A stretch of DNA of 64,000 bases. It comes from Cyanobacteria bacterium REEB459. GTDB lineage: Bacteria > Cyanobacteriota > Cyanobacteriia > Phormidesmidales > Phormidesmidaceae. The stretch lies in assembly GCA_018970085.1 (NCBI GenBank), contig JAGWXD010000010.1:1-64000 (forward strand), given 5' to 3'. Below the pieces are notes generated by a model. The model was not told the origin of the DNA. It worked only from the letters and a program-made list of their open reading frames with translations, and did no database searches. Position 1 is the first letter of the stretch. Each line of letters begins with the position of its first letter. Positions 1-64,000 of this stretch are shown one piece after another. Both the position numbers and the translations under genes were made by a program.

Positions 1-52
1 TTTGCCAGGGGTTTTTAGGGGTTGCGGGTAACAGTCTGTTAAAGGTCTATTG

Positions 53-68
53 AAGCCCTTGAGGGCTT
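53..68. repeat. Perfect inverted repeat upstream of ndhF3
   Basis: AAGCCCT and AGGGCTT are separated by TG, giving a 7-bp stem with almost no loop. No T-run follows on either strand, so it is a weak candidate for a terminator of whatever gene lies left of the window. It could also be a protein-binding palindrome. Confidence 0.45.
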
Positions 69-114
69 AAGATTACCCTGACTCTGAGGATGTTTCCTTC
101 CCTATAAAGAAAGG

Positions 115-166
115 GCCATCCAGTAAACTGGTAAACACTAGCCATCCAGTAAACTGGTAAACACTA
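115..166. repeat. Tandem 26-bp direct repeat in the ndhF3 upstream region
   Basis: Two identical 26-bp units abut at 115-140 and 141-166. Each begins GCCATCCAGTAAACTGG and ends TAAACACTA, and each holds the near-palindrome CCAGT-AA-ACTGG. Their position, 118 bp before the ndhF3 ATG, suggests regulator binding, since this operon is controlled by the LysR-type regulator NdhR/CcmR in other cyanobacteria. I did not find the published NdhR motif here, so the regulator is inference. Confidence 0.6.
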
Positions 167-283
167 ACTGATGCCCTGATCTGATAGTTGTAATTTGACA
201 GCGGTGAATCGGCTCAAGGCCTTAACCCTCTGTGCATCCCCTGGGGTGGGGACGATGACTGTTCTTTGCTGAGATCGCTGAAA

Positions 284-2119
284 ATGAACCAGTTTTGGGT
301 GCAAACAGTATGGTTGCTGCCAATCTATGGATTGATAGGGGCCCTATTAGCCCTGCCCTGGTCGACTGGCTGGGTGCGCCGAACCGGTCCCCGGCCAGCC
401 GCCTACTTGAACATTGCCATGACCCTGGTGGCCTGGCTGCATGGATTACTGGCCTTTCGAGGAATATGGAACCAGCCAGACCAGCTCATGCTATGGCCGT
501 GGTTTAACTTTGCCGATTTACAGCTTGACCTGACTTTAGAAGTCTCCGCCCTCAATCTAGGGGCCTTAGAACTGATCACCTTTATGAGTCTTCTGGCTCA
601 AATCTTTAGCCTTGGCTATCTAGAAAAGGATTGGGCCCTGGCCAGGTTTTATTCTCTGATGGGCTTTTTTGAGGCAGCGATGAGTGGCCTGGTCTTGAGC
701 GGGTCCCTGTTTTTGTCCTATTCGCTGCTGGAAATGTTAACCCTGTCCACCTACCTACTGGTGGGATTCTGGTATGCCCAGCCCCTGGTCGTTACCGCTG
801 CCCGAGATGCTTTTTTAACCAAACGCATTGGCGATGTATTGCTGTTGATGGGGGTAGTGACCCTGGCAGCCCTGGCGGGTAGTCTTAATTTCAATGATCT
901 CTATGGCTGGGTTAAAACTGAAACCCTTGCCCCCTGGGTAGACACCCTACTGGGGCTGGCGTTAATCGCAGGGCCAGTCGGTAAGTGCGCCCAGTTCCCC
1001 CTTCATCTGTGGTTGGATGAAGCCATGGAGGGCCCTAATCCGGCTTCAATTCTGAGAAACTCGGTGGTGGTTACCTGCGGCGCCTACGTTCTCATTCGGC
1101 TCCTACCAATTGTTGTGCTGTCTCCGGTGGCCCTGGGGGTGTTAGTTGCCCTGGGTAGCATCACCGCCCTGGGCGCGTCTCTGGTGGCGATCGCCCAAAT
1201 TGACCTGAAGCGGAGTCTGTCCTATTCCACCAGTGCTTACCTGGGGCTGGTGTTCATTGCCCTGGGGGCAGAGTGGCCCGGAGCGGCGCTAGCCCTGTTG
1301 TTCACCCATGCCCTGGCTAAGGCGCTAATTTTTATGGGTGTAGGATCGATCATTACCACTACAAACGGTCAAAATCTAACAGAAATGGGAGGACTCTGGT
1401 CTAAAATGCCCGCCACCACCCTGGCCTTTGCCACCGGATCCCTGGGCATGGTGGGGATTTTGCCCCTGGGGTGCTTCTGGGGCATGGAGTTGGGGGTTGA
1501 GGCCCTGAGCCAGACCACCCCCCTGTTGGCCTTAGTGTTTTTAGTGGTTAATAGCCTCACCAGTTGGAATCTGATGCGAGTCTTTCGTCTGGTCTTTCTG
1601 GGTTCTGCCCAACCGAAAACCCGCCGGGCTCCAGAGGTCCCCTGGCCGATGGCGGTGCCGATGGTCAGCCTGGCTATTGTGACTTTGCTGGTGCCCCTGA
1701 TCATGGACCGGCTTTCCCTGTTGCCATCCTGGGACTCGTTGAATTGGACTGCGGCCCTGACTCTGCTGGGCAGTGGGCTGGTGGGGCTGGCCCTGGGGAT
1801 CTGGATTCCCCTTTCTAGGTCCTTAAACCGCTCCTTAAATCGACCCCTGCGGCTGATTCAGGACTTACTGGCCTACGACTTCTACACCGAGCGGATCTAC
1901 GATAAAACCGTTGTAGCCGCTATTGGCAGTCTTTCCCAATTGAGTAACTGGTTTGATCGCTATGTAGTTGATGGTCTGGTGAATGCGATCGGTCTGGCCT
2001 CCCTATTGGGAGGAGAAAGCTTGAAATATAGCATGACCGGTCAATCCCAGCTCTACCTCCTAACCATTGTCACTGGGGTAGGTCTGTTGAGCATTTTCAT
2101 GACCTGGAGTCTGTGGTGA
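284..2119 (+). CDS. ndhF3: NAD(P)H-quinone oxidoreductase subunit 5 of the CO2-uptake NDH-1 complex (NdhF3)
   Basis: This is a polytopic thylakoid membrane protein of the NuoL/NdhF antiporter-like family and a proton-pumping subunit of the NDH-1MS complex, which couples electron flow to CO2 hydration. The protein is 611 aa, shorter than respiratory NdhF1, and hydrophobic throughout. The antiporter-family segment FPLHLWLDEAMEGPNP lies near residues 235-252. The reading frame opens at a TTG at 266, but ATG 284 (MNQFWVQ) is the better start. The F3 assignment rests mainly on context: ndhD3 and cupA follow directly with 4-7 bp overlaps, the classic order of the inducible high-affinity CO2-uptake operon. 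Confidence 0.93.
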   Translation: MNQFWVQTVWLLPIYGLIGALLALPWSTGWVRRTGPRPAAYLNIAMTLVAWLHGLLAFRGIWNQPDQLMLWPWFNFADLQLDLTLEVSALNLGALELITFMSLLAQIFSLGYLEKDWALARFYSLMGFFEAAMSGLVLSGSLFLSYSLLEMLTLSTYLLVGFWYAQPLVVTAARDAFLTKRIGDVLLLMGVVTLAALAGSLNFNDLYGWVKTETLAPWVDTLLGLALIAGPVGKCAQFPLHLWLDEAMEGPNPASILRNSVVVTCGAYVLIRLLPIVVLSPVALGVLVALGSITALGASLVAIAQIDLKRSLSYSTSAYLGLVFIALGAEWPGAALALLFTHALAKALIFMGVGSIITTTNGQNLTEMGGLWSKMPATTLAFATGSLGMVGILPLGCFWGMELGVEALSQTTPLLALVFLVVNSLTSWNLMRVFRLVFLGSAQPKTRRAPEVPWPMAVPMVSLAIVTLLVPLIMDRLSLLPSWDSLNWTAALTLLGSGLVGLALGIWIPLSRSLNRSLNRPLRLIQDLLAYDFYTERIYDKTVVAAIGSLSQLSNWFDRYVVDGLVNAIGLASLLGGESLKYSMTGQSQLYLLTIVTGVGLLSIFMTWSLW

Positions 2120-3687
2120 ACCAAACTATGCTGAGTCTATTGATTCTCGTGCCAATGCTGGGGGGACTGGCGATTGGGTTCTGGCCTGGTCAGATCACTG
2201 CTTTCAGCGCTAAGGTCATCGGCCATGTCACCTTGGGCCTGACACTACTGTGGCTGGGGGTGCTGGCCAGTCAATTCAACCTGACTAACCCCGACTTTCA
2301 GTTTGAAGAACTCCTAGTCTGGGTAGAGCCCCTGGGATTAAGCTACCGGCTGGGACTAGACGGCCTCTCCTTACCGTTGCTGGTGATTAATAGCCTGCTG
2401 GGATTAGTTGCCCTTTACAGTAGTGATCCCCAACTCCATAGACCCCGCCTCTACTATGCTCTGATGCTGGTGATGAATGGGGCGGTGGCCGGAGCCTTTC
2501 TCTCGGCTAACCTGCTGCTGTTTTTTATCTTCTACGAACTGGAGCTGATTCCCCTATATTTGTTGATTGCCATCTGGGGAGGAGCCCGGCGAGGCTATGC
2601 CGCCACCAAATTTCTGATCTATACAGCCCTGTCTGGGGTCCTTATTCTGGGGGCATTTCTGGGTTTGGTTTGGCTCTCTGGTCAGACCACTTTTAACTAC
2701 GATCGCCAAATGGCCAGTGCCCTGCCCTTAATGCAGCAGACTATTTTACTGGTGGCATTGCTGATTGGGTTTGGCATTAAGGTTCCCCTGTTTCCCTTCC
2801 ATACCTGGCTGCCCGATGCCCACGTAGAGGCCTCAACCCCAGTGTCAGTGTTACTGGCGGGGGTCTTGTTAAAATTGGGCACCTACGGGCTGGTCAGGTT
2901 TGGGCTGGGGCTGTTTCCCACCGCCTGGATGAGCCTGGCCCCGATATTGGCCACCTGGGCAGTGGTGAGCATCCTTTACGGTTCCCTGGCGGCGATCGCC
3001 CAGAATGACATGAAGAAAATGGTGGCCTACAGTTCCATTGGCCACATGGGCTACGTGTTGCTGGCGGCAGCGGCCTCTACCCCCGTCAGCATTGTCGGCA
3101 CTGTCTTTCAGATGGTCAGCCATGGCCTGATTTCCGGCTTGCTATTTTTACTGGTAGGGGTGGTTTATCAAACCACCGGTACACGGGATCTAACCCAGCT
3201 CAGAGGGTTGCTCAATCCTGAGCGAGGTCTACCCTTTGTGGGCTCACTGATGATCTTGGGGGTGATGGCCAGTGCTGGCATTCCTGGCATGGCCGGGTTT
3301 ATTTCTGAATTTTTGGTATTTCGGGGGAGTTTTCTGATCTTTCCGGTGCAGACCCTACTCTCCATGGTGGGGTCGGGATTGACGGCGGTGTACTTTTTGC
3401 TGCTGGTTAATCGTGCCTTTTTTGGTCGCCTGGCCATTCGGGAGGTTAGCCAGACTCCCCAGCCCGATCTTGATCTACCCCCGGTTACCTGGCGCGATCG
3501 CGTGCCAGCCCTGGGGCTGGCGGCCCTAATTGTAGCCTTGGGGCTACAGCCTAACTGGCTAGCCCGTTGGAGTGAACACACCACCCTGGTGTTGCATCAG
3601 CCTTACCAGGTGCAGGCCCGAGCCTGGCCTTTTGCCCTGCCTTCCCCGTCTCTGCTTGCGGACACCCTGAGATCGCCACTGCCATGA
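2113..3687 (+). CDS. ndhD3: NAD(P)H-quinone oxidoreductase subunit 4 of the CO2-uptake NDH-1 complex (NdhD3)
   Basis: NuoM/NdhD-family proton-translocating membrane subunit, 524 aa. The family signature FPFHTWLPDAHVEASTPVS sits near residues 226-245, and hydrophobic helices run along the whole length. Starts at GTG 2113 and GTG 2116 both overlap the end of ndhF3; the second gives a GTGA stop-start overlap, so translational coupling is likely. An internal ATG at 2128 is possible but less well placed. The gene ends in an ATGA overlap with cupA. Its place between ndhF3 and cupA marks it as D3 rather than the respiratory D1/D2 paralogues. Confidence 0.93.
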   Translation: MVNQTMLSLLILVPMLGGLAIGFWPGQITAFSAKVIGHVTLGLTLLWLGVLASQFNLTNPDFQFEELLVWVEPLGLSYRLGLDGLSLPLLVINSLLGLVALYSSDPQLHRPRLYYALMLVMNGAVAGAFLSANLLLFFIFYELELIPLYLLIAIWGGARRGYAATKFLIYTALSGVLILGAFLGLVWLSGQTTFNYDRQMASALPLMQQTILLVALLIGFGIKVPLFPFHTWLPDAHVEASTPVSVLLAGVLLKLGTYGLVRFGLGLFPTAWMSLAPILATWAVVSILYGSLAAIAQNDMKKMVAYSSIGHMGYVLLAAAASTPVSIVGTVFQMVSHGLISGLLFLLVGVVYQTTGTRDLTQLRGLLNPERGLPFVGSLMILGVMASAGIPGMAGFISEFLVFRGSFLIFPVQTLLSMVGSGLTAVYFLLLVNRAFFGRLAIREVSQTPQPDLDLPPVTWRDRVPALGLAALIVALGLQPNWLARWSEHTTLVLHQPYQVQARAWPFALPSPSLLADTLRSPLP

Positions 3688-4811
3688 GTTCTAGCCCCGT
3701 TGCTCCCGCCCATCCCCTGGAACCGTTTATTCAGAGTTTGCTATCGGCCCAGGCTCTACTTCCCGATAGTGAAACTAACCTACTCGAGGTGGTAGGCATC
3801 TTAAAAAGCTATGGAGTCGTCCTAGATGCCTATTCCCGTAATCTGATTTATATTGCCGATCACCAGTTTTTAGTCCTGTTTCCCTTCTTTAAATACTTCA
3901 ATGGCGACATCTCTCTAAGTCGGCTGTTGCGGCACTGGGGTCACGATCGCATTAACTTTGAGTACGCTGAATACTGTATGAAAACCATGCTCTGGCATGG
4001 CGGCGGTGGCTTTGACCAGTACCTGGACTCCCAGGACTTTTTAGACCATTGTCACCGGGCAACAGCCGCCAAAATCAAGGGCAATACTTTAGTGCAGGGA
4101 TTAAGCCGGGTCTTTCCCGATTTCCTGCCAGAGCAGGTACGACAGCTGGCCTACTACAGTGCCCTGGGGCAGTTCTGGCGGGTGATGAGTGATCTCTTTA
4201 TGGATCTCTGTGATCGCTACGATCACGGTAAAATCTCCTCCATTCCCCAGGTGGTCGCCCACATCAAAGCCGGCCTAGTAGCCGCCGCCGCTCTGCCCAT
4301 TACCTATGCCGTCACTATTGACGGTGTGGTTTACGATCTGGTGCCCAAGTCCGCCGGCATTACCTTTTTAATGGATGTGGCGGTTCCTTACGTGGAGGCG
4401 GTGTTTTTCCGGGGAACGCCCTTTTTGGGTACGGTTTCCTATAATGCCCAGGCCTACCAAATTCCCGTTGAGCAGAGTCAATTTGAGTACGGCGCTCTCT
4501 ATGCTGACCCTGTTCCCATTGGTGGGGCGGGTATTCCTCCCACCCTGTTGATGCAGGATATGCGCCATTTTCTACCCGATTACCTAAGTGCCTTCTATGC
4601 CTCCCAGGGGCGGGGATTAGCAGATGTACGGGTGAAGATGTGTCAGAGTTTCCAAAAATCAATGTTTTGTGTCACCAGCGCTGCTCTGCAAGGATTGCTG
4701 CCCTACCCCGCCGATACCCAGGAGGAGGGAGAGTCTCAGGCTAACCATGAGTTTCTGGTGGCCTGGATGAACCGATTGGCCACTTCCCGGTTGGCGGTTG
4801 TGCAATTTTAG
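3684..4811 (+). CDS. cupA: CO2 hydration protein CupA (ChpY)
   Basis: A 375-aa soluble-looking protein of the cyanobacterial CO2-hydration family (CupA/CupB, also called ChpY/ChpX). It docks on the NdhD3/NdhF3 arm of NDH-1 and is thought to act as a carbonic-anhydrase-like module converting CO2 to bicarbonate on the cytoplasmic face of the thylakoid. I assign CupA rather than CupB because it is the third gene of an ndhF3-ndhD3 operon, with an ATGA overlap. No cupS-like gene follows; the next gene, uvrC, is convergent after 36 bp. Expression is probably induced under low CO2 with the rest of the operon. Confidence 0.92.
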   Translation: MSSSPVAPAHPLEPFIQSLLSAQALLPDSETNLLEVVGILKSYGVVLDAYSRNLIYIADHQFLVLFPFFKYFNGDISLSRLLRHWGHDRINFEYAEYCMKTMLWHGGGGFDQYLDSQDFLDHCHRATAAKIKGNTLVQGLSRVFPDFLPEQVRQLAYYSALGQFWRVMSDLFMDLCDRYDHGKISSIPQVVAHIKAGLVAAAALPITYAVTIDGVVYDLVPKSAGITFLMDVAVPYVEAVFFRGTPFLGTVSYNAQAYQIPVEQSQFEYGALYADPVPIGGAGIPPTLLMQDMRHFLPDYLSAFYASQGRGLADVRVKMCQSFQKSMFCVTSAALQGLLPYPADTQEEGESQANHEFLVAWMNRLATSRLAVVQF

Positions 4812-4847
4812 AGTCCCCCATCACCGGGCCAGGCAGGTCCCTTAGCC

Positions 4848-6770
4848 CTAGTCCTGGTCAGGGGCCAGCGGGGTGGCAAGACTCAGCCTGTCCTCGGCTG
4901 GTTCAGCCTGGGGATGGAAATACTCGTAGATCTGGCGGGCCAGTTGGGGGCCAATACCAGGAACCGTTTGCAGTTGCTCAGAGGTCGCTACACGAATGTA
5001 GTCAATGGAGCGAAAGCTGGCCAGCAACTGTTTTTGGCGGTGATGACCGAGGCCAGGAATATCCGCTAGGCGCGATCGCCGCATGCGATCGCTGCGTTGC
5101 TGGCGATGGAAGCTCACTGCGAACCGGTGGGCCTCATCTCTGAGGCGGCGCAACAACTGTAGTCCGGGTTGTTCAGGCTCGGTGGCGAGGGGTTGGGAGG
5201 CCCCTGGCAAAAACAGTTCCTCGCGTTTTTTAGCCAGACTGACCACCTGTACCTCCTCCAGCAGGTTCATGTCTCTGAGCACCTCCACCACTGCCGAGAG
5301 TTGCCCCTTTCCCCCGTCAATCATAATCACATCGGGCCAGTCAGGATTGCCCAGGCGGGGGCGATCGGGGGAGTCCCCGTAGGCCCGAAAGCGACGTCGA
5401 ATCACCTCTGCCATACTGGCAAAGTCATCGGAGTGACCGGCCCGCACCAGGGGATTTTTGATTTTGTAGTGACGGTAGTGTTGCTTAGCCGGCAGCCCCT
5501 CGATAAAGACCACCTGGGAGGCTACCGCATCGGCACCCTGAATGTGGGAAATATCGTAGCCTTCAATGCGTTTGGGCAAATCCGGTAGATCTAGAATCAC
5601 CGCCAGGTCCTGGAGGGCCTGCAACTGGCGATCGGCCACCGCCTGAGTCCGCGCCAGTTCGTACTCAGCGTTGCGCTCCACCATCTCTATCAGGTCTGCC
5701 TTGGTCTGACGCTGGGGGACTTCAAGGGTGACCTTCCGGCCCCGCCGCCGACTCAGGTAATCTGCCAGAATCTCCGTTTCCGGCAGGGCATGCTGGGCCA
5801 GGATCACTGCCGGAATTTCCACCGCATCCACACTCTGGTAGTGATCCTCTAGCACCCGCTGTAATATCGCCCCAGTTGTCCCTGACTCGGCATCGGCAAC
5901 AAAACCCAGGCGGCCCACCAGGCGCCCAGCCCGCACTTGAAAGATCTGCACACAGGCGTGCTTGTCATCTGCGGCCAAGGCAATGACGTCCCGAGAAATG
6001 GTGTCGTCTGGCAGGGCCACCTTTTGGTCGGCGCAGAGCCTCTCCAGTCCGCGAATCTGGTCCCGCAGTCGAGCTGCCTGCTCAAACCGCAGCTCGGCAG
6101 CGGCCTTTTCCATCTGATTACTGAGCAGGTCTACCAGCTCTGTTGTGCGCCCCTGAAACACCATCACCACCCGTTGCAGGGTGCTGTGGTACTCCTCCGG
6201 AGAGACTAACTGCTGGCACACCCCGGGGCAACGACCAATGTCGTAGTTTAGGCAGGGGCGGTCTTTGAACAGCGGCTGGGGCCGTTGACGCAGGGGAAAG
6301 GTGCGCTTCACCAGGTTTACCGTACTGCGAAGCAAACCAACATCAACGTAGGGGCCGTAGTACCGATCTCTGGCGCTCTGGCGGCGCTTGCGGGTAATTA
6401 ATAGGCGGGGGTAGGGTTCTGACCAGGTGACGCACAAATAGGGATATTTCTTATCATCCCGCAGCAGCACATTAAAGTAGGGCTGGTACTGCTTGATTAA
6501 GTTGGCCTCCAGGGCGAGGGCCTCGGCTTCTGTATCGGTGACAATAAATTCAATCTCTACCACCTGCATCACCATCACCAGGGTGCGGGGCATGTGGTGC
6601 TGGCGATCGCGAAAATAGGACCGCACCCGGGTGCGTAAACACTTGGACTTACCAATGTATAGAACCTGATCTCGGGCATCCTTCATAAAGTACACCCCTG
6701 GCTCCCGAGGAATTTCCCCCAGGCGCAGCTCTAAGCGTTCAGGATCGTTAACCAGAGGGCCAGATAACAC
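4848..6770 (-). CDS. uvrC: UvrABC excinuclease subunit C
   Basis: UvrC makes both incisions around a UvrB-bound DNA lesion in nucleotide excision repair. The 640-aa protein has the full architecture: an N-terminal GIY-YIG nuclease ([19 protein letters not shown], about residues 25-43), a UVR/UvrB-binding helix pair near 205-240 ([13 protein letters not shown]), the RNase H-like C-terminal nuclease (about 380-540, including [15 protein letters not shown]), and tandem helix-hairpin-helix motifs near 565-615 ([13 protein letters not shown] and [12 protein letters not shown]). The length is normal. It lies downstream of the receiver-domain gene on the same strand with a 60-bp gap, so the two may be cotranscribed. 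Confidence 0.97.
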
Positions 6771-6830
6771 CGTTGGGACAGGCTCCAGAACTCATTGCTA
6801 ACCAGCATAGCGGTAAACCCTGGGAGATGG

Positions 6831-7262
6831 CTAAGGGCTTTCTGGTGGCGGCGGAGTAGCCCGATGACATCTGAGGACGGTCTGAATCGCCTCGATCAAC
6901 TCCTGCAAATGCACGGGCTTGACCAAATAGCGGCTGATACCCAAACACTGGGCCCGTTCCTGTTCGGCTGGAAAGGCATAGCCCGACACCACAATAACTG
7001 GCATATGGCCCCACTCCGCAGAAGCCCGCAGGGTGGTCAATAAGCTATAGCCATCAATGTCAGGTAACCCCAGATCAAGCAAGATCAAGTCAGGCTGAAA
7101 CGCCCGCAAATGGTCTTTCAGGTTAGCACCACTGGCCAGGGCCAGAATCGTAAAGCCAGCATAGGTTAAATAATCGGTAAAAACCAAGCGATTGGCATCG
7201 TCGTCTTCTATCACCAGAATGCGGCCTTGACGACTGCCGGCCCGCAAGGAAAATGTCACCAT
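6831..7262 (-). CDS. Single-domain response regulator (CheY-like receiver)
   Basis: A stand-alone receiver protein of 143 aa with no output domain. The conserved features are the acidic pair in ILVIEDDDANR, the phospho-acceptor aspartate in LILLDLGLPDIDGY, the Thr/Ser switch position in VIVVSGYAF, and the lysine in YLVKPVHLQEL. The frame extends to a TTG at 7265, but ATG 7262 is the natural start. Such proteins usually relay phosphate from a hybrid histidine kinase; none is encoded in the window, so the partner is unknown. uvrC lies downstream on the same strand. The C-terminus is a short proline-rich tail. Confidence 0.9.
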   Translation of the reverse strand: MVTFSLRAGSRQGRILVIEDDDANRLVFTDYLTYAGFTILALASGANLKDHLRAFQPDLILLDLGLPDIDGYSLLTTLRASAEWGHMPVIVVSGYAFPAEQERAQCLGISRYLVKPVHLQELIEAIQTVLRCHRATPPPPESP

Positions 7263-7489
7263 CAATCAATAGTCCTAGGTGCAGTAGTTCGAGGATTGAC
7301 GACTTCATGGAACTAAACACCTGATATCCGCAATTTTACTGATGGGATTGATTTTGGCAAGCTGATCCCGACAAAAAGTTCCCCAGCCCCGGCCAGCCCC
7401 CGGGGTAGGCACCCTGGCAGCAGAGGCGGTTGCTAGATCGGATCGGCATTGTCTGGCTGCGCCATTAACCGGTGCTACCGCTATGATGC

Positions 7490-7517
7490 TTAGTCAGGAC
7501 TGATTTAGTCAGGACTG
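7490..7517. repeat. 13-bp direct repeat upstream of the 305-aa protein gene
   Basis: TTAGTCAGGACTG occurs at 7490-7502 and again at 7505-7517, a 15-bp period, 40-67 bp before the ATG at 7557. The spacing of about one and a half helical turns would allow a protein dimer or promoter element. It may also be a simple replication slip. Confidence 0.5.
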
Positions 7518-7556
7518 CTGTAGACGTTAAGCCATCTACTCCTTGGAGGTGTTCCC

Positions 7557-8474
7557 ATGGCTGCCCCGGAATTGGAAAAAGACTTACTCGCGGCTCTACA
7601 GATCTACCACCAGGTCTATGGCTTACCCACTGCCCCGGAACAATTACAGGGGGTAGCAGCTACCTTGCTCAGGCTGGCGCTGGCTAATCAACCCCCGATT
7701 CCAGGGCTGCAGGAGCCCACCCAGGTGATTAACCAGGTGTTGCAGCTCTGGAATGCCGGGGCGATCGTCCCAACCATCCTGCACCAGGGCCAGCAACTGT
7801 TGGCAACCCAGGCCCACCAGTGGCAGGCTAACCTGAGCCAGCAGGTTACAGATATACTATCTGCCTATATTCAGCACTATGCTCCCGGTTTAGACCGCCA
7901 CGGCATCCAGGAGACCATTCTAACGGCCCTGCCCCTAATTACCCAAAATGGCATTACTAGTCAGGAGGTCAATGGCCTGGTGGGCAAGGTGCTAGACAGC
8001 TTTGATTGGCAAACAGCCCTGGCCAGCCAGATCAACCCAGGGGTGATTGATGTAGTCAAGCATTTGGTTACGGCTTGCAGTCAAAAGCCCCTGGAAAATG
8101 CCGTTAGTCAAACCGTTACGGCCTATATCCAGAAGTTTGCGCCGGGGATAGAGAAAATTGGTGAAAACCTGATTGAGCAGACCTTAAGCGCGGTGTTAAA
8201 GCAACCCGTCGACTTCGATTTAAATCTGGATTTAAATCTGGTTAATCACCAGCTTTTAATTCAGCAGGTTAGCTTTAAGCTCAATATTATGAAGCAGTCT
8301 CCCCCCCCTTCTAAAACTGCCCTGGCAATGGCTGCTCAACTGCAGGGAGAAATCACTAAGCTACAGCAAGAACATCAACACTCCCTTGCCCCTGAACCGA
8401 TCACCCAGGGAGTGGTCAGCGCCGATGGGTTGACCATTTCCAGTCCCTGGACCTCGCCGGGCGGACCTGGCTAG
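7557..8474 (+). CDS. Unrecognised 305-aa helical protein with an internal duplication
   Basis: I do not recognise this protein. It looks soluble and mostly alpha-helical, with no signal peptide, no clear membrane segment and no catalytic motif. Two segments resemble each other: AYIQHYAPGLDRHGIQETIL (near residue 102) and AYIQKFAPGIEKIGENLIEQ (near residue 188), which implies a duplicated helical module. A short repeat DLNLDLNL follows near 222. The C-terminal 60 residues are Gln/Pro-rich and probably disordered. The start ATG 7557 has GGAGG at 7543-7547, so translation is well supported. The 3' end overlaps hslO by 4 bp, tail to tail. Confidence 0.75.
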   Translation: MAAPELEKDLLAALQIYHQVYGLPTAPEQLQGVAATLLRLALANQPPIPGLQEPTQVINQVLQLWNAGAIVPTILHQGQQLLATQAHQWQANLSQQVTDILSAYIQHYAPGLDRHGIQETILTALPLITQNGITSQEVNGLVGKVLDSFDWQTALASQINPGVIDVVKHLVTACSQKPLENAVSQTVTAYIQKFAPGIEKIGENLIEQTLSAVLKQPVDFDLNLDLNLVNHQLLIQQVSFKLNIMKQSPPPSKTALAMAAQLQGEITKLQQEHQHSLAPEPITQGVVSADGLTISSPWTSPGGPG

Positions 8475-9379
8475 GAAATCGGCTGACGTTCTGCTTGCAG
8501 GTCTTGAATTACCTGGACAAGCTGATCAAGGGTAAGGCGATACACCTGATTACAAAAATGACAGGTGGCCTCGGCTCCTTTGTCCTTTTCGATCATGTCC
8601 TTGAGTTCGGCCTCTCCCAAAATTTTTAGGGCAGCCACCATGCGATCTCGGGAGCAGGGGCAATGGAACTGTACCAGCTGGCTGCCAGGCAATAGCTGGA
8701 GATCCATATCTCCCAGCAGGTCCTGAAAAATTTGGGGCAGGGTTTTGTGAGCCCGAATCAGAGGAGTAAAGCCCCCCAGGGAGGCAAAGCGACTTTCCAA
8801 CCTGGCAACTATGTCCTGATTGCCAGCCGCCTGGGGCAAAATTTGTAGTAGTAGCCCCCCCGCCGCTTCGACCCCATCGGCCCCCATCCATACCCCCAGC
8901 ACCAGGGCCGAGGGAATTTGCTCCGAGGTAGCCAGATAGTGGGTAATGTCTTCACCGATTTCGCCGGAAACCAGCTCTATCGTACTGGAGTAGGGATAGC
9001 CATAGCCTATGTCTCGCACTACGTCGACGTAGCCCTGGGAACCCACAGCCGCGCCCACATCCAGTTTCCCCAACCGGTTGGCAGGCACCTCCACCGCGGG
9101 ATGATCGACATAGCCTCGGACTGTACCATCCAGGCCAGCATCCACCAGAATGGTTCCCAGGGGGCCATTTCCCCGAATCCGGAGGTTAACCCGGGATGGC
9201 GATCGCTTCATGCTGGAGGCCAATAGTAGACCTGCTGCCATGGTTCGCCCTAGGGCTACGGTGGCAACGGCGGAAAGCCCCTGCCGTTGGCGAGCCACCT
9301 CCGTCAATCGGCTGGTGACTACCCCTACCACCCGAATGCCTCCGTCGGCAGCGGTAGCCCGCATTAGTTGATCTGCCAT
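8471..9379 (-). CDS. hslO: Hsp33 redox-regulated chaperonin
   Basis: Hsp33 is a cytosolic holdase switched on by oxidation: four cysteines bind zinc when reduced and form disulfides on oxidative stress. The protein is 302 aa, the usual length. The redox switch is intact, with CPC near residues 237-239 (FHCPCSRDR) and CHFC near 270-273 (ATCHFCNQVY). The N-terminal chaperone domain includes GRTMAAGLLLASSMK and LGTILVDAGLDG. ATG 9379 is a clear start. It is convergent with the upstream unrecognised gene and divergent from the SRPBCC-like gene, so it is probably transcribed alone. Confidence 0.97.
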   Translation of the reverse strand: MADQLMRATAADGGIRVVGVVTSRLTEVARQRQGLSAVATVALGRTMAAGLLLASSMKRSPSRVNLRIRGNGPLGTILVDAGLDGTVRGYVDHPAVEVPANRLGKLDVGAAVGSQGYVDVVRDIGYGYPYSSTIELVSGEIGEDITHYLATSEQIPSALVLGVWMGADGVEAAGGLLLQILPQAAGNQDIVARLESRFASLGGFTPLIRAHKTLPQIFQDLLGDMDLQLLPGSQLVQFHCPCSRDRMVAALKILGEAELKDMIEKDKGAEATCHFCNQVYRLTLDQLVQVIQDLQAERQPIS

Positions 9380-9515
9380 AGTTACCCCGTACCCCTTAAC
9401 AATTCTTATTGACCTCTATTGTAGGGTGGTTTGGACTGAGGCGACGGTTTCCCCTCTGGAGCTGCTGACCGGTTTTGGCATACTGGTAAGCAGTTATTCT
9501 TGGCCATCTGCTGCT

Positions 9516-9920
9516 ATGTTTGGCACTTTTCAGCAAACCTGTTTGCGCATCGAAGTTAAAGCCTCCCGGGAAACCATTCGATCAGCGTTAGTAAAACCAG
9601 AACGGTTTCGCCAGTGGCTCTGGCCCCAGGGCTTTGACCCGGGTCTACCGGCAGAGTTGGTAGCCGGTCTAAGCTTTACCAGTCACCTGGGGCCTTTAGA
9701 GATTCAGCACCAGGTGGTCGAGGTCAGTGACCATCATCTGAGCATGCTGTTATCTGGGGGTATTGATGGATTCCATCACTGGTACTGGGGAGATCACTGG
9801 GTGCAGGCCCGACTGGAAGGTATCTCGGTTCTACCCTTAAATCTGGGCCAAAATCTGGCCATGATACGGCTGCAACTGGCCCTGGAAGCCTCAAGCCCCG
9901 CCCCCAATGGCCCTAGTTAG
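9516..9920 (+). CDS. SRPBCC (START-like) family protein, function unknown
   Basis: About 134 aa from ATG 9516 (MFGTFQQTCLRIEVKAS). The N-terminal pattern, in which an initial strand with a small polar residue set precedes the segment VKPERFRQWLWPQGFD, resembles SRPBCC/polyketide-cyclase-like lipid-binding folds common in cyanobacteria. A GTG at 9426 would add 30 residues in the same frame, but that extension looks unlike the family. The gene ends inside the 3' end of miaA (8-bp convergent overlap). The ligand is unknown, and the family assignment rests on sequence style rather than a diagnostic motif. Confidence 0.65.
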   Translation: MFGTFQQTCLRIEVKASRETIRSALVKPERFRQWLWPQGFDPGLPAELVAGLSFTSHLGPLEIQHQVVEVSDHHLSMLLSGGIDGFHHWYWGDHWVQARLEGISVLPLNLGQNLAMIRLQLALEASSPAPNGPS

Positions 9921-10872
9921 GCGGCCTAGGGATAGCCGTTGCCACCACCGCCCACACCTGGTCGAGAAGATTGCTGGCTTCGGCGTCAAACCACTGCACC
10001 TGGGCCCGGTGGCGAAACCAGGTACGCTGGCGTTTGGCAAGCTGGCGGGTATGGGTAATAATGGCGGCGATCGCCTGGTCTAGACTCCAGTCTCCCTGCA
10101 GGTAGTTAAGCACTTCGCGGTAGCCCAGGGTTTGCAGCAGGGGTAGATCGGTGCCGTAGCGCTGGGCTAGGGTGGTGACCTCCTGGGTGAGCCCGGCTGC
10201 CACCATGGCCTGGGTACGGTCGGTAATACGCCGATCTAGGCTGGAACGATCGCAGTCTAGTCCCAGATAGAGAATCGGGTAGGGGGGGGGAGCCTCCCCC
10301 TGCAGACTGGATAGGGGCAGCCCACTGACGTAGAACACCTCCAGCGCCCGCAGGGTTCTCACCTGATCTTGGGGTTGAATCCGGTAGGCCGCTTGGGGAT
10401 CGAGGCTTTGTAGCAGGGCATAGCAATGGGGTTGACCCAGATCGGCAAGTTGCTGACGGAGCTGGGGTTGGGGGGCGACCGGAGGAATCTTCAGTCCCCT
10501 GACGATGGCCTCAATATAAAGACCCGTGCCCCCCACCAGCAGGGGAACCCGTCTGCCCTCACTGCGTAGGTGGGCAATCAGGACCTGGGCCTGTTGCTGG
10601 TACTGGGCCAGGGTAAGGGTCTCTTGAGGATGGCAAATGTCAATCAGTTGGTGGGGCACCCGGCGGCGATCGGCTGGGCTGGGCTTGGCCGTGCCAATAT
10701 CAAACTCCCGGTATACCTGACGAGAGTCAGCCCCCAAAATAGTCATGGGCCAGCGATCGGCCAGGGCCAGGGCCAGGGTAGATTTACCCGTAGCCGTAGC
10801 CCCCCCAATCACCATCAGGGGTAGTTGCCCTGTACTATATACAGAAGAGGGGTGAGAAATAGGGGGTTCCAC
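9913..10872 (-). CDS. miaA: tRNA dimethylallyltransferase
   Basis: MiaA transfers a dimethylallyl group to A37 of tRNAs that read codons starting with U. The P-loop GGATATGKSTLALALA is near residues 23-38. The substrate-binding segment GADSRQVYREFDIGTAKPS follows near 46-64, then LVGGTGLYIEAIVRGL near 112. The C-terminal half has THTRQLAKRQRTWFR, the tRNA-contacting helix. The full frame starts at GTG 10872 (319 aa). ATG 10815 would place the P-loop only a few residues from the N-terminus, which is also seen in the family, so the exact start is uncertain. Confidence 0.95.
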   Translation of the reverse strand: MEPPISHPSSVYSTGQLPLMVIGGATATGKSTLALALADRWPMTILGADSRQVYREFDIGTAKPSPADRRRVPHQLIDICHPQETLTLAQYQQQAQVLIAHLRSEGRRVPLLVGGTGLYIEAIVRGLKIPPVAPQPQLRQQLADLGQPHCYALLQSLDPQAAYRIQPQDQVRTLRALEVFYVSGLPLSSLQGEAPPPYPILYLGLDCDRSSLDRRITDRTQAMVAAGLTQEVTTLAQRYGTDLPLLQTLGYREVLNYLQGDWSLDQAIAAIITHTRQLAKRQRTWFRHRAQVQWFDAEASNLLDQVWAVVATAIPRPPN

Positions 10873-10925
10873 CCCTGATCGGTTCTTTATCTCAGTCAGC
10901 TTCAGAGTCCTCCCTGGCGGCTTTG

Positions 10926-10934
10926 TGTTATAAT
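10926..10934 (+). promoter_or_regulatory. Extended -10 promoter element for gyrB
   Basis: TATAAT at 10929-10934 is a perfect -10 hexamer preceded by TGT, the extended -10 motif. The upstream -35 is weak at 17-bp spacing (AGTCCT). It lies 63 bp before the gyrB ATG at 10998, a normal leader length. The transcript start is inferred at about 10941. Confidence 0.6.
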
Positions 10935-10949
10935 TTCAAGGCATTTTAA

Positions 10950-12938
<1,989 letters not shown>

Positions 12939-12997
12939 AGAGTTGAGAGTTCGAGGCAGGTCTGCCCACACCCCTACGCAAGGAAGCTCTAGAGGCA

Positions 12998-14758
12998 ATG
13001 AAATGGCAGTTAGGTTGGGCTCTGCCCCTGGGCAGCCTGGTTTTAATCAACGGGGGAATGGCCAGAGCTGAGTTAGGGGTGGTTTATCCCCCCGCCGGTC
13101 ACCAGACTACCGCCGATCGTATCTTTTTTATCGGTGCCGCCAGTCCTGATGCACCGGTGCTGTTAAATGGGGTGCCAATTGAACAGCGTAGCCCCTTAGG
13201 TTACTTCGCCCCCAGCCTACCTCTGCAGCTAGGGCCCAACCGTTTTAGTTTTACCCAGGGGCAAACCCACCTGGATCTAACGGTGCTACGGCTGCCCGTT
13301 AGCCCCGCCCTGCCCTCACCCCCTGGTCTTTTGCCCGCCTCCCTGCAACCGGCGGTAGACCTAGCCCGGCCCCTGGGAGAACCGGTCTGCCTAGGGGCCA
13401 TGGGTCCAGTGCCAGCCCGGGTCACAGCCACCCTGGCCGGTCACACCTATAAGCTCTATCCCCACCCCCACCCCCCCCGCCTGGCCGCCAACGATGGGGT
13501 ATTAACTAACCAGGTTGCTCCTCAGCCCGAACAGGATGGACCCACCCTATATCAGACCTGCCTGATCGGCGATCGCCCTGGCCGGTTGGGCCGACCCACC
13601 TATAGCCTCACCTACCGCGGCCAGACCGTGACTGCGACCGCCCCCGGCACCATCACCATCCTGGCCAAAGATGACTGGCAGTTAGCCACAGTTACCGCCG
13701 CTGTTGGGGTGGCTCGCACCGGACCTAGTACCGACTATTCCCGGTTGACCCCTCTGCCCCGGGGCACCCAGGCAATGGTAACTGGGCGACAGGGCGAGTG
13801 GCTACGGCTTGATTACGGCGGTTGGATTCGAGCCAGTGAAACTAAAATTCTGGCCGTTGCAGTGCCTTCTCAATCCTTAATTCGAGGAATTACCTCTCGG
13901 GTAGTGGGGAATTGGACCGAAGTTTATTTCCCTCTACAGTCTCCGGTGCCCCTGGCGGTTAGTCAAACCCAGGATAGCTTGACCCTCACTCTTTACAACA
14001 CCACAGCCCAGACCGACACCCTATTTACCGTAGCAGACGGCTTAATTGATCGACTGGACTGGCAAAGCCCTGCGGCCAACCAGGTGCAGTATCAGTTTCG
14101 GTTCAAAACCCGCCAGCAGTGGGGCTATAAATTGCGGTATCAGGGGACAACCCTGGTGCTTGCCCTCAAACATCCGCCCCAGTTGGGGGGAGAGTTGCCC
14201 CTCCAGGGAACGATTATTTTGCTAGATCCCGGTCATGGTGGCGAGGAACCCGGGGCTAGGGGAGCCGATGGCACCCCGGAGAAAACCCTAACCCTAGAGC
14301 TGGCAACCCGAGTTCAAGCTGCCCTGGAATCTCGGGGCGCACAGGTGGTGCTGACCCGCAGCGAAGATAAGTCTCGCAGTCCCGGCGATCGCGCCCTTCA
14401 AATTATGGACCAGTCGCCCACCCTGGCCGTGAGCCTGCACTATAATGCCCTGCCCGACAATGGCGATGCCCTTCATACCGCCGGTATCGGAGCCTTTTGG
14501 TTCCAAACCCAGGCCCATGATCTGGCCCGGTTTCTGCACGATTACCTGGTACGGGAACTAGATCGCCCCAGCTACGGGGTCTACTGGAATAACCTCGCCC
14601 TTACCCGGCCTACCGCGGCCCCCGCAGTGCTACTGGAGTTGGGCTTTATGACCAACCCGGTAGAATTTGAATGGGTTCAAAACCCCCAGGCCCAGGCAGA
14701 ACTGGCGGTAACCCTGGCCAATGCCCTGACTGCCTGGATTGTCCAGGCTACCCAATAG
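12998..14758 (+). CDS. N-acetylmuramoyl-L-alanine amidase (Amidase_3), exported
   Basis: A 586-aa exported peptidoglycan amidase that cleaves the bond between MurNAc and L-Ala. An N-terminal signal peptide (WALPLGSLVLINGGMARA) is followed by about 200 residues of family-specific sequence, an SH3b-like domain near 228-280 (GVARTGPSTDYSRL), then Amidase_3 from about 405. Zinc ligands and catalytic residues look complete: the His in LLDPGHGGEEPG, the Glu in TPEKTLTLELA, the His in VSLHYNALP and the Glu in VLLELGFMTNP. The domain order matches cyanobacterial AmiC-type proteins used in cell separation or septal junction work. The gene follows gyrB and is convergent with the DUF4334 gene. Confidence 0.92.
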   Translation: MKWQLGWALPLGSLVLINGGMARAELGVVYPPAGHQTTADRIFFIGAASPDAPVLLNGVPIEQRSPLGYFAPSLPLQLGPNRFSFTQGQTHLDLTVLRLPVSPALPSPPGLLPASLQPAVDLARPLGEPVCLGAMGPVPARVTATLAGHTYKLYPHPHPPRLAANDGVLTNQVAPQPEQDGPTLYQTCLIGDRPGRLGRPTYSLTYRGQTVTATAPGTITILAKDDWQLATVTAAVGVARTGPSTDYSRLTPLPRGTQAMVTGRQGEWLRLDYGGWIRASETKILAVAVPSQSLIRGITSRVVGNWTEVYFPLQSPVPLAVSQTQDSLTLTLYNTTAQTDTLFTVADGLIDRLDWQSPAANQVQYQFRFKTRQQWGYKLRYQGTTLVLALKHPPQLGGELPLQGTIILLDPGHGGEEPGARGADGTPEKTLTLELATRVQAALESRGAQVVLTRSEDKSRSPGDRALQIMDQSPTLAVSLHYNALPDNGDALHTAGIGAFWFQTQAHDLARFLHDYLVRELDRPSYGVYWNNLALTRPTAAPAVLLELGFMTNPVEFEWVQNPQAQAELAVTLANALTAWIVQATQ

Positions 14759-14769
14759 ACCAGCCACCC

Positions 14770-15339
14770 CTAGCGGGCAACCAGGGGTGAGGCCGGAGGG
14801 CAACGCCGCAACAGAAAGAAAAACGGTTGGGAGATTGGTTTAAAGTCCATGACTCCCAGGACGGTCTGGCTATCGACCCGACGAAAGTAGTCGTTAATGG
14901 GCAAATAGTCGTAGATCATGGTGGCCGTCAGCGCACCCCGATGGGCCATCATCCGCAGGCGAGCCTGACTTCGGTCGGTTTTCAGCAGCCTGGTACCCAG
15001 GGCCAGGGCGAGTTTAAAGAAGGGCTGCTTTAGTACAGGCAATCGCAGCGCCCAAAGCATGAGGCTAGCTTGGGGGGCAACTTTAATAATGCTGTGCTGA
15101 ACCGAACGAAATAACAGGGGGTGTACCTGTTCGGTATCGATAAACTCCTTGCCATACCAGTTCAACGCCTCTAACCAGCCATCCATAGGATGGTTAGTCG
15201 GCAGTCCCCTCCCTTGCCAGCGACCGATCATAAACTCCAGATCTACCGCAGCCAGGCGATCGAAAAGTTCCAAGGCCTGGTCTGTAGTTGCCTGTCCGCC
15301 CTCAAGAATGGACAAAAGGTTGCTGGTTTCGTTTTTCAT
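14770..15339 (-). CDS. GXWXG / DUF4334 family protein
   Basis: About 189 aa from ATG 15339 (MKNETSNLLSILEGG); the frame can be extended 8 residues upstream. The GXWXG signature is seen in FMIGRWQGRGLPTNHPMDG, and the following WYGKEF and C-terminal YDYLPINDYFRRVD fit the DUF4334 half of the same family. The biochemical role is unknown; the fold may bind small hydrophobic ligands, but that is inference. There is no signal peptide. The gene is convergent with the amidase gene (11-bp gap) and divergent from rlmD. Confidence 0.85.
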   Translation of the reverse strand: MKNETSNLLSILEGGQATTDQALELFDRLAAVDLEFMIGRWQGRGLPTNHPMDGWLEALNWYGKEFIDTEQVHPLLFRSVQHSIIKVAPQASLMLWALRLPVLKQPFFKLALALGTRLLKTDRSQARLRMMAHRGALTATMIYDYLPINDYFRRVDSQTVLGVMDFKPISQPFFFLLRRCPPASPLVAR

Positions 15340-15501
15340 TCTGCAAAATACAGTCTCGATCACGTCTATTGTTGTTACAGTCTATAGGCAAACTAAGGGC
15401 ATAACCAGATCTGGCGGGGCCTAGGCAAGCACTGACTAGGGCGACCCTAGTTTTAGTATGGATCAGCATAGGTACCAAACCGGTACCCTAAGGAAGGAGT
15501 G

Positions 15502-16869
15502 ATGGACACATGGCAGCAGGGGGAAACCCTGGAATTAAGCATTACTGACCTAACTAGTAATGGCGACGGTCTGGGCCGATACCAGGACCGGGTGGTGTTT
15601 GTGCCAGACACCGTCCCAGGTGATCGGGTGCGGGTACGCCTGGTGCAGGCCAGGCCCAGCTTTGGTCGCGGCCTGGTCAGAGAAGTCCTTAGTCCCTCCC
15701 CTGAGCGGGTCCGGCCCGCCTGCATGGTGGCAGATAAGTGTGGCGGTTGTCAGTGGCAATCCCTGAGCTACGGAGCCCAACTCATGGCCAAACAACAACA
15801 GGTGGTGGATGCCTTGACCCGCATTGGTAAATTTGTACAGCCCCCTATCGATCCGATCGCCGCTGCCCCAGCCCCCCTGGGCTATCGCAATAAGGCTACC
15901 TACCCCCTGGAACGATCAGCCCAGGGCCAGGTCAAGGCGGGTTACTTTCGCCGAGGCAGTCACAAGTTGGTCAACCTGAACCAGTGCCCAGTCCAGGATG
16001 ACCAACTGAATCCCCTACTGGCCGGCATCAAGCAGGATATTCAAGAACGGGGTTGGTCGATCTATAACGAAAACCGCCATCAGGGTCGCCTACGCCATTT
16101 GGGTCTGCGCCTTGGTCGCCGTAGCGGCCAGCAATTAATCGTTTTGGTGTCCACCGATCCCAGGCTTAAGGATATAGAGTTGCAGGCACAAATGTGGATG
16201 GAACGCTATCCCCACCTAGTGGGCGTATGCCTCAACCTGAATAGGGCTAAAACCAATGTCATCTTTGGCCCTGAGACCCTGGTAATTGATGGTGTACCCT
16301 ACCTGGAGGAAATTTTGGCTGACCTGCGCTTCCGCATCCATGCCACCAGCTTTTTTCAGATTAATACAGAACAGGCTGAGAGCTTACTGGCCACCCTGCT
16401 GACCGAATTGGCCCTCACCGGCGCAGAAACTATTATCGATGCCTACTGTGGGGTAGGGGCCCTTACCCTGCCCCTGGCCCAGCGGGCTAGGCGGGTAGTA
16501 GGGCTGGAGGTGCAGCCAGAGGCCATCGAACAGGCCCTGGCTAATGCCGGATTGAATGGCATTGACAATGTCGAATTTCAGGCGGGAGAGGTGGGCACCC
16601 TGCTACCCCAGGTGGCCGATGCTCTTAACCAGCAGGTGGATGTGGTGGTGCTAGATCCGCCCCGCAAAGGGTGCGATCGCCCGGTTTTAGACGCTCTGGT
16701 CGCCCTCAAGCCCCCTCGCATTGTTTATATGAGCTGCGACCCCGCCACCCTAGCCCGAGATCTGCAAGTTCTGCGGGATCAAGGCGGTTACCGCCTAAGC
16801 CGGGTGCAGCCCGCCGATTTCTTTCCCCAAACCCCCCACGTTGAATGTGTCGCCTTTCTGGTAGCGTAA
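15502..16869 (+). CDS. rlmD: 23S rRNA (uracil-C5)-methyltransferase, RlmD/RumA family
   Basis: 455-aa SAM-dependent RNA m5U methyltransferase. An N-terminal TRAM domain (about 1-60) is followed by iron-sulfur cysteines C-x5-C-x2-C (CMVADKCGGC, about 73-82) with a fourth in NQCPVQ near 162. The SAM-binding motif is DAYCGVGALTLPLA near 313. LDPPRKGCDRP comes near 385, and the catalytic cysteine lies in YMSCDPATLARDL near 411. ATG 15502 follows AGGA at 15491 and is preferred over the overlapping GTG 15499. Family members modify U1939 or U747; which one applies here cannot be told from sequence. The downstream lpxD is 36 bp away. Confidence 0.93.
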   Translation: MDTWQQGETLELSITDLTSNGDGLGRYQDRVVFVPDTVPGDRVRVRLVQARPSFGRGLVREVLSPSPERVRPACMVADKCGGCQWQSLSYGAQLMAKQQQVVDALTRIGKFVQPPIDPIAAAPAPLGYRNKATYPLERSAQGQVKAGYFRRGSHKLVNLNQCPVQDDQLNPLLAGIKQDIQERGWSIYNENRHQGRLRHLGLRLGRRSGQQLIVLVSTDPRLKDIELQAQMWMERYPHLVGVCLNLNRAKTNVIFGPETLVIDGVPYLEEILADLRFRIHATSFFQINTEQAESLLATLLTELALTGAETIIDAYCGVGALTLPLAQRARRVVGLEVQPEAIEQALANAGLNGIDNVEFQAGEVGTLLPQVADALNQQVDVVVLDPPRKGCDRPVLDALVALKPPRIVYMSCDPATLARDLQVLRDQGGYRLSRVQPADFFPQTPHVECVAFLVA

Positions 16870-16905
16870 AAACGGAGCTGTGATTCCACCTTTAGGACCC
16901 ATCCG

Positions 16906-17934
16906 ATGAAATTCAGTACCATTGCCGAGGCCATTGGTATCACCAGCGCCTCTAGCTTAACGGTCAACCCCGATCACGACCCGGAGATCTGGGGAGTAGC
17001 GGCGGTGGATCAGGCCACTGATGGTAGCCTTAGCTACGTGGAGGGAGAAAAATTTGCCCGGCTGATTCAGACAACTGCAGCCAGCGCCCTGATTTTGCCC
17101 GCCGACCCAACCCTGCAGCAGCAGGCTAGCGATCGCGGTATGGCCTGGCTCAGCACCGCCGATCCGCGGTTGGGGTTTGCCCGGGCCATCGCCCTGTTTT
17201 ATACCCCCTATCGGCCCCAACCGGGCATTCATCCTACCGCCGTACTTGACCCCAGTGTCCGCTACGGGGCCGAAGTTAGTATTGGCGCCCATGTGGTGAT
17301 TGGGGCGGGGGTTACCCTCGGAAACGGGGTCTGCCTGCACCCCAACGTGGTGATTTATCCAGGGGTCCAGGTGGGCGATCGCACCATCCTGCATGCCAAT
17401 TGCGTGATCCATGAGCGCACCCAAATTGGAGCCGATTGCGCCATCCATAGCGGCGCTGTGATTGGGGCCGAGGGCTTTGGTTTCGTACCTACCGCCACCG
17501 GTTGGGAAAAAATGGAACAATCGGGGGTGGTGGTGATTGAAGATGGCGTGCGGATAGGCAGCAACAGCACCGTAGATCGCCCCGCCGTGGGCACCACTCG
17601 CCTGGGTCGGGGTACCAAGCTGGATAACCTGGTCCACGTCGCCCATGGCTGTCAGGTGGGAGAAGGGGTGGTGATGGCAGCCCAGGTGGGCATGGCGGGT
17701 GGGGTGGTGATCGGTAACCGGGTGATTTTAGCCGGGCAGGTGGGTATTGCTAACCAGGCCACCATTGGCGACGGGGCGATCGCGACGGCTAAGGCGGGTA
17801 TCCATAGTGACGTTGCCCCAGGAGAAATTGTCACCGGTATCCCCGCCTTACCCCACAAGGTGTTTTTAAAGGCCTCAGCCATCTACCGGCGCCTACCAGA
17901 CATGTATAAAACCCTGCAACGGTTACAGAAATAA
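16906..17934 (+). CDS. lpxD: UDP-3-O-acylglucosamine N-acyltransferase
   Basis: LpxD adds the N-linked acyl chain in lipid A biosynthesis, using acyl-ACP. The 342-aa protein has an N-terminal uridine-binding domain (about 1-100) and a left-handed beta-helix of hexapeptide repeats from about 105 (HPTAVLDPSVRYGAEVSIGA). The catalytic histidine is in HVAHGCQVGEGV near 244, and a short C-terminal helix ends the protein. The length is typical. It is the only lipid A gene in the window; it lies between rlmD and the decarboxylase gene on the same strand, with gaps of 36 and 15 bp, so an operon is plausible. Confidence 0.96.
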   Translation: MKFSTIAEAIGITSASSLTVNPDHDPEIWGVAAVDQATDGSLSYVEGEKFARLIQTTAASALILPADPTLQQQASDRGMAWLSTADPRLGFARAIALFYTPYRPQPGIHPTAVLDPSVRYGAEVSIGAHVVIGAGVTLGNGVCLHPNVVIYPGVQVGDRTILHANCVIHERTQIGADCAIHSGAVIGAEGFGFVPTATGWEKMEQSGVVVIEDGVRIGSNSTVDRPAVGTTRLGRGTKLDNLVHVAHGCQVGEGVVMAAQVGMAGGVVIGNRVILAGQVGIANQATIGDGAIATAKAGIHSDVAPGEIVTGIPALPHKVFLKASAIYRRLPDMYKTLQRLQK

Positions 17935-17949
17935 TCCCTGCCATTGCCC

Positions 17950-19395
17950 ATGGTCCTATCGCTGCCTGAAAACGCCTTTATTGATCCCTCCGGCCATAAT
18001 CAAGCGCAGATATCCTCCCTGCTTAAGGCCACAGCCGACCAGATTCTCGACTATCTCTCCAGCGCCGCCACCCACCCCCCTCTGCCAGAGCTCGATCCCC
18101 TGCCCCTGGCTACCATTCCCGATCAACCAGGGGATCTGGCGGAGCTACTAGCGCCTCTCCAGAGGATCATGACCCAGTCCATGAATCCCGCCCACCCGGG
18201 CTATATCGGCCATATGGATCCCCTACCCACCACAGCTTCCCTCTTGGGGGATTGGGTCGCTGCTGCCCTCAATAACAATATGCTCAGTGTGGAGATGTCG
18301 CCGGCCCTGTCCCGCCTGGAGCCCCAACTAATGGCGGAGATCGCCCAGATGTTTGGCCTCGGCGAGCGATCGGGAGGACTGTTGGTGAGCGGTGGCAGTC
18401 TAGCTAACCTGCAGGCCCTCACCGTGGCTCGTAACCTCAAGTTGAACTGCCTAGATCAAGGTCTGATCGGTCAAGTGCCACCCGTGATTCTCGCCTCTGA
18501 GATGGCCCACACATCGATTCAAAAGGCCGCCATGGTGCTGGGGTTAGGACGCCAGGGGGTGATACCGGTAGCCGCTGATGCCCAGGGGCAAATGCACCCT
18601 GAAGCCCTAGAGAATTGTCTACAAGCCTGCCTCAGAGCAGGTCAGCGCCCCTTCGCGGTGGTGGCTACCGCCGGCACCACCGTCACCGGCAGTATTGACC
18701 CACTGCTGGCAATCCACCGCCTGGCCCGTAGCTACAACCTTTGGTTCCACGTCGACGCTGCCTATGGCGGCGCGCTGATCTTTTCCCCCGACCAGAGTTA
18801 TCGGCTAGAGGGCATCCACCTGGCCGATTCCATCACTTTCAACCCCCAGAAGTGGTTGTATGTGACCAAAACCTGTGCATCTGTGCTGTTTCGAGATATG
18901 ACCTGGCTGCAGGACCACTTTCGGATTAGCGCCCCCTATATGAATGACCTGGCCGACTGGACTAACCTGGGCGAGATTGCTCTCCAGGGCACCCGCCATG
19001 GTGATAGTCTCAAGCTGTGGCTGGCTCTACAACACCTGGGCAAAGCAGGATATGCCGCATTGATCGAAACCAGTTACGATCTGACTCGATCCATGGTGGA
19101 TTATATTGATCAGCGATCGCATCTGACCCTGGCCTGCACTCCAGCGATGAACCTGGTATGCTTTCGCAGTTGCCCAAGGGCCCTACCCGAATCCCAGTGG
19201 GACCGTTGGAATAGCCATTTACAGAAAGAGCTACTAAAGGCCGGCCAGGTCTTTCTCTCCCTACCCTGGTGGCGGGGGCAACGCTGGCTCAAAGCAGTTC
19301 TGCTCAATCCCTACACCACCAAAGAACATATAGGGCAGTGGTTTGAGCTGATCGATACCCTATCGGTATCGGTTGGTACCGACCTGGGGGTTTAG
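17950..19395 (+). CDS. PLP-dependent group II amino acid decarboxylase
   Basis: 481-aa fold-type I decarboxylase. The PLP lysine is K301 in FNPQKWLYVTKTC, the cofactor-binding aspartate is in FHVDAAYGG, and the N-terminal segment HPGYIGHMDPLPT is conserved. The family includes aspartate 1-decarboxylase-like, 2,4-diaminobutyrate and aromatic L-amino acid decarboxylases; the substrate cannot be fixed from sequence. The start is ATG 17950 rather than the in-frame TTG at 17944. It follows lpxD after 15 bp. Confidence 0.9.
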   Translation: MVLSLPENAFIDPSGHNQAQISSLLKATADQILDYLSSAATHPPLPELDPLPLATIPDQPGDLAELLAPLQRIMTQSMNPAHPGYIGHMDPLPTTASLLGDWVAAALNNNMLSVEMSPALSRLEPQLMAEIAQMFGLGERSGGLLVSGGSLANLQALTVARNLKLNCLDQGLIGQVPPVILASEMAHTSIQKAAMVLGLGRQGVIPVAADAQGQMHPEALENCLQACLRAGQRPFAVVATAGTTVTGSIDPLLAIHRLARSYNLWFHVDAAYGGALIFSPDQSYRLEGIHLADSITFNPQKWLYVTKTCASVLFRDMTWLQDHFRISAPYMNDLADWTNLGEIALQGTRHGDSLKLWLALQHLGKAGYAALIETSYDLTRSMVDYIDQRSHLTLACTPAMNLVCFRSCPRALPESQWDRWNSHLQKELLKAGQVFLSLPWWRGQRWLKAVLLNPYTTKEHIGQWFELIDTLSVSVGTDLGV

Positions 19396-19451
19396 CCGCT
19401 AGCGAGACAAGCAGAAACAGGGCTTCAGGGCTAAACTCCGTAGGCTAGCAT

Positions 19452-19688
19452 CTACAGCCTGGTTAACTCACTGTCCTTCAGATGGGCTCGAAAAGGTCGC
19501 TTCGCCCCTTCCACCTGAAACTCAACCTGCACAGGAAAGTTAGCACTAATAGGACGCCCCTGGTAATCCTTGAGCATCGCTACAACCACTCCCTCCAGTC
19601 CCTGGGCATTGAAGGCGGTGTTGCGGTGCAGGGGGTGATGGTAGAACACTACCGGCTCATTAACTTTGACGCGATCACCTAAATTCAT
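19452..19688 (-). CDS. ftrV: Ferredoxin-thioredoxin reductase variable chain
   Basis: Small 78-aa SH3-like alpha subunit of ferredoxin-thioredoxin reductase. It supports the catalytic Fe-S subunit (FtrC) that passes electrons from photosystem I via ferredoxin to thioredoxin. The family pattern is clear: GDRVKVNEPVVFYHHP at the N-terminus, then GLEGVVVAML, GRPISANFPVQVEF and PFRAHLKDSEL. ATG 19688 is preceded by GAGTCCTC and a long AT-rich spacer shared with the divergent exporter gene. ftrC is not in the window. Confidence 0.93.
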   Translation of the reverse strand: MNLGDRVKVNEPVVFYHHPLHRNTAFNAQGLEGVVVAMLKDYQGRPISANFPVQVEFQVEGAKRPFRAHLKDSELTRL

Positions 19689-20128
19689 AGAGGACTCTCG
19701 TACGCATCTATTAGCAAAAAACAGGCTCTAAGGGCCAGACATAGGTCTAATCCTGCTCGGCTTCACCTAGCATAGCTCTTTCCTGGCTAAGGCAGTAGCA
19801 GAAGGATTTAGCTAAGGTCAACCAGGCCCTGCTGGGGCTAAACACCCGCTAAGCTAAGGTAGCCTTAGCCGTCGCCTAGAGCGAACAACCAGGATAAAAT
19901 ACCTAAAAATTAATCTACAGCGAAACGTTAACTTCGTCAGCGTGTTATGATAAGCTCGATTTAGTGAATCATTACCTACCAGAGCATCTATTACTCAATT
20001 TTCGTGCAAGAAAACTTTAGTTGATATTGATTACAATTCATTTAATGTTTTTTTGGAACTTATACTTTCTTAGAGTTTTACCCAGTCCCTGACCTGAAGC
20101 TCTCTGTTAAATAAATTGGATACCTATC
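19689..20128. other. 440-bp intergenic region between ftrV and the exporter gene
   Basis: No gene is seen. The region should carry two divergent promoters. The part near ftrV holds three GCTAAGG copies, one in a perfect inverted repeat (19853-19869). From about 19890 on the DNA becomes clearly AT-rich. I could not settle on a -35/-10 pair for the exporter gene. Confidence 0.6.
19853..19869. repeat. Inverted repeat GCTAAGG-TAG-CCTTAGC
   Basis: A perfect 7-bp inverted repeat with a 3-nt centre. The same GCTAAGG word also occurs near 19785 and 19811. It may be an operator for ftrV or the exporter gene, or the end signal of a leader. No T-run follows. Confidence 0.45.
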
Positions 20129-21310
20129 ATGAATTCTTATTCTTCATCAATAATTTTCTCTAGCACTCTGTCTGAAAAAACAAGCCATACCCTCCGCGGT
20201 TGTAGACTTTCTGCCATCGGGCTTCTAACTATTGGTCTACTTTCTGTTACGGCTACTTCAGTCCTACCGGCCAGGGCTCAAGCTATTGTCAGAAACGCCC
20301 AAGCTGCAGCGGCTCCTGGTAAAGCGATACAGCCAGCTACCACCGATGCTTACATTTTAGGCAGAAGTGATGAGATAGGCATCAGAATCTACGGTGTTCC
20401 AGACGATTTCTTCGGTGTCAAAACCTTTATTATTCCAGTAGATGGCCGGTTAAATTTGCCATGGATTGGTCAAGTCGCTCTAGATGGCTTAACGCTGGAA
20501 GAGGCCCAGGCAAAAATCGCCAATAGCTATGGCCCTTTCATTAAAAACCCCCAGGTTACAGTTTATTTGGTCACCCCACGGTCCTTACGGGTGACCGTAG
20601 CTGGTCAGGTTCAGCGGCCCGGGTCCTACACCCTGACCCCCCGAGAGAAAGGGGTTAATGCTGGTCTGGTTCAAGTTGGCGGTAATCCCAATGATTGGCC
20701 CTCTGTGGTGACGGCTATTCAGGCTGCAGGTGGGCTAAAGCAGCAGGCCGATTTGCGTCATGTCGAGTTGAAGCGACTCAACTCAGATGGCACCATTCAA
20801 GAGACATCGGTCGATCTCTGGGCCCTCCTACAGGGTACTGGATCATCTAAAGATGTCTCCCTTAGAGATGGCGATACTATCTTAGTGCCTCTATCTCAGG
20901 CCTTAAATCCCTCAGAAGCCCAACAGATTGCTGCCGCCAATTTTTCCCCCGATACCATTGCGGTCAATATTGCTGGAGAGGTTAAGGCTCCTGGGGCTGT
21001 CAAGATAAAACCGAATTCCTCATTGAACCAGGCTATTTTAGCCGCTGGGGGATTCAATGATCCCAGGTCTAATAGTGGCTATGCCAATCTGATTCGCCTG
21101 AATGCCGATGGTAGCGTGGTTAATCGCATTATCAAGGTAGATTACTCCAACGCCCTCAACGAGGAAACTAATCCTCCACTCCGCAACGACGACATTGTAC
21201 TGATTTCCCGTCGAGACCTAGCTCAAACATCAGATTTTCTGGGTTTATTAGGTACCGTTGTGCTGGGGGTTACCAATCCCCTAAACGGTCTCTTAGATTT
21301 GTTTAGGTAA
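20129..21310 (+). CDS. Polysaccharide export protein (Wza-like, SLBB domains)
   Basis: 393-aa outer-membrane polysaccharide exporter of the OPX/Wza family. An N-terminal export signal lies within the first 50 residues (IGLLSVTATSVLPARAQA). The poly_export domain is near 70-150 (YILGRSDEIGIRIYG, PVDGRLNLPWIGQV). Two SLBB domains follow: VTVAGQVQRPGSYTL near 158 and VNIAGEVKAPGAVKI near 277. I see no lipobox cysteine, so unlike E. coli Wza it may not be a lipoprotein. The Wzc-like gene starts 178 bp downstream on the same strand, which supports a joint role in exopolysaccharide secretion. Confidence 0.9.
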   Translation: MNSYSSSIIFSSTLSEKTSHTLRGCRLSAIGLLTIGLLSVTATSVLPARAQAIVRNAQAAAAPGKAIQPATTDAYILGRSDEIGIRIYGVPDDFFGVKTFIIPVDGRLNLPWIGQVALDGLTLEEAQAKIANSYGPFIKNPQVTVYLVTPRSLRVTVAGQVQRPGSYTLTPREKGVNAGLVQVGGNPNDWPSVVTAIQAAGGLKQQADLRHVELKRLNSDGTIQETSVDLWALLQGTGSSKDVSLRDGDTILVPLSQALNPSEAQQIAAANFSPDTIAVNIAGEVKAPGAVKIKPNSSLNQAILAAGGFNDPRSNSGYANLIRLNADGSVVNRIIKVDYSNALNEETNPPLRNDDIVLISRRDLAQTSDFLGLLGTVVLGVTNPLNGLLDLFR

Positions 21311-21488
21311 GTATGAGTGTATGCGCCATAACCCAGCCTTGGCCTAGCGCCCGTTCTGTAGGTTCCAGGTATTTATCTATCGGATAACGGTATGACTGTT
21401 GACTTTTTGGTGGTTTTAGTGACTTGCTTCAGTCCTCTATAACTCATTTCTATACTTATTTCGTCCACAACTCTAGATAGATACTCAG

Positions 21489-23702
21489 ATGAAAACTATA
21501 CAAGATTCTCAAGTTACATCAGTAGGTCAACCCACTGAAGCCGTCTTCGTACCGGTGTCAGAGGCACCCGCCCAACCAGTCAACCAAGGGGCTATTAATC
21601 TTAGGCCACTGCTGCGAACCATGCGTCGCAATGCCTTGTTAATTGGCACCACCACTGCTTTAGCAGGAGGGTTAGCCTATGCCATAACTAAAAGTGTGCC
21701 GCCAGTCTACGAAGCTAATTTCAAATTATTGGTGGAAGCGGCCACCCCTGAAGCCAGCCAGGCCGATCCGGCTGCTGTAGCGAGAGGCCAGGTGCGACCC
21801 CGAGCTACAGCAGGGGATTATGCTACTCAAATTGTTATCCTGCAAGGATCCAAGTTGTTGTCTGATATCGCTGACAGGGTTAAGGTAGTTTATCCTGGTT
21901 TTGAAGCGGCTAATTTGCAAAGGGCTTTAAACATTTCCCAATGCTGTGCTGGGGGTGGAATAACCGGTCTCGGAGCTACCCAGACTAGTATTTTAGAGGT
22001 AAAGTACGAGGATCCACTTCCGGAGCGGGCTGAACTGGTTCTCGAAGAAGCTGCCAATAGATTCTTGCGCTACAGCTTAGAAGAGCGCAAGAGTCGAATT
22101 AGTGAAGGGGTTAAGTTTATTGACGAGCAGGTTCCTCCTCTGGAAAGTCGGGTAGCATCCCTGCAGTCTCAAGTTCAGGCTCTTCAGGAACAGTACCTGA
22201 TTACCGACCCAGATACCCAGGCAGACCGTTTCTCTACCCAGTTGTCTGAGCTTTCTGGTAAGCGGCTAGAAGCTGAAGCCGCTTTACGAGAAAAAGTTAC
22301 TCTCTACCAAAATCTACAAAAGCAATTGGGCATGGGGCCCAGTCAGGGACTGGCTTCCTCTACCTTGAGTCAAGACGCAGGTTACCAGGCTCTGCTTAGA
22401 CAACGGGAAGACGTCGAAAGTAAGATTGCTGTGCAATCATCTCTCTACAACGAGGGTAGTCCAATTATCCAGGCCCTGAGGGACCAAGAACAAAAGTTAT
22501 CAGACCTTCAAGCCAAGCGAGCTCAGGACGTCTTAGGGCCTGCCTTTAAATCTATCGATAATGCCCAAATGCGGTCCTTTCAAAACTCCATCAGTACTGA
22601 CCTGATTGGTCAAATGGTGAATACTCTTAATGAGATTCAAGTACTGCAATCCCGCTCCAATACCCTGGGGCAAGCCGCTAACTCTATTGATCAGAAGCTT
22701 CGCCAATTTCCGGCTATTTCGCGCCAGTATTCTGACTTGAAACGGGAGTTGGACCTGGCTACCCAAACCCTTGACCAACTCCTGACTCAACGGGAAACGC
22801 TTAAGGTTGAAGCTGCCCAAAGCCAGTTTCCCTGGGAACTTGTTTCTACCCCGTCGGTGCCCAAAGATCGTAATGGCAAACCAATTCCAGGTAAAAGCAA
22901 GCTTCCCAGAAATCTGATTCTGGGCTTGATGGCAGGCTTTGTTGCTGGTACTGCTGCAGCTAGTTTGCGGGAGAAAAGCAAGGATATCTTCTTCAGCCTT
23001 GAAGATCTGCGCGAAGCTATTCCCTTTCCTCTATTGGCCACGGTACCCTACGACCAAGAGGTTAATCGCGGAAATCTAACCATTTCGGGCTTGGGGTCTA
23101 GCCCAAACTCTTACCCTTTTGTCAGTTCCTTCAATAACCTTTATACTGGTCTTCGCCTTTCTCCCACTGGCGACAACATCAAATCTGTAGCTGTAGGCTC
23201 ACCCTGCCCCGATGACGGTAAATCGACGGTAGCTCTTAATTTAGCTAACGCCGCCGCCATGGCAAATCAGAGGGTTCTATTAGTTGATGCTAATTTCCAA
23301 GATCCTCAGATCCATCATTTGACGAGCCTATCTAATACCAGAGGACTTAGTGATGTATTAGCCGGAAACACTACTCTGGAGGAAGCCATTTCTGCTGTAA
23401 AGGGTAGCTCTAATCTTTATGTGTTAACCGCTGGTCAGTCCCTGGCCGGTAGTGCTAAGTTGCTGGCATCTGCCCATATGCGAGAGCTAGCTGAGCAACT
23501 CAAGGGTAGCTTCGATTTAGTCATTTACGACAGTCCTAGCTTTGAGGAAAGTTCAGATATTGGATTCATCGCATCCTATGCCTCAAGTATGGTTTTAGTT
23601 GTTGGCTTACGCCGGACCAGTAAGGCAGCAACTACCGAGATGCTGGAAAGTTTGGAAAGCTTCAAGCTTCCCTGCGTTGGTTTTGTAACCAACTATGCCT
23701 AG
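21489..23702 (+). CDS. Wzc-like polysaccharide chain-length protein with atypical BY-kinase domain
   Basis: 737-aa inner-membrane polysaccharide co-polymerase. The first membrane segment is near 50-70 (NALLIGTTTALAGGLAYAI), a long periplasmic region with coiled coils spans about 190-450, the second membrane segment is near 473-492, and the cytoplasmic ATPase runs from about 560. Walker A is recognisable (PCPDDGKST, near 573). Walker A' reads LLVDANFQDP, so the usual DxD is DxN. Walker B is VIYDSP. The protein ends at FVTNYA with no tyrosine-rich tail. It probably controls chain length, but autophosphorylation on a tyrosine cluster is doubtful. Confidence 0.88.
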   Translation: MKTIQDSQVTSVGQPTEAVFVPVSEAPAQPVNQGAINLRPLLRTMRRNALLIGTTTALAGGLAYAITKSVPPVYEANFKLLVEAATPEASQADPAAVARGQVRPRATAGDYATQIVILQGSKLLSDIADRVKVVYPGFEAANLQRALNISQCCAGGGITGLGATQTSILEVKYEDPLPERAELVLEEAANRFLRYSLEERKSRISEGVKFIDEQVPPLESRVASLQSQVQALQEQYLITDPDTQADRFSTQLSELSGKRLEAEAALREKVTLYQNLQKQLGMGPSQGLASSTLSQDAGYQALLRQREDVESKIAVQSSLYNEGSPIIQALRDQEQKLSDLQAKRAQDVLGPAFKSIDNAQMRSFQNSISTDLIGQMVNTLNEIQVLQSRSNTLGQAANSIDQKLRQFPAISRQYSDLKRELDLATQTLDQLLTQRETLKVEAAQSQFPWELVSTPSVPKDRNGKPIPGKSKLPRNLILGLMAGFVAGTAAASLREKSKDIFFSLEDLREAIPFPLLATVPYDQEVNRGNLTISGLGSSPNSYPFVSSFNNLYTGLRLSPTGDNIKSVAVGSPCPDDGKSTVALNLANAAAMANQRVLLVDANFQDPQIHHLTSLSNTRGLSDVLAGNTTLEEAISAVKGSSNLYVLTAGQSLAGSAKLLASAHMRELAEQLKGSFDLVIYDSPSFEESSDIGFIASYASSMVLVVGLRRTSKAATTEMLESLESFKLPCVGFVTNYA

Positions 23703-23895
23703 GTAGCGTTAAAAAGTTCAATCAGCTTCCGATCTATGCTCTGGCGTAGGGATAATTCTTGAGAAATTCAGAATTGTCCTTAGGCCATTGCTGTTTGTAA
23801 GGGTAGGATGATTGGCTTGAATGTCTTTCTACCATCTAGATGAATCTGCCCAGAGAAGAGGCGTTCTAGAGAAATCCCTTGGAGTGCAACACTTT

Positions 23896-23917
23896 GGGCT
23901 AGTGATAGCCCTGTTTT
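23896..23917 (+). terminator. Possible rho-independent terminator of the Wzc-like gene
   Basis: GGGCTA-GTGA-TAGCCC forms a 6-bp stem followed by TGTTTT. It lies about 195 bp after the stop codon, so the link to the gene is uncertain and the T-run is short. Confidence 0.4.
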
Positions 23918-24277
23918 AAACAAAGCCAAACCAGTTGTCTTAAAAAATCTTAAAAGGCCAGGTTAGGGCTCTGGATTCATAGCGTTGAGCACAGCCTTAA
24001 AACTGCTACACCTCTAGCTTGCTATGGAAACGATACCAGGGTTAATCCAGATATTACATAATTGTATGAATCCGATGAAAGCCATTTACCCTAGCTGCCA
24101 TTGAAGGATAGGGTTTGCTTTGATAGAAGATATAAATTGATTGCCATTGAATCTGATGATCAGTGATTTAGCTGTTGATGGTCTTCCTATCCTTTACCTT
24201 TATAGATTTCTGTCAGGAGCGGCAAGTAAACTAATTTTACTTTCCCTGGAAGTATTCTTTTAGCTTTGGAGAGTCCT

Positions 24278-24314
24278 TAATTTTAGATCTCTATTCCTAA
24301 TTTTAGGTCTCTAT
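24278..24314. repeat. 17-bp direct repeat upstream of the small gene at 24355
   Basis: TAATTTTAGATCTCTAT at 24278-24294 and TAATTTTAGGTCTCTAT at 24298-24314 differ at one base and are 20 bp apart, two helical turns. They end 40 bp before the ATG, where a promoter or regulator site would be expected. Confidence 0.5.
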
Positions 24315-24354
24315 CTTTATTAATTATTTTGCTATTATTCCTCAGGAAAATTCT

Positions 24355-24627
24355 ATGGCCAGCTCTGCAAGAAAGTCTTCCATCCCCACTCGGGTAAGTG
24401 TCTACGAGTGCGAAATCACCTTGAAGTTTCGTTTTTTAGAGGAGAATCAGGTCATTAATAACCGGGATCAGCTTTTAGAGGTTTTGATGGATGCTTTTTC
24501 CTACGGTAATGACGAGTTTTTTGAAGCCCTAGATTCCCAGGTCAGGGTAGTAGAGGTGCCAGAGGTAGAGGCCTCTCCCCTCATGCGTCGTCAACTGATT
24601 CGCTTGAGGAATTTACCGGCTGACTAG
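24355..24627 (+). CDS. Small protein resembling the Npun_R1517 family
   Basis: 90-aa soluble protein. The stretch VSVYECEITLKFRFLEE, then RDQLLEVLMDAFSYG and the C-terminal SPLMRRQLIRLRN, match my memory of a small cyanobacterial family annotated as Npun_R1517, a heterocyst-differentiation-type regulator. The biochemical role of that family is not established, and this name is only a tentative match. Nothing in the window shows that this organism forms heterocysts. The gene stands alone after a long AT-rich spacer and faces the YeeE/YedE pair tail to tail. ATG 24355 is preceded by CAGGA. Confidence 0.6.
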   Translation: MASSARKSSIPTRVSVYECEITLKFRFLEENQVINNRDQLLEVLMDAFSYGNDEFFEALDSQVRVVEVPEVEASPLMRRQLIRLRNLPAD

Positions 24628-24677
24628 CCTCTCTAGATCACTTCAAGCCTCAACCCTTCCGGGGCAGCAAAGATCTT

Positions 24678-25100
24678 CTAGCGATCTCTCAGCCATCGGT
24701 AGGTCAGGGATCCAGCCACCATGGCCAGCAGAAATACCGCTGGGTTAGGGGACCCCAGGCCCAGGGCAGCGATCGCTGGGCCCGGGCAGTATCCGCCGAT
24801 GCCCCAGCCGATCCCAAATAGGGCAGCGCCGATCAGTAGGGGGCGATCGAGGTGGTGGCGGGTGGGTAGGTAAAACTGACTATCCAGCAGGGGACGTGGG
24901 CGACCTAGCACCCAGCGAAAGCTGATCAGGGTGACCAGCACCGCCCCACCCATGACGAAGGCCAGGGTGGGGTCCCAAGGGCCAGCTAGGTCTAGAAATC
25001 TGAGTACCTTTTGGGGGTCAATCATCTGGGCGTAGCCCAAGCCTACACCAAACAACAGCCCGGCGACCAGGGCAGATCCATGGGTGGGTTTGATGGTCAT
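24678..25100 (-). CDS. YeeE/YedE family sulfur-transport membrane protein (second of pair)
   Basis: 140-aa membrane protein with about four hydrophobic helices. The family motif GGYCPGPAIAALG is near residue 100, with the conserved cysteine thought to handle thiosulfate or sulfide-type sulfur during transport. An N-terminal GLLFGVGLGYAQMIDPQKVLRFLDLAG is typical of the half-size C-terminal partner, in which each protein carries half of the fold. It lies 200 bp downstream of the other half (25301-25729) on the same strand and is probably cotranscribed with it. The substrate is not proven; other pairs act on thiosulfate or are linked to persulfide detoxification. Confidence 0.87.
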   Translation of the reverse strand: MTIKPTHGSALVAGLLFGVGLGYAQMIDPQKVLRFLDLAGPWDPTLAFVMGGAVLVTLISFRWVLGRPRPLLDSQFYLPTRHHLDRPLLIGAALFGIGWGIGGYCPGPAIAALGLGSPNPAVFLLAMVAGSLTYRWLRDR

Positions 25101-25300
25101 GGCGGCAACCTCCGAGTACTACCTGGAGCAAACTAGGCGACCCTGAAAGGGGGGTCAGAAATCAGCAGTCAGGAAAAGCAAATCTATCTATGCCGGGGTT
25201 TACCAAACTGCAGGCAGAGATCCATTGTTCATAGAGCTGTGCTATGGCTCCAGGGATCCCTCAAGGTTAGGAGAACGGGGAGAGGGGGAGAACCCTACTC

Positions 25301-25729
25301 TCAGGTCAGGCCCAGACCCAGGAGATGGCGGGTGACAAACACGGTAATGAAGCCCGTAGTCATAAAGGTGATCACCGCTACCAGCGATCGCCGGGATAGC
25401 AACCCCAGACCACAGACCCCGTGGCCGCTGGTGCAACCCCCGCCCATGCGGGTACCAAACCCCACTAGAAAACCCGCCAGAACCATGGTGAACGGGCTGA
25501 AACCGTAGCTGGGGGTGGGTCGAGCCGCCAGGCCGTATTCATAGAGCAGCCCACCACCGATTAATCCACCGATAAAAAACCAACGCCAGATCTCCGCCCT
25601 GGTCAAGCCCAGGGCCCCATTGACTATGCCACTAACGCCAGCAATGCGACCATTGCCGGCTAGTAGCAGGGTGGCACTGAGACCAATCAACCCACCCCCC
25701 AGGAGGCCGTACCACCAATCCGTAACCAT
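25301..25729 (-). CDS. YeeE/YedE family sulfur-transport membrane protein (first of pair)
   Basis: About 142 aa from ATG 25729 (MVTDWWYGLLGGGLIGLSA); the frame opens at 25777, but that extension would run into the palindrome at 25764-25792. The motif MGGGCTSGHGVCGLGLLSRRS carries the conserved cysteine region of the family. Hydrophobic helices cover most of the protein. Together with the downstream gene it should form a two-protein transporter of reduced sulfur species. The upstream palindrome suggests control by an ArsR-type sulfur-responsive repressor, which is inference. Confidence 0.87.
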   Translation of the reverse strand: MVTDWWYGLLGGGLIGLSATLLLAGNGRIAGVSGIVNGALGLTRAEIWRWFFIGGLIGGGLLYEYGLAARPTPSYGFSPFTMVLAGFLVGFGTRMGGGCTSGHGVCGLGLLSRRSLVAVITFMTTGFITVFVTRHLLGLGLT

Positions 25730-25763
25730 AGCGCCTCTTTCGTCATAGCAATTATGACCTATG

Positions 25764-25792
25764 GTAATACATTGCAAAGGGAAATGTATTAC
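25764..25792. promoter_or_regulatory. Perfect palindrome upstream of the YeeE/YedE pair, operator candidate
   Basis: GTAATACATT (25764-25773) and AATGTATTAC (25783-25792) are perfect inverted copies separated by 9 nt. The site lies 35 bp upstream of the preferred start at 25729 and just beyond the 3' end of selO. AT-rich dyads like this are typical of ArsR/BigR-type repressors, which control YeeE/YedE genes in other bacteria. No repressor gene is adjacent. Confidence 0.6.
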
Positions 25793-25815
25793 TGATGCAT
25801 TGTTTTCCCTATCCC

Positions 25816-27264
25816 CTATCCGGCGAAGGGGTGTTGAAGATCCTGAAGTAGTTGGTAAAAGGGTTGCCAGTCATCGGTCAGGGTGATGGGTTCCCAGATC
25901 GCTTCAATGTTGGGCCGTAGCAGGACTATCTTAGGGTTGGTGCGGCCCAGTTGGTCGGCCGCCGTCGCCATTGCCTCGGGAGGTAAGGATTGCAAACTGC
26001 GGTGATAGGTGCGTCGCCAGGTGTCTAGCTGGTGGGCGGCCTCGGGGTGGGAGGCTGCCAGGGAGGTGGCAAAGATTGCTTCTGACTGATCCCGCCACTG
26101 GGGGGAGAACTGTTGGGTCAGGGCCAGGAAGAAGTCATGGTAGCCCACCGCCATCGCCTCCAGCAGGGTGAGGGTTTCGCTGACCAGGTCCTGGGCCAGG
26201 TCTTGAGGCAGATTTTGGGTCAGGCTCGTCAGCCCTAACTTAGCCAGCATGCGGGTCTGGTAGTGCTGTTCATAGCGCTTTGGGTAGCTGGTCAGCAGTT
26301 GCTCCAGGTCCGCCGCGGCCATCAGATCGGCCAGGGGGGTTTGCAGGGCCTTGAGGTTGAGTTGGCAGATGCCGGGCTGGTTACCGTAGCTATAGCGCCC
26401 CCCATGGTCAAAGTAGGCGGCGGTGAAGCTGGGATCGTAGCGATCAATGAAGGCGTAGGGCCCGTAGTCAAAGCTTTCCGCCGTGATCGACATGTTATCG
26501 GTGTTGAGCACCCCGTGGCAGAACCCCACTGCCATCCACTGGGCCGCCAGGGCGGCGACCCGATCCACCAATTCATCGTAGAAGGCCAGGAATCGCTCCG
26601 GGCGATCGCGATAGAGGCGGGGCCCGGGGTAGTAAACATCAATCACATGCTCCAGTAGTTTGGCCATTAGATCGGGGCGATCGTGGTAATGCAATCGTTC
26701 AAAGCTGCCAAAGCGGATATGGGAGCGACTAAATCGCACCATTACGGAGGACCGGGTGGGGGAGGGCTCATCCCCGCGCCAGAGGGCTTCCCCGGTTTCC
26801 ACCAAACTCAAGGTGCGGGAGGTGGTCACCCCCAGGGCATGGAGGGCTTCCGCCGCCAGTACCTCCCGCACCCCACCCTTAAGGGTGAGGCGGCCATCGC
26901 CGCCCCGGGAGTAGGGGGTAGGGCCTGATCCCTTGGTGCCCAAGTCGTAGAGTTCGCCGTCTATCCCCCTCACCTGACCGTAGAGAAAGCCCCGACCATC
27001 CCCTAGAAAGGGATTGTATTGGCCAAACTGGTAGCCGTGGTAACGCAGGGCCAGAAAGGGTTCCCGGCCCCGAAATTGGCCGAAGGCGGCAATAAAATGT
27101 CCATCACTGATCGCCGCCTGCTCTAGCCCTAGCCGGGCCAATAGGTCATCGTTGCGAAATCGTAGGCGATGCTGGGGAAACTCCGCCGCCGCCACCAGGT
27201 CGTAGAAATCATCCCCGAGGGACTCCAGGGCAGGAATATAGTCTAGATGCAGTAGGGGATTCAC
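25816..27264 (-). CDS. selO: SelO/YdiU protein adenylyltransferase (pseudokinase fold)
   Basis: 482-aa SelO family protein, which transfers AMP from ATP to Ser/Thr/Tyr of target proteins and takes part in redox responses. Conserved blocks are seen throughout: [37 protein letters not shown], then [15 protein letters not shown], the catalytic-loop-like [14 protein letters not shown] and [15 protein letters not shown]. The start is GTG 27264. The length is near that of the short bacterial forms. It lies upstream of the YeeE/YedE pair on the same strand; the palindrome between them argues for a separate promoter for the pair. Confidence 0.95.
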
Positions 27265-27602
27265 GAAGACAATTAATTCGGGCAGGTAGGTTTGACTTTA
27301 GCAACATTAATGTTTCCTATCAAGGGTCCACCCCCGCAGGGCTCACGCGCCCCCTCCACCTTAGAAGGGTTAAGACAGGTTGCAAAGACTTACCCTGGGC
27401 CGGCAAACTTGCCATACTGGGTTTTAGAGGGCAACCCTGATCCTAGTATCTATCAGGCAGGCAGTGACGGAGTCTAGATATCCCGTGGTTGAGAGAGGTT
27501 TAGTGGCAGATGATCAGGAGGCTGGGATGGCGGGTCAGGGGTTGACAGCAGCCATCCCAATTGCCCAACTGGGCCAGCACAACAGCCCCGGCTGCTGCGG
27601 CC
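27265..27602. other. Intergenic region between selO and cobA-hemD
   Basis: Divergent promoters for selO and cobA-hemD should lie here. A short frame at 27292-27477 has no recognisable features and I do not call it a gene. A perfect 9-bp inverted repeat sits at 27523-27559. I looked for a cobalamin riboswitch because of the gene downstream and saw no B12-box-like core. Confidence 0.5.
27523..27559. repeat. Inverted repeat before cobA-hemD
   Basis: TGGGATGGC (27523-27531) and GCCATCCCA (27551-27559) form a perfect 9-bp stem with a 19-nt loop. It ends 44 bp before ATG 27603 and would fold in the leader or act as an operator. It would directly abut the alternative TTG start at 27561. Confidence 0.45.
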
Positions 27603-29141
27603 ATGGCTAGCTCAGGCATGGTTTATATTGTCGGGGCCGGTCCCGGCGGTCTAGATAGCCTTACCTGTCGGGCTCGAGAGCTGCTGCAACAAGCGGAGGC
27701 GGTGGTCTACGACGCCCTGGTAGACCACCGCCTTTTGGATCTGCTCTCCCCCAGGTGTGAAACCTTTGCCATGGGTAAGCGGGGTGGTCAGCCCAGTCTT
27801 TGCCAGGCAGACATCAATCAATTGCTGGTAGATCTCTGCCAGCAGAACCGGCGGGTGGTGCGGCTAAAAAGCGGAGATCCCTTTATCTTTGGTCGAGTTG
27901 GCTCAGAGTTACAGGCTCTTCAGCAAGCTAACTGTTACTTCGAAGTGGTACCAGGCCTGTCCACTGCCCTGGCGGCTCCCCTGCTAGCCGGTATTCCCCT
28001 CACCGATCCGGTGTGGAGTCATGGGTTTGCCGTAGTCAGTGCCCATGATCCCGACCTGCTGGATTGGGAGGGGCTGGCTCGCATACCAACCTTGGTGGTG
28101 CTAATGGGGGCTCAGCATCTCGATGATATCGGGCGGCGACTCCATACCCACGGCTGTCGGGGAGATCTACCTGTCGCCATTATTCGCTGGGCCGCTCAGG
28201 CTCACCAACAGATCTGGGAAGGGAGTCTGTTGAGTATTGGCCGGGTAGTTAAGGGGGAGGAACTGGCCCCCTGTGTGATGGTGTTTGGCGAGGTGGTTAA
28301 GTTACGCCACTATCTTAGGGCTACCGCTACTGCGGCGATCGCTGCGACGCTTCCCCTGGCGGGCAAAACAGTTCTAATCACCCGATCGCAGGATCAAGCC
28401 AGTCCCTTCGCTCAACTTCTTCAAGCCCAGGGAGCCCGAGTTCTGGAATTACCGGCTTTAGAGATTGGTCCGCCCTCTGATTGGCAGCCCTTAGACCAGG
28501 CGATCGCTGGCCTCGAGCACTTCCACTGGCTGATTCTCACCTCCGCCAATGGCGTCACCAGTTTTTTAGACCGACTCCTGAGTCAGGGCAAAGACCTACG
28601 AGCGCTGGCCAGCCTTAAAATTGCGGTGGTAGGCCGCAAAACCGCCGCTGTTTTGAAGCAGCGCGGTCTGCAGGCAGACTTTATTCCCCCTGATTTTATT
28701 GCCGATGCGCTGATAGATCGGTTTCCCCCGCCCCTGATTGGGCAGCAGCTGTTGTTTCCTCGCGTAGAAAGTGGAGGCCGGGATTTACTGGTCCAGGGTT
28801 TGGCTGCCCGGGGAGCCAGGGTTATAGAGGTGGCCGCCTACGAATCTAGATGCCCGGCCGGGATCGATAGGGTGGCCCTGGCTGCCCTGGAGAATCATCA
28901 GGTGGATGTGGTTACCTTTGCTAGCTCTAAAACCGTTACCCACACCAGCCAGATGCTGGCCCAGGCGGTTGGCCCCGATTGGCTGGAGCTGTTCAGGGGA
29001 GTGGCGATCGCAGCTATTGGCCCCCAAACTGCCGCCACCTGTCGCCAGGTGCTGGGGCGGGTTGACCTTGAGCCTCTTGAGTATACCCTTGATGCCCTCA
29101 CCGGAGCGATTGTGGCATGGGCCAACGCATCATTGGGTTAA
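27603..29141 (+). CDS. cobA-hemD: Fused uroporphyrinogen-III C-methyltransferase / uroporphyrinogen-III synthase
   Basis: About 512 aa with two enzymes of tetrapyrrole synthesis. The N-terminal half is the SAM-dependent methyltransferase leading to siroheme and cobalamin: VGAGPGGLDSLT at the start, VVYDALVDHRLL, SGDPFIFGRVGSE and VVPGLSTALAAPLLAGIPLTDP. The C-terminal half, from about residue 262 (AGKTVLITRSQDQASPFAQ), is HemD, which closes the linear tetrapyrrole to uroporphyrinogen III; ILTSANGV is its conserved loop. Possible starts are TTG 27561, ATG 27603 and ATG 27618. The gene overlaps coaE by 25 bp. Confidence 0.93.
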   Translation: MASSGMVYIVGAGPGGLDSLTCRARELLQQAEAVVYDALVDHRLLDLLSPRCETFAMGKRGGQPSLCQADINQLLVDLCQQNRRVVRLKSGDPFIFGRVGSELQALQQANCYFEVVPGLSTALAAPLLAGIPLTDPVWSHGFAVVSAHDPDLLDWEGLARIPTLVVLMGAQHLDDIGRRLHTHGCRGDLPVAIIRWAAQAHQQIWEGSLLSIGRVVKGEELAPCVMVFGEVVKLRHYLRATATAAIAATLPLAGKTVLITRSQDQASPFAQLLQAQGARVLELPALEIGPPSDWQPLDQAIAGLEHFHWLILTSANGVTSFLDRLLSQGKDLRALASLKIAVVGRKTAAVLKQRGLQADFIPPDFIADALIDRFPPPLIGQQLLFPRVESGGRDLLVQGLAARGARVIEVAAYESRCPAGIDRVALAALENHQVDVVTFASSKTVTHTSQMLAQAVGPDWLELFRGVAIAAIGPQTAATCRQVLGRVDLEPLEYTLDALTGAIVAWANASLG

Positions 29142-29713
29142 CCGGTGGTATTGCTACCGGCAAGTCTACGGTGGCCGACTACCTGCAGCAGCACCATGGT
29201 CTGCCAGTGCTAGATGCAGATCGCTATGCCCGCCAGGCGGTAGAGCCTGGCTCACCTGTACTATCGGCTATTCTAGACCGCTACGGCAAATCTATGGAAC
29301 TGGCGGATGGTCAGCTGAATCGCCCTAAATTGGGCGAGATTATCTTTAAAGACACTAGCGAGAGACGCTGGTTAGAACACCAGATCCATCCCCAGGTGCG
29401 CCGTTACCTGACTGCAGCCATGGCCGCCCTGGACCAGGCGGGTACCGTAGTGCAGGTGATTCCCCTGCTATTTGAGGCCGGGTTCACCGACCAGGTGACA
29501 GAAATTTGGGTGGTGACCTGTACCCCCCAACAGCAGCGCCAGCGGCTAATTGCCCGTAATCAGTTAACCAGGGCCCAGGCCCAGGCCCGGATCGATAGTC
29601 AAATGCCCCTGGCCGCTAAGGTAGCCCGGGCCGATGTGGTGCTGGATAACTCCCGCCCGCCCTCAGCCCTGTGGGTCCAGATTGATCAGGCTTTGCAGCA
29701 CCCCCGCCAGTGA
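29117..29713 (+). CDS. coaE: Dephospho-CoA kinase
   Basis: Last enzyme of coenzyme A synthesis, phosphorylating the 3'-hydroxyl of dephospho-CoA. The 198-aa protein has the P-loop GLTGGIATGKSTVADYL near residues 5-21, the substrate-site LDADRYARQAVEPGS, the CoA-domain HPQVRRYL, and VIPLLFEAGFTDQV near 114. The length is normal. It starts inside the end of cobA-hemD (25-bp overlap), suggesting coupled translation, and its 3' end overlaps the convergent methyltransferase-like gene by 51 bp. Confidence 0.96.
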   Translation: MGQRIIGLTGGIATGKSTVADYLQQHHGLPVLDADRYARQAVEPGSPVLSAILDRYGKSMELADGQLNRPKLGEIIFKDTSERRWLEHQIHPQVRRYLTAAMAALDQAGTVVQVIPLLFEAGFTDQVTEIWVVTCTPQQQRQRLIARNQLTRAQAQARIDSQMPLAAKVARADVVLDNSRPPSALWVQIDQALQHPRQ

Positions 29714-32104
29714 GTCCTGGCTAGGGGCGCTAGTCCGGCGGTTGTAAGCATGATAGACCGAGTGATCACTCTGACCCTGATGCTGTAGCCAGAGCAAACA
29801 CACCTGGGTGCGTAGCGGCATCTCTGGCCAGATGCCCTGATGGTTAGATAGATCTACCACCCGGCCCAGGCTAGTTGTGCGGCTTAACCACTTCACCAGC
29901 CCAGCGGCGTTGGCCTGGGTCCAAAAGGGGTCGCTCACCAGGCCACACCGACCGCCTGGTCGTAGCAGTGCCAGGCTGCGCTGAATAAATAGTCGCGACC
30001 AATACATCCGACCGACTCCCCCCTGGCTAGCCGGGGAATAACCATCGGATTTGCGAAAATACTGACTTTGCCAGGAAAACTGGCTGCTGTAGTCTTGCCA
30101 TGCCCGAGTCAGCTCGGGGTCCAGCGCTAGGGCCGGTTGGGGATGGCTAAGCCAGCTGGCGGTGGATTGGGATACATGCTCCCCCGAGTCTCGGTGGTAA
30201 TTAACAAACCCGCGATCGGTGGGTTGTACCGCACCGCCGGGAACATGGCTCAGCACAATATCAAAGCCGCCCCCTTCCGTCAGTAAACTATGGAAGAAGA
30301 AACCCCAGTGGAAAGGGTTAACCGCAGTAACTGCGGCTAGGTCCAGGGGACTGCGGCGATACCCCCCGGTCTGATGCTGGCGATAAAGGCGAATCCCCAG
30401 TTGCTGGCTGACTTCTTGCCAGAGTACCTGGGTTAAGCGGGCCTGGGCCGTTTGGTTGACTTCCTCCAGACCGGCGCGTAAGAAAGCTGCCTGGGCATAA
30501 TCCGGCACCCTGCCGGTCTCCGCCAGCAGCTGGGTCTGGCTACGGTAGTGCTCTAAGCGCACCTGACGCTCCGCCAGAATCCTCTGGTAGGTTTGGGCCA
30601 ACAGCGGTTGAATCAGATTACCCTGGACAACCTCCTGTGTGGCGGCTGTGCTGCCCCGCCGGGTGCCAACTTGATCATAGCGTTGGGAGTTAACCTGTAC
30701 TAGTCCGATCAGGGCATTACCCTCTAGCACCGTCAGGCTCAAGTCGGGAAAACTGGCCAGATCGGCACCGCTGGTACTGTAGTCTAAACCCAGTAAAAAT
30801 CCCTGTAGGCGAGCTAGTTCTAAGGCCGGAGCCCAGGTATCTAGGCCATAGATCGCCTGACTGGCAAGGTGACTGTAGACGGCCACAGCCTTGCCACTGG
30901 CGGCGGGTTGGGCCCAACTGGGGAGGACTGCCCCCGATTCCAGGCTGGCAATGGCGGCCAGGGTTTGGGCCAGATAAACCATTTCCTCCAGACTGTGGCG
31001 CAGGTATAGTCCTGAGCCACAGGCCGGGTCTAGAAGACGTAGTGTTCCCAGTTCCCCCAGTAGCAGAGCGGCCCGATCAGGGGTCAACTCCATCAATAGT
31101 TGGGCAACACTGCTGTAGAGCTGACCGGTCAATCGATGGGCCTGGTCTAGCAGGGTGGCATGGATGGTGCGATCGCAAAGGCACCACCAGATCGGTTCCG
31201 GAGTCACCATCGGGTTCCCGGTGTGGCTGTTGACCACCTGCTCCAATAGCATGGGGAGGCTTTCCACCAGGCTGGGGAGGGGATTGATCAAGGCTTCCCC
31301 CAGCCAGTCCAGGGCCGGTTCAAAGGCCCTATCGGCAATGGGCCGCTGCCCCCAGGCGCGATCTAGAGCCGTGGCATGAAAGGGACCGTTGGGAATAAAG
31401 GGTAAGGAGCCCAGGCGCTGCTGGAGAGTCGCAGACCGTTCCTCCAGGGGTAGGGCTAATGCTTGCTGGCAAAGGGGCTGAAGCCGATCTAGAAAAAAGC
31501 GATCGCGACCCAGTTGCTGGCTTTGACCAAAGTGATTATGTAAATACCACTCATCCCCGGCTAGTAAGCCCCGCTGCTGAAGAACGGCCAGGGCAATCAA
31601 GCGGGTCAATAACACCAGGGCATAGTGACGGCGTTGGCTGCTCTGGGGTAGGGCGTCTAGGGCCAGGGTCAGGGCCTGCCAGCTGCTATGGAAGCCCTGA
31701 ATCTGGGCTAGATCAGGCGGATAGGCCGAGGTTGTCAGGTAGGCTCCTACATGGTCTAGTGGCGGTTGGTTAGGCCGGGCCAATCGGCTCAGCCGCCGGG
31801 CCCAGACCGGGTCTGCTAAACCCTTAATACTCACCCGCCAGCGCCAGGGAATTGGGGTTGCCTGGGTGGCGGGCCAGCGCCAGAGGGCCCGCTGGCCGTC
31901 CTGGCTACAGGCAATGGTCAGGTCCGCCGGAGGCAGATCAGCAACTAGGGTCGACCAGGTGATCGCCCCTACCGGCCAGGTTTCGATCACCTGCACTGCT
32001 GACCCCGGGTCACTTGTCAGGGGCCAGCCCAGGTCTTGATACCATAAAGTCTGGAACTCAAATCGCTCCAGCCGCTGCTGAATTTGCTCTACACTCAGCC
32101 CCAT
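29663..32104 (-). CDS. Large N6-DNA-methyltransferase-like protein with degenerate catalytic motif
   Basis: 813-aa protein related to Eco57I-type/type IIG adenine methyltransferases. The SAM-binding motif I is intact (LLDPACGSGLYLRHSLEEM, near residues 358-376). The matching catalytic motif IV should read like FDIVIGNPPY, but here it is FDIVLSHVPGG near 612, so the Asn and the aromatic residue are missing. Downstream sequence LRPGGRCGLVSDPFWTQA is typical of the fold. I saw no clear nuclease motif at the N-terminus. The gene is intact and long, so a retained non-catalytic or repurposed role is more likely than decay. It ends within coaE. Confidence 0.8.
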   Translation of the reverse strand: MGLSVEQIQQRLERFEFQTLWYQDLGWPLTSDPGSAVQVIETWPVGAITWSTLVADLPPADLTIACSQDGQRALWRWPATQATPIPWRWRVSIKGLADPVWARRLSRLARPNQPPLDHVGAYLTTSAYPPDLAQIQGFHSSWQALTLALDALPQSSQRRHYALVLLTRLIALAVLQQRGLLAGDEWYLHNHFGQSQQLGRDRFFLDRLQPLCQQALALPLEERSATLQQRLGSLPFIPNGPFHATALDRAWGQRPIADRAFEPALDWLGEALINPLPSLVESLPMLLEQVVNSHTGNPMVTPEPIWWCLCDRTIHATLLDQAHRLTGQLYSSVAQLLMELTPDRAALLLGELGTLRLLDPACGSGLYLRHSLEEMVYLAQTLAAIASLESGAVLPSWAQPAASGKAVAVYSHLASQAIYGLDTWAPALELARLQGFLLGLDYSTSGADLASFPDLSLTVLEGNALIGLVQVNSQRYDQVGTRRGSTAATQEVVQGNLIQPLLAQTYQRILAERQVRLEHYRSQTQLLAETGRVPDYAQAAFLRAGLEEVNQTAQARLTQVLWQEVSQQLGIRLYRQHQTGGYRRSPLDLAAVTAVNPFHWGFFFHSLLTEGGGFDIVLSHVPGGAVQPTDRGFVNYHRDSGEHVSQSTASWLSHPQPALALDPELTRAWQDYSSQFSWQSQYFRKSDGYSPASQGGVGRMYWSRLFIQRSLALLRPGGRCGLVSDPFWTQANAAGLVKWLSRTTSLGRVVDLSNHQGIWPEMPLRTQVCLLWLQHQGQSDHSVYHAYNRRTSAPSQDSLAGVLQSLINLDPQG

Positions 32105-32110
32105 GGCCGT

Positions 32111-32560
32111 CTAGGGAGAGGAGGACTGATGGGTGAGGGCATAGTCGCGAAAGCGATTCAGGTCCTCCTGTAGGGTAGATTCCACCAGCCGACCCAGAAA
32201 TAAGCCATCCATCCACCGAATAACGGCGGGGACTGAGTAGGAGATGGTGAGTTTCACCGTTGAACTACCATTTTTGTGATCGTAAAACCGAATCGCACCC
32301 CGGTTGGGAAGGCCGTCAATGGCTTCCCATTGAATAATCTGGTTAGGAATCAGATTGGTAATTCGCGATCGCCAGGTAAACTCCAGTCCCCGAGAAGCCA
32401 ATTTCCACTCGGAGATATCTGGATCCTCGGGCAGCACCTGTACTGAGTCAATCCACTTCATCCACCGGGGCATTTGTTCCAAATCCGACCACAACTGCCA
32501 CGAGGTTTCCACCGGCACCTCAACGTCCACCAATACACTATGGTCCAGCCAGTCGCTCAT
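32111..32560 (-). CDS. SRPBCC family protein (cyclase/dehydrase-like)
   Basis: 149 aa from ATG 32560 (MSDWLDHSVLVDVEVPVE); the frame extends 8 residues further upstream but without conservation. The pattern VPVETSWQLWSDLEQMPRWM, followed by EWKLASRGLEFTWRSRI and a C-terminal amphipathic helix (VESTLQEDLNRFRDYAL), is that of the polyketide cyclase/dehydrase branch of SRPBCC proteins, which bind hydrophobic ligands. The ligand is unknown. It lies 7 bp upstream of the methyltransferase-like gene on the same strand, so the two are probably cotranscribed. Confidence 0.87.
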   Translation of the reverse strand: MSDWLDHSVLVDVEVPVETSWQLWSDLEQMPRWMKWIDSVQVLPEDPDISEWKLASRGLEFTWRSRITNLIPNQIIQWEAIDGLPNRGAIRFYDHKNGSSTVKLTISYSVPAVIRWMDGLFLGRLVESTLQEDLNRFRDYALTHQSSSP

Positions 32561-32716
32561 GGATTCACCTCTGCCAACAGCCAACTCTTAGGGGATTCCT
32601 ACAGAATACATGGGTTATCCCAGGCCGGGGGAGCACCCCCTTAGGTTTGCCCTGGTTGGGGCCAGGGATATGGACCAGGGCCAGCGGTGACTAACCTGCG
32701 ACCTAAGATCTCAAGA

Positions 32717-32741
32717 GGGCTGCCCCGATTCGGGGCAGCCC
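32717..32741 (-). terminator. Strong hairpin downstream of groEL
   Basis: GGGCTGCCCCG and CGGGGCAGCCC are perfect inverted copies around ATT, an 11-bp GC-rich stem 29 bp beyond the groEL stop. No T-run follows on the minus strand, so it may act as an RNA-stabilising 3' end or an imperfect terminator. Confidence 0.55.
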
Positions 32742-32769
32742 AAGGAACGTATTTACCTAACCCGGAGGT

Positions 32770-34485
<1,716 letters not shown>

Positions 34486-34559
34486 TTAAATCCCCATCGA
34501 CGGTCAAAAATTCTGCAATTGTTAGGTTAGCAGTGGGTTAAGACTCTAACCCCAGGCCA

Positions 34560-34871
34560 TTAACCTAAAACCGCCAGAATATCCTTTTCTGAAAGCAGCA
34601 CAAATTCATCGCCAGCCACTTTCACCTCGGTACCTGCGTACTTAGAATAGAGCACCTTATCGCCAACCTTAACCTCGACGGGCTGACGGGTACCCTTATC
34701 ATCAACCTTGCCGGGGCCAACAGCGGTAATTTCTCCCACCTGGGGCTTCTCTTTGGCGGTATCAGGTAAGAGAATACCGCCAGCGGTAGTTTCTTCAGAG
34801 GCACTGACTTTAATCAAAACCCGATCCGCTAGGGGCTTAAGGCTGGCTGCCGCCAGGGTGATAGCTGCCAT
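34560..34871 (-). CDS. groS: Co-chaperonin GroES
   Basis: 103-aa lid of the GroEL chamber. Recognised by [27 protein letters not shown] at the N-terminus (mobile loop near 20-36), then [27 protein letters not shown] and the C-terminal [16 protein letters not shown] 34871 is 97 bp from the inner edge of the CIRCE element. First gene of the groESL operon. Confidence 0.98.
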
Positions 34872-34967
34872 ACAAGTTCTCCAAATAGTATTGCGATTTT
34901 CTCAGGAGCCGGGACCAACGGTAGACCCAAGTCGATTAAACCCCAGTCCAGGGCAGATAAGGGACCA

Positions 34968-34994
34968 TTAGCACTCTCGCACTCCGAGTGCTAA
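34968..34994. promoter_or_regulatory. CIRCE element (HrcA operator) of groESL
   Basis: TTAGCACTC (34968-34976) and GAGTGCTAA (34986-34994) are separated by 9 nt, an exact match to the CIRCE consensus bound by the heat-shock repressor HrcA. It lies upstream of groES and overlaps the predicted -10 box. Confidence 0.97.
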
Positions 34995-35021
34995 TCTACG
35001 CCAGGCCAGGGGCTATAGCAA
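34993..35021 (-). promoter_or_regulatory. Predicted sigma-70-type promoter of groESL
   Basis: Read on the minus strand, TTGCTA (35016-35021) and TAGATT (34993-34998) are 17 bp apart, each matching its consensus at four of six positions. The -10 box touches the CIRCE element, so HrcA binding would block polymerase. Confidence 0.55.
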
Positions 35022-35103
35022 CTAATATGCGGTACGGGTTCCCGAACTGGAGTTACAGCCGCTGGAGTGCTGCTCTGGCCCAGGGAGGGATTGAAGCCAG
35101 CCT

Positions 35104-35925
35104 TTAATCTACTGAAGAGTTGGCCAGCTTTACCTTTTTGGCCAGTCTAAGCGACTGCAAGAGGCGAATCGTCATCCAGGTCAGGTCCACTTCCCACCAC
35201 TTAAGACCATGGCGAGCCGAGTACTGAAAGGCATGGTGATTGTTGTGCCAGCCTTCGCCGTAGGTTAACAAGGCTACCCACCAGCAATTAACAGACCTAT
35301 CGTCGGTTTGGTAGGTACGGTAGCCAAATTTATGGGTCGCACTATTAACCAGCCAGGTGCAGTGATAGACAGCGACCATGCGCACAAAAATTCCCCAGAG
35401 GACAAAAGACCACCCCCCCAGGGTGTAAAGTAGCACTCCGAGCAAAATTTGCAGCACCAGAAAATATTTTTCAAAAAAAAGATAAACTGGATCAGTGGCA
35501 ATATCTCGGGTAAATCGACTAATGTCTTGCTTGGCAGGAACCTCACGCAACATCCACTCCATATGGCTCCACCAAAACCCCTTGTTAGAGTCGTGATGAT
35601 CGTTGCTCTGGTCTGAATAAGCATGGTGATGGCGATGGAGCCCCACCCACATAATCGGGCCGTGCTGACAAGCCAGGGCACCACAAAACACGAAGAAGTA
35701 CTCTAGCCATTTGGGTACTTGAAAACTGCGGTGAGAAATCAGCCGATGCCATCCTAGGGTAATGCCCAGACAACCTGTTACCCAGTGCAGCAGCAGGGCA
35801 ACCCCAACCGCAGTCCAGGAAAAGTTGCCAGGCAAGAAGGCTAACACAGCCATCCCATGGACTGCAGCCATAAATAATAGAGTGACCCAGTCGAGGGGAA
35901 GACGATTAGAGGTTGTAGCTGTCAT
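35104..35925 (-). CDS. desC: Acyl-lipid delta-9 fatty acid desaturase
   Basis: 273-aa integral membrane di-iron desaturase that introduces the first double bond into lipid-bound acyl chains, important for membrane fluidity in the cold. The three histidine boxes are complete: HRLISHRSF (near 60), HRHHHAYSD (near 97) and HNNHHAFQYSARHG (near 228). Hydrophobic helices lie between them (FMAAVHGMAVLAFLPG at the start). The length is typical of the delta-9 group. ATG 35925 is the start; the gene is transcribed away from the methionine gamma-lyase-like gene. Confidence 0.93.
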   Translation of the reverse strand: MTATTSNRLPLDWVTLLFMAAVHGMAVLAFLPGNFSWTAVGVALLLHWVTGCLGITLGWHRLISHRSFQVPKWLEYFFVFCGALACQHGPIMWVGLHRHHHAYSDQSNDHHDSNKGFWWSHMEWMLREVPAKQDISRFTRDIATDPVYLFFEKYFLVLQILLGVLLYTLGGWSFVLWGIFVRMVAVYHCTWLVNSATHKFGYRTYQTDDRSVNCWWVALLTYGEGWHNNHHAFQYSARHGLKWWEVDLTWMTIRLLQSLRLAKKVKLANSSVD

Positions 35926-36046
35926 GAAAAAGTCTCAGAGTTTTTGGACATTTAAATTTCGTTAGTCAAGCAAAATCAATTTGAGGGACAATAGGCTCCC
36001 TCCTGCTTCAAGGAGCCTGCACCTTAGTGGGTTATTACCTAGGATA

Positions 36047-37276
36047 ATGCCGTTAGAGCCCTCTTTGTTACAAATTCTTTACGCAATTGACGCCCAGGTC
36101 AAGCATAACCTTGAACGGGTACTAGAGGCTTTTCGCCAGCATCGAGTCGGCAGTCATCATTTCACCAGTGTATCGGGCTACGGCCATGATGACCTGGGCC
36201 GCGATACCCTGGATCGGGTGTTTGCCGACATTATGCAGGCAGAAGCTGCCCTGGTGCGATCTCAGTTTGTCTCGGGAACCCATGCTATTGCCTGTGCCCT
36301 CTACGGGGTTCTCCGACCGGGGGATGAATGTCTGGCGGTAGCTGGGGCTCCCTACGATACCCTGGAGGAGGTAATTGGTCTACGATCAACGGGGCAGGGA
36401 TCTTTAGCAGAGTTTGGCATTTCCTATCGCGAGTTACCGTTAACCACCGCCGCCACCATCGATTGGGAAGCTCTAGCCACCGCTGTCAAGCCTGACACTC
36501 GCCTAGTGCATATTCAACGCTCCTGCGGCTATAGCTGGCGATCTACCCTCACCATAGCTGAAATCGAACGCATTGTGACCATCGTCAAGGGGCAGAATCC
36601 CCACCTGGTCTGTTTTGTCGACAACTGCTACGGAGAGTTTCTAGAAAATCGAGAACCCACCGCCGTAGGTGTTGACCTAATGGCTGGATCCCTGATTAAA
36701 AATCCTGGTGGCACCCTGGCCCCTACCGGCGGATACGTAGCCGGTCGCGCCGATCTGGTAGAAGCAGCGGCCTGCCGCCTGACCGCCCCTGGCATTGGTT
36801 CTAGCGGTGGTTCAAGCCTGAACCTCAACCGGCTTCTCTATCAGGGGCTGTTTCTGGCGCCCCAGATGGTGGGCGAAGCCATGAAGGGTAACTACCTGCT
36901 GGCCACCACCTTTGCTGGCCTGGGTTATGCCGTTAACCCAGGCCCCGAGGCTACCCAGCGGGATGTCATTCAAGCCATTGAGCTGGGCTCTCCCGAGAAA
37001 CTGGTAGCCTTCTGTCGAGCCGTACAACGGCAGTCTCCCATTGATGCCTATGTTGACCCGGTGCCGGCGGTCACACCCGGCTATGATTGCCCCTTAATCA
37101 TGGCGGGTGGCACCTTTATCGAAGGCAGCACTTCAGAACTATCGGCGGATGGACCACTGCGGCAACCCTACAGGGTGTACTGTCAGGGCGGCACCCATTG
37201 GAGTCATATGGCTCTGGTGGCCGAGGCCGCCGCCCGGGCGGTCGGGGCTGCTACAACCGTCCTGCCCCCGGGGTAA
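36047..37276 (+). CDS. Methionine gamma-lyase family protein (YnbB / aluminium-resistance-like)
   Basis: 409-aa PLP enzyme of the Cys/Met metabolism fold, from ATG 36047 ([15 protein letters not shown]) with AGGA just upstream. Conserved features are [49 protein letters not shown] and the PLP-lysine segment [20 protein letters not shown]. The family is often annotated as aluminium resistance protein, but its true reaction is not well established. hisG starts one or a few dozen bases after its stop codon, so the two are probably cotranscribed. Confidence 0.9.
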
Positions 37277-37307
37277 GATGGCGAAGGTTATCCTAATTTC
37301 CACTACC

Positions 37308-38006
37308 ATGCTTACTATTGCCCTACCCAAGGGAGCCCTGCTAGAAGACAGTATTCGTCTGTTGCGATCGGTGGGTCTTGATTTCAGCCTATTTTTAGAT
37401 AAAACCAATCGCCAGCTCCAAATTGCCGACCCCACCGGCCAAGCTCAAGCCCTACTGGTACGGGCTCAAGATGTCCCGGTCTACGTGGAATATGGGCAGG
37501 CTCAGATCGGTATTGTGGGTTACGATGTGCTGCGGGAAAAGCAACCAGGGGTTGCCCACCTGATTGATCTGGGTTTTGGGGGCTGTCGGCTATCGGTAGC
37601 GGTAAAAACTACCAGCCCCTATCGCTCCGCCCTGGACCTGCCGGCCCATAGTCGGGTGGCCTCTAAATTTATTCATTGCGCCCGCCAGTTCTTCGAAGAC
37701 CTGGATTTACCTGTGGAGATCGTGCCCCTTTACGGCTCGGTGGAACTGGGTCCCATTACCGGCATGTCTGAGGCGATTGTCGATCTGGTTTCGACGGGCA
37801 AAACCCTCCAGGAAAATCACCTCATGGAGTTGGAGGTGCTTTTCTACAGCACAGCACGGTTGGTCGCTCATCCCCTCAGCTATCGGGTGAATGCCGCCGG
37901 CTTAAAAGGCTGGATTGATCGAATTGAAACCTGGGTTAATTCAGGGGCTATAGCCCCGAACCCGACCCCAGGGCTCCAGGGAAAAAACAGTACACCTGCT
38001 CATTAA
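37308..38006 (+). CDS. hisG: ATP phosphoribosyltransferase, short form (HisG)
   Basis: First enzyme of histidine synthesis, joining ATP and PRPP. The short form (232 aa here) needs the regulatory subunit HisZ, which is not in the window. [18 protein letters not shown] opens the protein, followed by [21 protein letters not shown], then KYI-type segment [13 protein letters not shown] and the PRPP loop [19 protein letters not shown] 37278 would add ten residues ([10 protein letters not shown]) and is also plausible; the longer open frame back to 37107 overlaps the previous gene and is not real. Confidence 0.95.
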
Positions 38007-38020
38007 TACAGGTTATGGAA

Positions 38021-38037
38021 TAGCGTTAAAAACGCTA
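38021..38037. repeat. Inverted repeat after hisG
   Basis: TAGCGTT-AAA-AACGCTA is a perfect 7-bp dyad 15 bp after the hisG stop. It lacks a T-run on the plus strand. It may slow transcription out of hisG or serve as an operator for the small RNA promoter that follows. Confidence 0.45.
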
Positions 38038-38067
38038 AAGATTATATTTAGAAAGTTCTGTACTTCT

Positions 38068-38076
38068 TGTTACAAT
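38068..38076 (+). promoter_or_regulatory. Extended -10 promoter of the putative small RNA
   Basis: TACAAT at 38071-38076 is preceded by TGT, the extended -10 signature. No good -35 is seen at 17 bp. It would start transcription near 38083, just before the first hairpin of the putative RNA. Confidence 0.5.
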
Positions 38077-38082
38077 ATTTGA

Positions 38083-38221
38083 CGGAGGAGATGAGAGCCC
38101 TCCAGATGGGAAAGCCAACCCTATTTCTGAGAAATTTAGTGGCGGTTTCTTCCAGATTGAGAGAACAACATTTCAGGTATAGTTGATGACCTGTTTCGGC
38201 TTCCCCGGAAGCCGTTTTTTT
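38083..38221 (+). ncRNA. Putative structured small RNA between hisG and asnS
   Basis: About 140 nt bounded by an extended -10 box (38068-38076) and a strong intrinsic terminator (38197-38221). Internal dyads are GGAGG/CCTCC (38084-38088 with 38099-38103), ATTTC/GAAAT (38123-38135) and CAGGT/ACCTG (38174-38193). No open frame of useful size is present. The terminator ends 125 bp before the asnS ATG, so it could be a free small RNA or an attenuating leader. I do not recognise an Rfam family; it does not look like 6S, SRP, tmRNA or a known riboswitch. Confidence 0.55.
38197..38221 (+). terminator. Rho-independent terminator
   Basis: CGGCTTCC-CC-GGAAGCCG forms a perfect 8-bp stem followed directly by seven T residues, a textbook intrinsic terminator. 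It ends the putative small RNA upstream of asnS. Confidence 0.88.
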
Positions 38222-38346
38222 ATGGTTTTTGATCTATCCTAGTGGTTCTGACGGAGTTGGACGGGCTATCATCCCTGAGATAAGCTGGTAATGCTGGAGT
38301 CACACCATGGTGATAGATTCCGGTGTATCCCATTACTGTCACTGCT

Positions 38347-39732
38347 ATGGCCCGGATTCGAGATATCTTACAGACTGGAGAACCTGGACAGCACCTTAAG
38401 GTTCAGGGTTGGGTCCGGACCCGGCGGCAGGTAAAGGAGTTTACCTTCGTCGACCTGAATGATGGCTCCTCGATGGCCGGGTTACAGGTTGTGATCAAGG
38501 CTGATTTGGAGGGCTACGCCAACCTGCTCAAGGATCTAACTACCGGATCGGCGGTCGAGATTGACGGTCAACTGGTGCAATCACCTGGTCAGGGGCAACG
38601 GGTGGAGTTGCAGGCAGACCAGGTAATGGTGGTGGGTACGGCCCCAGCAGACAGTTATCCCCTCCAGAAGAAGCGCCATTCCTTTGAGTTTTTAAGGGGC
38701 TTAGGTCATTTGCGATCGCGCACCAATACCCTAGGGGCAGTGTTTCGGGTTCGTAATACCTGCGCCCAGGCAATCCACCAGTTTTTTCAGGACCGGGGAT
38801 TTTTGTGGATCCATGCCCCCATTATTACCGCTAGCGACTGCGAGGGGGCGGGGGAGATGTTTACGGTCACCAGTCTGGATCTCAACCATGTACCCCGGAC
38901 CCCTAACGGGACAGTCGACTATAGTCAGGATTTCTTTGGTAAACCCGCCTACCTCACCGTCAGTGGGCAGTTAGAAGCAGAAATTATGGCCCTGACCTTT
39001 CGAGATGTGTATACCTTTGGGCCTACCTTTCGGGCGGAAAATTCCAATACCTCTCGTCATCTGGCAGAATTTTGGATGGTAGAACCAGAAATGGCCTTCT
39101 GCGATCTAGCAGGCAATATGGACCTGGCAGAGGAATTTCTGAAATACCTATTCCATGCGGTGCTGACCCAGTGTCCGGAGGACATGGACTTTTTCAATCA
39201 ACGCCTTGATAACTCTGTGATCAGCACTGCTGAAAATATCATCAACCATACCTTTGAGCGGATTACCTACACAGAGGCCGTGGCGCTACTAGAAAAAAGC
39301 GATCGCCGCTTCGAGTTTCCCGTCGCCTGGGGTATTGATCTACAGTCAGAACACGAACGCTACCTGGCAGAGGATCTGTTCCGCAGGCCCGTCATCGTCA
39401 CCGACTACCCCACAGGCATCAAGGCCTTTTATATGCGCCTCAATGCCACAGGACAAACCGTGGCAGCTATGGATGTGCTGGCCCCCAAGGTAGGGGAAAT
39501 TATTGGCGGTTCTCAACGGGAAGAACGTCTAGACATCCTAGAACAACGGCTTCAGCAGGCTGGTCTGGATCTAGAGACCTACTGGTGGTATCTCGATCTA
39601 CGTCGCTTTGGCAGCGTGCCCCACGCCGGCTTTGGGCTGGGCTTTGAGCGGCTGATGCAGTTCATCACCGGAATGGGCAACATTCGAGATGTTATCCCCT
39701 TTCCCCGCACCCCCGACAGCATTGAATTTTGA
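38347..39732 (+). CDS. asnS: Asparaginyl-tRNA synthetase
   Basis: Class IIb aminoacyl-tRNA synthetase, 461 aa from ATG 38347 ([19 protein letters not shown]). The N-terminal OB-fold anticodon-binding domain has [22 protein letters not shown]. The catalytic domain has the class II motif 2 ([21 protein letters not shown], broken here only by convention) and motif 3 in [29 protein letters not shown] is typical of AsnRS rather than AspRS. A few upstream codons are open but unconserved. It may be influenced by the upstream terminator-bearing RNA. It converges with trpE, with 35 bp between stops. Confidence 0.96.
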
Positions 39733-39767
39733 TCATTTAATGAGCGCACTGGTTCTAAGTAAAACGA

Positions 39768-41303
39768 TTACCCCTGGAGGCAGCCAACTGCTTCCAGCAT
39801 AGCTCGAGCCTTATTCAAGGTTTCCTGATATTCCCGTTCAGCTACAGAGTCAGCCACCAGCCCAGCTCCAGCCTGTACACTGACCCGATGACCACCGGCG
39901 GGCAGGGGCTGCACCACCATAGTGCGAATAGCAATGGCGGTGTTGAGTTGTCCCTCAAAGTCGTAATACCCATAAACCCCTGAATAGGGCCCCCGACGGC
40001 AGGGTTCCAGGTCGTGGATAATTTGCATAGCGCGAATCTTGGGGGCACCGCTGACGGTGCCAGCGGGGAAGCAGGCCTTCAGCAGGTCCCAGGCGGTTTT
40101 ATCAGGCCGCAACTGCCCCCTGACATTACTGACGATGTGCATAACATGGGAGTAGCGTTCTACCGCCATCAGTTGGTCTACCTCAACGGTGCCGTTAATA
40201 CAAACCCGACCTAGATCATTACGACCCAAGTCCACCAGCATGACATGCTCGGCAACCTCCTTGGGGTCTGCCAGTAAGTCCAATTCTAGGGCTCGGTCTT
40301 GCTCAGGAGTTTTGCCCCGAGGACGGGTACCGGCAATTGGCCGAACCGTGGCTACAGCAGGAGAGTCGGGCCCATCGCTAAGAGTAGCCTTAACCATTAC
40401 CTCTGGACTGGAGCCAATGATTTGCCAGTCATAAAAATGGAAATAGGCCATATAGGGGGAGGGATTAATCTGCCGCAGGGAACGATAGAGATCAAAGGGG
40501 TCTCCTCCGTATTCCGTAGCCAGACGTTGGGAAATCACCACCTGAAAAATATCCCCCGCCTGGATATGGGCCTTAGCCTGCTCAACGCTGTGGCAGAACT
40601 CTGGCTGACTGCGGTTACTGCTAAAGGCCAGGGGCTGGCTAGCAGAGCGACCCTGGGGTACCCAGGGCAGGCGTTGCAACTGGGAGGGCAGAGGGAGGGT
40701 AAGCTTATGAACCAGTTGCCGCACCCGATCGCAGGCCGCTATGTAGGGACCTTGGTAATCCCCCTGACAATTGCGCAGGTCGGCGTAGGCGATGGCCCAA
40801 ACCTTACGTTGTACTTGGTCAAAAATGAGTAAACTATCGACCTGCATCCACAGCCCATCGGGCAGGTCCTCCTCAGTCAGGGGATAGATCGGCACCCTAG
40901 GTTCAATCCAGTGGATCAGCTCGTAGCCCCAAAAGCCAAATAACCCCCCAATCCCCGCCGGTAGGGTGGGTAGTTTCACCGGATGGTAAGGCTGAAGACA
41001 ACTGGTCAGAATGTCAAAGGGATTGCCAGTAAACTGCTGAACCGACCCGTCTCGGTGGGTTTGGGTAGAGATCTCGCCCCGGTTTTCCATCACCCATACC
41101 GGATCACAGCCCAGAAAGCTGTAACGGCCCAGGGTTTCACCCCCCTCTACCGATTCCAATAAAAAACTATAGGGCTGACCAGCACACACCTTATACCAAG
41201 CCGAAACTGGAGTGTCGAGATCGGCCAACCACTCCTGATAAACCGGGACAAAATTACCCTGGTGGGCGTAGGTTTGGAACTCTTCAAAGGTGGGAGAAAT
41301 CAT
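39768..41303 (-). CDS. trpE: Anthranilate synthase component I
   Basis: Converts chorismate to anthranilate with ammonia supplied by TrpG, the first step of tryptophan synthesis. The 511-aa protein has the feedback-site LLES motif (SFLLESVEGGETLGRYSF, near 48-65) and the chorismate-binding domain from about 240: INPSPYMAYFHF, TVRPIAGTRPRGKTPEQD, LGRNDLGRVCING and PAGTVSGAPKIRAMQII. The length and order are normal. It lies downstream of psaD on the same strand, a pairing also known in other cyanobacteria, but a terminator separates them. Confidence 0.95.
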   Translation of the reverse strand: MISPTFEEFQTYAHQGNFVPVYQEWLADLDTPVSAWYKVCAGQPYSFLLESVEGGETLGRYSFLGCDPVWVMENRGEISTQTHRDGSVQQFTGNPFDILTSCLQPYHPVKLPTLPAGIGGLFGFWGYELIHWIEPRVPIYPLTEEDLPDGLWMQVDSLLIFDQVQRKVWAIAYADLRNCQGDYQGPYIAACDRVRQLVHKLTLPLPSQLQRLPWVPQGRSASQPLAFSSNRSQPEFCHSVEQAKAHIQAGDIFQVVISQRLATEYGGDPFDLYRSLRQINPSPYMAYFHFYDWQIIGSSPEVMVKATLSDGPDSPAVATVRPIAGTRPRGKTPEQDRALELDLLADPKEVAEHVMLVDLGRNDLGRVCINGTVEVDQLMAVERYSHVMHIVSNVRGQLRPDKTAWDLLKACFPAGTVSGAPKIRAMQIIHDLEPCRRGPYSGVYGYYDFEGQLNTAIAIRTMVVQPLPAGGHRVSVQAGAGLVADSVAEREYQETLNKARAMLEAVGCLQG

Positions 41304-41331
41304 GACCTTATTTTACAGCACCGACCATAAT

Positions 41332-41358
41332 AAAAAGGGCCTAGCTCAGCTACGCCCT
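41332..41358 (-). terminator. Rho-independent terminator of psaD
   Basis: On the minus strand the stem AGGGC-G-TAGC pairs with GCTA-G-GCCCT around TGA (41336-41358, one G-G mismatch), followed by TTTTT. It lies 54 bp after the psaD stop and before trpE, so trpE probably relies on readthrough or its own promoter. Confidence 0.8.
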
Positions 41359-41412
41359 TAGACCTATAGATGCTTGAGAAAATCCACCAAATCCTAAGGC
41401 CATGAACCTGGC

Positions 41413-41841
41413 CTAGACTTCATGGGTGGCCTTACCACTGAACTTAACGGTAGCCGGATTAGGGTTTGCACCAATGGTGCGAGGTACGCTGCCCACTGCC
41501 GAGCGGCCAGCATTGACCTTCTCTGGAAATACCCCGTCGGCTGGATGGAGATACTCAGTCTCGCCAGTGGGGTAGATCCGATAGATCTTGTAGTCATCGA
41601 TTTTGGGTTTAAACTTAGTCCGCAACTGCGCCCCAAGGGCCAGGCACTGTTCTTTACGGGCTAAATACAGCAGGTTTTCGCCCTCATTCATGATGGCTGC
41701 TCCACCGGTGGGCATTTCAAAAACTTGCTGTTTGGAGCTGGTCCAGGTGATTGCGTACTTTTCTTCCACCAGGGCTTTTGTCAGAAGGCCGCCGGTGCTG
41801 CCTCCGAAAATCGGTGTTTGACCTGTCAGGGTTTCAGTCAT
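41413..41841 (-). CDS. psaD: Photosystem I reaction center subunit II
   Basis: Stromal-side extrinsic subunit of photosystem I that docks ferredoxin and stabilises PsaC. The 142-aa protein starts [20 protein letters not shown]. It shows the family blocks [60 protein letters not shown] and the C-terminal [15 protein letters not shown]. It sits downstream of hypB on the same strand with 114 bp between, enough for its own strong promoter, and a terminator follows it. Confidence 0.98.
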
Positions 41842-41955
41842 GAATTCCTATCTCTCAACCGTTTGTTGGGCATCCTATCATCGCGAGTAGGACCAGTAAT
41901 ACCAATTGTTGAGGAAGTGTAACAGTTCTTTGTAGAAGCGGGGTTGGGCCAGGGT

Positions 41956-42705
41956 TTAAAGCACCTGGGTCCTAGCCCCTAGTAACCAGGTGTACCAGTT
42001 ATCCAGGCCTTCCCCGGTGACGGCGGAAAGCGCCATTACCTGGATGGCTGGATTCACCATGCGGGCATAGGCCTGGCAGCGATCGAGATCAAAATCAACG
42101 TAGGGCAATAGGTCAATTTTGTTAATCAACAGCAGGGAACTGGCCTGAAACATGTAGGGATATTTCAGGGGCTTATCGTCTCCTTCTGTGACCGATAGAA
42201 TGACTACCTTGGCCCTTTCACCCAGATCAAACAGGGCTGGGCAAACTAGATTACCGACATTTTCAATCATCAAAACTGACTGGGCTGGAGGGTTGAGGGT
42301 CTGGAGCCCGCGCTGTACCATCGCCGCTTCTAAATGACAGCCGGTGCCGGTGTTGACCTGCACCACCGCACAGCCAGTAGCCCGAATACGATCGCCATCC
42401 CGGCTAGTGGCTTGATCGCCCTCCAGCACAGCCATGGTGAGGCGGTCCTTGAGGTCCTCTAGGGTACGCACCAGTAAGGAGGTTTTGCCTGCCCCTGGAG
42501 CACTCACCAGATTCAACGCCAATACCTGGTGGTTTTCACACCAGCTACGATTGTGGCTAGCGATTCGGTCATTGTGGGCCAGGACCTTCACCTCCAGAGG
42601 ATGGGAGACGGTGTTGAGAACCTCAGAGCCTGGTTCGGGGGGGGAAGGCTCCAGGGAGGTAAAGCTGGCCGGGGGGGTGTCGTTACAGCCACAGGTCACA
42701 CACAT
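41956..42705 (-). CDS. hypB: Hydrogenase nickel incorporation GTPase HypB
   Basis: 249-aa SIMIBI GTPase that delivers nickel to the large subunit of [NiFe] hydrogenase with HypA. The N-terminal metal site is MCVTCGCND. The P-loop is SAPGAGKTSLLVR near 78, then LEGDQATSRDGDRI, IENVGNLVCPALFDLG (metal-binding Cys) and the base-recognition motif NKIDLLPY. There is no long histidine-rich stretch, so nickel storage is unlikely. It overlaps hypA by 10 bp, indicating coupled translation. Confidence 0.96.
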   Translation of the reverse strand: MCVTCGCNDTPPASFTSLEPSPPEPGSEVLNTVSHPLEVKVLAHNDRIASHNRSWCENHQVLALNLVSAPGAGKTSLLVRTLEDLKDRLTMAVLEGDQATSRDGDRIRATGCAVVQVNTGTGCHLEAAMVQRGLQTLNPPAQSVLMIENVGNLVCPALFDLGERAKVVILSVTEGDDKPLKYPYMFQASSLLLINKIDLLPYVDFDLDRCQAYARMVNPAIQVMALSAVTGEGLDNWYTWLLGARTQVL

Positions 42706-43037
42706 ACAAGCATCTCCAGGGATTTAATCAGCAAACTTTGACCAGCGATAACGGCGATCGCCAGACTACCGCATCGGTCGCACATTCCGTAGGGAATATC
42801 TAGATCCATCTGATGGCCGCAGTCTCGACAACAGCCCCGACCTGGAATCACCACCAGGTCCAGTTGGGCACCAGCCAGGGGGGTTTGGGCGGCGCAGGCG
42901 GCAAAACAAAAATCAATGGATTCGGGTAACACTCCCGATAGTTGGCCAATTTCTAGCACAATGCGCTGCACTGGCTGGCCGGCTGCCACCTCCAATACGG
43001 TGGTAATGATGGTTTGGGTGAGGCTGAGTTCATGCAT
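42696..43037 (-). CDS. hypA: Hydrogenase maturation nickel chaperone HypA
   Basis: 113-aa nickel-binding chaperone that passes Ni to the hydrogenase large subunit with HypB. MHELSLTQTIITTVLE carries the nickel-binding His2. The zinc site is formed by CCRDCGHQ and CDRCGS, two CxxC pairs in the C-terminal half. The start is the ATG at 43037, immediately giving Met-His-Glu. It sits between hypE (36-bp gap) and hypB (10-bp overlap) in one operon. Confidence 0.96.
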   Translation of the reverse strand: MHELSLTQTIITTVLEVAAGQPVQRIVLEIGQLSGVLPESIDFCFAACAAQTPLAGAQLDLVVIPGRGCCRDCGHQMDLDIPYGMCDRCGSLAIAVIAGQSLLIKSLEMLVCV

Positions 43038-43073
43038 AGGGAAGGGGCCCAGGTGAGCAGGTCAACCCACCAG

Positions 43074-44141
43074 TCAACAAATACGAGGCAGTTGATCCCC
43101 TACCAGGCGGTCAACGATGCGATCGCTGCCAAAGGCAGTCTTCAACTGCACCAGTCCGGCAGGTTGGGGAATCGTACGACCAATGATCTGACTGTCGCGG
43201 CCGGCTGGATGGGCCACCATGGCCGCCAGTACAGTGTCAGCCTGGCTGGCGGGTACCACCACCACCAGCTTACCTTCATTGGCCAGGTATAGGGGGTCCA
43301 GGCCCAACAGTTCACAGAGTCCCCGCACCGCCGGACGCACGGGCAACCAGGCCTCCTCCAGCAGAATGCCCAGACCGGCACTAAGGGCAAATTCGTTCAG
43401 CACCGTGGCCACCCCTCCCCGGGTCGCATCTCGCATCGCCCGAACCTCGGAGCAGGCCACTAGAATTGCCTGCACCAGGCTATTTAGGGGCTGGCAGTCA
43501 CTCTCAATCTGACTTTCTAATACCAGATCGGCCCGGGCTACGGTAATGGCGGCACCATGGTCTCCCAGGTAGCCATTGATCAAAATCACATCTCCCGGCT
43601 GTATGGCCTGGGGAGACAAGTTGACACCCGGGGGCACCAGACCCACCCCGGTGGTGTTAATAAAAAGTTTATCGGCACTTCCCCGGGGTACAACCTTGGT
43701 GTCGCCAGCAACAATATCCACGCCGGCGATCGCCGCTGCCATGGCCATACTATCTACCACCCGACGCAGGGTAGTCAGGGGTAAACCCTCTTCTAGAATA
43801 AAGCCACAGGTCAGGTAGAGGGGCCTGGCTCCCCCCACCGCCAGGTCATTAACGGTACCATTTACCGCTAAGCTGCCAATGTCTCCCCCCGCAAAAAATA
43901 GGGGAGAGACAACATAGGAGTCGGTGGTCAAGGCCAACCGCTGCCCAGCCCCCTCTGGGAGGGGAACCACCGCCTGGTCATTCAGGTGAGCCAGGCAAGG
44001 GTGCTGAAACCCGGCCAGAAAAACCCCTTGAATTAAATCGGCCATGGCCTTTCCCCCACTACCGTGGGCCAGGGTAATCCGGGCCACCGCAGAACCAGGG
44101 CTAGAGGGGGGAGAGACCGGGTGGGCTGAGGCGGAATCCAT
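43074..44141 (-). CDS. hypE: Hydrogenase maturation protein HypE
   Basis: PurM/ThiL-like ATPase that dehydrates a carbamoyl group on its C-terminal cysteine to the cyanide ligand of the NiFe site. The protein ends in LPRIC, which carries that cysteine. TLAHGSGGKAMADLIQGVF opens the conserved region, followed by TTDSYVVSPLFFAGGDIGSLAVNGTVND (split motif), DTKVVPRG and MRDATRGGVATVLNE. About 355 aa from ATG 44141; another ATG at 44189 would add 16 residues. First gene of hypE-hypA-hypB; hypC, hypD, hypF and the hydrogenase itself are not in the window. Confidence 0.95.
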   Translation of the reverse strand: MDSASAHPVSPPSSPGSAVARITLAHGSGGKAMADLIQGVFLAGFQHPCLAHLNDQAVVPLPEGAGQRLALTTDSYVVSPLFFAGGDIGSLAVNGTVNDLAVGGARPLYLTCGFILEEGLPLTTLRRVVDSMAMAAAIAGVDIVAGDTKVVPRGSADKLFINTTGVGLVPPGVNLSPQAIQPGDVILINGYLGDHGAAITVARADLVLESQIESDCQPLNSLVQAILVACSEVRAMRDATRGGVATVLNEFALSAGLGILLEEAWLPVRPAVRGLCELLGLDPLYLANEGKLVVVVPASQADTVLAAMVAHPAGRDSQIIGRTIPQPAGLVQLKTAFGSDRIVDRLVGDQLPRIC

Positions 44142-44267
44142 AGCAGGTATGCTAGAAGCTAGACCAGACCTTGGCTGTTGCCCTAGCATGGCAAGTCTAT
44201 CGGGCTCAGATGACTTTTAACCGGGCTTTTTTAAGGTTTAGCTGGTCCTACCCTGGTATCCCGTGCC

Positions 44268-44783
44268 ATGAACCTACCCACCTGGATTACGGTTTCCCGC
44301 CTGCTGGGGGTGCCCTGGCTGCTAATTTTATTGAGCCATCCTACCCAGGGTCAACGCTGGCTAGCGGTGGCAGTGTTTTTACTAGCAGCCGGCACCGATT
44401 GGTTAGACGGCTACCTAGCCCGGCGTCTAAACCAGGTGACGGAATTAGGAAAATTTTTAGATCCCCTGGTCGATAAACTGCTGGTTATCGCCCCTCTGCT
44501 GATGCTGGTAGAACTGGGCCAGGTAGCAGCCTGGGGTGTTTTTCTGATTGTGGCCAGGGAACTGGTGGTTGCCGGTTGGCGGGTTAATCCCAACTGGCAG
44601 GGGGCAAGTATACCGGCTGCCAACTCCTGGGGTAAGGCTAAGACCGTAGGCCAGATCGCCGCTATCACCTTGTTGCTCGCCCCCCATTCTAGCAGCCTAG
44701 ACCTGGCCGCCCAAGGGCTATTCTGGCTGGCGGTTAGCCTCACCCTGTGGTCAGGGCTAGTTTACCTGAAGCCAGTACCCTAA
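44268..44783 (+). CDS. pgsA: CDP-diacylglycerol-glycerol-3-phosphate 3-phosphatidyltransferase
   Basis: 171-aa membrane enzyme that makes phosphatidylglycerol phosphate, the precursor of PG, which is essential for photosystems. The CDP-alcohol phosphotransferase signature is complete: DGYLARRLNQVTELGKFLDP followed by LVDK (pattern DG-x2-AR-x8-G-x3-D-x3-D). NLPTWITVSRLLGVPWLL is the usual N-terminus. Hydrophobic helices fill the rest. It is convergent with the tRNA-Leu gene. Confidence 0.94.
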   Translation: MNLPTWITVSRLLGVPWLLILLSHPTQGQRWLAVAVFLLAAGTDWLDGYLARRLNQVTELGKFLDPLVDKLLVIAPLLMLVELGQVAAWGVFLIVARELVVAGWRVNPNWQGASIPAANSWGKAKTVGQIAAITLLLAPHSSSLDLAAQGLFWLAVSLTLWSGLVYLKPVP

Positions 44784-44842
44784 CAAGCCGACTGTCAATC
44801 GGCACCTCAGCCAGCCCGGCATCCCTTAGGGAAACCTTTGCC

Positions 44843-44870
44843 TACTTGGCTAATAATACTTGGCTAATAA
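44843..44870. repeat. Tandem 14-bp repeat at the 3' end of trnL
   Basis: TACTTGGCTAATAA occurs twice head to tail (44843-44856 and 44857-44870), ending four bases before the tRNA 3' end. On the minus strand it is the immediate tRNA trailer. Confidence 0.55.
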
Positions 44871-44873
44871 TAA

Positions 44874-45243
44874 TGGGGGCGGAGGGACTTGAACCCTCAC
44901 GACCGCAATGGTCAACGGATTTTCATTCTCCCACAGCTTTCACTGTTATCCCGTCTCCAGCCATCATGGTTAGATACTGGTGAGGGGGACTTTGAGAATT
45001 GGACCCTCCCTTTACCCTCGACTTGACGTTAGGGTAGCTCCCGTCGGGCCTCTGCACCTTCCGGCTGACAAGCAGCTGGCTTGGCTCAGGATTGCCATAC
45101 CTGCCATCTAGGTGATCAGTGATTTATCATCTAGATTACAGCAGGCTTAGGTTTCCCTGAGTTTGAGAGCTTCCACTTAGCAAATTTCTTCACCAAGGCT
45201 CAGTTTTCTAAGTCCGTAGCGTCTACCGTTCCGCCACGCCCCC
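44874..45243 (-). tRNA. trnL-UAA: tRNA-Leu(UAA), interrupted by a group I intron
   Basis: On the minus strand, exon 1 (45210-45243, 34 nt) begins GGGGGCGTGGCGG and ends ACTT. Exon 2 (44874-44923, 50 nt) begins AAAATCCG and ends CGCCCCCA. Joined, they give an 84-nt tRNA with a 7-bp acceptor stem (GGGGGCG/CGCCCCC), an anticodon stem ACGGA/TCCGT, anticodon UAA, a T-arm GAGGGTTCAAGTCCCTC and a long variable arm. CCA is not encoded. The intron splits the anticodon after its first base, as in chloroplasts and many cyanobacteria. Confidence 0.95.
44924..45209 (-). ncRNA. Group I intron of tRNA-Leu(UAA)
   Basis: 286-nt self-splicing intron. It begins after the U of exon 1 with AGAAAACTGAGCC and ends in G before exon 2, as group I introns do. 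Conserved core pieces known from trnL introns are visible on the minus strand: ACTCAGGGAAACCTAAGCC, GGCAATCCTGAGCCAAGCC and GGTGCAGAGGCCCGACGGG. No homing endonuclease frame is present. Confidence 0.93.
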
Positions 45244-45339
45244 AAGGTTTCCACGTCAAACTCCTTGGTAGAGATTGACGATAGGTAGAAATCTATTCCA
45301 TCATTAAGTGGAAGCGATTGCAACTATTTTGGCAGATTA

Positions 45340-45368
45340 TTTACGAGGCCACCTAAGGGGGCTACAAT
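45340..45368 (+). promoter_or_regulatory. Predicted promoter of ndhL
   Basis: TTTACG (45340-45345) and TACAAT (45363-45368) are 17 bp apart. The -10 matches consensus at five of six positions and the -35 at four. It lies 64 bp before the ndhL start. Confidence 0.5.
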
Positions 45369-45432
45369 AGCTTGGCAGGTAGGGTTTTGACCCTTTCTGA
45401 ATGCCTCTATATTTTTCAATTCAATCCATGGA

Positions 45433-45663
45433 ATGGGCACTATGGCAATCTCTCAAGAGTTACTTTTCACCCTGATTGTCTACGGGGCTCTGGCGGCAGC
45501 CTATCTGGTGGTCATTCCCCTGGCTTTGCTGTTCTACTTACAGGCTCGCTGGCACAGAGCCGGAGCTGTGGAACGCACAGCCTGCTATGCGGTTATGTTT
45601 GTATTTTTTCCCGGGGTTCTAGTGTTCAGCCCATTTTTAAACTTCCGTCCCCAGCCTCGTTAG
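45433..45663 (+). CDS. ndhL: NAD(P)H-quinone oxidoreductase subunit L
   Basis: 76-aa membrane subunit specific to cyanobacterial and chloroplast NDH-1, also known from Synechocystis mutants defective in inorganic carbon transport (ictA). Two transmembrane helices are clear: TLIVYGALAAAYLVVIPLAL and CYAVMFVFFPGVLVFSPFL, with the family ending FSPFLNFRPQPR. The start may be ATG 45433 or ATG 45442. It precedes the DUF3007 gene by 15 bp and trpA, a grouping I recall from other cyanobacteria. Confidence 0.92.
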   Translation: MGTMAISQELLFTLIVYGALAAAYLVVIPLALLFYLQARWHRAGAVERTACYAVMFVFFPGVLVFSPFLNFRPQPR

Positions 45664-45678
45664 GCTTTATGGCTAGCT

Positions 45679-45993
45679 ATGCGACGAATTGATGTTTTGA
45701 TTGTGGGGCTGGCTATCTTTTTGGCAGGAGCTGTTGCCTTTGGTGGGCTCAGGGGGCTCGGTCTGGACAATATTCAGGCTGGTATCTGGACTCAGGCGCT
45801 AATGGTGGCGGGGTTAGTGGGTTGGCTCGCGACCTATCTGCTGCGGGTAGTCGGCCGCAAAATGACCTTAAACCAGCAAATGACCGACTATGAGTCAGCG
45901 GTGCTGCAAAAGCGCCTGGAGGAACTCACTCAGGAGCAACTGCAAACGTTACAAGCCCGGTTAGAGGCTGAGGGGTCCTCTTCTGACGGATAA
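45679..45993 (+). CDS. DUF3007 family membrane protein
   Basis: 104 aa. Two predicted transmembrane helices (VLIVGLAIFLAGAVAFGGL and WTQALMVAGLVGWLATYLL) are followed by a charged, coiled-coil-like C-terminus (YESAVLQKRLEELTQEQLQT). The combination is that of the DUF3007 family, found in cyanobacteria and chloroplasts, often beside ndhL. The function is unknown to me. It lies between ndhL and trpA with gaps of 15 and 36 bp, so cotranscription is likely. Confidence 0.87.
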   Translation: MRRIDVLIVGLAIFLAGAVAFGGLRGLGLDNIQAGIWTQALMVAGLVGWLATYLLRVVGRKMTLNQQMTDYESAVLQKRLEELTQEQLQTLQARLEAEGSSSDG

Positions 45994-46029
45994 TTTGGCC
46001 ATGTCTTTAAGGGTTTTCCCACTCAACTA

Positions 46030-46827
46030 ATGTTCCAGGTTTCTACTCAATTTCAAACTTTGCGATCGCAGCACCAGTGTGCCCTAATTCCTTTTATTAC
46101 TGCCGGGGATCCAGACCTGGACACCACAGCGGCAGCCCTGATCAGTTTGGATCAAAACGGTGCAGATCTGATTGAGCTGGGGGTACCCTACTCCGATCCC
46201 CTGGCTGACGGACCGGTGATTCAAGCGGCGGCTACCCGAGCCTTACAGAGGGGCACCACCCTGGATCAGGTGCTGACTCTGGTGAAAACCATCAGTCCCC
46301 AACTGCGAGCCCCCTTAATTTTATTTACCTACTACAATCCCATTCTTAACCGCGGCATTGAAACCTTCATTGAAGAGATTGCCAGCGCCGGGGTAGCCGG
46401 CTTGGTGGTGCCCGATTTGCCTCTGGAGGAAATGGAAAATTTGTTAACCATTGCCCGTGGGGCTGGGGTTGAGGTCACCCTGCTGGTGGCCCCTACCTCA
46501 CCCCGCCACCGCATTGAGGCAATCGCCCGGCAGGCCCAGGGCTTTATCTATCTGGTCAGCGTTACCGGTGTGACCGGCATACGGCAAGAACTCCAAACTC
46601 GAGTCAGGGATCTGCTGGGGGATCTCAAACAGGTCAGCGATAAGCCCATCGGCGTAGGCTTTGGCGTGTCTGGGCCCGATCAGGCGGCCCAACTAAAGGC
46701 CTGGGGTGCCGATGCGGTGATTGTTGGCAGCGCCTTTGTAAAACGCTTAGCAGAGGCTGACCCAACCCAGGCGATCGTAGAGATTGGGGACTTTTGCCGC
46801 ACCCTTAAGGCCGCCATTCAAGGTTAG
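46030..46827 (+). CDS. trpA: Tryptophan synthase alpha subunit
   Basis: TIM-barrel enzyme that cleaves indole-3-glycerol phosphate and passes indole to TrpB. The 265-aa protein has the catalytic glutamate in [19 protein letters not shown] (near 49) and the catalytic aspartate in [10 protein letters not shown] (near 132 in local order; D60 position in the E. coli enzyme lies in the first motif). [12 protein letters not shown] opens the barrel and [11 protein letters not shown] binds phosphate. The length is normal. It is downstream of ndhL and DUF3007; trpB is not in the window. Confidence 0.96.
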
Positions 46828-46915
46828 GCCAGTCCCCTGGCCAGGGTTACCGATGGTAGTACCGGCGACCTCCGTCCCAGCCCCTTAAGTTCCACCGACC
46901 CAGGCACATGTCGCT

Positions 46916-49531
46916 ATGGTTAAGGATGATTCAGCCCACTTTCAACCTACCCGGCTATGGAGAGGCCTGGGCTGGGGCTGGGCTGGGCTGGGTTTGGGAC
47001 TTTACGGCCTGCTAACCCTGCTGCCGGGTAGTAGCACCCTAGTGCTATCCTGGCCCTGGGTGCTGGTGTGGCAGGGAGCCCTGCTAATCCCCTGGCTCTG
47101 GCTAGGGGGACAGCTCTGGCAAAAACCCTTGGGGCAGATGGGGTTGGGGCATCGGCTGGATGGGGTGGCCTTGCTTCTGCTGATCGCTCTAGCAGTTTCC
47201 ACTAGTCGGGCAGAGTTTCCCGACCAGGCTCGCTGGTATAGTTGGGCTGCCCTGGCGGGGCTGGCTACAGCCTACAGCCTGGCCATTCAGCTACGCACCC
47301 CTGCCCGCCTCTGGCTGGCCCTGCGGTGTCAGGGATATCTAGCTCTGGCCTTGATTGTAGAAAGCTTAAGTCTCTGGACTACCCAGATTTACCAACCCGA
47401 ACTGCAGCGGCTACAGCTACTGCAGCGCTACGGTATGGCGGCTAGCTTTAGCTTTGACTTTTCTAGCTTACGGAACTGGCAACCCTTTGGCCACCAAAAC
47501 TATGTCGCTGGCTATCTGGTTCTGGTGTTGCCCCTGCTGGCGGGTTTGGCCTGGGTTGAAGGGGGGTGGCGACGCTGGCTCTGGGGCTTGGGCCTGGGCC
47601 TGGGGCTGCTTGATCTCTACACCACCAGTTCTCGAGCCGGATGGTTAGCCCTGCTCACCATGGTGCTGGGGGGGCTGGGAATCGCCTTAGTGTATAGCCC
47701 GTTGCCCCGCCGTTTGGTCTCAGGGTTAGGGGCGATCGCCGCTGCCTTGAGTCTGGTGTTGATGTTCAGCAACGGTCGCCTGCGCCAGGCCCTGAGCCAT
47801 CTACTCCAGGGTAACCTAGCCGGGGGAGAGCTATCCTATCGAGTGGTCACCAATGCGGTGGGTTGGCGCATGGGTCTTAGCCATCTGTTCACCGGGCTGG
47901 GCCCCGGTAGTGTACCCCTGGTATATCAGCATTACCGACCAGGATGGGCCGGGCGAGAGGCTGAACTCCAGTTTCAACTCCACAGTACTCCGGCCCAACT
48001 CTGGGGAGAGCTGGGCCTTTGGGCCTTGCTGGTGGGTCTTGCCCTGGTGGTTGCCATGACCGCCCTGGTGTACCGGTGGGTAAGCCAGGACGGTCGTCAC
48101 ACCCCCTCTGGCCTACCGGCTCTGCTGGTATGGTGTTTGCTCCTCGGACTGATGGGCTTTGGCCTGGTCAGCCTGAGCGATTATCAATTAGATATTCCGG
48201 CCATTGCGGGGGTGCTGTGTTTATACCTGGCTACCCTGGTTAATGGATTGCGATCGCCCCTGGCCCTAACCACCCCGGCTACCCCTTCCGGTTCTTTGCA
48301 GCGACGTTTGGTGATGGTGGGGCTAGGGTTAACCCTAGCTAGCCTGATCTGGCTAATTCCCCTGCAGCGAGCCTGGGCAATTTCCCACCGTGGCTTTGCG
48401 GCGTTAGGTCAGGGCCATTTACAAGCATTTACCCAGTCTCTGCAACAGGCTCATCAGCTAGCCCCCTGGGAACCCTACTATCCCTACCAGCTGGGTTGGA
48501 ACCTGGGGGAATTAAGTTACCAGGTGGGTCAGCAACCGCAACTCAAGACCACCCTGCTAGATCAGGCGATCGCCTGGTTTGAGCGCGGTAATCAGATCGT
48601 TCCCTACCAGGAGTTTGGCCACAGCAACCTGGGCTGGCTACGACTCGAACGGGGTCAACCAGAGCCAGCTAAGAGGGCTTTTTTGCAGGCTATTCAACTG
48701 GTGCCCGCCAAACCCGGTGTGTTCTTTGGTCTGGGTTTGAGCTACCTGCAAGCGGGGCAGCCAGCCCTGGCCCAAGAGGCAATGGCCCTGGAAATACTGC
48801 GCCATCCGGCCCTGCTCACCAGCCCCATCTGGAGTAGGCCCAGGCTGGCTCCCCTCTACCCCGCCCTACAGCAGCGGCTAGATCAGCTGTATCTCGATTT
48901 GTTAGGGCAGGCCAAGGCCGAGTCACCCCTGGCCGCCTTTCTCCACCAGGGACGGGGAGCCCTGGCCTGGTGGCGGGGGGATTACGCCACCGCCGGTCAG
49001 TCCTGGACGATGGCCAGGCAGCCCCTACATCAGGTCCTGTTGAGCCTGGCCAGGGGCCAGCCGGCGGACCTGGCAGCGGTGCCAGACACCCCTGCTAAGT
49101 ACGCTATTTTGGCCTGGCAGAGCCCGACCCGACGACAATACTGGCTAGAGCGAGCCTGGCTAGCCAGGGTAGAGGATGTGCCCCAACTGGCTGACCTGAT
49201 GCCGCCACCGACTGTCATCAAAAAGCTGGCGGCCAGCATGGATCGAGCCTCAAGTTTTACCGACTGGTTGCAACAGCAAGCTCCCAGCTGGCAACCCCGC
49301 AGCGGTCGCTTGGGGTTTGGTGTACTCAGTCGCCATATTGACGGCCCCAATCCCTCAGACTTCTATCCCCGCATTGAAAATATTGCCGTGGCGAGATTCT
49401 TTGAGGAGATTTTTCCCTCCCCAGTTTTTTTTCCCGCTTTAGATCGGGCTCTCCAACCCCACCAATCTCGTCTGACCTCTAGACAGGCGGCCGCCATGCC
49501 CCCAGCCTTGGATTCACCAGGCAAAACCTAA
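46916..49531 (+). CDS. O-antigen ligase / Wzy-C family membrane protein with C-terminal TPR region
   Basis: 871 aa. The first half has about ten transmembrane helices. The Wzy_C signature lies near residues 195-250 (NYVAGYLVLVLPLLAGL and TTSSRAGWLALLTMVLGGLG). From about 490 on the protein is soluble with TPR-like repeats (NLGWLRLERGQPEPAKRAF, FGLGLSYLQAGQPALAQEAM). The family ligates or polymerises surface glycans in the periplasm; the cyanobacterial IctB relatives belong here, but IctB is shorter and lacks the TPR tail. Substrate unknown. It is followed by the convergent NUDIX gene, with which it overlaps by 4 bp. Confidence 0.85.
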   Translation: MVKDDSAHFQPTRLWRGLGWGWAGLGLGLYGLLTLLPGSSTLVLSWPWVLVWQGALLIPWLWLGGQLWQKPLGQMGLGHRLDGVALLLLIALAVSTSRAEFPDQARWYSWAALAGLATAYSLAIQLRTPARLWLALRCQGYLALALIVESLSLWTTQIYQPELQRLQLLQRYGMAASFSFDFSSLRNWQPFGHQNYVAGYLVLVLPLLAGLAWVEGGWRRWLWGLGLGLGLLDLYTTSSRAGWLALLTMVLGGLGIALVYSPLPRRLVSGLGAIAAALSLVLMFSNGRLRQALSHLLQGNLAGGELSYRVVTNAVGWRMGLSHLFTGLGPGSVPLVYQHYRPGWAGREAELQFQLHSTPAQLWGELGLWALLVGLALVVAMTALVYRWVSQDGRHTPSGLPALLVWCLLLGLMGFGLVSLSDYQLDIPAIAGVLCLYLATLVNGLRSPLALTTPATPSGSLQRRLVMVGLGLTLASLIWLIPLQRAWAISHRGFAALGQGHLQAFTQSLQQAHQLAPWEPYYPYQLGWNLGELSYQVGQQPQLKTTLLDQAIAWFERGNQIVPYQEFGHSNLGWLRLERGQPEPAKRAFLQAIQLVPAKPGVFFGLGLSYLQAGQPALAQEAMALEILRHPALLTSPIWSRPRLAPLYPALQQRLDQLYLDLLGQAKAESPLAAFLHQGRGALAWWRGDYATAGQSWTMARQPLHQVLLSLARGQPADLAAVPDTPAKYAILAWQSPTRRQYWLERAWLARVEDVPQLADLMPPPTVIKKLAASMDRASSFTDWLQQQAPSWQPRSGRLGFGVLSRHIDGPNPSDFYPRIENIAVARFFEEIFPSPVFFPALDRALQPHQSRLTSRQAAAMPPALDSPGKT

Positions 49532-49983
49532 GCCACTACGGTTTGGCCACTGAAGTAATCCTTCAGGTGCTGGGCGTGGTCGTGGGACAGGCTATCCCAG
49601 GGGATGGTTGCAGCCTCAAAACATTGGGTTTCTAAAACTTCTCGAGGGTCAGCCGCGATCGGCTGTCCCTGGGCCTTTACTGCCAGGGCTACGCAGACAG
49701 AGTGAAAGCGAGGATCGCGGCTGACCTGAGAGTAAATTCCAACCAACCGTTCGATCTGAATAATCTCCAGACCTGCCTCCTCCTTAAGCTCCCGCCGCGC
49801 GGCACTGAGCAGGTCTTCACCCCAATCAACGATGCCTCCCGGCAGGCTCCAAAGGCCGTTATCTCGACGGCGAATCAGTGCAATGGTGCGATCGGGCATC
49901 AGGGGAATCACACAGGTACCAAGCACCGGGCGGCGCAATATCAGGCCCAGTAGGGTACGAAAAGCATAGGCAAAGTAAACCAT
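49528..49983 (-). CDS. NUDIX hydrolase
   Basis: 151-aa pyrophosphohydrolase. The NUDIX box is exact: GGIVDWGEDLLSAARREL followed by KEEAGL (G-x5-E-x7-REUxEExGU, near residues 44-67). The substrate (nucleotide, sugar nucleotide or CoA derivative) cannot be read from sequence. LIRRRDNGLWSLPGG is typical of the MutT-like subgroup. It may form an operon with bcp, which ends 20 bp upstream on the same strand. Confidence 0.9.
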   Translation of the reverse strand: MVYFAYAFRTLLGLILRRPVLGTCVIPLMPDRTIALIRRRDNGLWSLPGGIVDWGEDLLSAARRELKEEAGLEIIQIERLVGIYSQVSRDPRFHSVCVALAVKAQGQPIAADPREVLETQCFEAATIPWDSLSHDHAQHLKDYFSGQTVVA

Positions 49984-50003
49984 AGGGGTATCCAGAGGCT
50001 GGC

Positions 50004-50468
50004 CTAGAGCTGGCTTAAATCGGCCAGAACCGTATTGGCATGGGTCTCAGGCTTGACCTTCAGGTAAACCTTTTCCACTGTGCCATCGGGACCAATAATA
50101 AAGGTGCTACGGGTAATGCCCATGTATTCCTTCCCCATAAACTTTTTTAAGCCATAGACGCCATACCGGCTAGCGACCGATCCCTCCTGATCTACCAGTA
50201 AGGGAAAGGGAAGACTGTATTTAGTGATGAATTTACTGTGGGATTTGGCGTCGTCAGTGCTAACTCCAAGGACGATCGCTCCCTTCTCCTGGTAGGCTCC
50301 GTAGGTATCGCGAAAACCGCAGGCTTCTTTGGTGCAGCCGGGGGTATTATCGCGGGGATAGAAGTACAGCACCAATCGCTGACCCTTGAGGTCTTGTAGG
50401 GTGTACAGCTTGCCTTCGGCATCGGGCAGACTAAAATCAGGGGCGGCATCGCCAGGGGAAAGGGCCAT
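50004..50468 (-). CDS. bcp: Thioredoxin-dependent peroxiredoxin, BCP/PrxQ type
   Basis: 154-aa cytosolic peroxidase that reduces H2O2 and organic peroxides with electrons from thioredoxin. The peroxidatic cysteine is in DNTPGCTKEACGFRD (near 45), and the cysteine five residues later is the resolving Cys of the two-Cys BCP class. APDFSLPDAEGKLYTLQDLKG opens the protein and FPLLVDQEGSVASRYGV follows. It lies upstream of the NUDIX gene on the same strand. Confidence 0.96.
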   Translation of the reverse strand: MALSPGDAAPDFSLPDAEGKLYTLQDLKGQRLVLYFYPRDNTPGCTKEACGFRDTYGAYQEKGAIVLGVSTDDAKSHSKFITKYSLPFPLLVDQEGSVASRYGVYGLKKFMGKEYMGITRSTFIIGPDGTVEKVYLKVKPETHANTVLADLSQL

Positions 50469-50597
50469 AGGAAGACGGGGAAGGGAGCTTAACTCACCAA
50501 ATTGACAAACAAAGCTATTTTAGTTCTTGATGGGGCTTTTGAGTGAACCTGGGGTCAGAGGCTGATAACTCTCAGCGGCTGAGTCAAGCTGAAGATT

Positions 50598-51245
50598 TCA
50601 ACACTGACGCTCGGCCAGAATAGCGTAGAAAGGATCGCCCCCGCCCAAACCCAGCAACTGCCAGATGGGGGCCAGGGTAGCGGCGGGCATAATTACCTCT
50701 GGCTCTGTAAACCCAGGGACCGATGCAAAGTAGCGTTGCACCAGGTGCACGCGATCGCGATCGCTGCCGTCCCGCCAGGCGGCGATCGCCTTTTGGTAAA
50801 ACATCCGATTGGAAAAGCTAACAATCGCCAGACCACCGGGTTTAAGCACCCGGTAGATTTCCCCAAACACCCGCTCAGGCGATTGTAGATACTGAACTGA
50901 AACCGTATTCAAGACCGCATCAAAGGACTGATCAGCCAGAGGCAGATAGGGATTCTGGTTAAGGTTCTGCACAAAATAATGGTGCAGGCGGGGGTTCTGG
51001 GCCAATTCTGCCTGATTGAGGCCATGGCCTTCCACCCACTCAAACTCCATCTCCCCGGGCAGATGGGACACCCAGCTACTCATCAGATCAAGAATACGGC
51101 TATGGGGAGTCAGCCGCTGGCGATAGAGCTCGCCCAGGCGCCGAATAAAGGCTTCGTCAACGTGCGTAACCAGGCGAGGACCCTGGTAAAACAGATCGTC
51201 GCTGGACTCATCTAATTTCTGCCGTTGATGGGGTTGCAATACCAT
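50598..51245 (-). CDS. Class I SAM-dependent methyltransferase
   Basis: 215 aa from ATG 51245 (MVLQPHQRQKLDESSDD); the open frame continues upstream to 51494 but looks random and overlaps the divergent permease leader. The methyltransferase-11 pattern is visible: RILDLMSSWVSHLP (a variant motif I without GxGxG), DQSFDAVLNTVSVQYLQSPERV and RVLKPGGLAIVSFSNR. Motif I deviation is typical of one cyanobacterial and plant subgroup. The substrate is unknown. It ends 130 bp from the start of bcp. Confidence 0.85.
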   Translation of the reverse strand: MVLQPHQRQKLDESSDDLFYQGPRLVTHVDEAFIRRLGELYRQRLTPHSRILDLMSSWVSHLPGEMEFEWVEGHGLNQAELAQNPRLHHYFVQNLNQNPYLPLADQSFDAVLNTVSVQYLQSPERVFGEIYRVLKPGGLAIVSFSNRMFYQKAIAAWRDGSDRDRVHLVQRYFASVPGFTEPEVIMPAATLAPIWQLLGLGGGDPFYAILAERQC

Positions 51246-51483
51246 AGACTTGAACCTGGAAGACAATAAATTCCGGCTAGACCCTAGGGGCGCAGCAGCG
51301 GCCCAAGATCCAGGCCAGAGGGCGACTAGACTAGCGACCTTTACGGGGTGGGGAACAGCTATGCCAGCAACAGGCAGTGGCCCCGGTTTTGCCCGACCCT
51401 TGCCATCCCCTCCCATGGGGCCAAGGCTATTTCTATACTGTAAAGCCAGGCCCTGGCGGCGACCACCTTTTCTCTGCCCTGCT

Positions 51484-53175
51484 ATGCACCCCAAGCGACC
51501 CTATCTGCGGCTCCATCTCGATCCCTGGATGCTCATCATCAGTCTGATTGCGCTGACCATGATGGTGCCTGTGGCCATGATTGGGGCTAGCCTGTTTAGC
51601 CCCACCAGCCATAGCTGGTTACATCTGGCCCGCACAGTGCTACCAGACTACATCACTAACTCCTTACTGCTAATGACCGGGGTCGGCATCGGTGTGCTGG
51701 TGCTGGGGGTCAGTACGGCCTGGCTGGTGACCAGTTGCCAGTTTCCCGGAAGAGGCTGGTTTGAATGGCTGCTGTTGCTACCTCTGGCAGCTCCAGCCTA
51801 TATTCTGGCCTATCTCTATACCGACACCCTGGAGTATTTTGGACCGGTACAAACCTGGTTGCGAGCCCTCTTTGGCTGGCAGCGGGCAACCGATTACTGG
51901 TTTCCCAACCTGCGTTCCCTCGGTGGGGCGATTGTACTCTTGAGCCTGAGCCTTTATCCCTACGTCTACCTACTCACCCGGGTGGCCTTTTTGGAGCAGT
52001 CTACCGCCACCCGGGAGGCTAGTCGTTCTCTGGGGTGTAGCCCTTGGCGAAGTTTCTGGTTGGTGGCCCTACCCCTGGCCCGACCCGCCATTGCGACGGG
52101 CACGGCCTTGGCCTTGATGGAAACCCTGAATGACTTTGGCACCGTTGCCTACTGTAGTGTTTCTACCTTTACTACAGGTATCTATCGCACCTGGTTTGGC
52201 CTGGGAGATCGCCCCGGGGCGGTACAACTGGCGGCGGTACTGTTGTTATTTATCGCGGCCCTGGTGGTGATCGAGCAGCGATCGCGACGGCAAACCCGCT
52301 ATTATCAGAGCCTGGCTCGTCCCCAGGCGCCATCGCCCTACCGCCTGCAGGGCTGGCGCGCCGGCGCTGCCTGGTTACTCTGCTTAGCACCGGTCTGGCT
52401 GGGACTGGTTTTACCGGTGCTGTTGCTAGTCGCCATGACCCTGCGTAACGCCAGTGTTACTCTGAATTCTAGTTTTTTGGTCCTCGGCCGTAATAGCTTG
52501 CTGCTGGCTAGCATGACCGCCCTATTAGCTATGGGGCTGGCCCTGATACTAGCCTATGGCCTACGACTTCACCCCAGAGCGATATTACAGCTAGAGGTGC
52601 AGGTCGCCACCCTGGGATATGCCGTGCCCGGAGCTGTGATCGCCGTGGGCACCCTGATTCCCCTGGCCAGCCTGGATAATGGCCTGGACGGCTGGATGCG
52701 CCAGAGCTTTGGCCTCTCAACTGGCCTGCTTTTCAGCGGTACCATAGTCGCCCTGGTAATCGCCTATTTGGTCAGGTTTCTAGCCCTGGCCTTTGGTGCG
52801 ATTGGGGCTGGCCTGGCTAAAATTCGACCCTCGTTAGATCAGGCTTCCCGCAGTTTGGGCCAGGGGCCAGGCCAGACCCTGCTGGCCATCCATGCCCCTC
52901 TGCTACGGGGTAGCCTGCTGACTGCGGTCATGGCAGTGTTTGTAGACGTGATGAAGGAACTCCCTGCCACCCTGATTATTCGACCCTTTAATTTCGACAC
53001 CCTGGCAGTTAAGGTTTACCAATATGCTGCTGATGAACGCCTGGCAGAAGCCGCCGCCCCAGCCCTGGCCATTCTTCTGGTGGGGCTGTTACCGGTGATC
53101 TGGCTCAGCCGAGAAATTGCCCTGGCCGGTAAAGCCCCCAGCCATCTGCCTATGTCCACCCAGCTCGATCAGTAA
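51484..53175 (+). CDS. futB: Ferric iron ABC transporter permease (FutB/FbpB type)
   Basis: 563-aa fused double permease with about 12 transmembrane helices, from ATG 51484 ([20 protein letters not shown]). Two EAA-like loops that contact the ATPase are visible: [20 protein letters not shown] near 178 and [20 protein letters not shown] near 450. It imports Fe3+ delivered by the periplasmic FutA. The futA gene converges with it and overlaps its end by 26 bp. The ATPase FutC is not in the window. The longer frame back to 51250 is unconserved. Confidence 0.9.
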
Positions 53176-54211
53176 TTCGCAAAGCCTCTGGGTTATTACG
53201 GCCAAAAACGGCGGCGTTGAGAGGGTCGGCTTTAAAGGTGCCAAAGCCCGCCACCACTGAATCCAGCGCCACCCCGGCCACCACCGGATACTCATTATTC
53301 CCCTGGGCAAAGATGCGCTGGGCAGTAGGGCTGACCAGATATTCCAGGAACTGTAGGGCAGCCTGGGGGTGGGGAGCGGTTTTAACTACCCCAGCCCCGC
53401 TGATATTAATATGGGTGCCGCGATCGCCCTGGTTCGGGAAAAACACTCCAATGGTCTGGGCCACCTGGCGGTTTTCTGGCTGGGGAGATTTTAACAACCG
53501 GGCCAGATAATAGGTATTGGCAATGGCAATATCCCCCAAGCCAGCGGCCACCGCCTTAATCTGGTCAATATCGCCCCCCTCCGGATCGCGGGCAAAATTG
53601 GCCACCAACCCCCGCACCCAGGTTTCCGTTGCGGCTGTTCCATGGGCCGCAATCAAAGACCCCACCAGAGACTGGTTATAGACATTGGTAGAACTCCTGA
53701 CCAGAATCCGCCCCCGCCATTTCGGGTTAGCCAGGTCCTCGTAGGTAGATAGATCTGCCGGTTTGACCACACTTTTGTTGTACATAATCACCCGGGCCCG
53801 CTTCGTCAGGCCGAACCACAGCCCTTGGGGATGGCGCAGGTTGGCTGGAATCGCCTGGGTTAAGCGGTTAGAGGCCATGGGTTGAAAGAGCCCCTCCTGT
53901 TCTGCCCGCCACAGCCGACCAGCATCTACGGTCATAAACAGATCGGCAGGACTATTCTGACCTTCGTTTTTTATCCGCTCGATCAGTTGATCTGCCTCTG
54001 CTTCTACCACCTTCACCTGAATCCCAGTAGCCTGGCGAAACCCTTCATAGAGGGACTGATCGGTGTCGTAGTGGCGGGAGGAGTAAAGATTGAGCACAGT
54101 GTCTCGATCGGAACTGGTCACTCGGGAGGTGGTTGGTCGACAGGCCTGAGTCATAGCCACCACTGCAGCGGCGGTACCTGCCGTCAAAAGGGTTCGTCTG
54201 CCAATTGTCAT
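53150..54211 (-). CDS. futA: Ferric iron-binding protein of an ABC transporter (FutA type)
   Basis: 353-aa periplasmic binding protein. The N-terminus [20 protein letters not shown] with the twin arginine suggests Tat export, as reported for cyanobacterial FutA2; ACRP nearby could also be a lipobox-like site. Fe-binding tyrosines are seen in [13 protein letters not shown] and [13 protein letters not shown], and [21 protein letters not shown] is conserved. ATG 54211 is preferred over TTG 54217. The gene has a Fur-box-like site 41-55 bp upstream. It overlaps the permease gene by 26 bp, tail to tail. Confidence 0.94.
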
Positions 54212-54251
54212 GGGCAATTACATCCAAATCAGTTTGGATTGTAGCACTTAT

Positions 54252-54266
54252 TGAAAACTCTTCTCA
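54252..54266. promoter_or_regulatory. Fur-box-like operator upstream of futA
   Basis: On the minus strand the site reads TGAGAAG-A-GTTTTCA, a 7-1-7 arrangement close to the Fur consensus TGATAAT-N-ATTATCA (TGAnAA and TTnTCA kept on both arms). It lies inside a longer dyad TTATTGA/TCAATAA (54248-54270) in the futA promoter region. Iron-dependent repression of futA by Fur is inferred. Confidence 0.65.
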
Positions 54267-54539
54267 ATAAATAGCCGGGTTAAACTGGGGAAAGAGGCTT
54301 AAAAGCTCTGGAAAGAAACTGTTACTGCAAAAGCATTTGCTAAAATTTGCCAATAACCCCGGGGCAAGTCAAAAACCCTTGGCCATTCCAGGTATTGAAG
54401 GACCTGGAGCCTGGGGGTTTCCCCCGCAATTCCCTGATTTTTGAGGAGATTTGGCCAGGGTCCAACAGTGTGACAAGATGATAAAGGTAGGGCGTCTCTC
54501 CTCACATAGGACGCCGTTCTAGGGAGTAGGTAAGGAACC
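54267..54539. other. Intergenic region between futA and the cyclophilin gene, with three hairpins
   Basis: No gene is called; a minus-strand frame at 54299-54553 looks random. Three dyads line up: TCCAGGT/ACCTGGA (54387-54408), GGGGG-TTT-CCCCC (54413-54425) and GGCGTC/GACGCC (54491-54515). They could form a structured leader of the cyclophilin mRNA, but I see no clear promoter or terminator. Confidence 0.4.
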
Positions 54540-55676
54540 ATGGTCAGAGGCATGAGGGTAAGGCAGGCGAGGCGGGAATGGCATGGCCGCTGGGGATGGG
54601 GACTATTAATGGCCGTGGTGATCTGGCTGGGGCAGGCTGGTCAGGCCCAGGCCATTGACCTGGGGGCGACTCTACCGCTGGCCTACCTGCCGCCGGGTAA
54701 TGCCGTTACCGATGGTCGGGCTTTGCTGCGTAATTCTCTCCCCATTGACAATGCCGACGTTCGCAAATTGCAGGCCAGCCTGGAGGGGCTGTCGGAATGG
54801 CTGCGCAGTAAGCGCTGGGGGCCAATTAGCAAAGATATTGATCGGGTAGAGCGGGGGCTGAACAAGGGTCGGGATGCGATCTTAGCGGCGGTACCCGAAG
54901 CCAAACGGGCGGCCGCCAGTAGTTACCTGGAGGATATTCAGGTGCAGTTGCTGCCCATGCGAGAGGCGATCGAGGCCCGCGATCGCGAGGCCGTCTGGCT
55001 ACGGCGAGCCGCCATGCTGGATGACGTTGGCCATCTGGAGGAACTGATGGTGACTAGCTTTCCCTTTGAGGTTCCCGATCGCTACGCCCACCTACCCCAG
55101 CTCAAGGGTCGGGCCACCGTAGAGTTTAAAACCAATAAGGGCAGCTTGCAGGCGGTTGTAGACGGCTACAGCGCTCCCGTTACCGCTGGCAACTTTATTG
55201 ATCTAGTACAGCGCGGATTTTACGATGGCTTGGAATTTATTCGGGCAGAGGATAACTACGTTCTGCAGACCGGCGATCCTGCCGGTCCTGATGAGGGCTA
55301 TATAGACCCGAAAACGAAAACCTATCGCCAGGTGCCCTTAGAGATTTTTGTTAAGGGTGACCCGGCCCCGGTCTATGGCAGTACCCTAGAGGAGCTGGGC
55401 CGTTACCTGGAAAATCCAGTATTACCCTTTTCTGCCTTTGGCACCCTGGGTATGGCCCGGCCTAACGATGAGCCTAACGGGGGCTCTTCCCAGTTTTTCT
55501 TCTTTTTATTTGAACCAGAGCTAACCCCAGCCGGGCTCAATTTGCTGGATGGCCGTTACACCGTTTTTGGCTACGTGGTTGAGAATAAGCAGCTGTTGGA
55601 AAAACTCACCCAGGGGGATCGGATCGAATCTGCCAGAGTGATTACCGGCGCTGATAACCTGATCCAACCCTCCTAG
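54540..55676 (+). CDS. Exported cyclophilin-type peptidyl-prolyl isomerase, CYP38/TLP40-like
   Basis: 378 aa. A positively charged start and hydrophobic stretch (LLMAVVIWLGQAGQAQA) form a signal peptide to the lumen or periplasm. Residues about 60-165 are a helical bundle (RKLQASLEGLSEWLRSKRW), as in plant CYP38, which assists photosystem II assembly. The cyclophilin domain is from about 195 (ATVEFKTNKGSLQAVVD, TAGNFIDLVQRGFYDGLEF, NGGSSQFFFFLF). The last block aligns with the active-site region, but key catalytic residues of classic cyclophilins are changed, as in CYP38. It starts at ATG 54540 after AAGGAA; thiL follows after 6 bp. Confidence 0.9.
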   Translation: MVRGMRVRQARREWHGRWGWGLLMAVVIWLGQAGQAQAIDLGATLPLAYLPPGNAVTDGRALLRNSLPIDNADVRKLQASLEGLSEWLRSKRWGPISKDIDRVERGLNKGRDAILAAVPEAKRAAASSYLEDIQVQLLPMREAIEARDREAVWLRRAAMLDDVGHLEELMVTSFPFEVPDRYAHLPQLKGRATVEFKTNKGSLQAVVDGYSAPVTAGNFIDLVQRGFYDGLEFIRAEDNYVLQTGDPAGPDEGYIDPKTKTYRQVPLEIFVKGDPAPVYGSTLEELGRYLENPVLPFSAFGTLGMARPNDEPNGGSSQFFFFLFEPELTPAGLNLLDGRYTVFGYVVENKQLLEKLTQGDRIESARVITGADNLIQPS

Positions 55677-55682
55677 ACCCCT

Positions 55683-56684
55683 ATGACGGCTCCCCAAACC
55701 GTAGCAGAGATTGGTGAACTGGGACTTCTCCAACGCCTGTTTAAATACTGCCCGGCCGCCCTGGTGGGAGATGACGCAGCCGTGTTAGACCTACCAGCCG
55801 GGCAGCGCCTGGTGGTAACCACCGATGTGCTGGTGCAGGGGGTACACTTTAGCGATCGCACCACTGGTCCGGGGGATGTGGGCTGGCGATCAGTGGCAGC
55901 TAATCTCTCCGATCTGGCGGCCATGGGAGCAGCGCCTCTAGGCATTACGGTGGGCCTGAGTTTACCGCCGACCACGGCGATTAGCTGGGTAGAAGACCTG
56001 TATGAGGCTATGGCCACCTGCCTGAAATCCTGGGGGGGCGTGCTGTTGGGAGGTGATCTGTGCCGATCACCCATGATCAGTCTAGCCATTACCGCCCTGG
56101 GCAGCGCCCCGAGCCGCGGAATTTTCTATCGTTCTAGCGCCCAACCCGGTGAGGTGATTCTGGCAACAGGCTACCACGGACTCTCTCGAGCAGGGTTAGC
56201 CCTGTTGCTGAGCGCCGATCAACATCAAGCCGTAGCCGCTGGCGATCGCCAACGCTGGGTGCAGGCCCACCAACGCCCCCAACCCCGATTAGATGTGGTG
56301 AGTTGGTTGAGACGCCAGGGCTGGGGCGAGGGCATTACCGCCATGGACAGTAGCGACGGCCTGGCCAACGCCGTTCTGCAGATCTGCGCGGCAAGTGGGG
56401 TAGGGGCTAGTCTTGATGCCGATAACTTACCCCTGGATCCGGCCCTGGTGGAGTGGGTCGGCTTAGAGCAAGCCATGGACTGGTGTCTCTATGGTGGAGA
56501 AGACTTTGAGCTCATCCTCTGCCTACCAAGGACAATAGCCCAGGCTCTGCAGGCATACCTAGGCCCAGAGAGCGCCCTACTGGGTCAGATCACCCGCGAG
56601 CCCGCGGTGATCTTGCAATCATCTCGCCAGCCCCGCCATCCTGGCATAGAACTTTCCCTGAGTCGGGGATTTCAACACTTTTAG
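55683..56684 (+). CDS. thiL: Thiamine-monophosphate kinase
   Basis: Phosphorylates thiamine monophosphate to the active cofactor thiamine pyrophosphate. The 333-aa PurM-like protein has VGDDAAVLDLPAGQRLVVTTD (metal and ATP site) near 28-48, GWRSVAANLSDLAAMGAAPLG, LLGGDLCRSP, AMDSSDGLANAVLQI and CLYGGEDFELILCLP. The length is typical. It follows the cyclophilin gene with only 6 bp between, so the two are likely cotranscribed. Confidence 0.96.
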   Translation: MTAPQTVAEIGELGLLQRLFKYCPAALVGDDAAVLDLPAGQRLVVTTDVLVQGVHFSDRTTGPGDVGWRSVAANLSDLAAMGAAPLGITVGLSLPPTTAISWVEDLYEAMATCLKSWGGVLLGGDLCRSPMISLAITALGSAPSRGIFYRSSAQPGEVILATGYHGLSRAGLALLLSADQHQAVAAGDRQRWVQAHQRPQPRLDVVSWLRRQGWGEGITAMDSSDGLANAVLQICAASGVGASLDADNLPLDPALVEWVGLEQAMDWCLYGGEDFELILCLPRTIAQALQAYLGPESALLGQITREPAVILQSSRQPRHPGIELSLSRGFQHF

Positions 56685-56808
56685 CAGACTCTGGTTGATC
56701 CAGTCCTGAGGTCAAGGCCCCCTTGGTCACCTCCTTAGTGCTGATCCAGAGCATGGGTAGGCCCAAGGGTGGAAAGGCCTTTACTTAGGCTGCGTTCATA
56801 ACCGGGCA

Positions 56809-58095
56809 TTAATTACTGCGCAAAGCCGCAATGGGATCTAACAGGGAGGCTTTCTGAGCCGGATAGGCCCCAAAAAATACCCCCACTACTCCGCAAACCC
56901 CCAAGGAGGCCAATACCGCATCCAGGGGGATAGGCACCCGCCAGCCTAAGGCCAGGTTGATCAAGACCGAAATACCAACGCCCAGACCTATCCCCAGGGC
57001 TCCTCCAACCATAGATAACACTATCGACTCCCACAAAAATTGCTGAAGAATATCCCCCGATCTGGCTCCCAAGGCCCGACGCAGGCCAATTTCGCGGGTC
57101 CGCTCCGTTACCGACACCAGCATGATGTTCATAATGCCAATACCACCGACAACCAGGGAGATAGCCGCCGCCCCTCCCAATAGGATGGTAAAAATCTTGC
57201 TAACCGAACTGGAAGCACTCACCAGATCAGCCTGATTACGTACGGTAAAATCCTCCGTCTGAGGAGGCACAATACCGTGGCGTAGACGCAACAGGTTAGT
57301 AATCTGAAACTGGGCCGCCTCGACCTGATCAGGACTTTTAGCTGCCGCCACAATGGAGTCTAGGGAAATACCCCGAATTGCATTGATGCCAACGATGCGG
57401 CGGGCCATGGTGGTCAGGGGAATAATCACCTGATCGTCTTGGTCTCGAAAACTATTAGACCCCTTATATTCGAGGGTGCCAATGATGGTAAACGCCTCGC
57501 CTCGAATGCGAAGGGTCTGACCCAGAGCGGTTGTGGCAGTCAGACCGAGGTTTTCCCCCACGGTTTGGCCAATCAGGGCAACCCGACTGCCCTGGTCAAG
57601 CTCCACGATATTAAAAAAACGCCCGGTTAGGGGTAAAAAGTCCCGTACTTCCATAAAGTCAGGGGTGGTGCCGGTCAGATAGGTTTGGGTATTATGGCTA
57701 TCCCACACCACCTGAGCGCGACTGCCCAGGGTGGGGGCAACGTTTTTAACCGCCTCACACCCCTTGACAATGGCTCGGGCGTCTTGCCAGTTCAGGGTGG
57801 TGGCTGACCCTGCCCCCTGGGAGGCAGGAGCGCCAATGGTAGCCACCCCACTGCGAACATAGATCAAATTAGAGCCCAGAGACTTAAGCTGGCTTTCGGT
57901 TTCGGCCTGAGCTCCGCGGCCAATGGTAACCACGGCAATCACAGCGGCAATACCAATAATAATACCCAGCATAGTCAGGCCCGATCTCAGCCGGTTCAGC
58001 AGCAGAGAGAACCAGGCCATCGCCAGAATTTCTGGCAGGGTGAGACGGCGAGGAGAAGCAGAGGGGCGCTGGTACCGCCTGAGTCGAGTTGCCAT
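56809..58095 (-). CDS. ABC transporter permease, MacB/DevC-like (FtsX fold)
   Basis: 428 aa. An N-terminal transmembrane helix (RSGLTMLGIIIGIAAVIAVV) is followed by a periplasmic MacB_PCD domain (about 60-270) and a C-terminal FtsX block with three helices (LLGGAAAISLVVGGIGIMNI onward). Conserved SVTERTREIGLRRALGAR is the cytoplasmic loop that meets the ATPase. Unlike MacB, no ATPase is fused, and no ATPase gene is adjacent. It sits 11 bp downstream of the adaptor gene. The likely role is export of a peptide, lipid or small molecule across the envelope. Confidence 0.9.
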   Translation of the reverse strand: MATRLRRYQRPSASPRRLTLPEILAMAWFSLLLNRLRSGLTMLGIIIGIAAVIAVVTIGRGAQAETESQLKSLGSNLIYVRSGVATIGAPASQGAGSATTLNWQDARAIVKGCEAVKNVAPTLGSRAQVVWDSHNTQTYLTGTTPDFMEVRDFLPLTGRFFNIVELDQGSRVALIGQTVGENLGLTATTALGQTLRIRGEAFTIIGTLEYKGSNSFRDQDDQVIIPLTTMARRIVGINAIRGISLDSIVAAAKSPDQVEAAQFQITNLLRLRHGIVPPQTEDFTVRNQADLVSASSSVSKIFTILLGGAAAISLVVGGIGIMNIMLVSVTERTREIGLRRALGARSGDILQQFLWESIVLSMVGGALGIGLGVGISVLINLALGWRVPIPLDAVLASLGVCGVVGVFFGAYPAQKASLLDPIAALRSN

Positions 58096-58106
58096 GGCAG
58101 TTCAGG

Positions 58107-59435
58107 TTAGCGGGGAGGACGTACCGTTGGAGGGCTAAAGGTGGAAGGCTTAACAGGTTTTTTGTTGGGTTCGCGCTGGCCCGGCAGGGTGGTAAACACC
58201 CGTTCTCCCGCCGCTAGGCCTTTGATTACCTCTGTTTGCCCGTCTACCGTAGCCCCCAGTTGGATGGGTCGAAACTCGGGTTTACCGGCCCCACGGGATA
58301 CATAGACCCCGACACCCTCGGCCCGATTCACAATGGCCATGGTGGGAATTAGCAGAGCCTGGGGGGTTTGACTGACTAAAAAACTGGCGGTCAGATTCAT
58401 CCCTGACTTAAGCTGATGCTTACTGTCATTGAGCACCTGAACCCGAATCTGGAAACTGGTAACATTCTGAACCACGATAGACTCAGGGGCTACCCGGCGG
58501 ACTCGCCCCTGAAAGGGATGGTTGGGATAGGCGTCGACCTGAAGCTCTACCGTCTGACCAACCTGAATACTGCCAACATCGGTTTCGGCAACGTTGACCA
58601 CGGCTTCCAGGTCGCTAGCCAGGGCCACGATTGAAGAAGAGGTGGCGGAACTGGTAGCGCTGGCGGAGGTGGTAGGGGTCACAAAAGCCCCTACATCGGC
58701 ATATTTTTGGGTAATGGTGCCAGCGAAGGGGGCTTTAATCAGGGTGTCGTTGAGTTGGGTTTGCACGGTTTTGAGGGAACCCTGGGCCTGCATCACCTGA
58801 GCCTCAGCGACCGCAATATCTTCCGGGCGGCTGCCTGCTTTCAACAGATCCAAGGCCTGGGTCAACCGCTTAATTCGGGCCCGGGCGGCTTCGTAGTCAG
58901 ACCGACTGCGATCGCGATCGGCTTGGCTCAGAGCTCCGCTGTTATAGAGGGCCTGGTTACTGGTGTAGAGCGAAGTCAGGGCAACCATCTGGGCCTGGGC
59001 TTCCCGCAGGGCTTGTTCTGCTTGAGCAATATCCTGGGGGCGACTGCCGGCCTGCAGCTTACGCAGATTTGCCTGGGCCTGTTTAAGGCCGGCCTGGGCT
59101 TGCAATAGGGGCCCTTGCAGATTACTAGCATCCATGCGGGCCAGATCCTGGCCAGTGGTCACCCGGTCGCCCTGTTCAACGTAAAGGGCAATCAGGCGTC
59201 CCGGTTGCTTAGGACTGACATTGACCGGAGCGATGGGCTGGATAGTTCCAGAGGCAGAAATCTTGACAGTCAGGTCCTGCCGTACCGCTGCCGTAGTTTG
59301 GGCGGCCACCTTGGCTTGTTGTTCTCGTTGCTGCTCCGATCTCCAGTTTTGCCAGGCCCACAGCCCGCCGCCCAGCAGCACAGCTGAAACCAGGACAATC
59401 ACCTTCAATCCAGGAGTTTTTCGCACCTGCAACAT
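58107..59435 (-). CDS. Periplasmic adaptor, HlyD/MacA family
   Basis: 442-aa membrane-fusion protein linking an inner-membrane transporter to an outer-membrane channel. An N-terminal membrane anchor (VIVLVSAVLLGGGLWAW) precedes a lipoyl domain (GTIQPIAPVNVSPKQPGRLIA). A long coiled-coil hairpin (about 100-215) contains two similar AGSRPQDIAQAE / AGSRPEDIAVAE segments, and the barrel-sandwich returns at LIKAPFAGTITQKYADVG. A Ser/Thr-rich spacer (TTSASATSSATSSS) is unusual. It is the first gene of an operon with the MacB-like permease. Confidence 0.9.
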   Translation of the reverse strand: MLQVRKTPGLKVIVLVSAVLLGGGLWAWQNWRSEQQREQQAKVAAQTTAAVRQDLTVKISASGTIQPIAPVNVSPKQPGRLIALYVEQGDRVTTGQDLARMDASNLQGPLLQAQAGLKQAQANLRKLQAGSRPQDIAQAEQALREAQAQMVALTSLYTSNQALYNSGALSQADRDRSRSDYEAARARIKRLTQALDLLKAGSRPEDIAVAEAQVMQAQGSLKTVQTQLNDTLIKAPFAGTITQKYADVGAFVTPTTSASATSSATSSSIVALASDLEAVVNVAETDVGSIQVGQTVELQVDAYPNHPFQGRVRRVAPESIVVQNVTSFQIRVQVLNDSKHQLKSGMNLTASFLVSQTPQALLIPTMAIVNRAEGVGVYVSRGAGKPEFRPIQLGATVDGQTEVIKGLAAGERVFTTLPGQREPNKKPVKPSTFSPPTVRPPR

Positions 59436-59466
59436 CAGTCATAAATACCACGGCAATAGCATAGCA

Positions 59467-60312
59467 CTAACGCTTCTCAGCTTCTTGCAACGCTAATTGC
59501 TTGTTTCTGGCGTAGCTGACCATGCGGTCCTGGGCAACGCTGTAGCGGCTATCGCTGACCGGCACTGAGGCCATTAAATCGGCAGCTCGCTGCCAGCGTA
59601 CCGCCAATTCCAGCCATTGGGCCGCTGTTGTGGCCGAGGCCCCATCTCTAACACAGTCCTGGGCTAGGCGCACCGCTAACACAAAGGGGTCACCCTTAAC
59701 CGCCAGCGAGGGCACAGGGCTAACCGAAGCAGCCCCAGACTTGTCTGGCGGGGGAGCGGGATGGTTAAGCCTAAAGGTATGTTGCAACCAATCCTTGGTG
59801 GTCCACCCCACTAACAATAGCAGCAAAACCAGACTAACTCCACCAATCAGGCCGCGGTAAAAGGCCAGGCGACTGGCGGGCGATCGCCGGGAGCGATCCT
59901 CCATAAATAGGCCGCGCTGGCGAGGGGTGCGCAGATCACTCCAGAGGCGTCGCCAGGGATTAGGGCGCTTCAGAGTCACCGGTTCAAACCACAGCAGGCT
60001 ATGTTCTGGATCCCGTTTGATCTCCTCTAGCCATAGCAATTGCTGCTCCTGCACAATCCGGCTATTAATATTGACCCGGGTAATTCCCTTAGGACCGATC
60101 GCCTCCAGCACCCGCCTGACCTCTGCCACCACCGATTCCCGCAGCAGTTGGTCGGGTCTGGAAGCTTCCACTAAAAGCTGCAATACCCCACCATCCTGCA
60201 CAGCTCGGGTACGAATACCAGTAGGGGCAAAATGCTCGTTGAGCACTTGAATAATAGCCGCAATACTGCCCTGGCGAGCCTGGAGGTCGATATCGTCAAT
60301 GGTTGAAGCCAT
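59467..60312 (-). CDS. Unrecognised membrane-anchored protein, 281 aa
   Basis: I do not recognise this gene. From ATG 60312 (MASTIDDIDLQARQGS) it shows a soluble N-terminal domain of about 115 residues (IAAIIQVLNEHFAPTGIRTRA, then RRVLEAIGPKGITRVNI). One transmembrane helix follows near 168-186 (LIGGVSLVLLLLLVGW), and then a C-terminal domain (VRLAQDCVRDGASATTAAQW, LELAVRWQRAADLMASVP) that is probably helical and outside the cytoplasm. The frame extends to a TTG at 60321. It lies just upstream of the adaptor gene on the same strand (31 bp), so a link to that exporter is possible. Confidence 0.75.
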   Translation of the reverse strand: MASTIDDIDLQARQGSIAAIIQVLNEHFAPTGIRTRAVQDGGVLQLLVEASRPDQLLRESVVAEVRRVLEAIGPKGITRVNINSRIVQEQQLLWLEEIKRDPEHSLLWFEPVTLKRPNPWRRLWSDLRTPRQRGLFMEDRSRRSPASRLAFYRGLIGGVSLVLLLLLVGWTTKDWLQHTFRLNHPAPPPDKSGAASVSPVPSLAVKGDPFVLAVRLAQDCVRDGASATTAAQWLELAVRWQRAADLMASVPVSDSRYSVAQDRMVSYARNKQLALQEAEKR

Positions 60313-60405
60313 GGTTTGCAAAGAGTCTGATGCCGGCCAGGAAATCTGGCATCATTTGATTATACCAAGGCTTGACAGCCTGGGATCAGCGGCTAATGGA
60401 GGGGT

Positions 60406-61467
60406 TTAGAGCAGGTGACGAAAGCGGTCCTCCGCCCCTAGCTGCTGAACCGCCTTCTTAATATCTTGAGTACGGTCCTTATGCACCACCAGGGTAGCCT
60501 TGCCATCGCGCACGATCACCACGTCCTCGAGGCCAATGGTAACCACAACCTCCTCTGGATCGGTGGCATAAACAATGCTACCCCGGGTATCCACCGGCAG
60601 ATGGGTGGCCAGATCGACGTTTTGTTGATCGGGCTGCTTTAATAAGCGTTCAACGGCATTCCAGTCACCCAGGTCATCCCACCCAAAGGTGACAGGCATA
60701 ACCCAGGCCCGCTGGGTATGCTCCATCACGGCATAGTCAATACTGAGCTTGGCTAGACTGGCATAGGCCCCAACCCCCTGGGCTAAAATCGCCTCGATCA
60801 GCTGGGGAGCGTAGCTTTGCAGTTCTGCCAGCATGGTTTGGGCTGAAAACACAAACATGCCGCTATTCCAGCTGAATCGACCGCTATCAATAAAAGATTG
60901 GGCGGTCTTGGGATCGGGTTTTTCAGTGAAGCGAGCGACTCGATAGACCGGATTCTGGCCACTGTTAGACACTAACTCCCCCTGCTCAATATAGCCATAA
61001 CCAGTGGCGGCATAGGTGGGAGTAATCCCCAGGGTGGTAATCACCCCCTGCTGCTGGGCTAAACGGGCGGCGCTCTCAAGGGTTTGGCTAAAGGCTGGGC
61101 GATCGGCAATCCAGTGATCGGCGGGGAAAAAACCAACTACAGCTTCTGGGCCCTGGCGCTTAGCCACCTCCACAACGCCCCAGGCTACCGCTGGGGCGGT
61201 ATCTCGTCCCACGGGTTCCACCAACAGGTTAGCCTCTGGCAACAGGGGCAGTTGCTGCCGGACCTGGGTGGCCAGATGGGCCGCCGTAATCACCCACAAG
61301 CCATCCCAACCACCGGCTAGATCCAGCAGTCGATCAGCGGTAGCTTGCAGTAGGCTGCGATCGCTGCCATCCAAACGAAGGAACTGTTTGGGCCGTTCTA
61401 ACCGACTGACGGGCCAGAAGCGCTCCCCCTTACCACCAGCCAAAATGATCGGTATCAAACTAGCCAT
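60406..61467 (-). CDS. manC: Mannose-1-phosphate guanylyltransferase
   Basis: Makes GDP-mannose, a donor for surface glycans and GDP-fucose. The 353-aa protein has the nucleotidyltransferase signature ILAGGKGERFWPVSRLERPKQFL at its start. VEPVGRDTAPAVAWG binds the substrate, FFPADHWIAD carries the metal site, and RFTEKPDPKTAQSFI and WNSGMFVFSAQTML are family blocks. There is no fused phosphomannose isomerase domain, which is common in cyanobacteria. It is divergent from the LCP gene, with 252 bp between. Confidence 0.94.
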   Translation of the reverse strand: MASLIPIILAGGKGERFWPVSRLERPKQFLRLDGSDRSLLQATADRLLDLAGGWDGLWVITAAHLATQVRQQLPLLPEANLLVEPVGRDTAPAVAWGVVEVAKRQGPEAVVGFFPADHWIADRPAFSQTLESAARLAQQQGVITTLGITPTYAATGYGYIEQGELVSNSGQNPVYRVARFTEKPDPKTAQSFIDSGRFSWNSGMFVFSAQTMLAELQSYAPQLIEAILAQGVGAYASLAKLSIDYAVMEHTQRAWVMPVTFGWDDLGDWNAVERLLKQPDQQNVDLATHLPVDTRGSIVYATDPEEVVVTIGLEDVVIVRDGKATLVVHKDRTQDIKKAVQQLGAEDRFRHLL

Positions 61468-61719
61468 AACCCATAAATATCCAAATACTGATGATTAGGT
61501 GTTTAACATAACGTTTTAATCCTATCCCCAGGAGGAATAATTAGGAACAGGATTAGCTTAATATTGATTTACATACTAATTGCCGATAAAGGTTGTACCG
61601 GTGTAGCGGCCCAGGTGGTCCAGATTGAATTCTGGTTACTACCGCAGCTCCGGCCTCCGGCCTGGATAGTAGAGTTCAGTAACAAATTGACACGTTATTT
61701 TACAGTTGGGGAGTGACCA

Positions 61720-63153
61720 GTGGCGTTTATCAAGCAGTCATCCAGGGGGGGGTCCCGTTCTCATAGCCAGTCCCCTGGGTCTGGTCAGGCCTCAATAGCG
61801 GCGACTGAGCCTGCCCCCCGGCCCCAGACCTCAACCCCTGGGTCTGGCCCTTACCCCCCCAGGGTGGCTGCCCGCTGGCCTAGGGGAGTGCGTCGGTTTC
61901 TGTGGGCAGGGCTGTTTGCCGGCACGGCCCTGAGTTCGGCCTTGATTGGGGCGATCGGGGCCTTTGTCTTACCCCTACCCCCTTCCCTGGGTTCTGCCAG
62001 TCCCCTGCTAGCCAATATTGGCGACCTATGGAAAGTCGGGTTTCGTTACCAAATTACCCGGCCGGTCAATATTTTAGTGATGGGGGTTGACGGCGTACCT
62101 GGCGTTACTGGTGTTAATGACCAGTCTGAACCAGCCTTTGGGGGACGGACCGACACCCTGTTGCTGGTGCACCTCAATCCCCAGAGTAATCGCCTCAACG
62201 TGATCTCTATTCCCCGCGATACTCGCGTCCAAATCCCTGGCTATGGCATGGCTAAAATCAACCAGGCTAACGCCGAGGGAGGTCCGGGATTGGTGGCCCA
62301 AACCATCAACTACAACCTGGGTAATGTGCAGATCGATCGCTATATCCGGGTTAATACCGCCGCCTTTAGGGAGATCGTTGATTTGCTGGGGGGGATTGAG
62401 ATTAACGTGCCAAAACGTATGCAGTATCACGACAAAACCCAAAATCTTAATATCGATCTCTACCCCGGTTGGCAAACTCTCAACGGTGACCAAGCCGAGC
62501 AATTTGTGCGCTTTCGCAAGGACAATGCCGGGGACATCGGTCGGGTCCAACGGCAGCAAATGCTGCTGAAGGCTCTGCGCGATCGATTAATGAATCCCCT
62601 GGTTGTTACCAAGCTACCCCAGGCAATTCGAGTCATTCAGCGTTACGTCAATACCAACCTGAGCCCCGAAGAAATGCTGGCCCTCGCCAACGTCGGTCTG
62701 GCCATCAAGCCCGATCAACTGCAAATGGTGATGCTACCCGGACGGTTTAGCCAGCCCTCGGAGTTTCGGGCCAGCTATTGGTTACCAGATTGGACAGCCT
62801 CGGCAAAGATTTTACAGAACTTTCTTCAGGCTGACGGCGTTAGCGTTTATGCCAGCAATGCCGGTACAATCGCCCCCACTGAGTTAAATATCGCTATTCA
62901 AAATGCTTCGGGAGAGCCCAAGGTTGGGTCTGCCGTAGCCAGTTATCTACAAAAAAACGGCTTTCACCGGGTTTACCTGATTGAAGACTGGTCAACTACC
63001 TTAAAAGATACCGAAGTGGTGGCCCAAAAGGGCGATCTAGAGGCAGCTAAGGTTCTACAAACCCTGCTTCCCTCTGGACGGGTACTGTCTGAATCCACCG
63101 GGGATCTGCAGTCAGACATTACCATTCGAGTTGGCCGTGACTGGGTAAAGTAA
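61720..63153 (+). CDS. LytR-CpsA-Psr (LCP) family glycopolymer transferase
   Basis: 477 aa from GTG 61720. A disordered, Ser/Pro-rich cytoplasmic N-terminus (about 65 residues) is followed by a transmembrane helix (FLWAGLFAGTALSSALIGAIG). The LCP domain (about 115-290) has VMGVDGVPGV, GRTDTLLLVHLNP, SIPRDTRVQIPGYGMAKINQAN and LLGGIEINVPKRM. The arginines of the pyrophosphate-binding site are visible in IPRDTR and in FVRFRKDNAGDIGRVQRQQ. A LytR_C domain follows (LNIAIQNASGEPKVGSAV, about 388). LCP enzymes attach glycopolymers to peptidoglycan. It is next to manC and upstream of dnaK. Confidence 0.92.
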   Translation: MAFIKQSSRGGSRSHSQSPGSGQASIAATEPAPRPQTSTPGSGPYPPRVAARWPRGVRRFLWAGLFAGTALSSALIGAIGAFVLPLPPSLGSASPLLANIGDLWKVGFRYQITRPVNILVMGVDGVPGVTGVNDQSEPAFGGRTDTLLLVHLNPQSNRLNVISIPRDTRVQIPGYGMAKINQANAEGGPGLVAQTINYNLGNVQIDRYIRVNTAAFREIVDLLGGIEINVPKRMQYHDKTQNLNIDLYPGWQTLNGDQAEQFVRFRKDNAGDIGRVQRQQMLLKALRDRLMNPLVVTKLPQAIRVIQRYVNTNLSPEEMLALANVGLAIKPDQLQMVMLPGRFSQPSEFRASYWLPDWTASAKILQNFLQADGVSVYASNAGTIAPTELNIAIQNASGEPKVGSAVASYLQKNGFHRVYLIEDWSTTLKDTEVVAQKGDLEAAKVLQTLLPSGRVLSESTGDLQSDITIRVGRDWVK

Positions 63154-63255
63154 CCCTCGGGTATCCTATCCAGACGCTAGAATTAACCCTTAGGTCTATG
63201 ATTGGGTTAGGGGATTGAGAACTGAGTATGGACAGTTAAGGAGACGCCAAAGGGA

Positions 63256-64000
63256 ATGGGAAAAGTAGTTGGTATTGACCTGGGCACCACCAACTCAGTT
63301 GTCTCTGTAATTGAAGGTGGCAAGCCGGTAGTAATTGCCAACGTTGAGGGGATGCGAACAACCCCGTCGGTGGTGGCCTTCAGCAAAGAAGGGGAGCGTC
63401 TGGTAGGCCAAATGGCCCGACGCCAAACCGTGCTTAATCCCCAAAATACTTTCTACGGGGTGAAGCGCTACATGGGGCGCCAGTATGGCGAATTGGACGA
63501 ATCGGCAAAGCGCGTCCCTTACACCATTCGCCGTGATCAAGGCGGCAATGTAAAAATTCGCTGTCCCCGACTAGAAAAAGACTTCGCCCCTGAAGAAATT
63601 TCAGCCATGGTACTACGCAAACTGGCGGACGAAGCGGCCCGTTACCTGGGGCAACCGGTCACCGGTGCGGTGATTACTGTACCAGCCTACTTTAACGATA
63701 CTCAACGGCAGGCTACTCGCAATGCCGGCAGAATTGCTGGTTTAGAGGTGCAGCGAATTCTCAACGAACCGACTGCGGCAGCACTGGCCTATGGCCTGAA
63801 CCAGGGCTACAACCAGACCATCCTGGTGTTTGATCTGGGGGGAGGCACCTTTGATGTCTCCGTACTTGACGTTAATGATGGGGTGTTTGAAGTCCGTTCT
63901 ACCGCTGGCGATACTCAGCTGGGAGGGGCTGATTTTGATCAAAAAATCGTAGACTGGCTAGCAGAGCAGTTCCTAGAGCAGGAGCAGATTGACCTGCGCA
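63256..64000 (+). CDS. dnaK: Molecular chaperone DnaK (5' part; runs off the window)
   Basis: Hsp70 ATPase, with about 248 residues visible. It begins [20 protein letters not shown] and has [35 protein letters not shown] and [16 protein letters not shown], so the nucleotide-binding domain is intact as far as it goes. The frame is open to the last base. ATG 63256 is preceded by AAAGGGA. Cyanobacteria carry several dnaK genes, and which paralogue this is cannot be decided here. No CIRCE element is present in the 102 bp before it. Confidence 0.96.

Follow-up and report, generated by a model that had tools for sequence, protein, structure and literature searches.

What is encoded between hisG and asnS in Cyanobacteria bacterium REEB459, and on which gene may it act? 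In the window (the whole stretch of DNA analysed, 64,000 nucleotides), the original prediction placed there a non-coding unit of about 140 nt and offered two readings of it, a free regulatory RNA or a premature-termination leader controlling asnS. The elements it named are present: an extended -10 box (TGTTACAAT, hexamer ending at 38076), at least three internal dyads (38084-38103, 38121-38139, and 38174-38193, besides the terminator), and a textbook terminator with a 7-bp stem and a T7 tail (38197-38221). The features of the locus are the following.

37308..38006, + strand: hisG, upstream neighbour, outside the small RNA unit
38060..38073, + strand: NtcA-type site GTACTTCTTGTTAC, GTA-N8-TAC and also GTN10AC, overlapping the -10 box (from sequence and conservation)
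38068..38076, + strand: extended -10 box TGTTACAAT, hexamer at 38071-38076, invariant in the genus
38082..38221, + strand: NsrR1-like small RNA gene, predicted start at 38082/38083 (inferred from the spacing to the -10 box and from the start of NsrR1), end at the T-run
38084..38103, + strand: 5′ hairpin GGAGG(AGATGAGAGC)CCTCC, invariant in the genus
38121..38139, + strand: central hairpin CTATTTC/GAAATTTAG, variable in sequence, with a stem mostly kept in relatives
38144..38153, + strand: conserved block GGTTTCTTCC, from the alignment of relatives
38157..38172, + strand: putative segment for target recognition, UUGAGAGAACAACAUU, which is complementary to the nblA leader and corresponds to NsrR1 nt 58-67
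38174..38193, + strand: small hairpin CAGGT/ACCTG, from the sequence; its counterpart in the alignment, helix 3, is 94% paired across the genus
38197..38221, + strand: intrinsic terminator CGGCTTC-CCCG-GAAGCCG followed by seven T, 7-bp stem, in all genus homologues
38347..39732, + strand: asnS, downstream neighbour, outside the small RNA unit; the adjacency is not kept in relatives

The sequence scan gives two promoter-like sites (overlapping) against 0.7 expected and three terminator-like sites against 1.2 expected. Single-sequence folding is no better than chance (z = -0.57, with 55 of 200 shuffles folding equally well), so that structure alone is insufficient to justify the original claim. 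That the unit is real is shown by its conservation in relatives, not by its fold or the motif scan. Among relatives of the window, a 156-base query finds it in 24 of the 25 further genomes of the genus and in none from other genera. The one same-genus genome without a match, G014, is 83% complete, and the absence of the small RNA there is probably an assembly gap; a probable nblA leader site occurs in that assembly (G014:C49:3224-3241, L309), yet the small RNA is not found in it. The genus is Nodosilinea-like, with core-pattern matches in Nodosilinea, Phormidium tenue, Leptolyngbya, and others.

In the genus alignment, the promoter CTGTACTTGTTGTTACAAT, the 5′ segment GGAGGAGATGAGAGCCCTCC, GGTTTCTTCCnnATTGAGAGAACAAC, and the terminator are near-invariant, as is a 13-nt segment of the RNA, and the middle is variable in both length and sequence. 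The predicted RNA is about 139 nt long and the aligned unit spans 133 to 155 across the genus; relative to NsrR1, the difference in length lies mainly in the 5′ half and in the variable middle. The stems are kept in relatives with moderate statistical support: the covariation score is 0.141 versus 0.126 ± 0.008 after shuffling (a value reached by 15 of 500 shuffles). Of the stem cells, 90% are paired, versus 31-52% when the stems are slid. In the central hairpin (helix 2), four of the seven pairs are changed on both sides and 79% of the cells are paired. GGAGGAGAU of the 5′ hairpin is able to pair with GGUUUCUUCC at 38144-38153. This long-range helix, which would join the start of the RNA to the GGTTTCTTCC block, has a permutation p of 0.04 and is only suggestive. 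The block itself (38144-38153) is conserved and lies outside the duplex with nblA; its partner may be the RNA's own 5′ end or a second target. Its pairing with the terminator, as drawn by RNAalifold, was judged spurious.

At gathering score, Rfam 15 gives no match for the RNA, T-box and other leaders included, and with a relaxed E-value solely a chance snoRNA fragment, far under its threshold, is returned. The prediction that the RNA belongs to no known family is therefore correct for Rfam 15 and fails against the literature, where NsrR1 is described (PMC6166021, PMC7281752). Elsewhere in the window, on the - strand (44990-45219), a Group I intron scoring 64.4 bits against Rfam RF00028 seems to interrupt a trnL(UAA)-type gene with the 5′ exon GGGGGCGTGGCGGAACGGTAGACGCTACGGACTTA; ARAGORN reports no tRNA at that locus or elsewhere in the window.

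An attenuator of asnS with a premature terminator would agree with the position of the window terminator, which ends 125 bp ahead of the asnS start codon on the same strand, and with G001, where asnS is likewise downstream and on the same strand. These are, however, the only two of the 25 loci with asnS downstream. Downstream of the RNA, the other loci have another gene or a convergent one, in 18 of them a convergent hydrolase gene; conservation ends at the terminator, and Rfam returns no leader. On synteny, the asnS attenuator is rejected and we give it next to no credence, and the variation of the downstream gene supports a free regulatory RNA. What usually precedes the RNA is an RqcH-like (NFACT-type) gene, a name that is approximate (NCBIfam matches are under the curated cut-offs). 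This gene is near the RNA outside the genus as well, both in other genera of the family and in members of two further families, which supports positional orthology. In the window genome, it sits on another contig, so that the placement between hisG and asnS has the look of a local rearrangement. A reading of the RNA as an mRNA whose small protein would start at the ATG in GGAGGAGATGAGAG would account for the ribosome-binding-like GGAGG immediately ahead of that ATG and for the 31-codon frame open in the window. Yet the GGAGG-ATG spacing is very short and, past MRAL, species differ in the length (6-47 aa), the sequence, and the register of the frame; being unconserved, the small ORF is rejected and such an mRNA is extremely improbable.

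The arrangement GTN10AC over the -10 box is that shown for the repression of nsrR1 by NtcA (PMC6166021). Of 69 homologues, 68 keep it at precisely this spacing, a count that takes in homologues found with promoter-containing profiles, and a T precedes GT in 63 of the 69. All eight homologues that a promoter-free model finds outside the genus have GTN10AC exactly over the -10 box. The window has the same NtcA-type arrangement, including the preceding T, at 38059-38076, and ntcA is found in the window genome. Within the window, GTAN8TAC is at chance frequency (13 versus about 16 expected); since the motif is common by chance, the evidence for the NtcA-type site is its conservation.

NsrR1 of Nostoc sp. 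PCC 7120 is a 112-nt RNA with U51, C63, and C66 and a footprint at 58-67 (PMC6166021, PMC7281752). NtcA binds the nsrR1 promoter and represses NsrR1 at nitrogen step-down; NsrR1 lowers nblA translation and keeps the light-harvesting antenna from dismantling under plentiful nitrogen (PMC6166021). Homologues were reported from heterocystous strains and close unicellular relatives only, and not found in distant cyanobacteria (PMC6166021); among the papers searched, none extends this range.

The homology of the window RNA to NsrR1 runs through intermediates. A covariance model of the transcript (R1) matches eight genomes outside the genus, seven from the same family and one from another. A profile including those eight homologues and the promoter (R2) matches in 99 of 388 cyanobacterial genomes. 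A third profile (R3), built from intermediate lineages without any Nodosilinea or Nostocaceae sequence, matches at E ≤ 0.01 in 181 of the 388 genomes and 92 of 159 genera, with about four genomes expected by chance and with the matches near E 0.01 in distant families being weak and putative. R3 finds the window at E 2.6e-8 and Nostocaceae mostly at 1e-9 to 1e-15. A transcript-only profile also finds the window and Nostocaceae, with no convincing false match in 442 kb; with the terminator and the same-family rows removed, the window is found at E 0.0055 and small RNA sites alone are reported in those 442 kb. Blocks of the alignment are GAGAAGACAACG and GGGAA..GCA. Distant homologues have a central motif CCCGCUGCAAGUUUGGGAACGCGCAG ahead of GGUUUCCUCC..UUGAGAGAACAACG. 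The CCCGCUGCAAGUUUGGGAACGCGCAG motif occurs in L161-L177 and related loci (families f15, f24, and f25), with a variable hairpin instead in Nodosilinea. A match of Uhrbacteria (L127) to the DNA pattern comes without the rest of the unit and was discarded.

In G398 and G390, the RNA measures 112 nt if its first base is taken to be the seventh after the -10 box, with U51, C63, and C66 and with GAAGACAACG at 58-67; the upstream gene is on the same strand and the downstream gene on the opposite strand, as published for NsrR1 (PMC6166021). Both G-18 and G-21 of the published compensatory mutants are found in the nblA leader of G392 (PMC7281752, PMC6166021). We read G390, G392, and G398 as Nostocaceae by their fit to the NsrR1 coordinates, and the identity with NsrR1 is drawn from that numeric fit of Nostocaceae-like relatives of PCC 7120. 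A first guess that put C63 and C66 of NsrR1 within UUUCUUCC was dropped, as the Nostocaceae numbering puts them in GACAACG.

The segment UUGAGAGAACAAC, invariant in the RNA, has its complement in the nblA leader, immediately ahead of the Shine-Dalgarno. nblA is present in all genus genomes examined, and its leader there is nearly always GTTGTTCTCTC..AGGAG, the complement of GAGAGAACAAC adjoining the Shine-Dalgarno. In the window genome, the leader ATGTTGTTTCCTCTCAGGAG pairs with UUGAGAG/AACAACAU around a two-base bulge (p = 0.017); the pairing segment of the RNA is partly single-stranded (0.41 unpaired in the predicted ensemble). The anti-seed-plus-Shine-Dalgarno pattern has a single match in the 3.24-Mb window genome, at nblA. 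Genus-wide, there are 29 matches, 24 of them at nblA hits and, as we assume, probably one more in G014; the remaining ones are one antisense of the small RNA gene and three elsewhere, and the reversed control gives two. Among 65 genomes, the pairing between RNA and nblA beats dinucleotide shuffles (p < 0.01) in 31, which include almost the whole genus; in f24 and some further lineages, a convincing pairing with nblA was not found. Where genera differ in the bases that precede UGAGAG (AACU, CCCA, AAUA), the nblA leader differs accordingly (G033, G029, G319). In 19 representatives, with relatedness only partly corrected, the cognate pairing is -15.6 versus -13.8 ± 0.45 kcal/mol for permuted pairs (p 6e-5); within Nostocaceae alone (seven genomes), the covariation of the pairing is not significant (p 0.56).

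A small RNA that descends from NsrR1 could have another regulator or another main target in the genus, with the nblA match a minor or relict one. It would then be less surprising that the GGTTTCTTCC block lies outside the nblA duplex and that the nblA pairing is weak in several lineages, and the published NsrR1 does have a second target, all1871 (PMC7281752). Against this, the window genome has the match once, at nblA, nearly the whole genus keeps it, and the seed flank and the nblA leader co-vary; we regard such a shift of regulator or target as unlikely.

The conserved gene, its promoter architecture, its homology of the NsrR1 type, and its co-varying complementarity to nblA are shown by computation on the genomes. 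With NtcA-type site, small RNA, nblA site, and ntcA all in place, we infer the same circuit as for NsrR1: the RNA is very probably a trans-acting NsrR1 orthologue, gated by NtcA, that represses nblA translation in nitrogen-replete cells. In such cells, it would be transcribed from the extended -10 promoter (38071-38076) and end at the terminator (38197-38221). Its 3′ segment would pair with the nblA leader and the pairing would block translation of NblA, the phycobilisome-degradation protein, and would probably destabilise the nblA mRNA. Under nitrogen limitation, NtcA would bind GTN10AC over the -10 box and turn the small RNA off, and nblA would be released (a feed-forward loop). Transcription, NtcA binding and repression, and the translational repression of nblA are projected here from the published NsrR1 work.

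Phycobilisome breakdown is the classic cyanobacterial response to nitrogen starvation. Small RNA control of nblA was previously tied to heterocystous strains. If the reading as an NsrR1 orthologue is true, a conserved loop of NtcA, small RNA, and nblA in Nodosilinea and many other lineages would be a general cyanobacterial circuit, and why NblA needs silencing in replete cells becomes testable in other strains. The kind of small RNA is already known; what is new is the Nodosilinea-type member and the breadth relative to PMC6166021. We consider it likely that NsrR1 did not arise within the heterocystous lineage but is an old and widespread cyanobacterial small RNA with an ancestral NtcA-gated repression of nblA, shared by other filamentous lineages, in which RNA and target site have co-evolved, and that the range reported in 2018 reflects the limit of single-sequence BLAST. 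A profile is ready for annotation, and Rfam has none matching.

Among known systems, T-box and other aminoacyl-tRNA synthetase leaders are alike in having a terminator upstream of a synthetase gene; here, in contrast, there is no covariance model match and no conserved linkage to asnS (2 of 25 loci). Yfr1, Yfr2, and PsrR1 are alike as conserved free cyanobacterial small RNAs, of which Rfam gives no match for the window RNA; the conserved Yfr1 motif is CACUCCUCACACC (PMC4734099), and it is absent from the window RNA. From a comparison with the literature, the NtcA-controlled nitrogen small RNA acting on glutamine synthetase inactivating factor is alike in its NtcA control, but it is induced, not repressed, under nitrogen limitation and has another target. 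NsrR1 of PCC 7120, with 112 nt, differs from the window RNA of about 139 nt (about 27 nt longer from its predicted start) in the 5′ half, in the central hairpin, and in the genomic neighbours. The two are alike in the NtcA site GTN10AC over the -10 box with T before GT, in the intrinsic terminator and the free transcription unit, in transcript homology via intermediates, and in a segment GAGA..ACAAC that pairs with the nblA leader at the Shine-Dalgarno.
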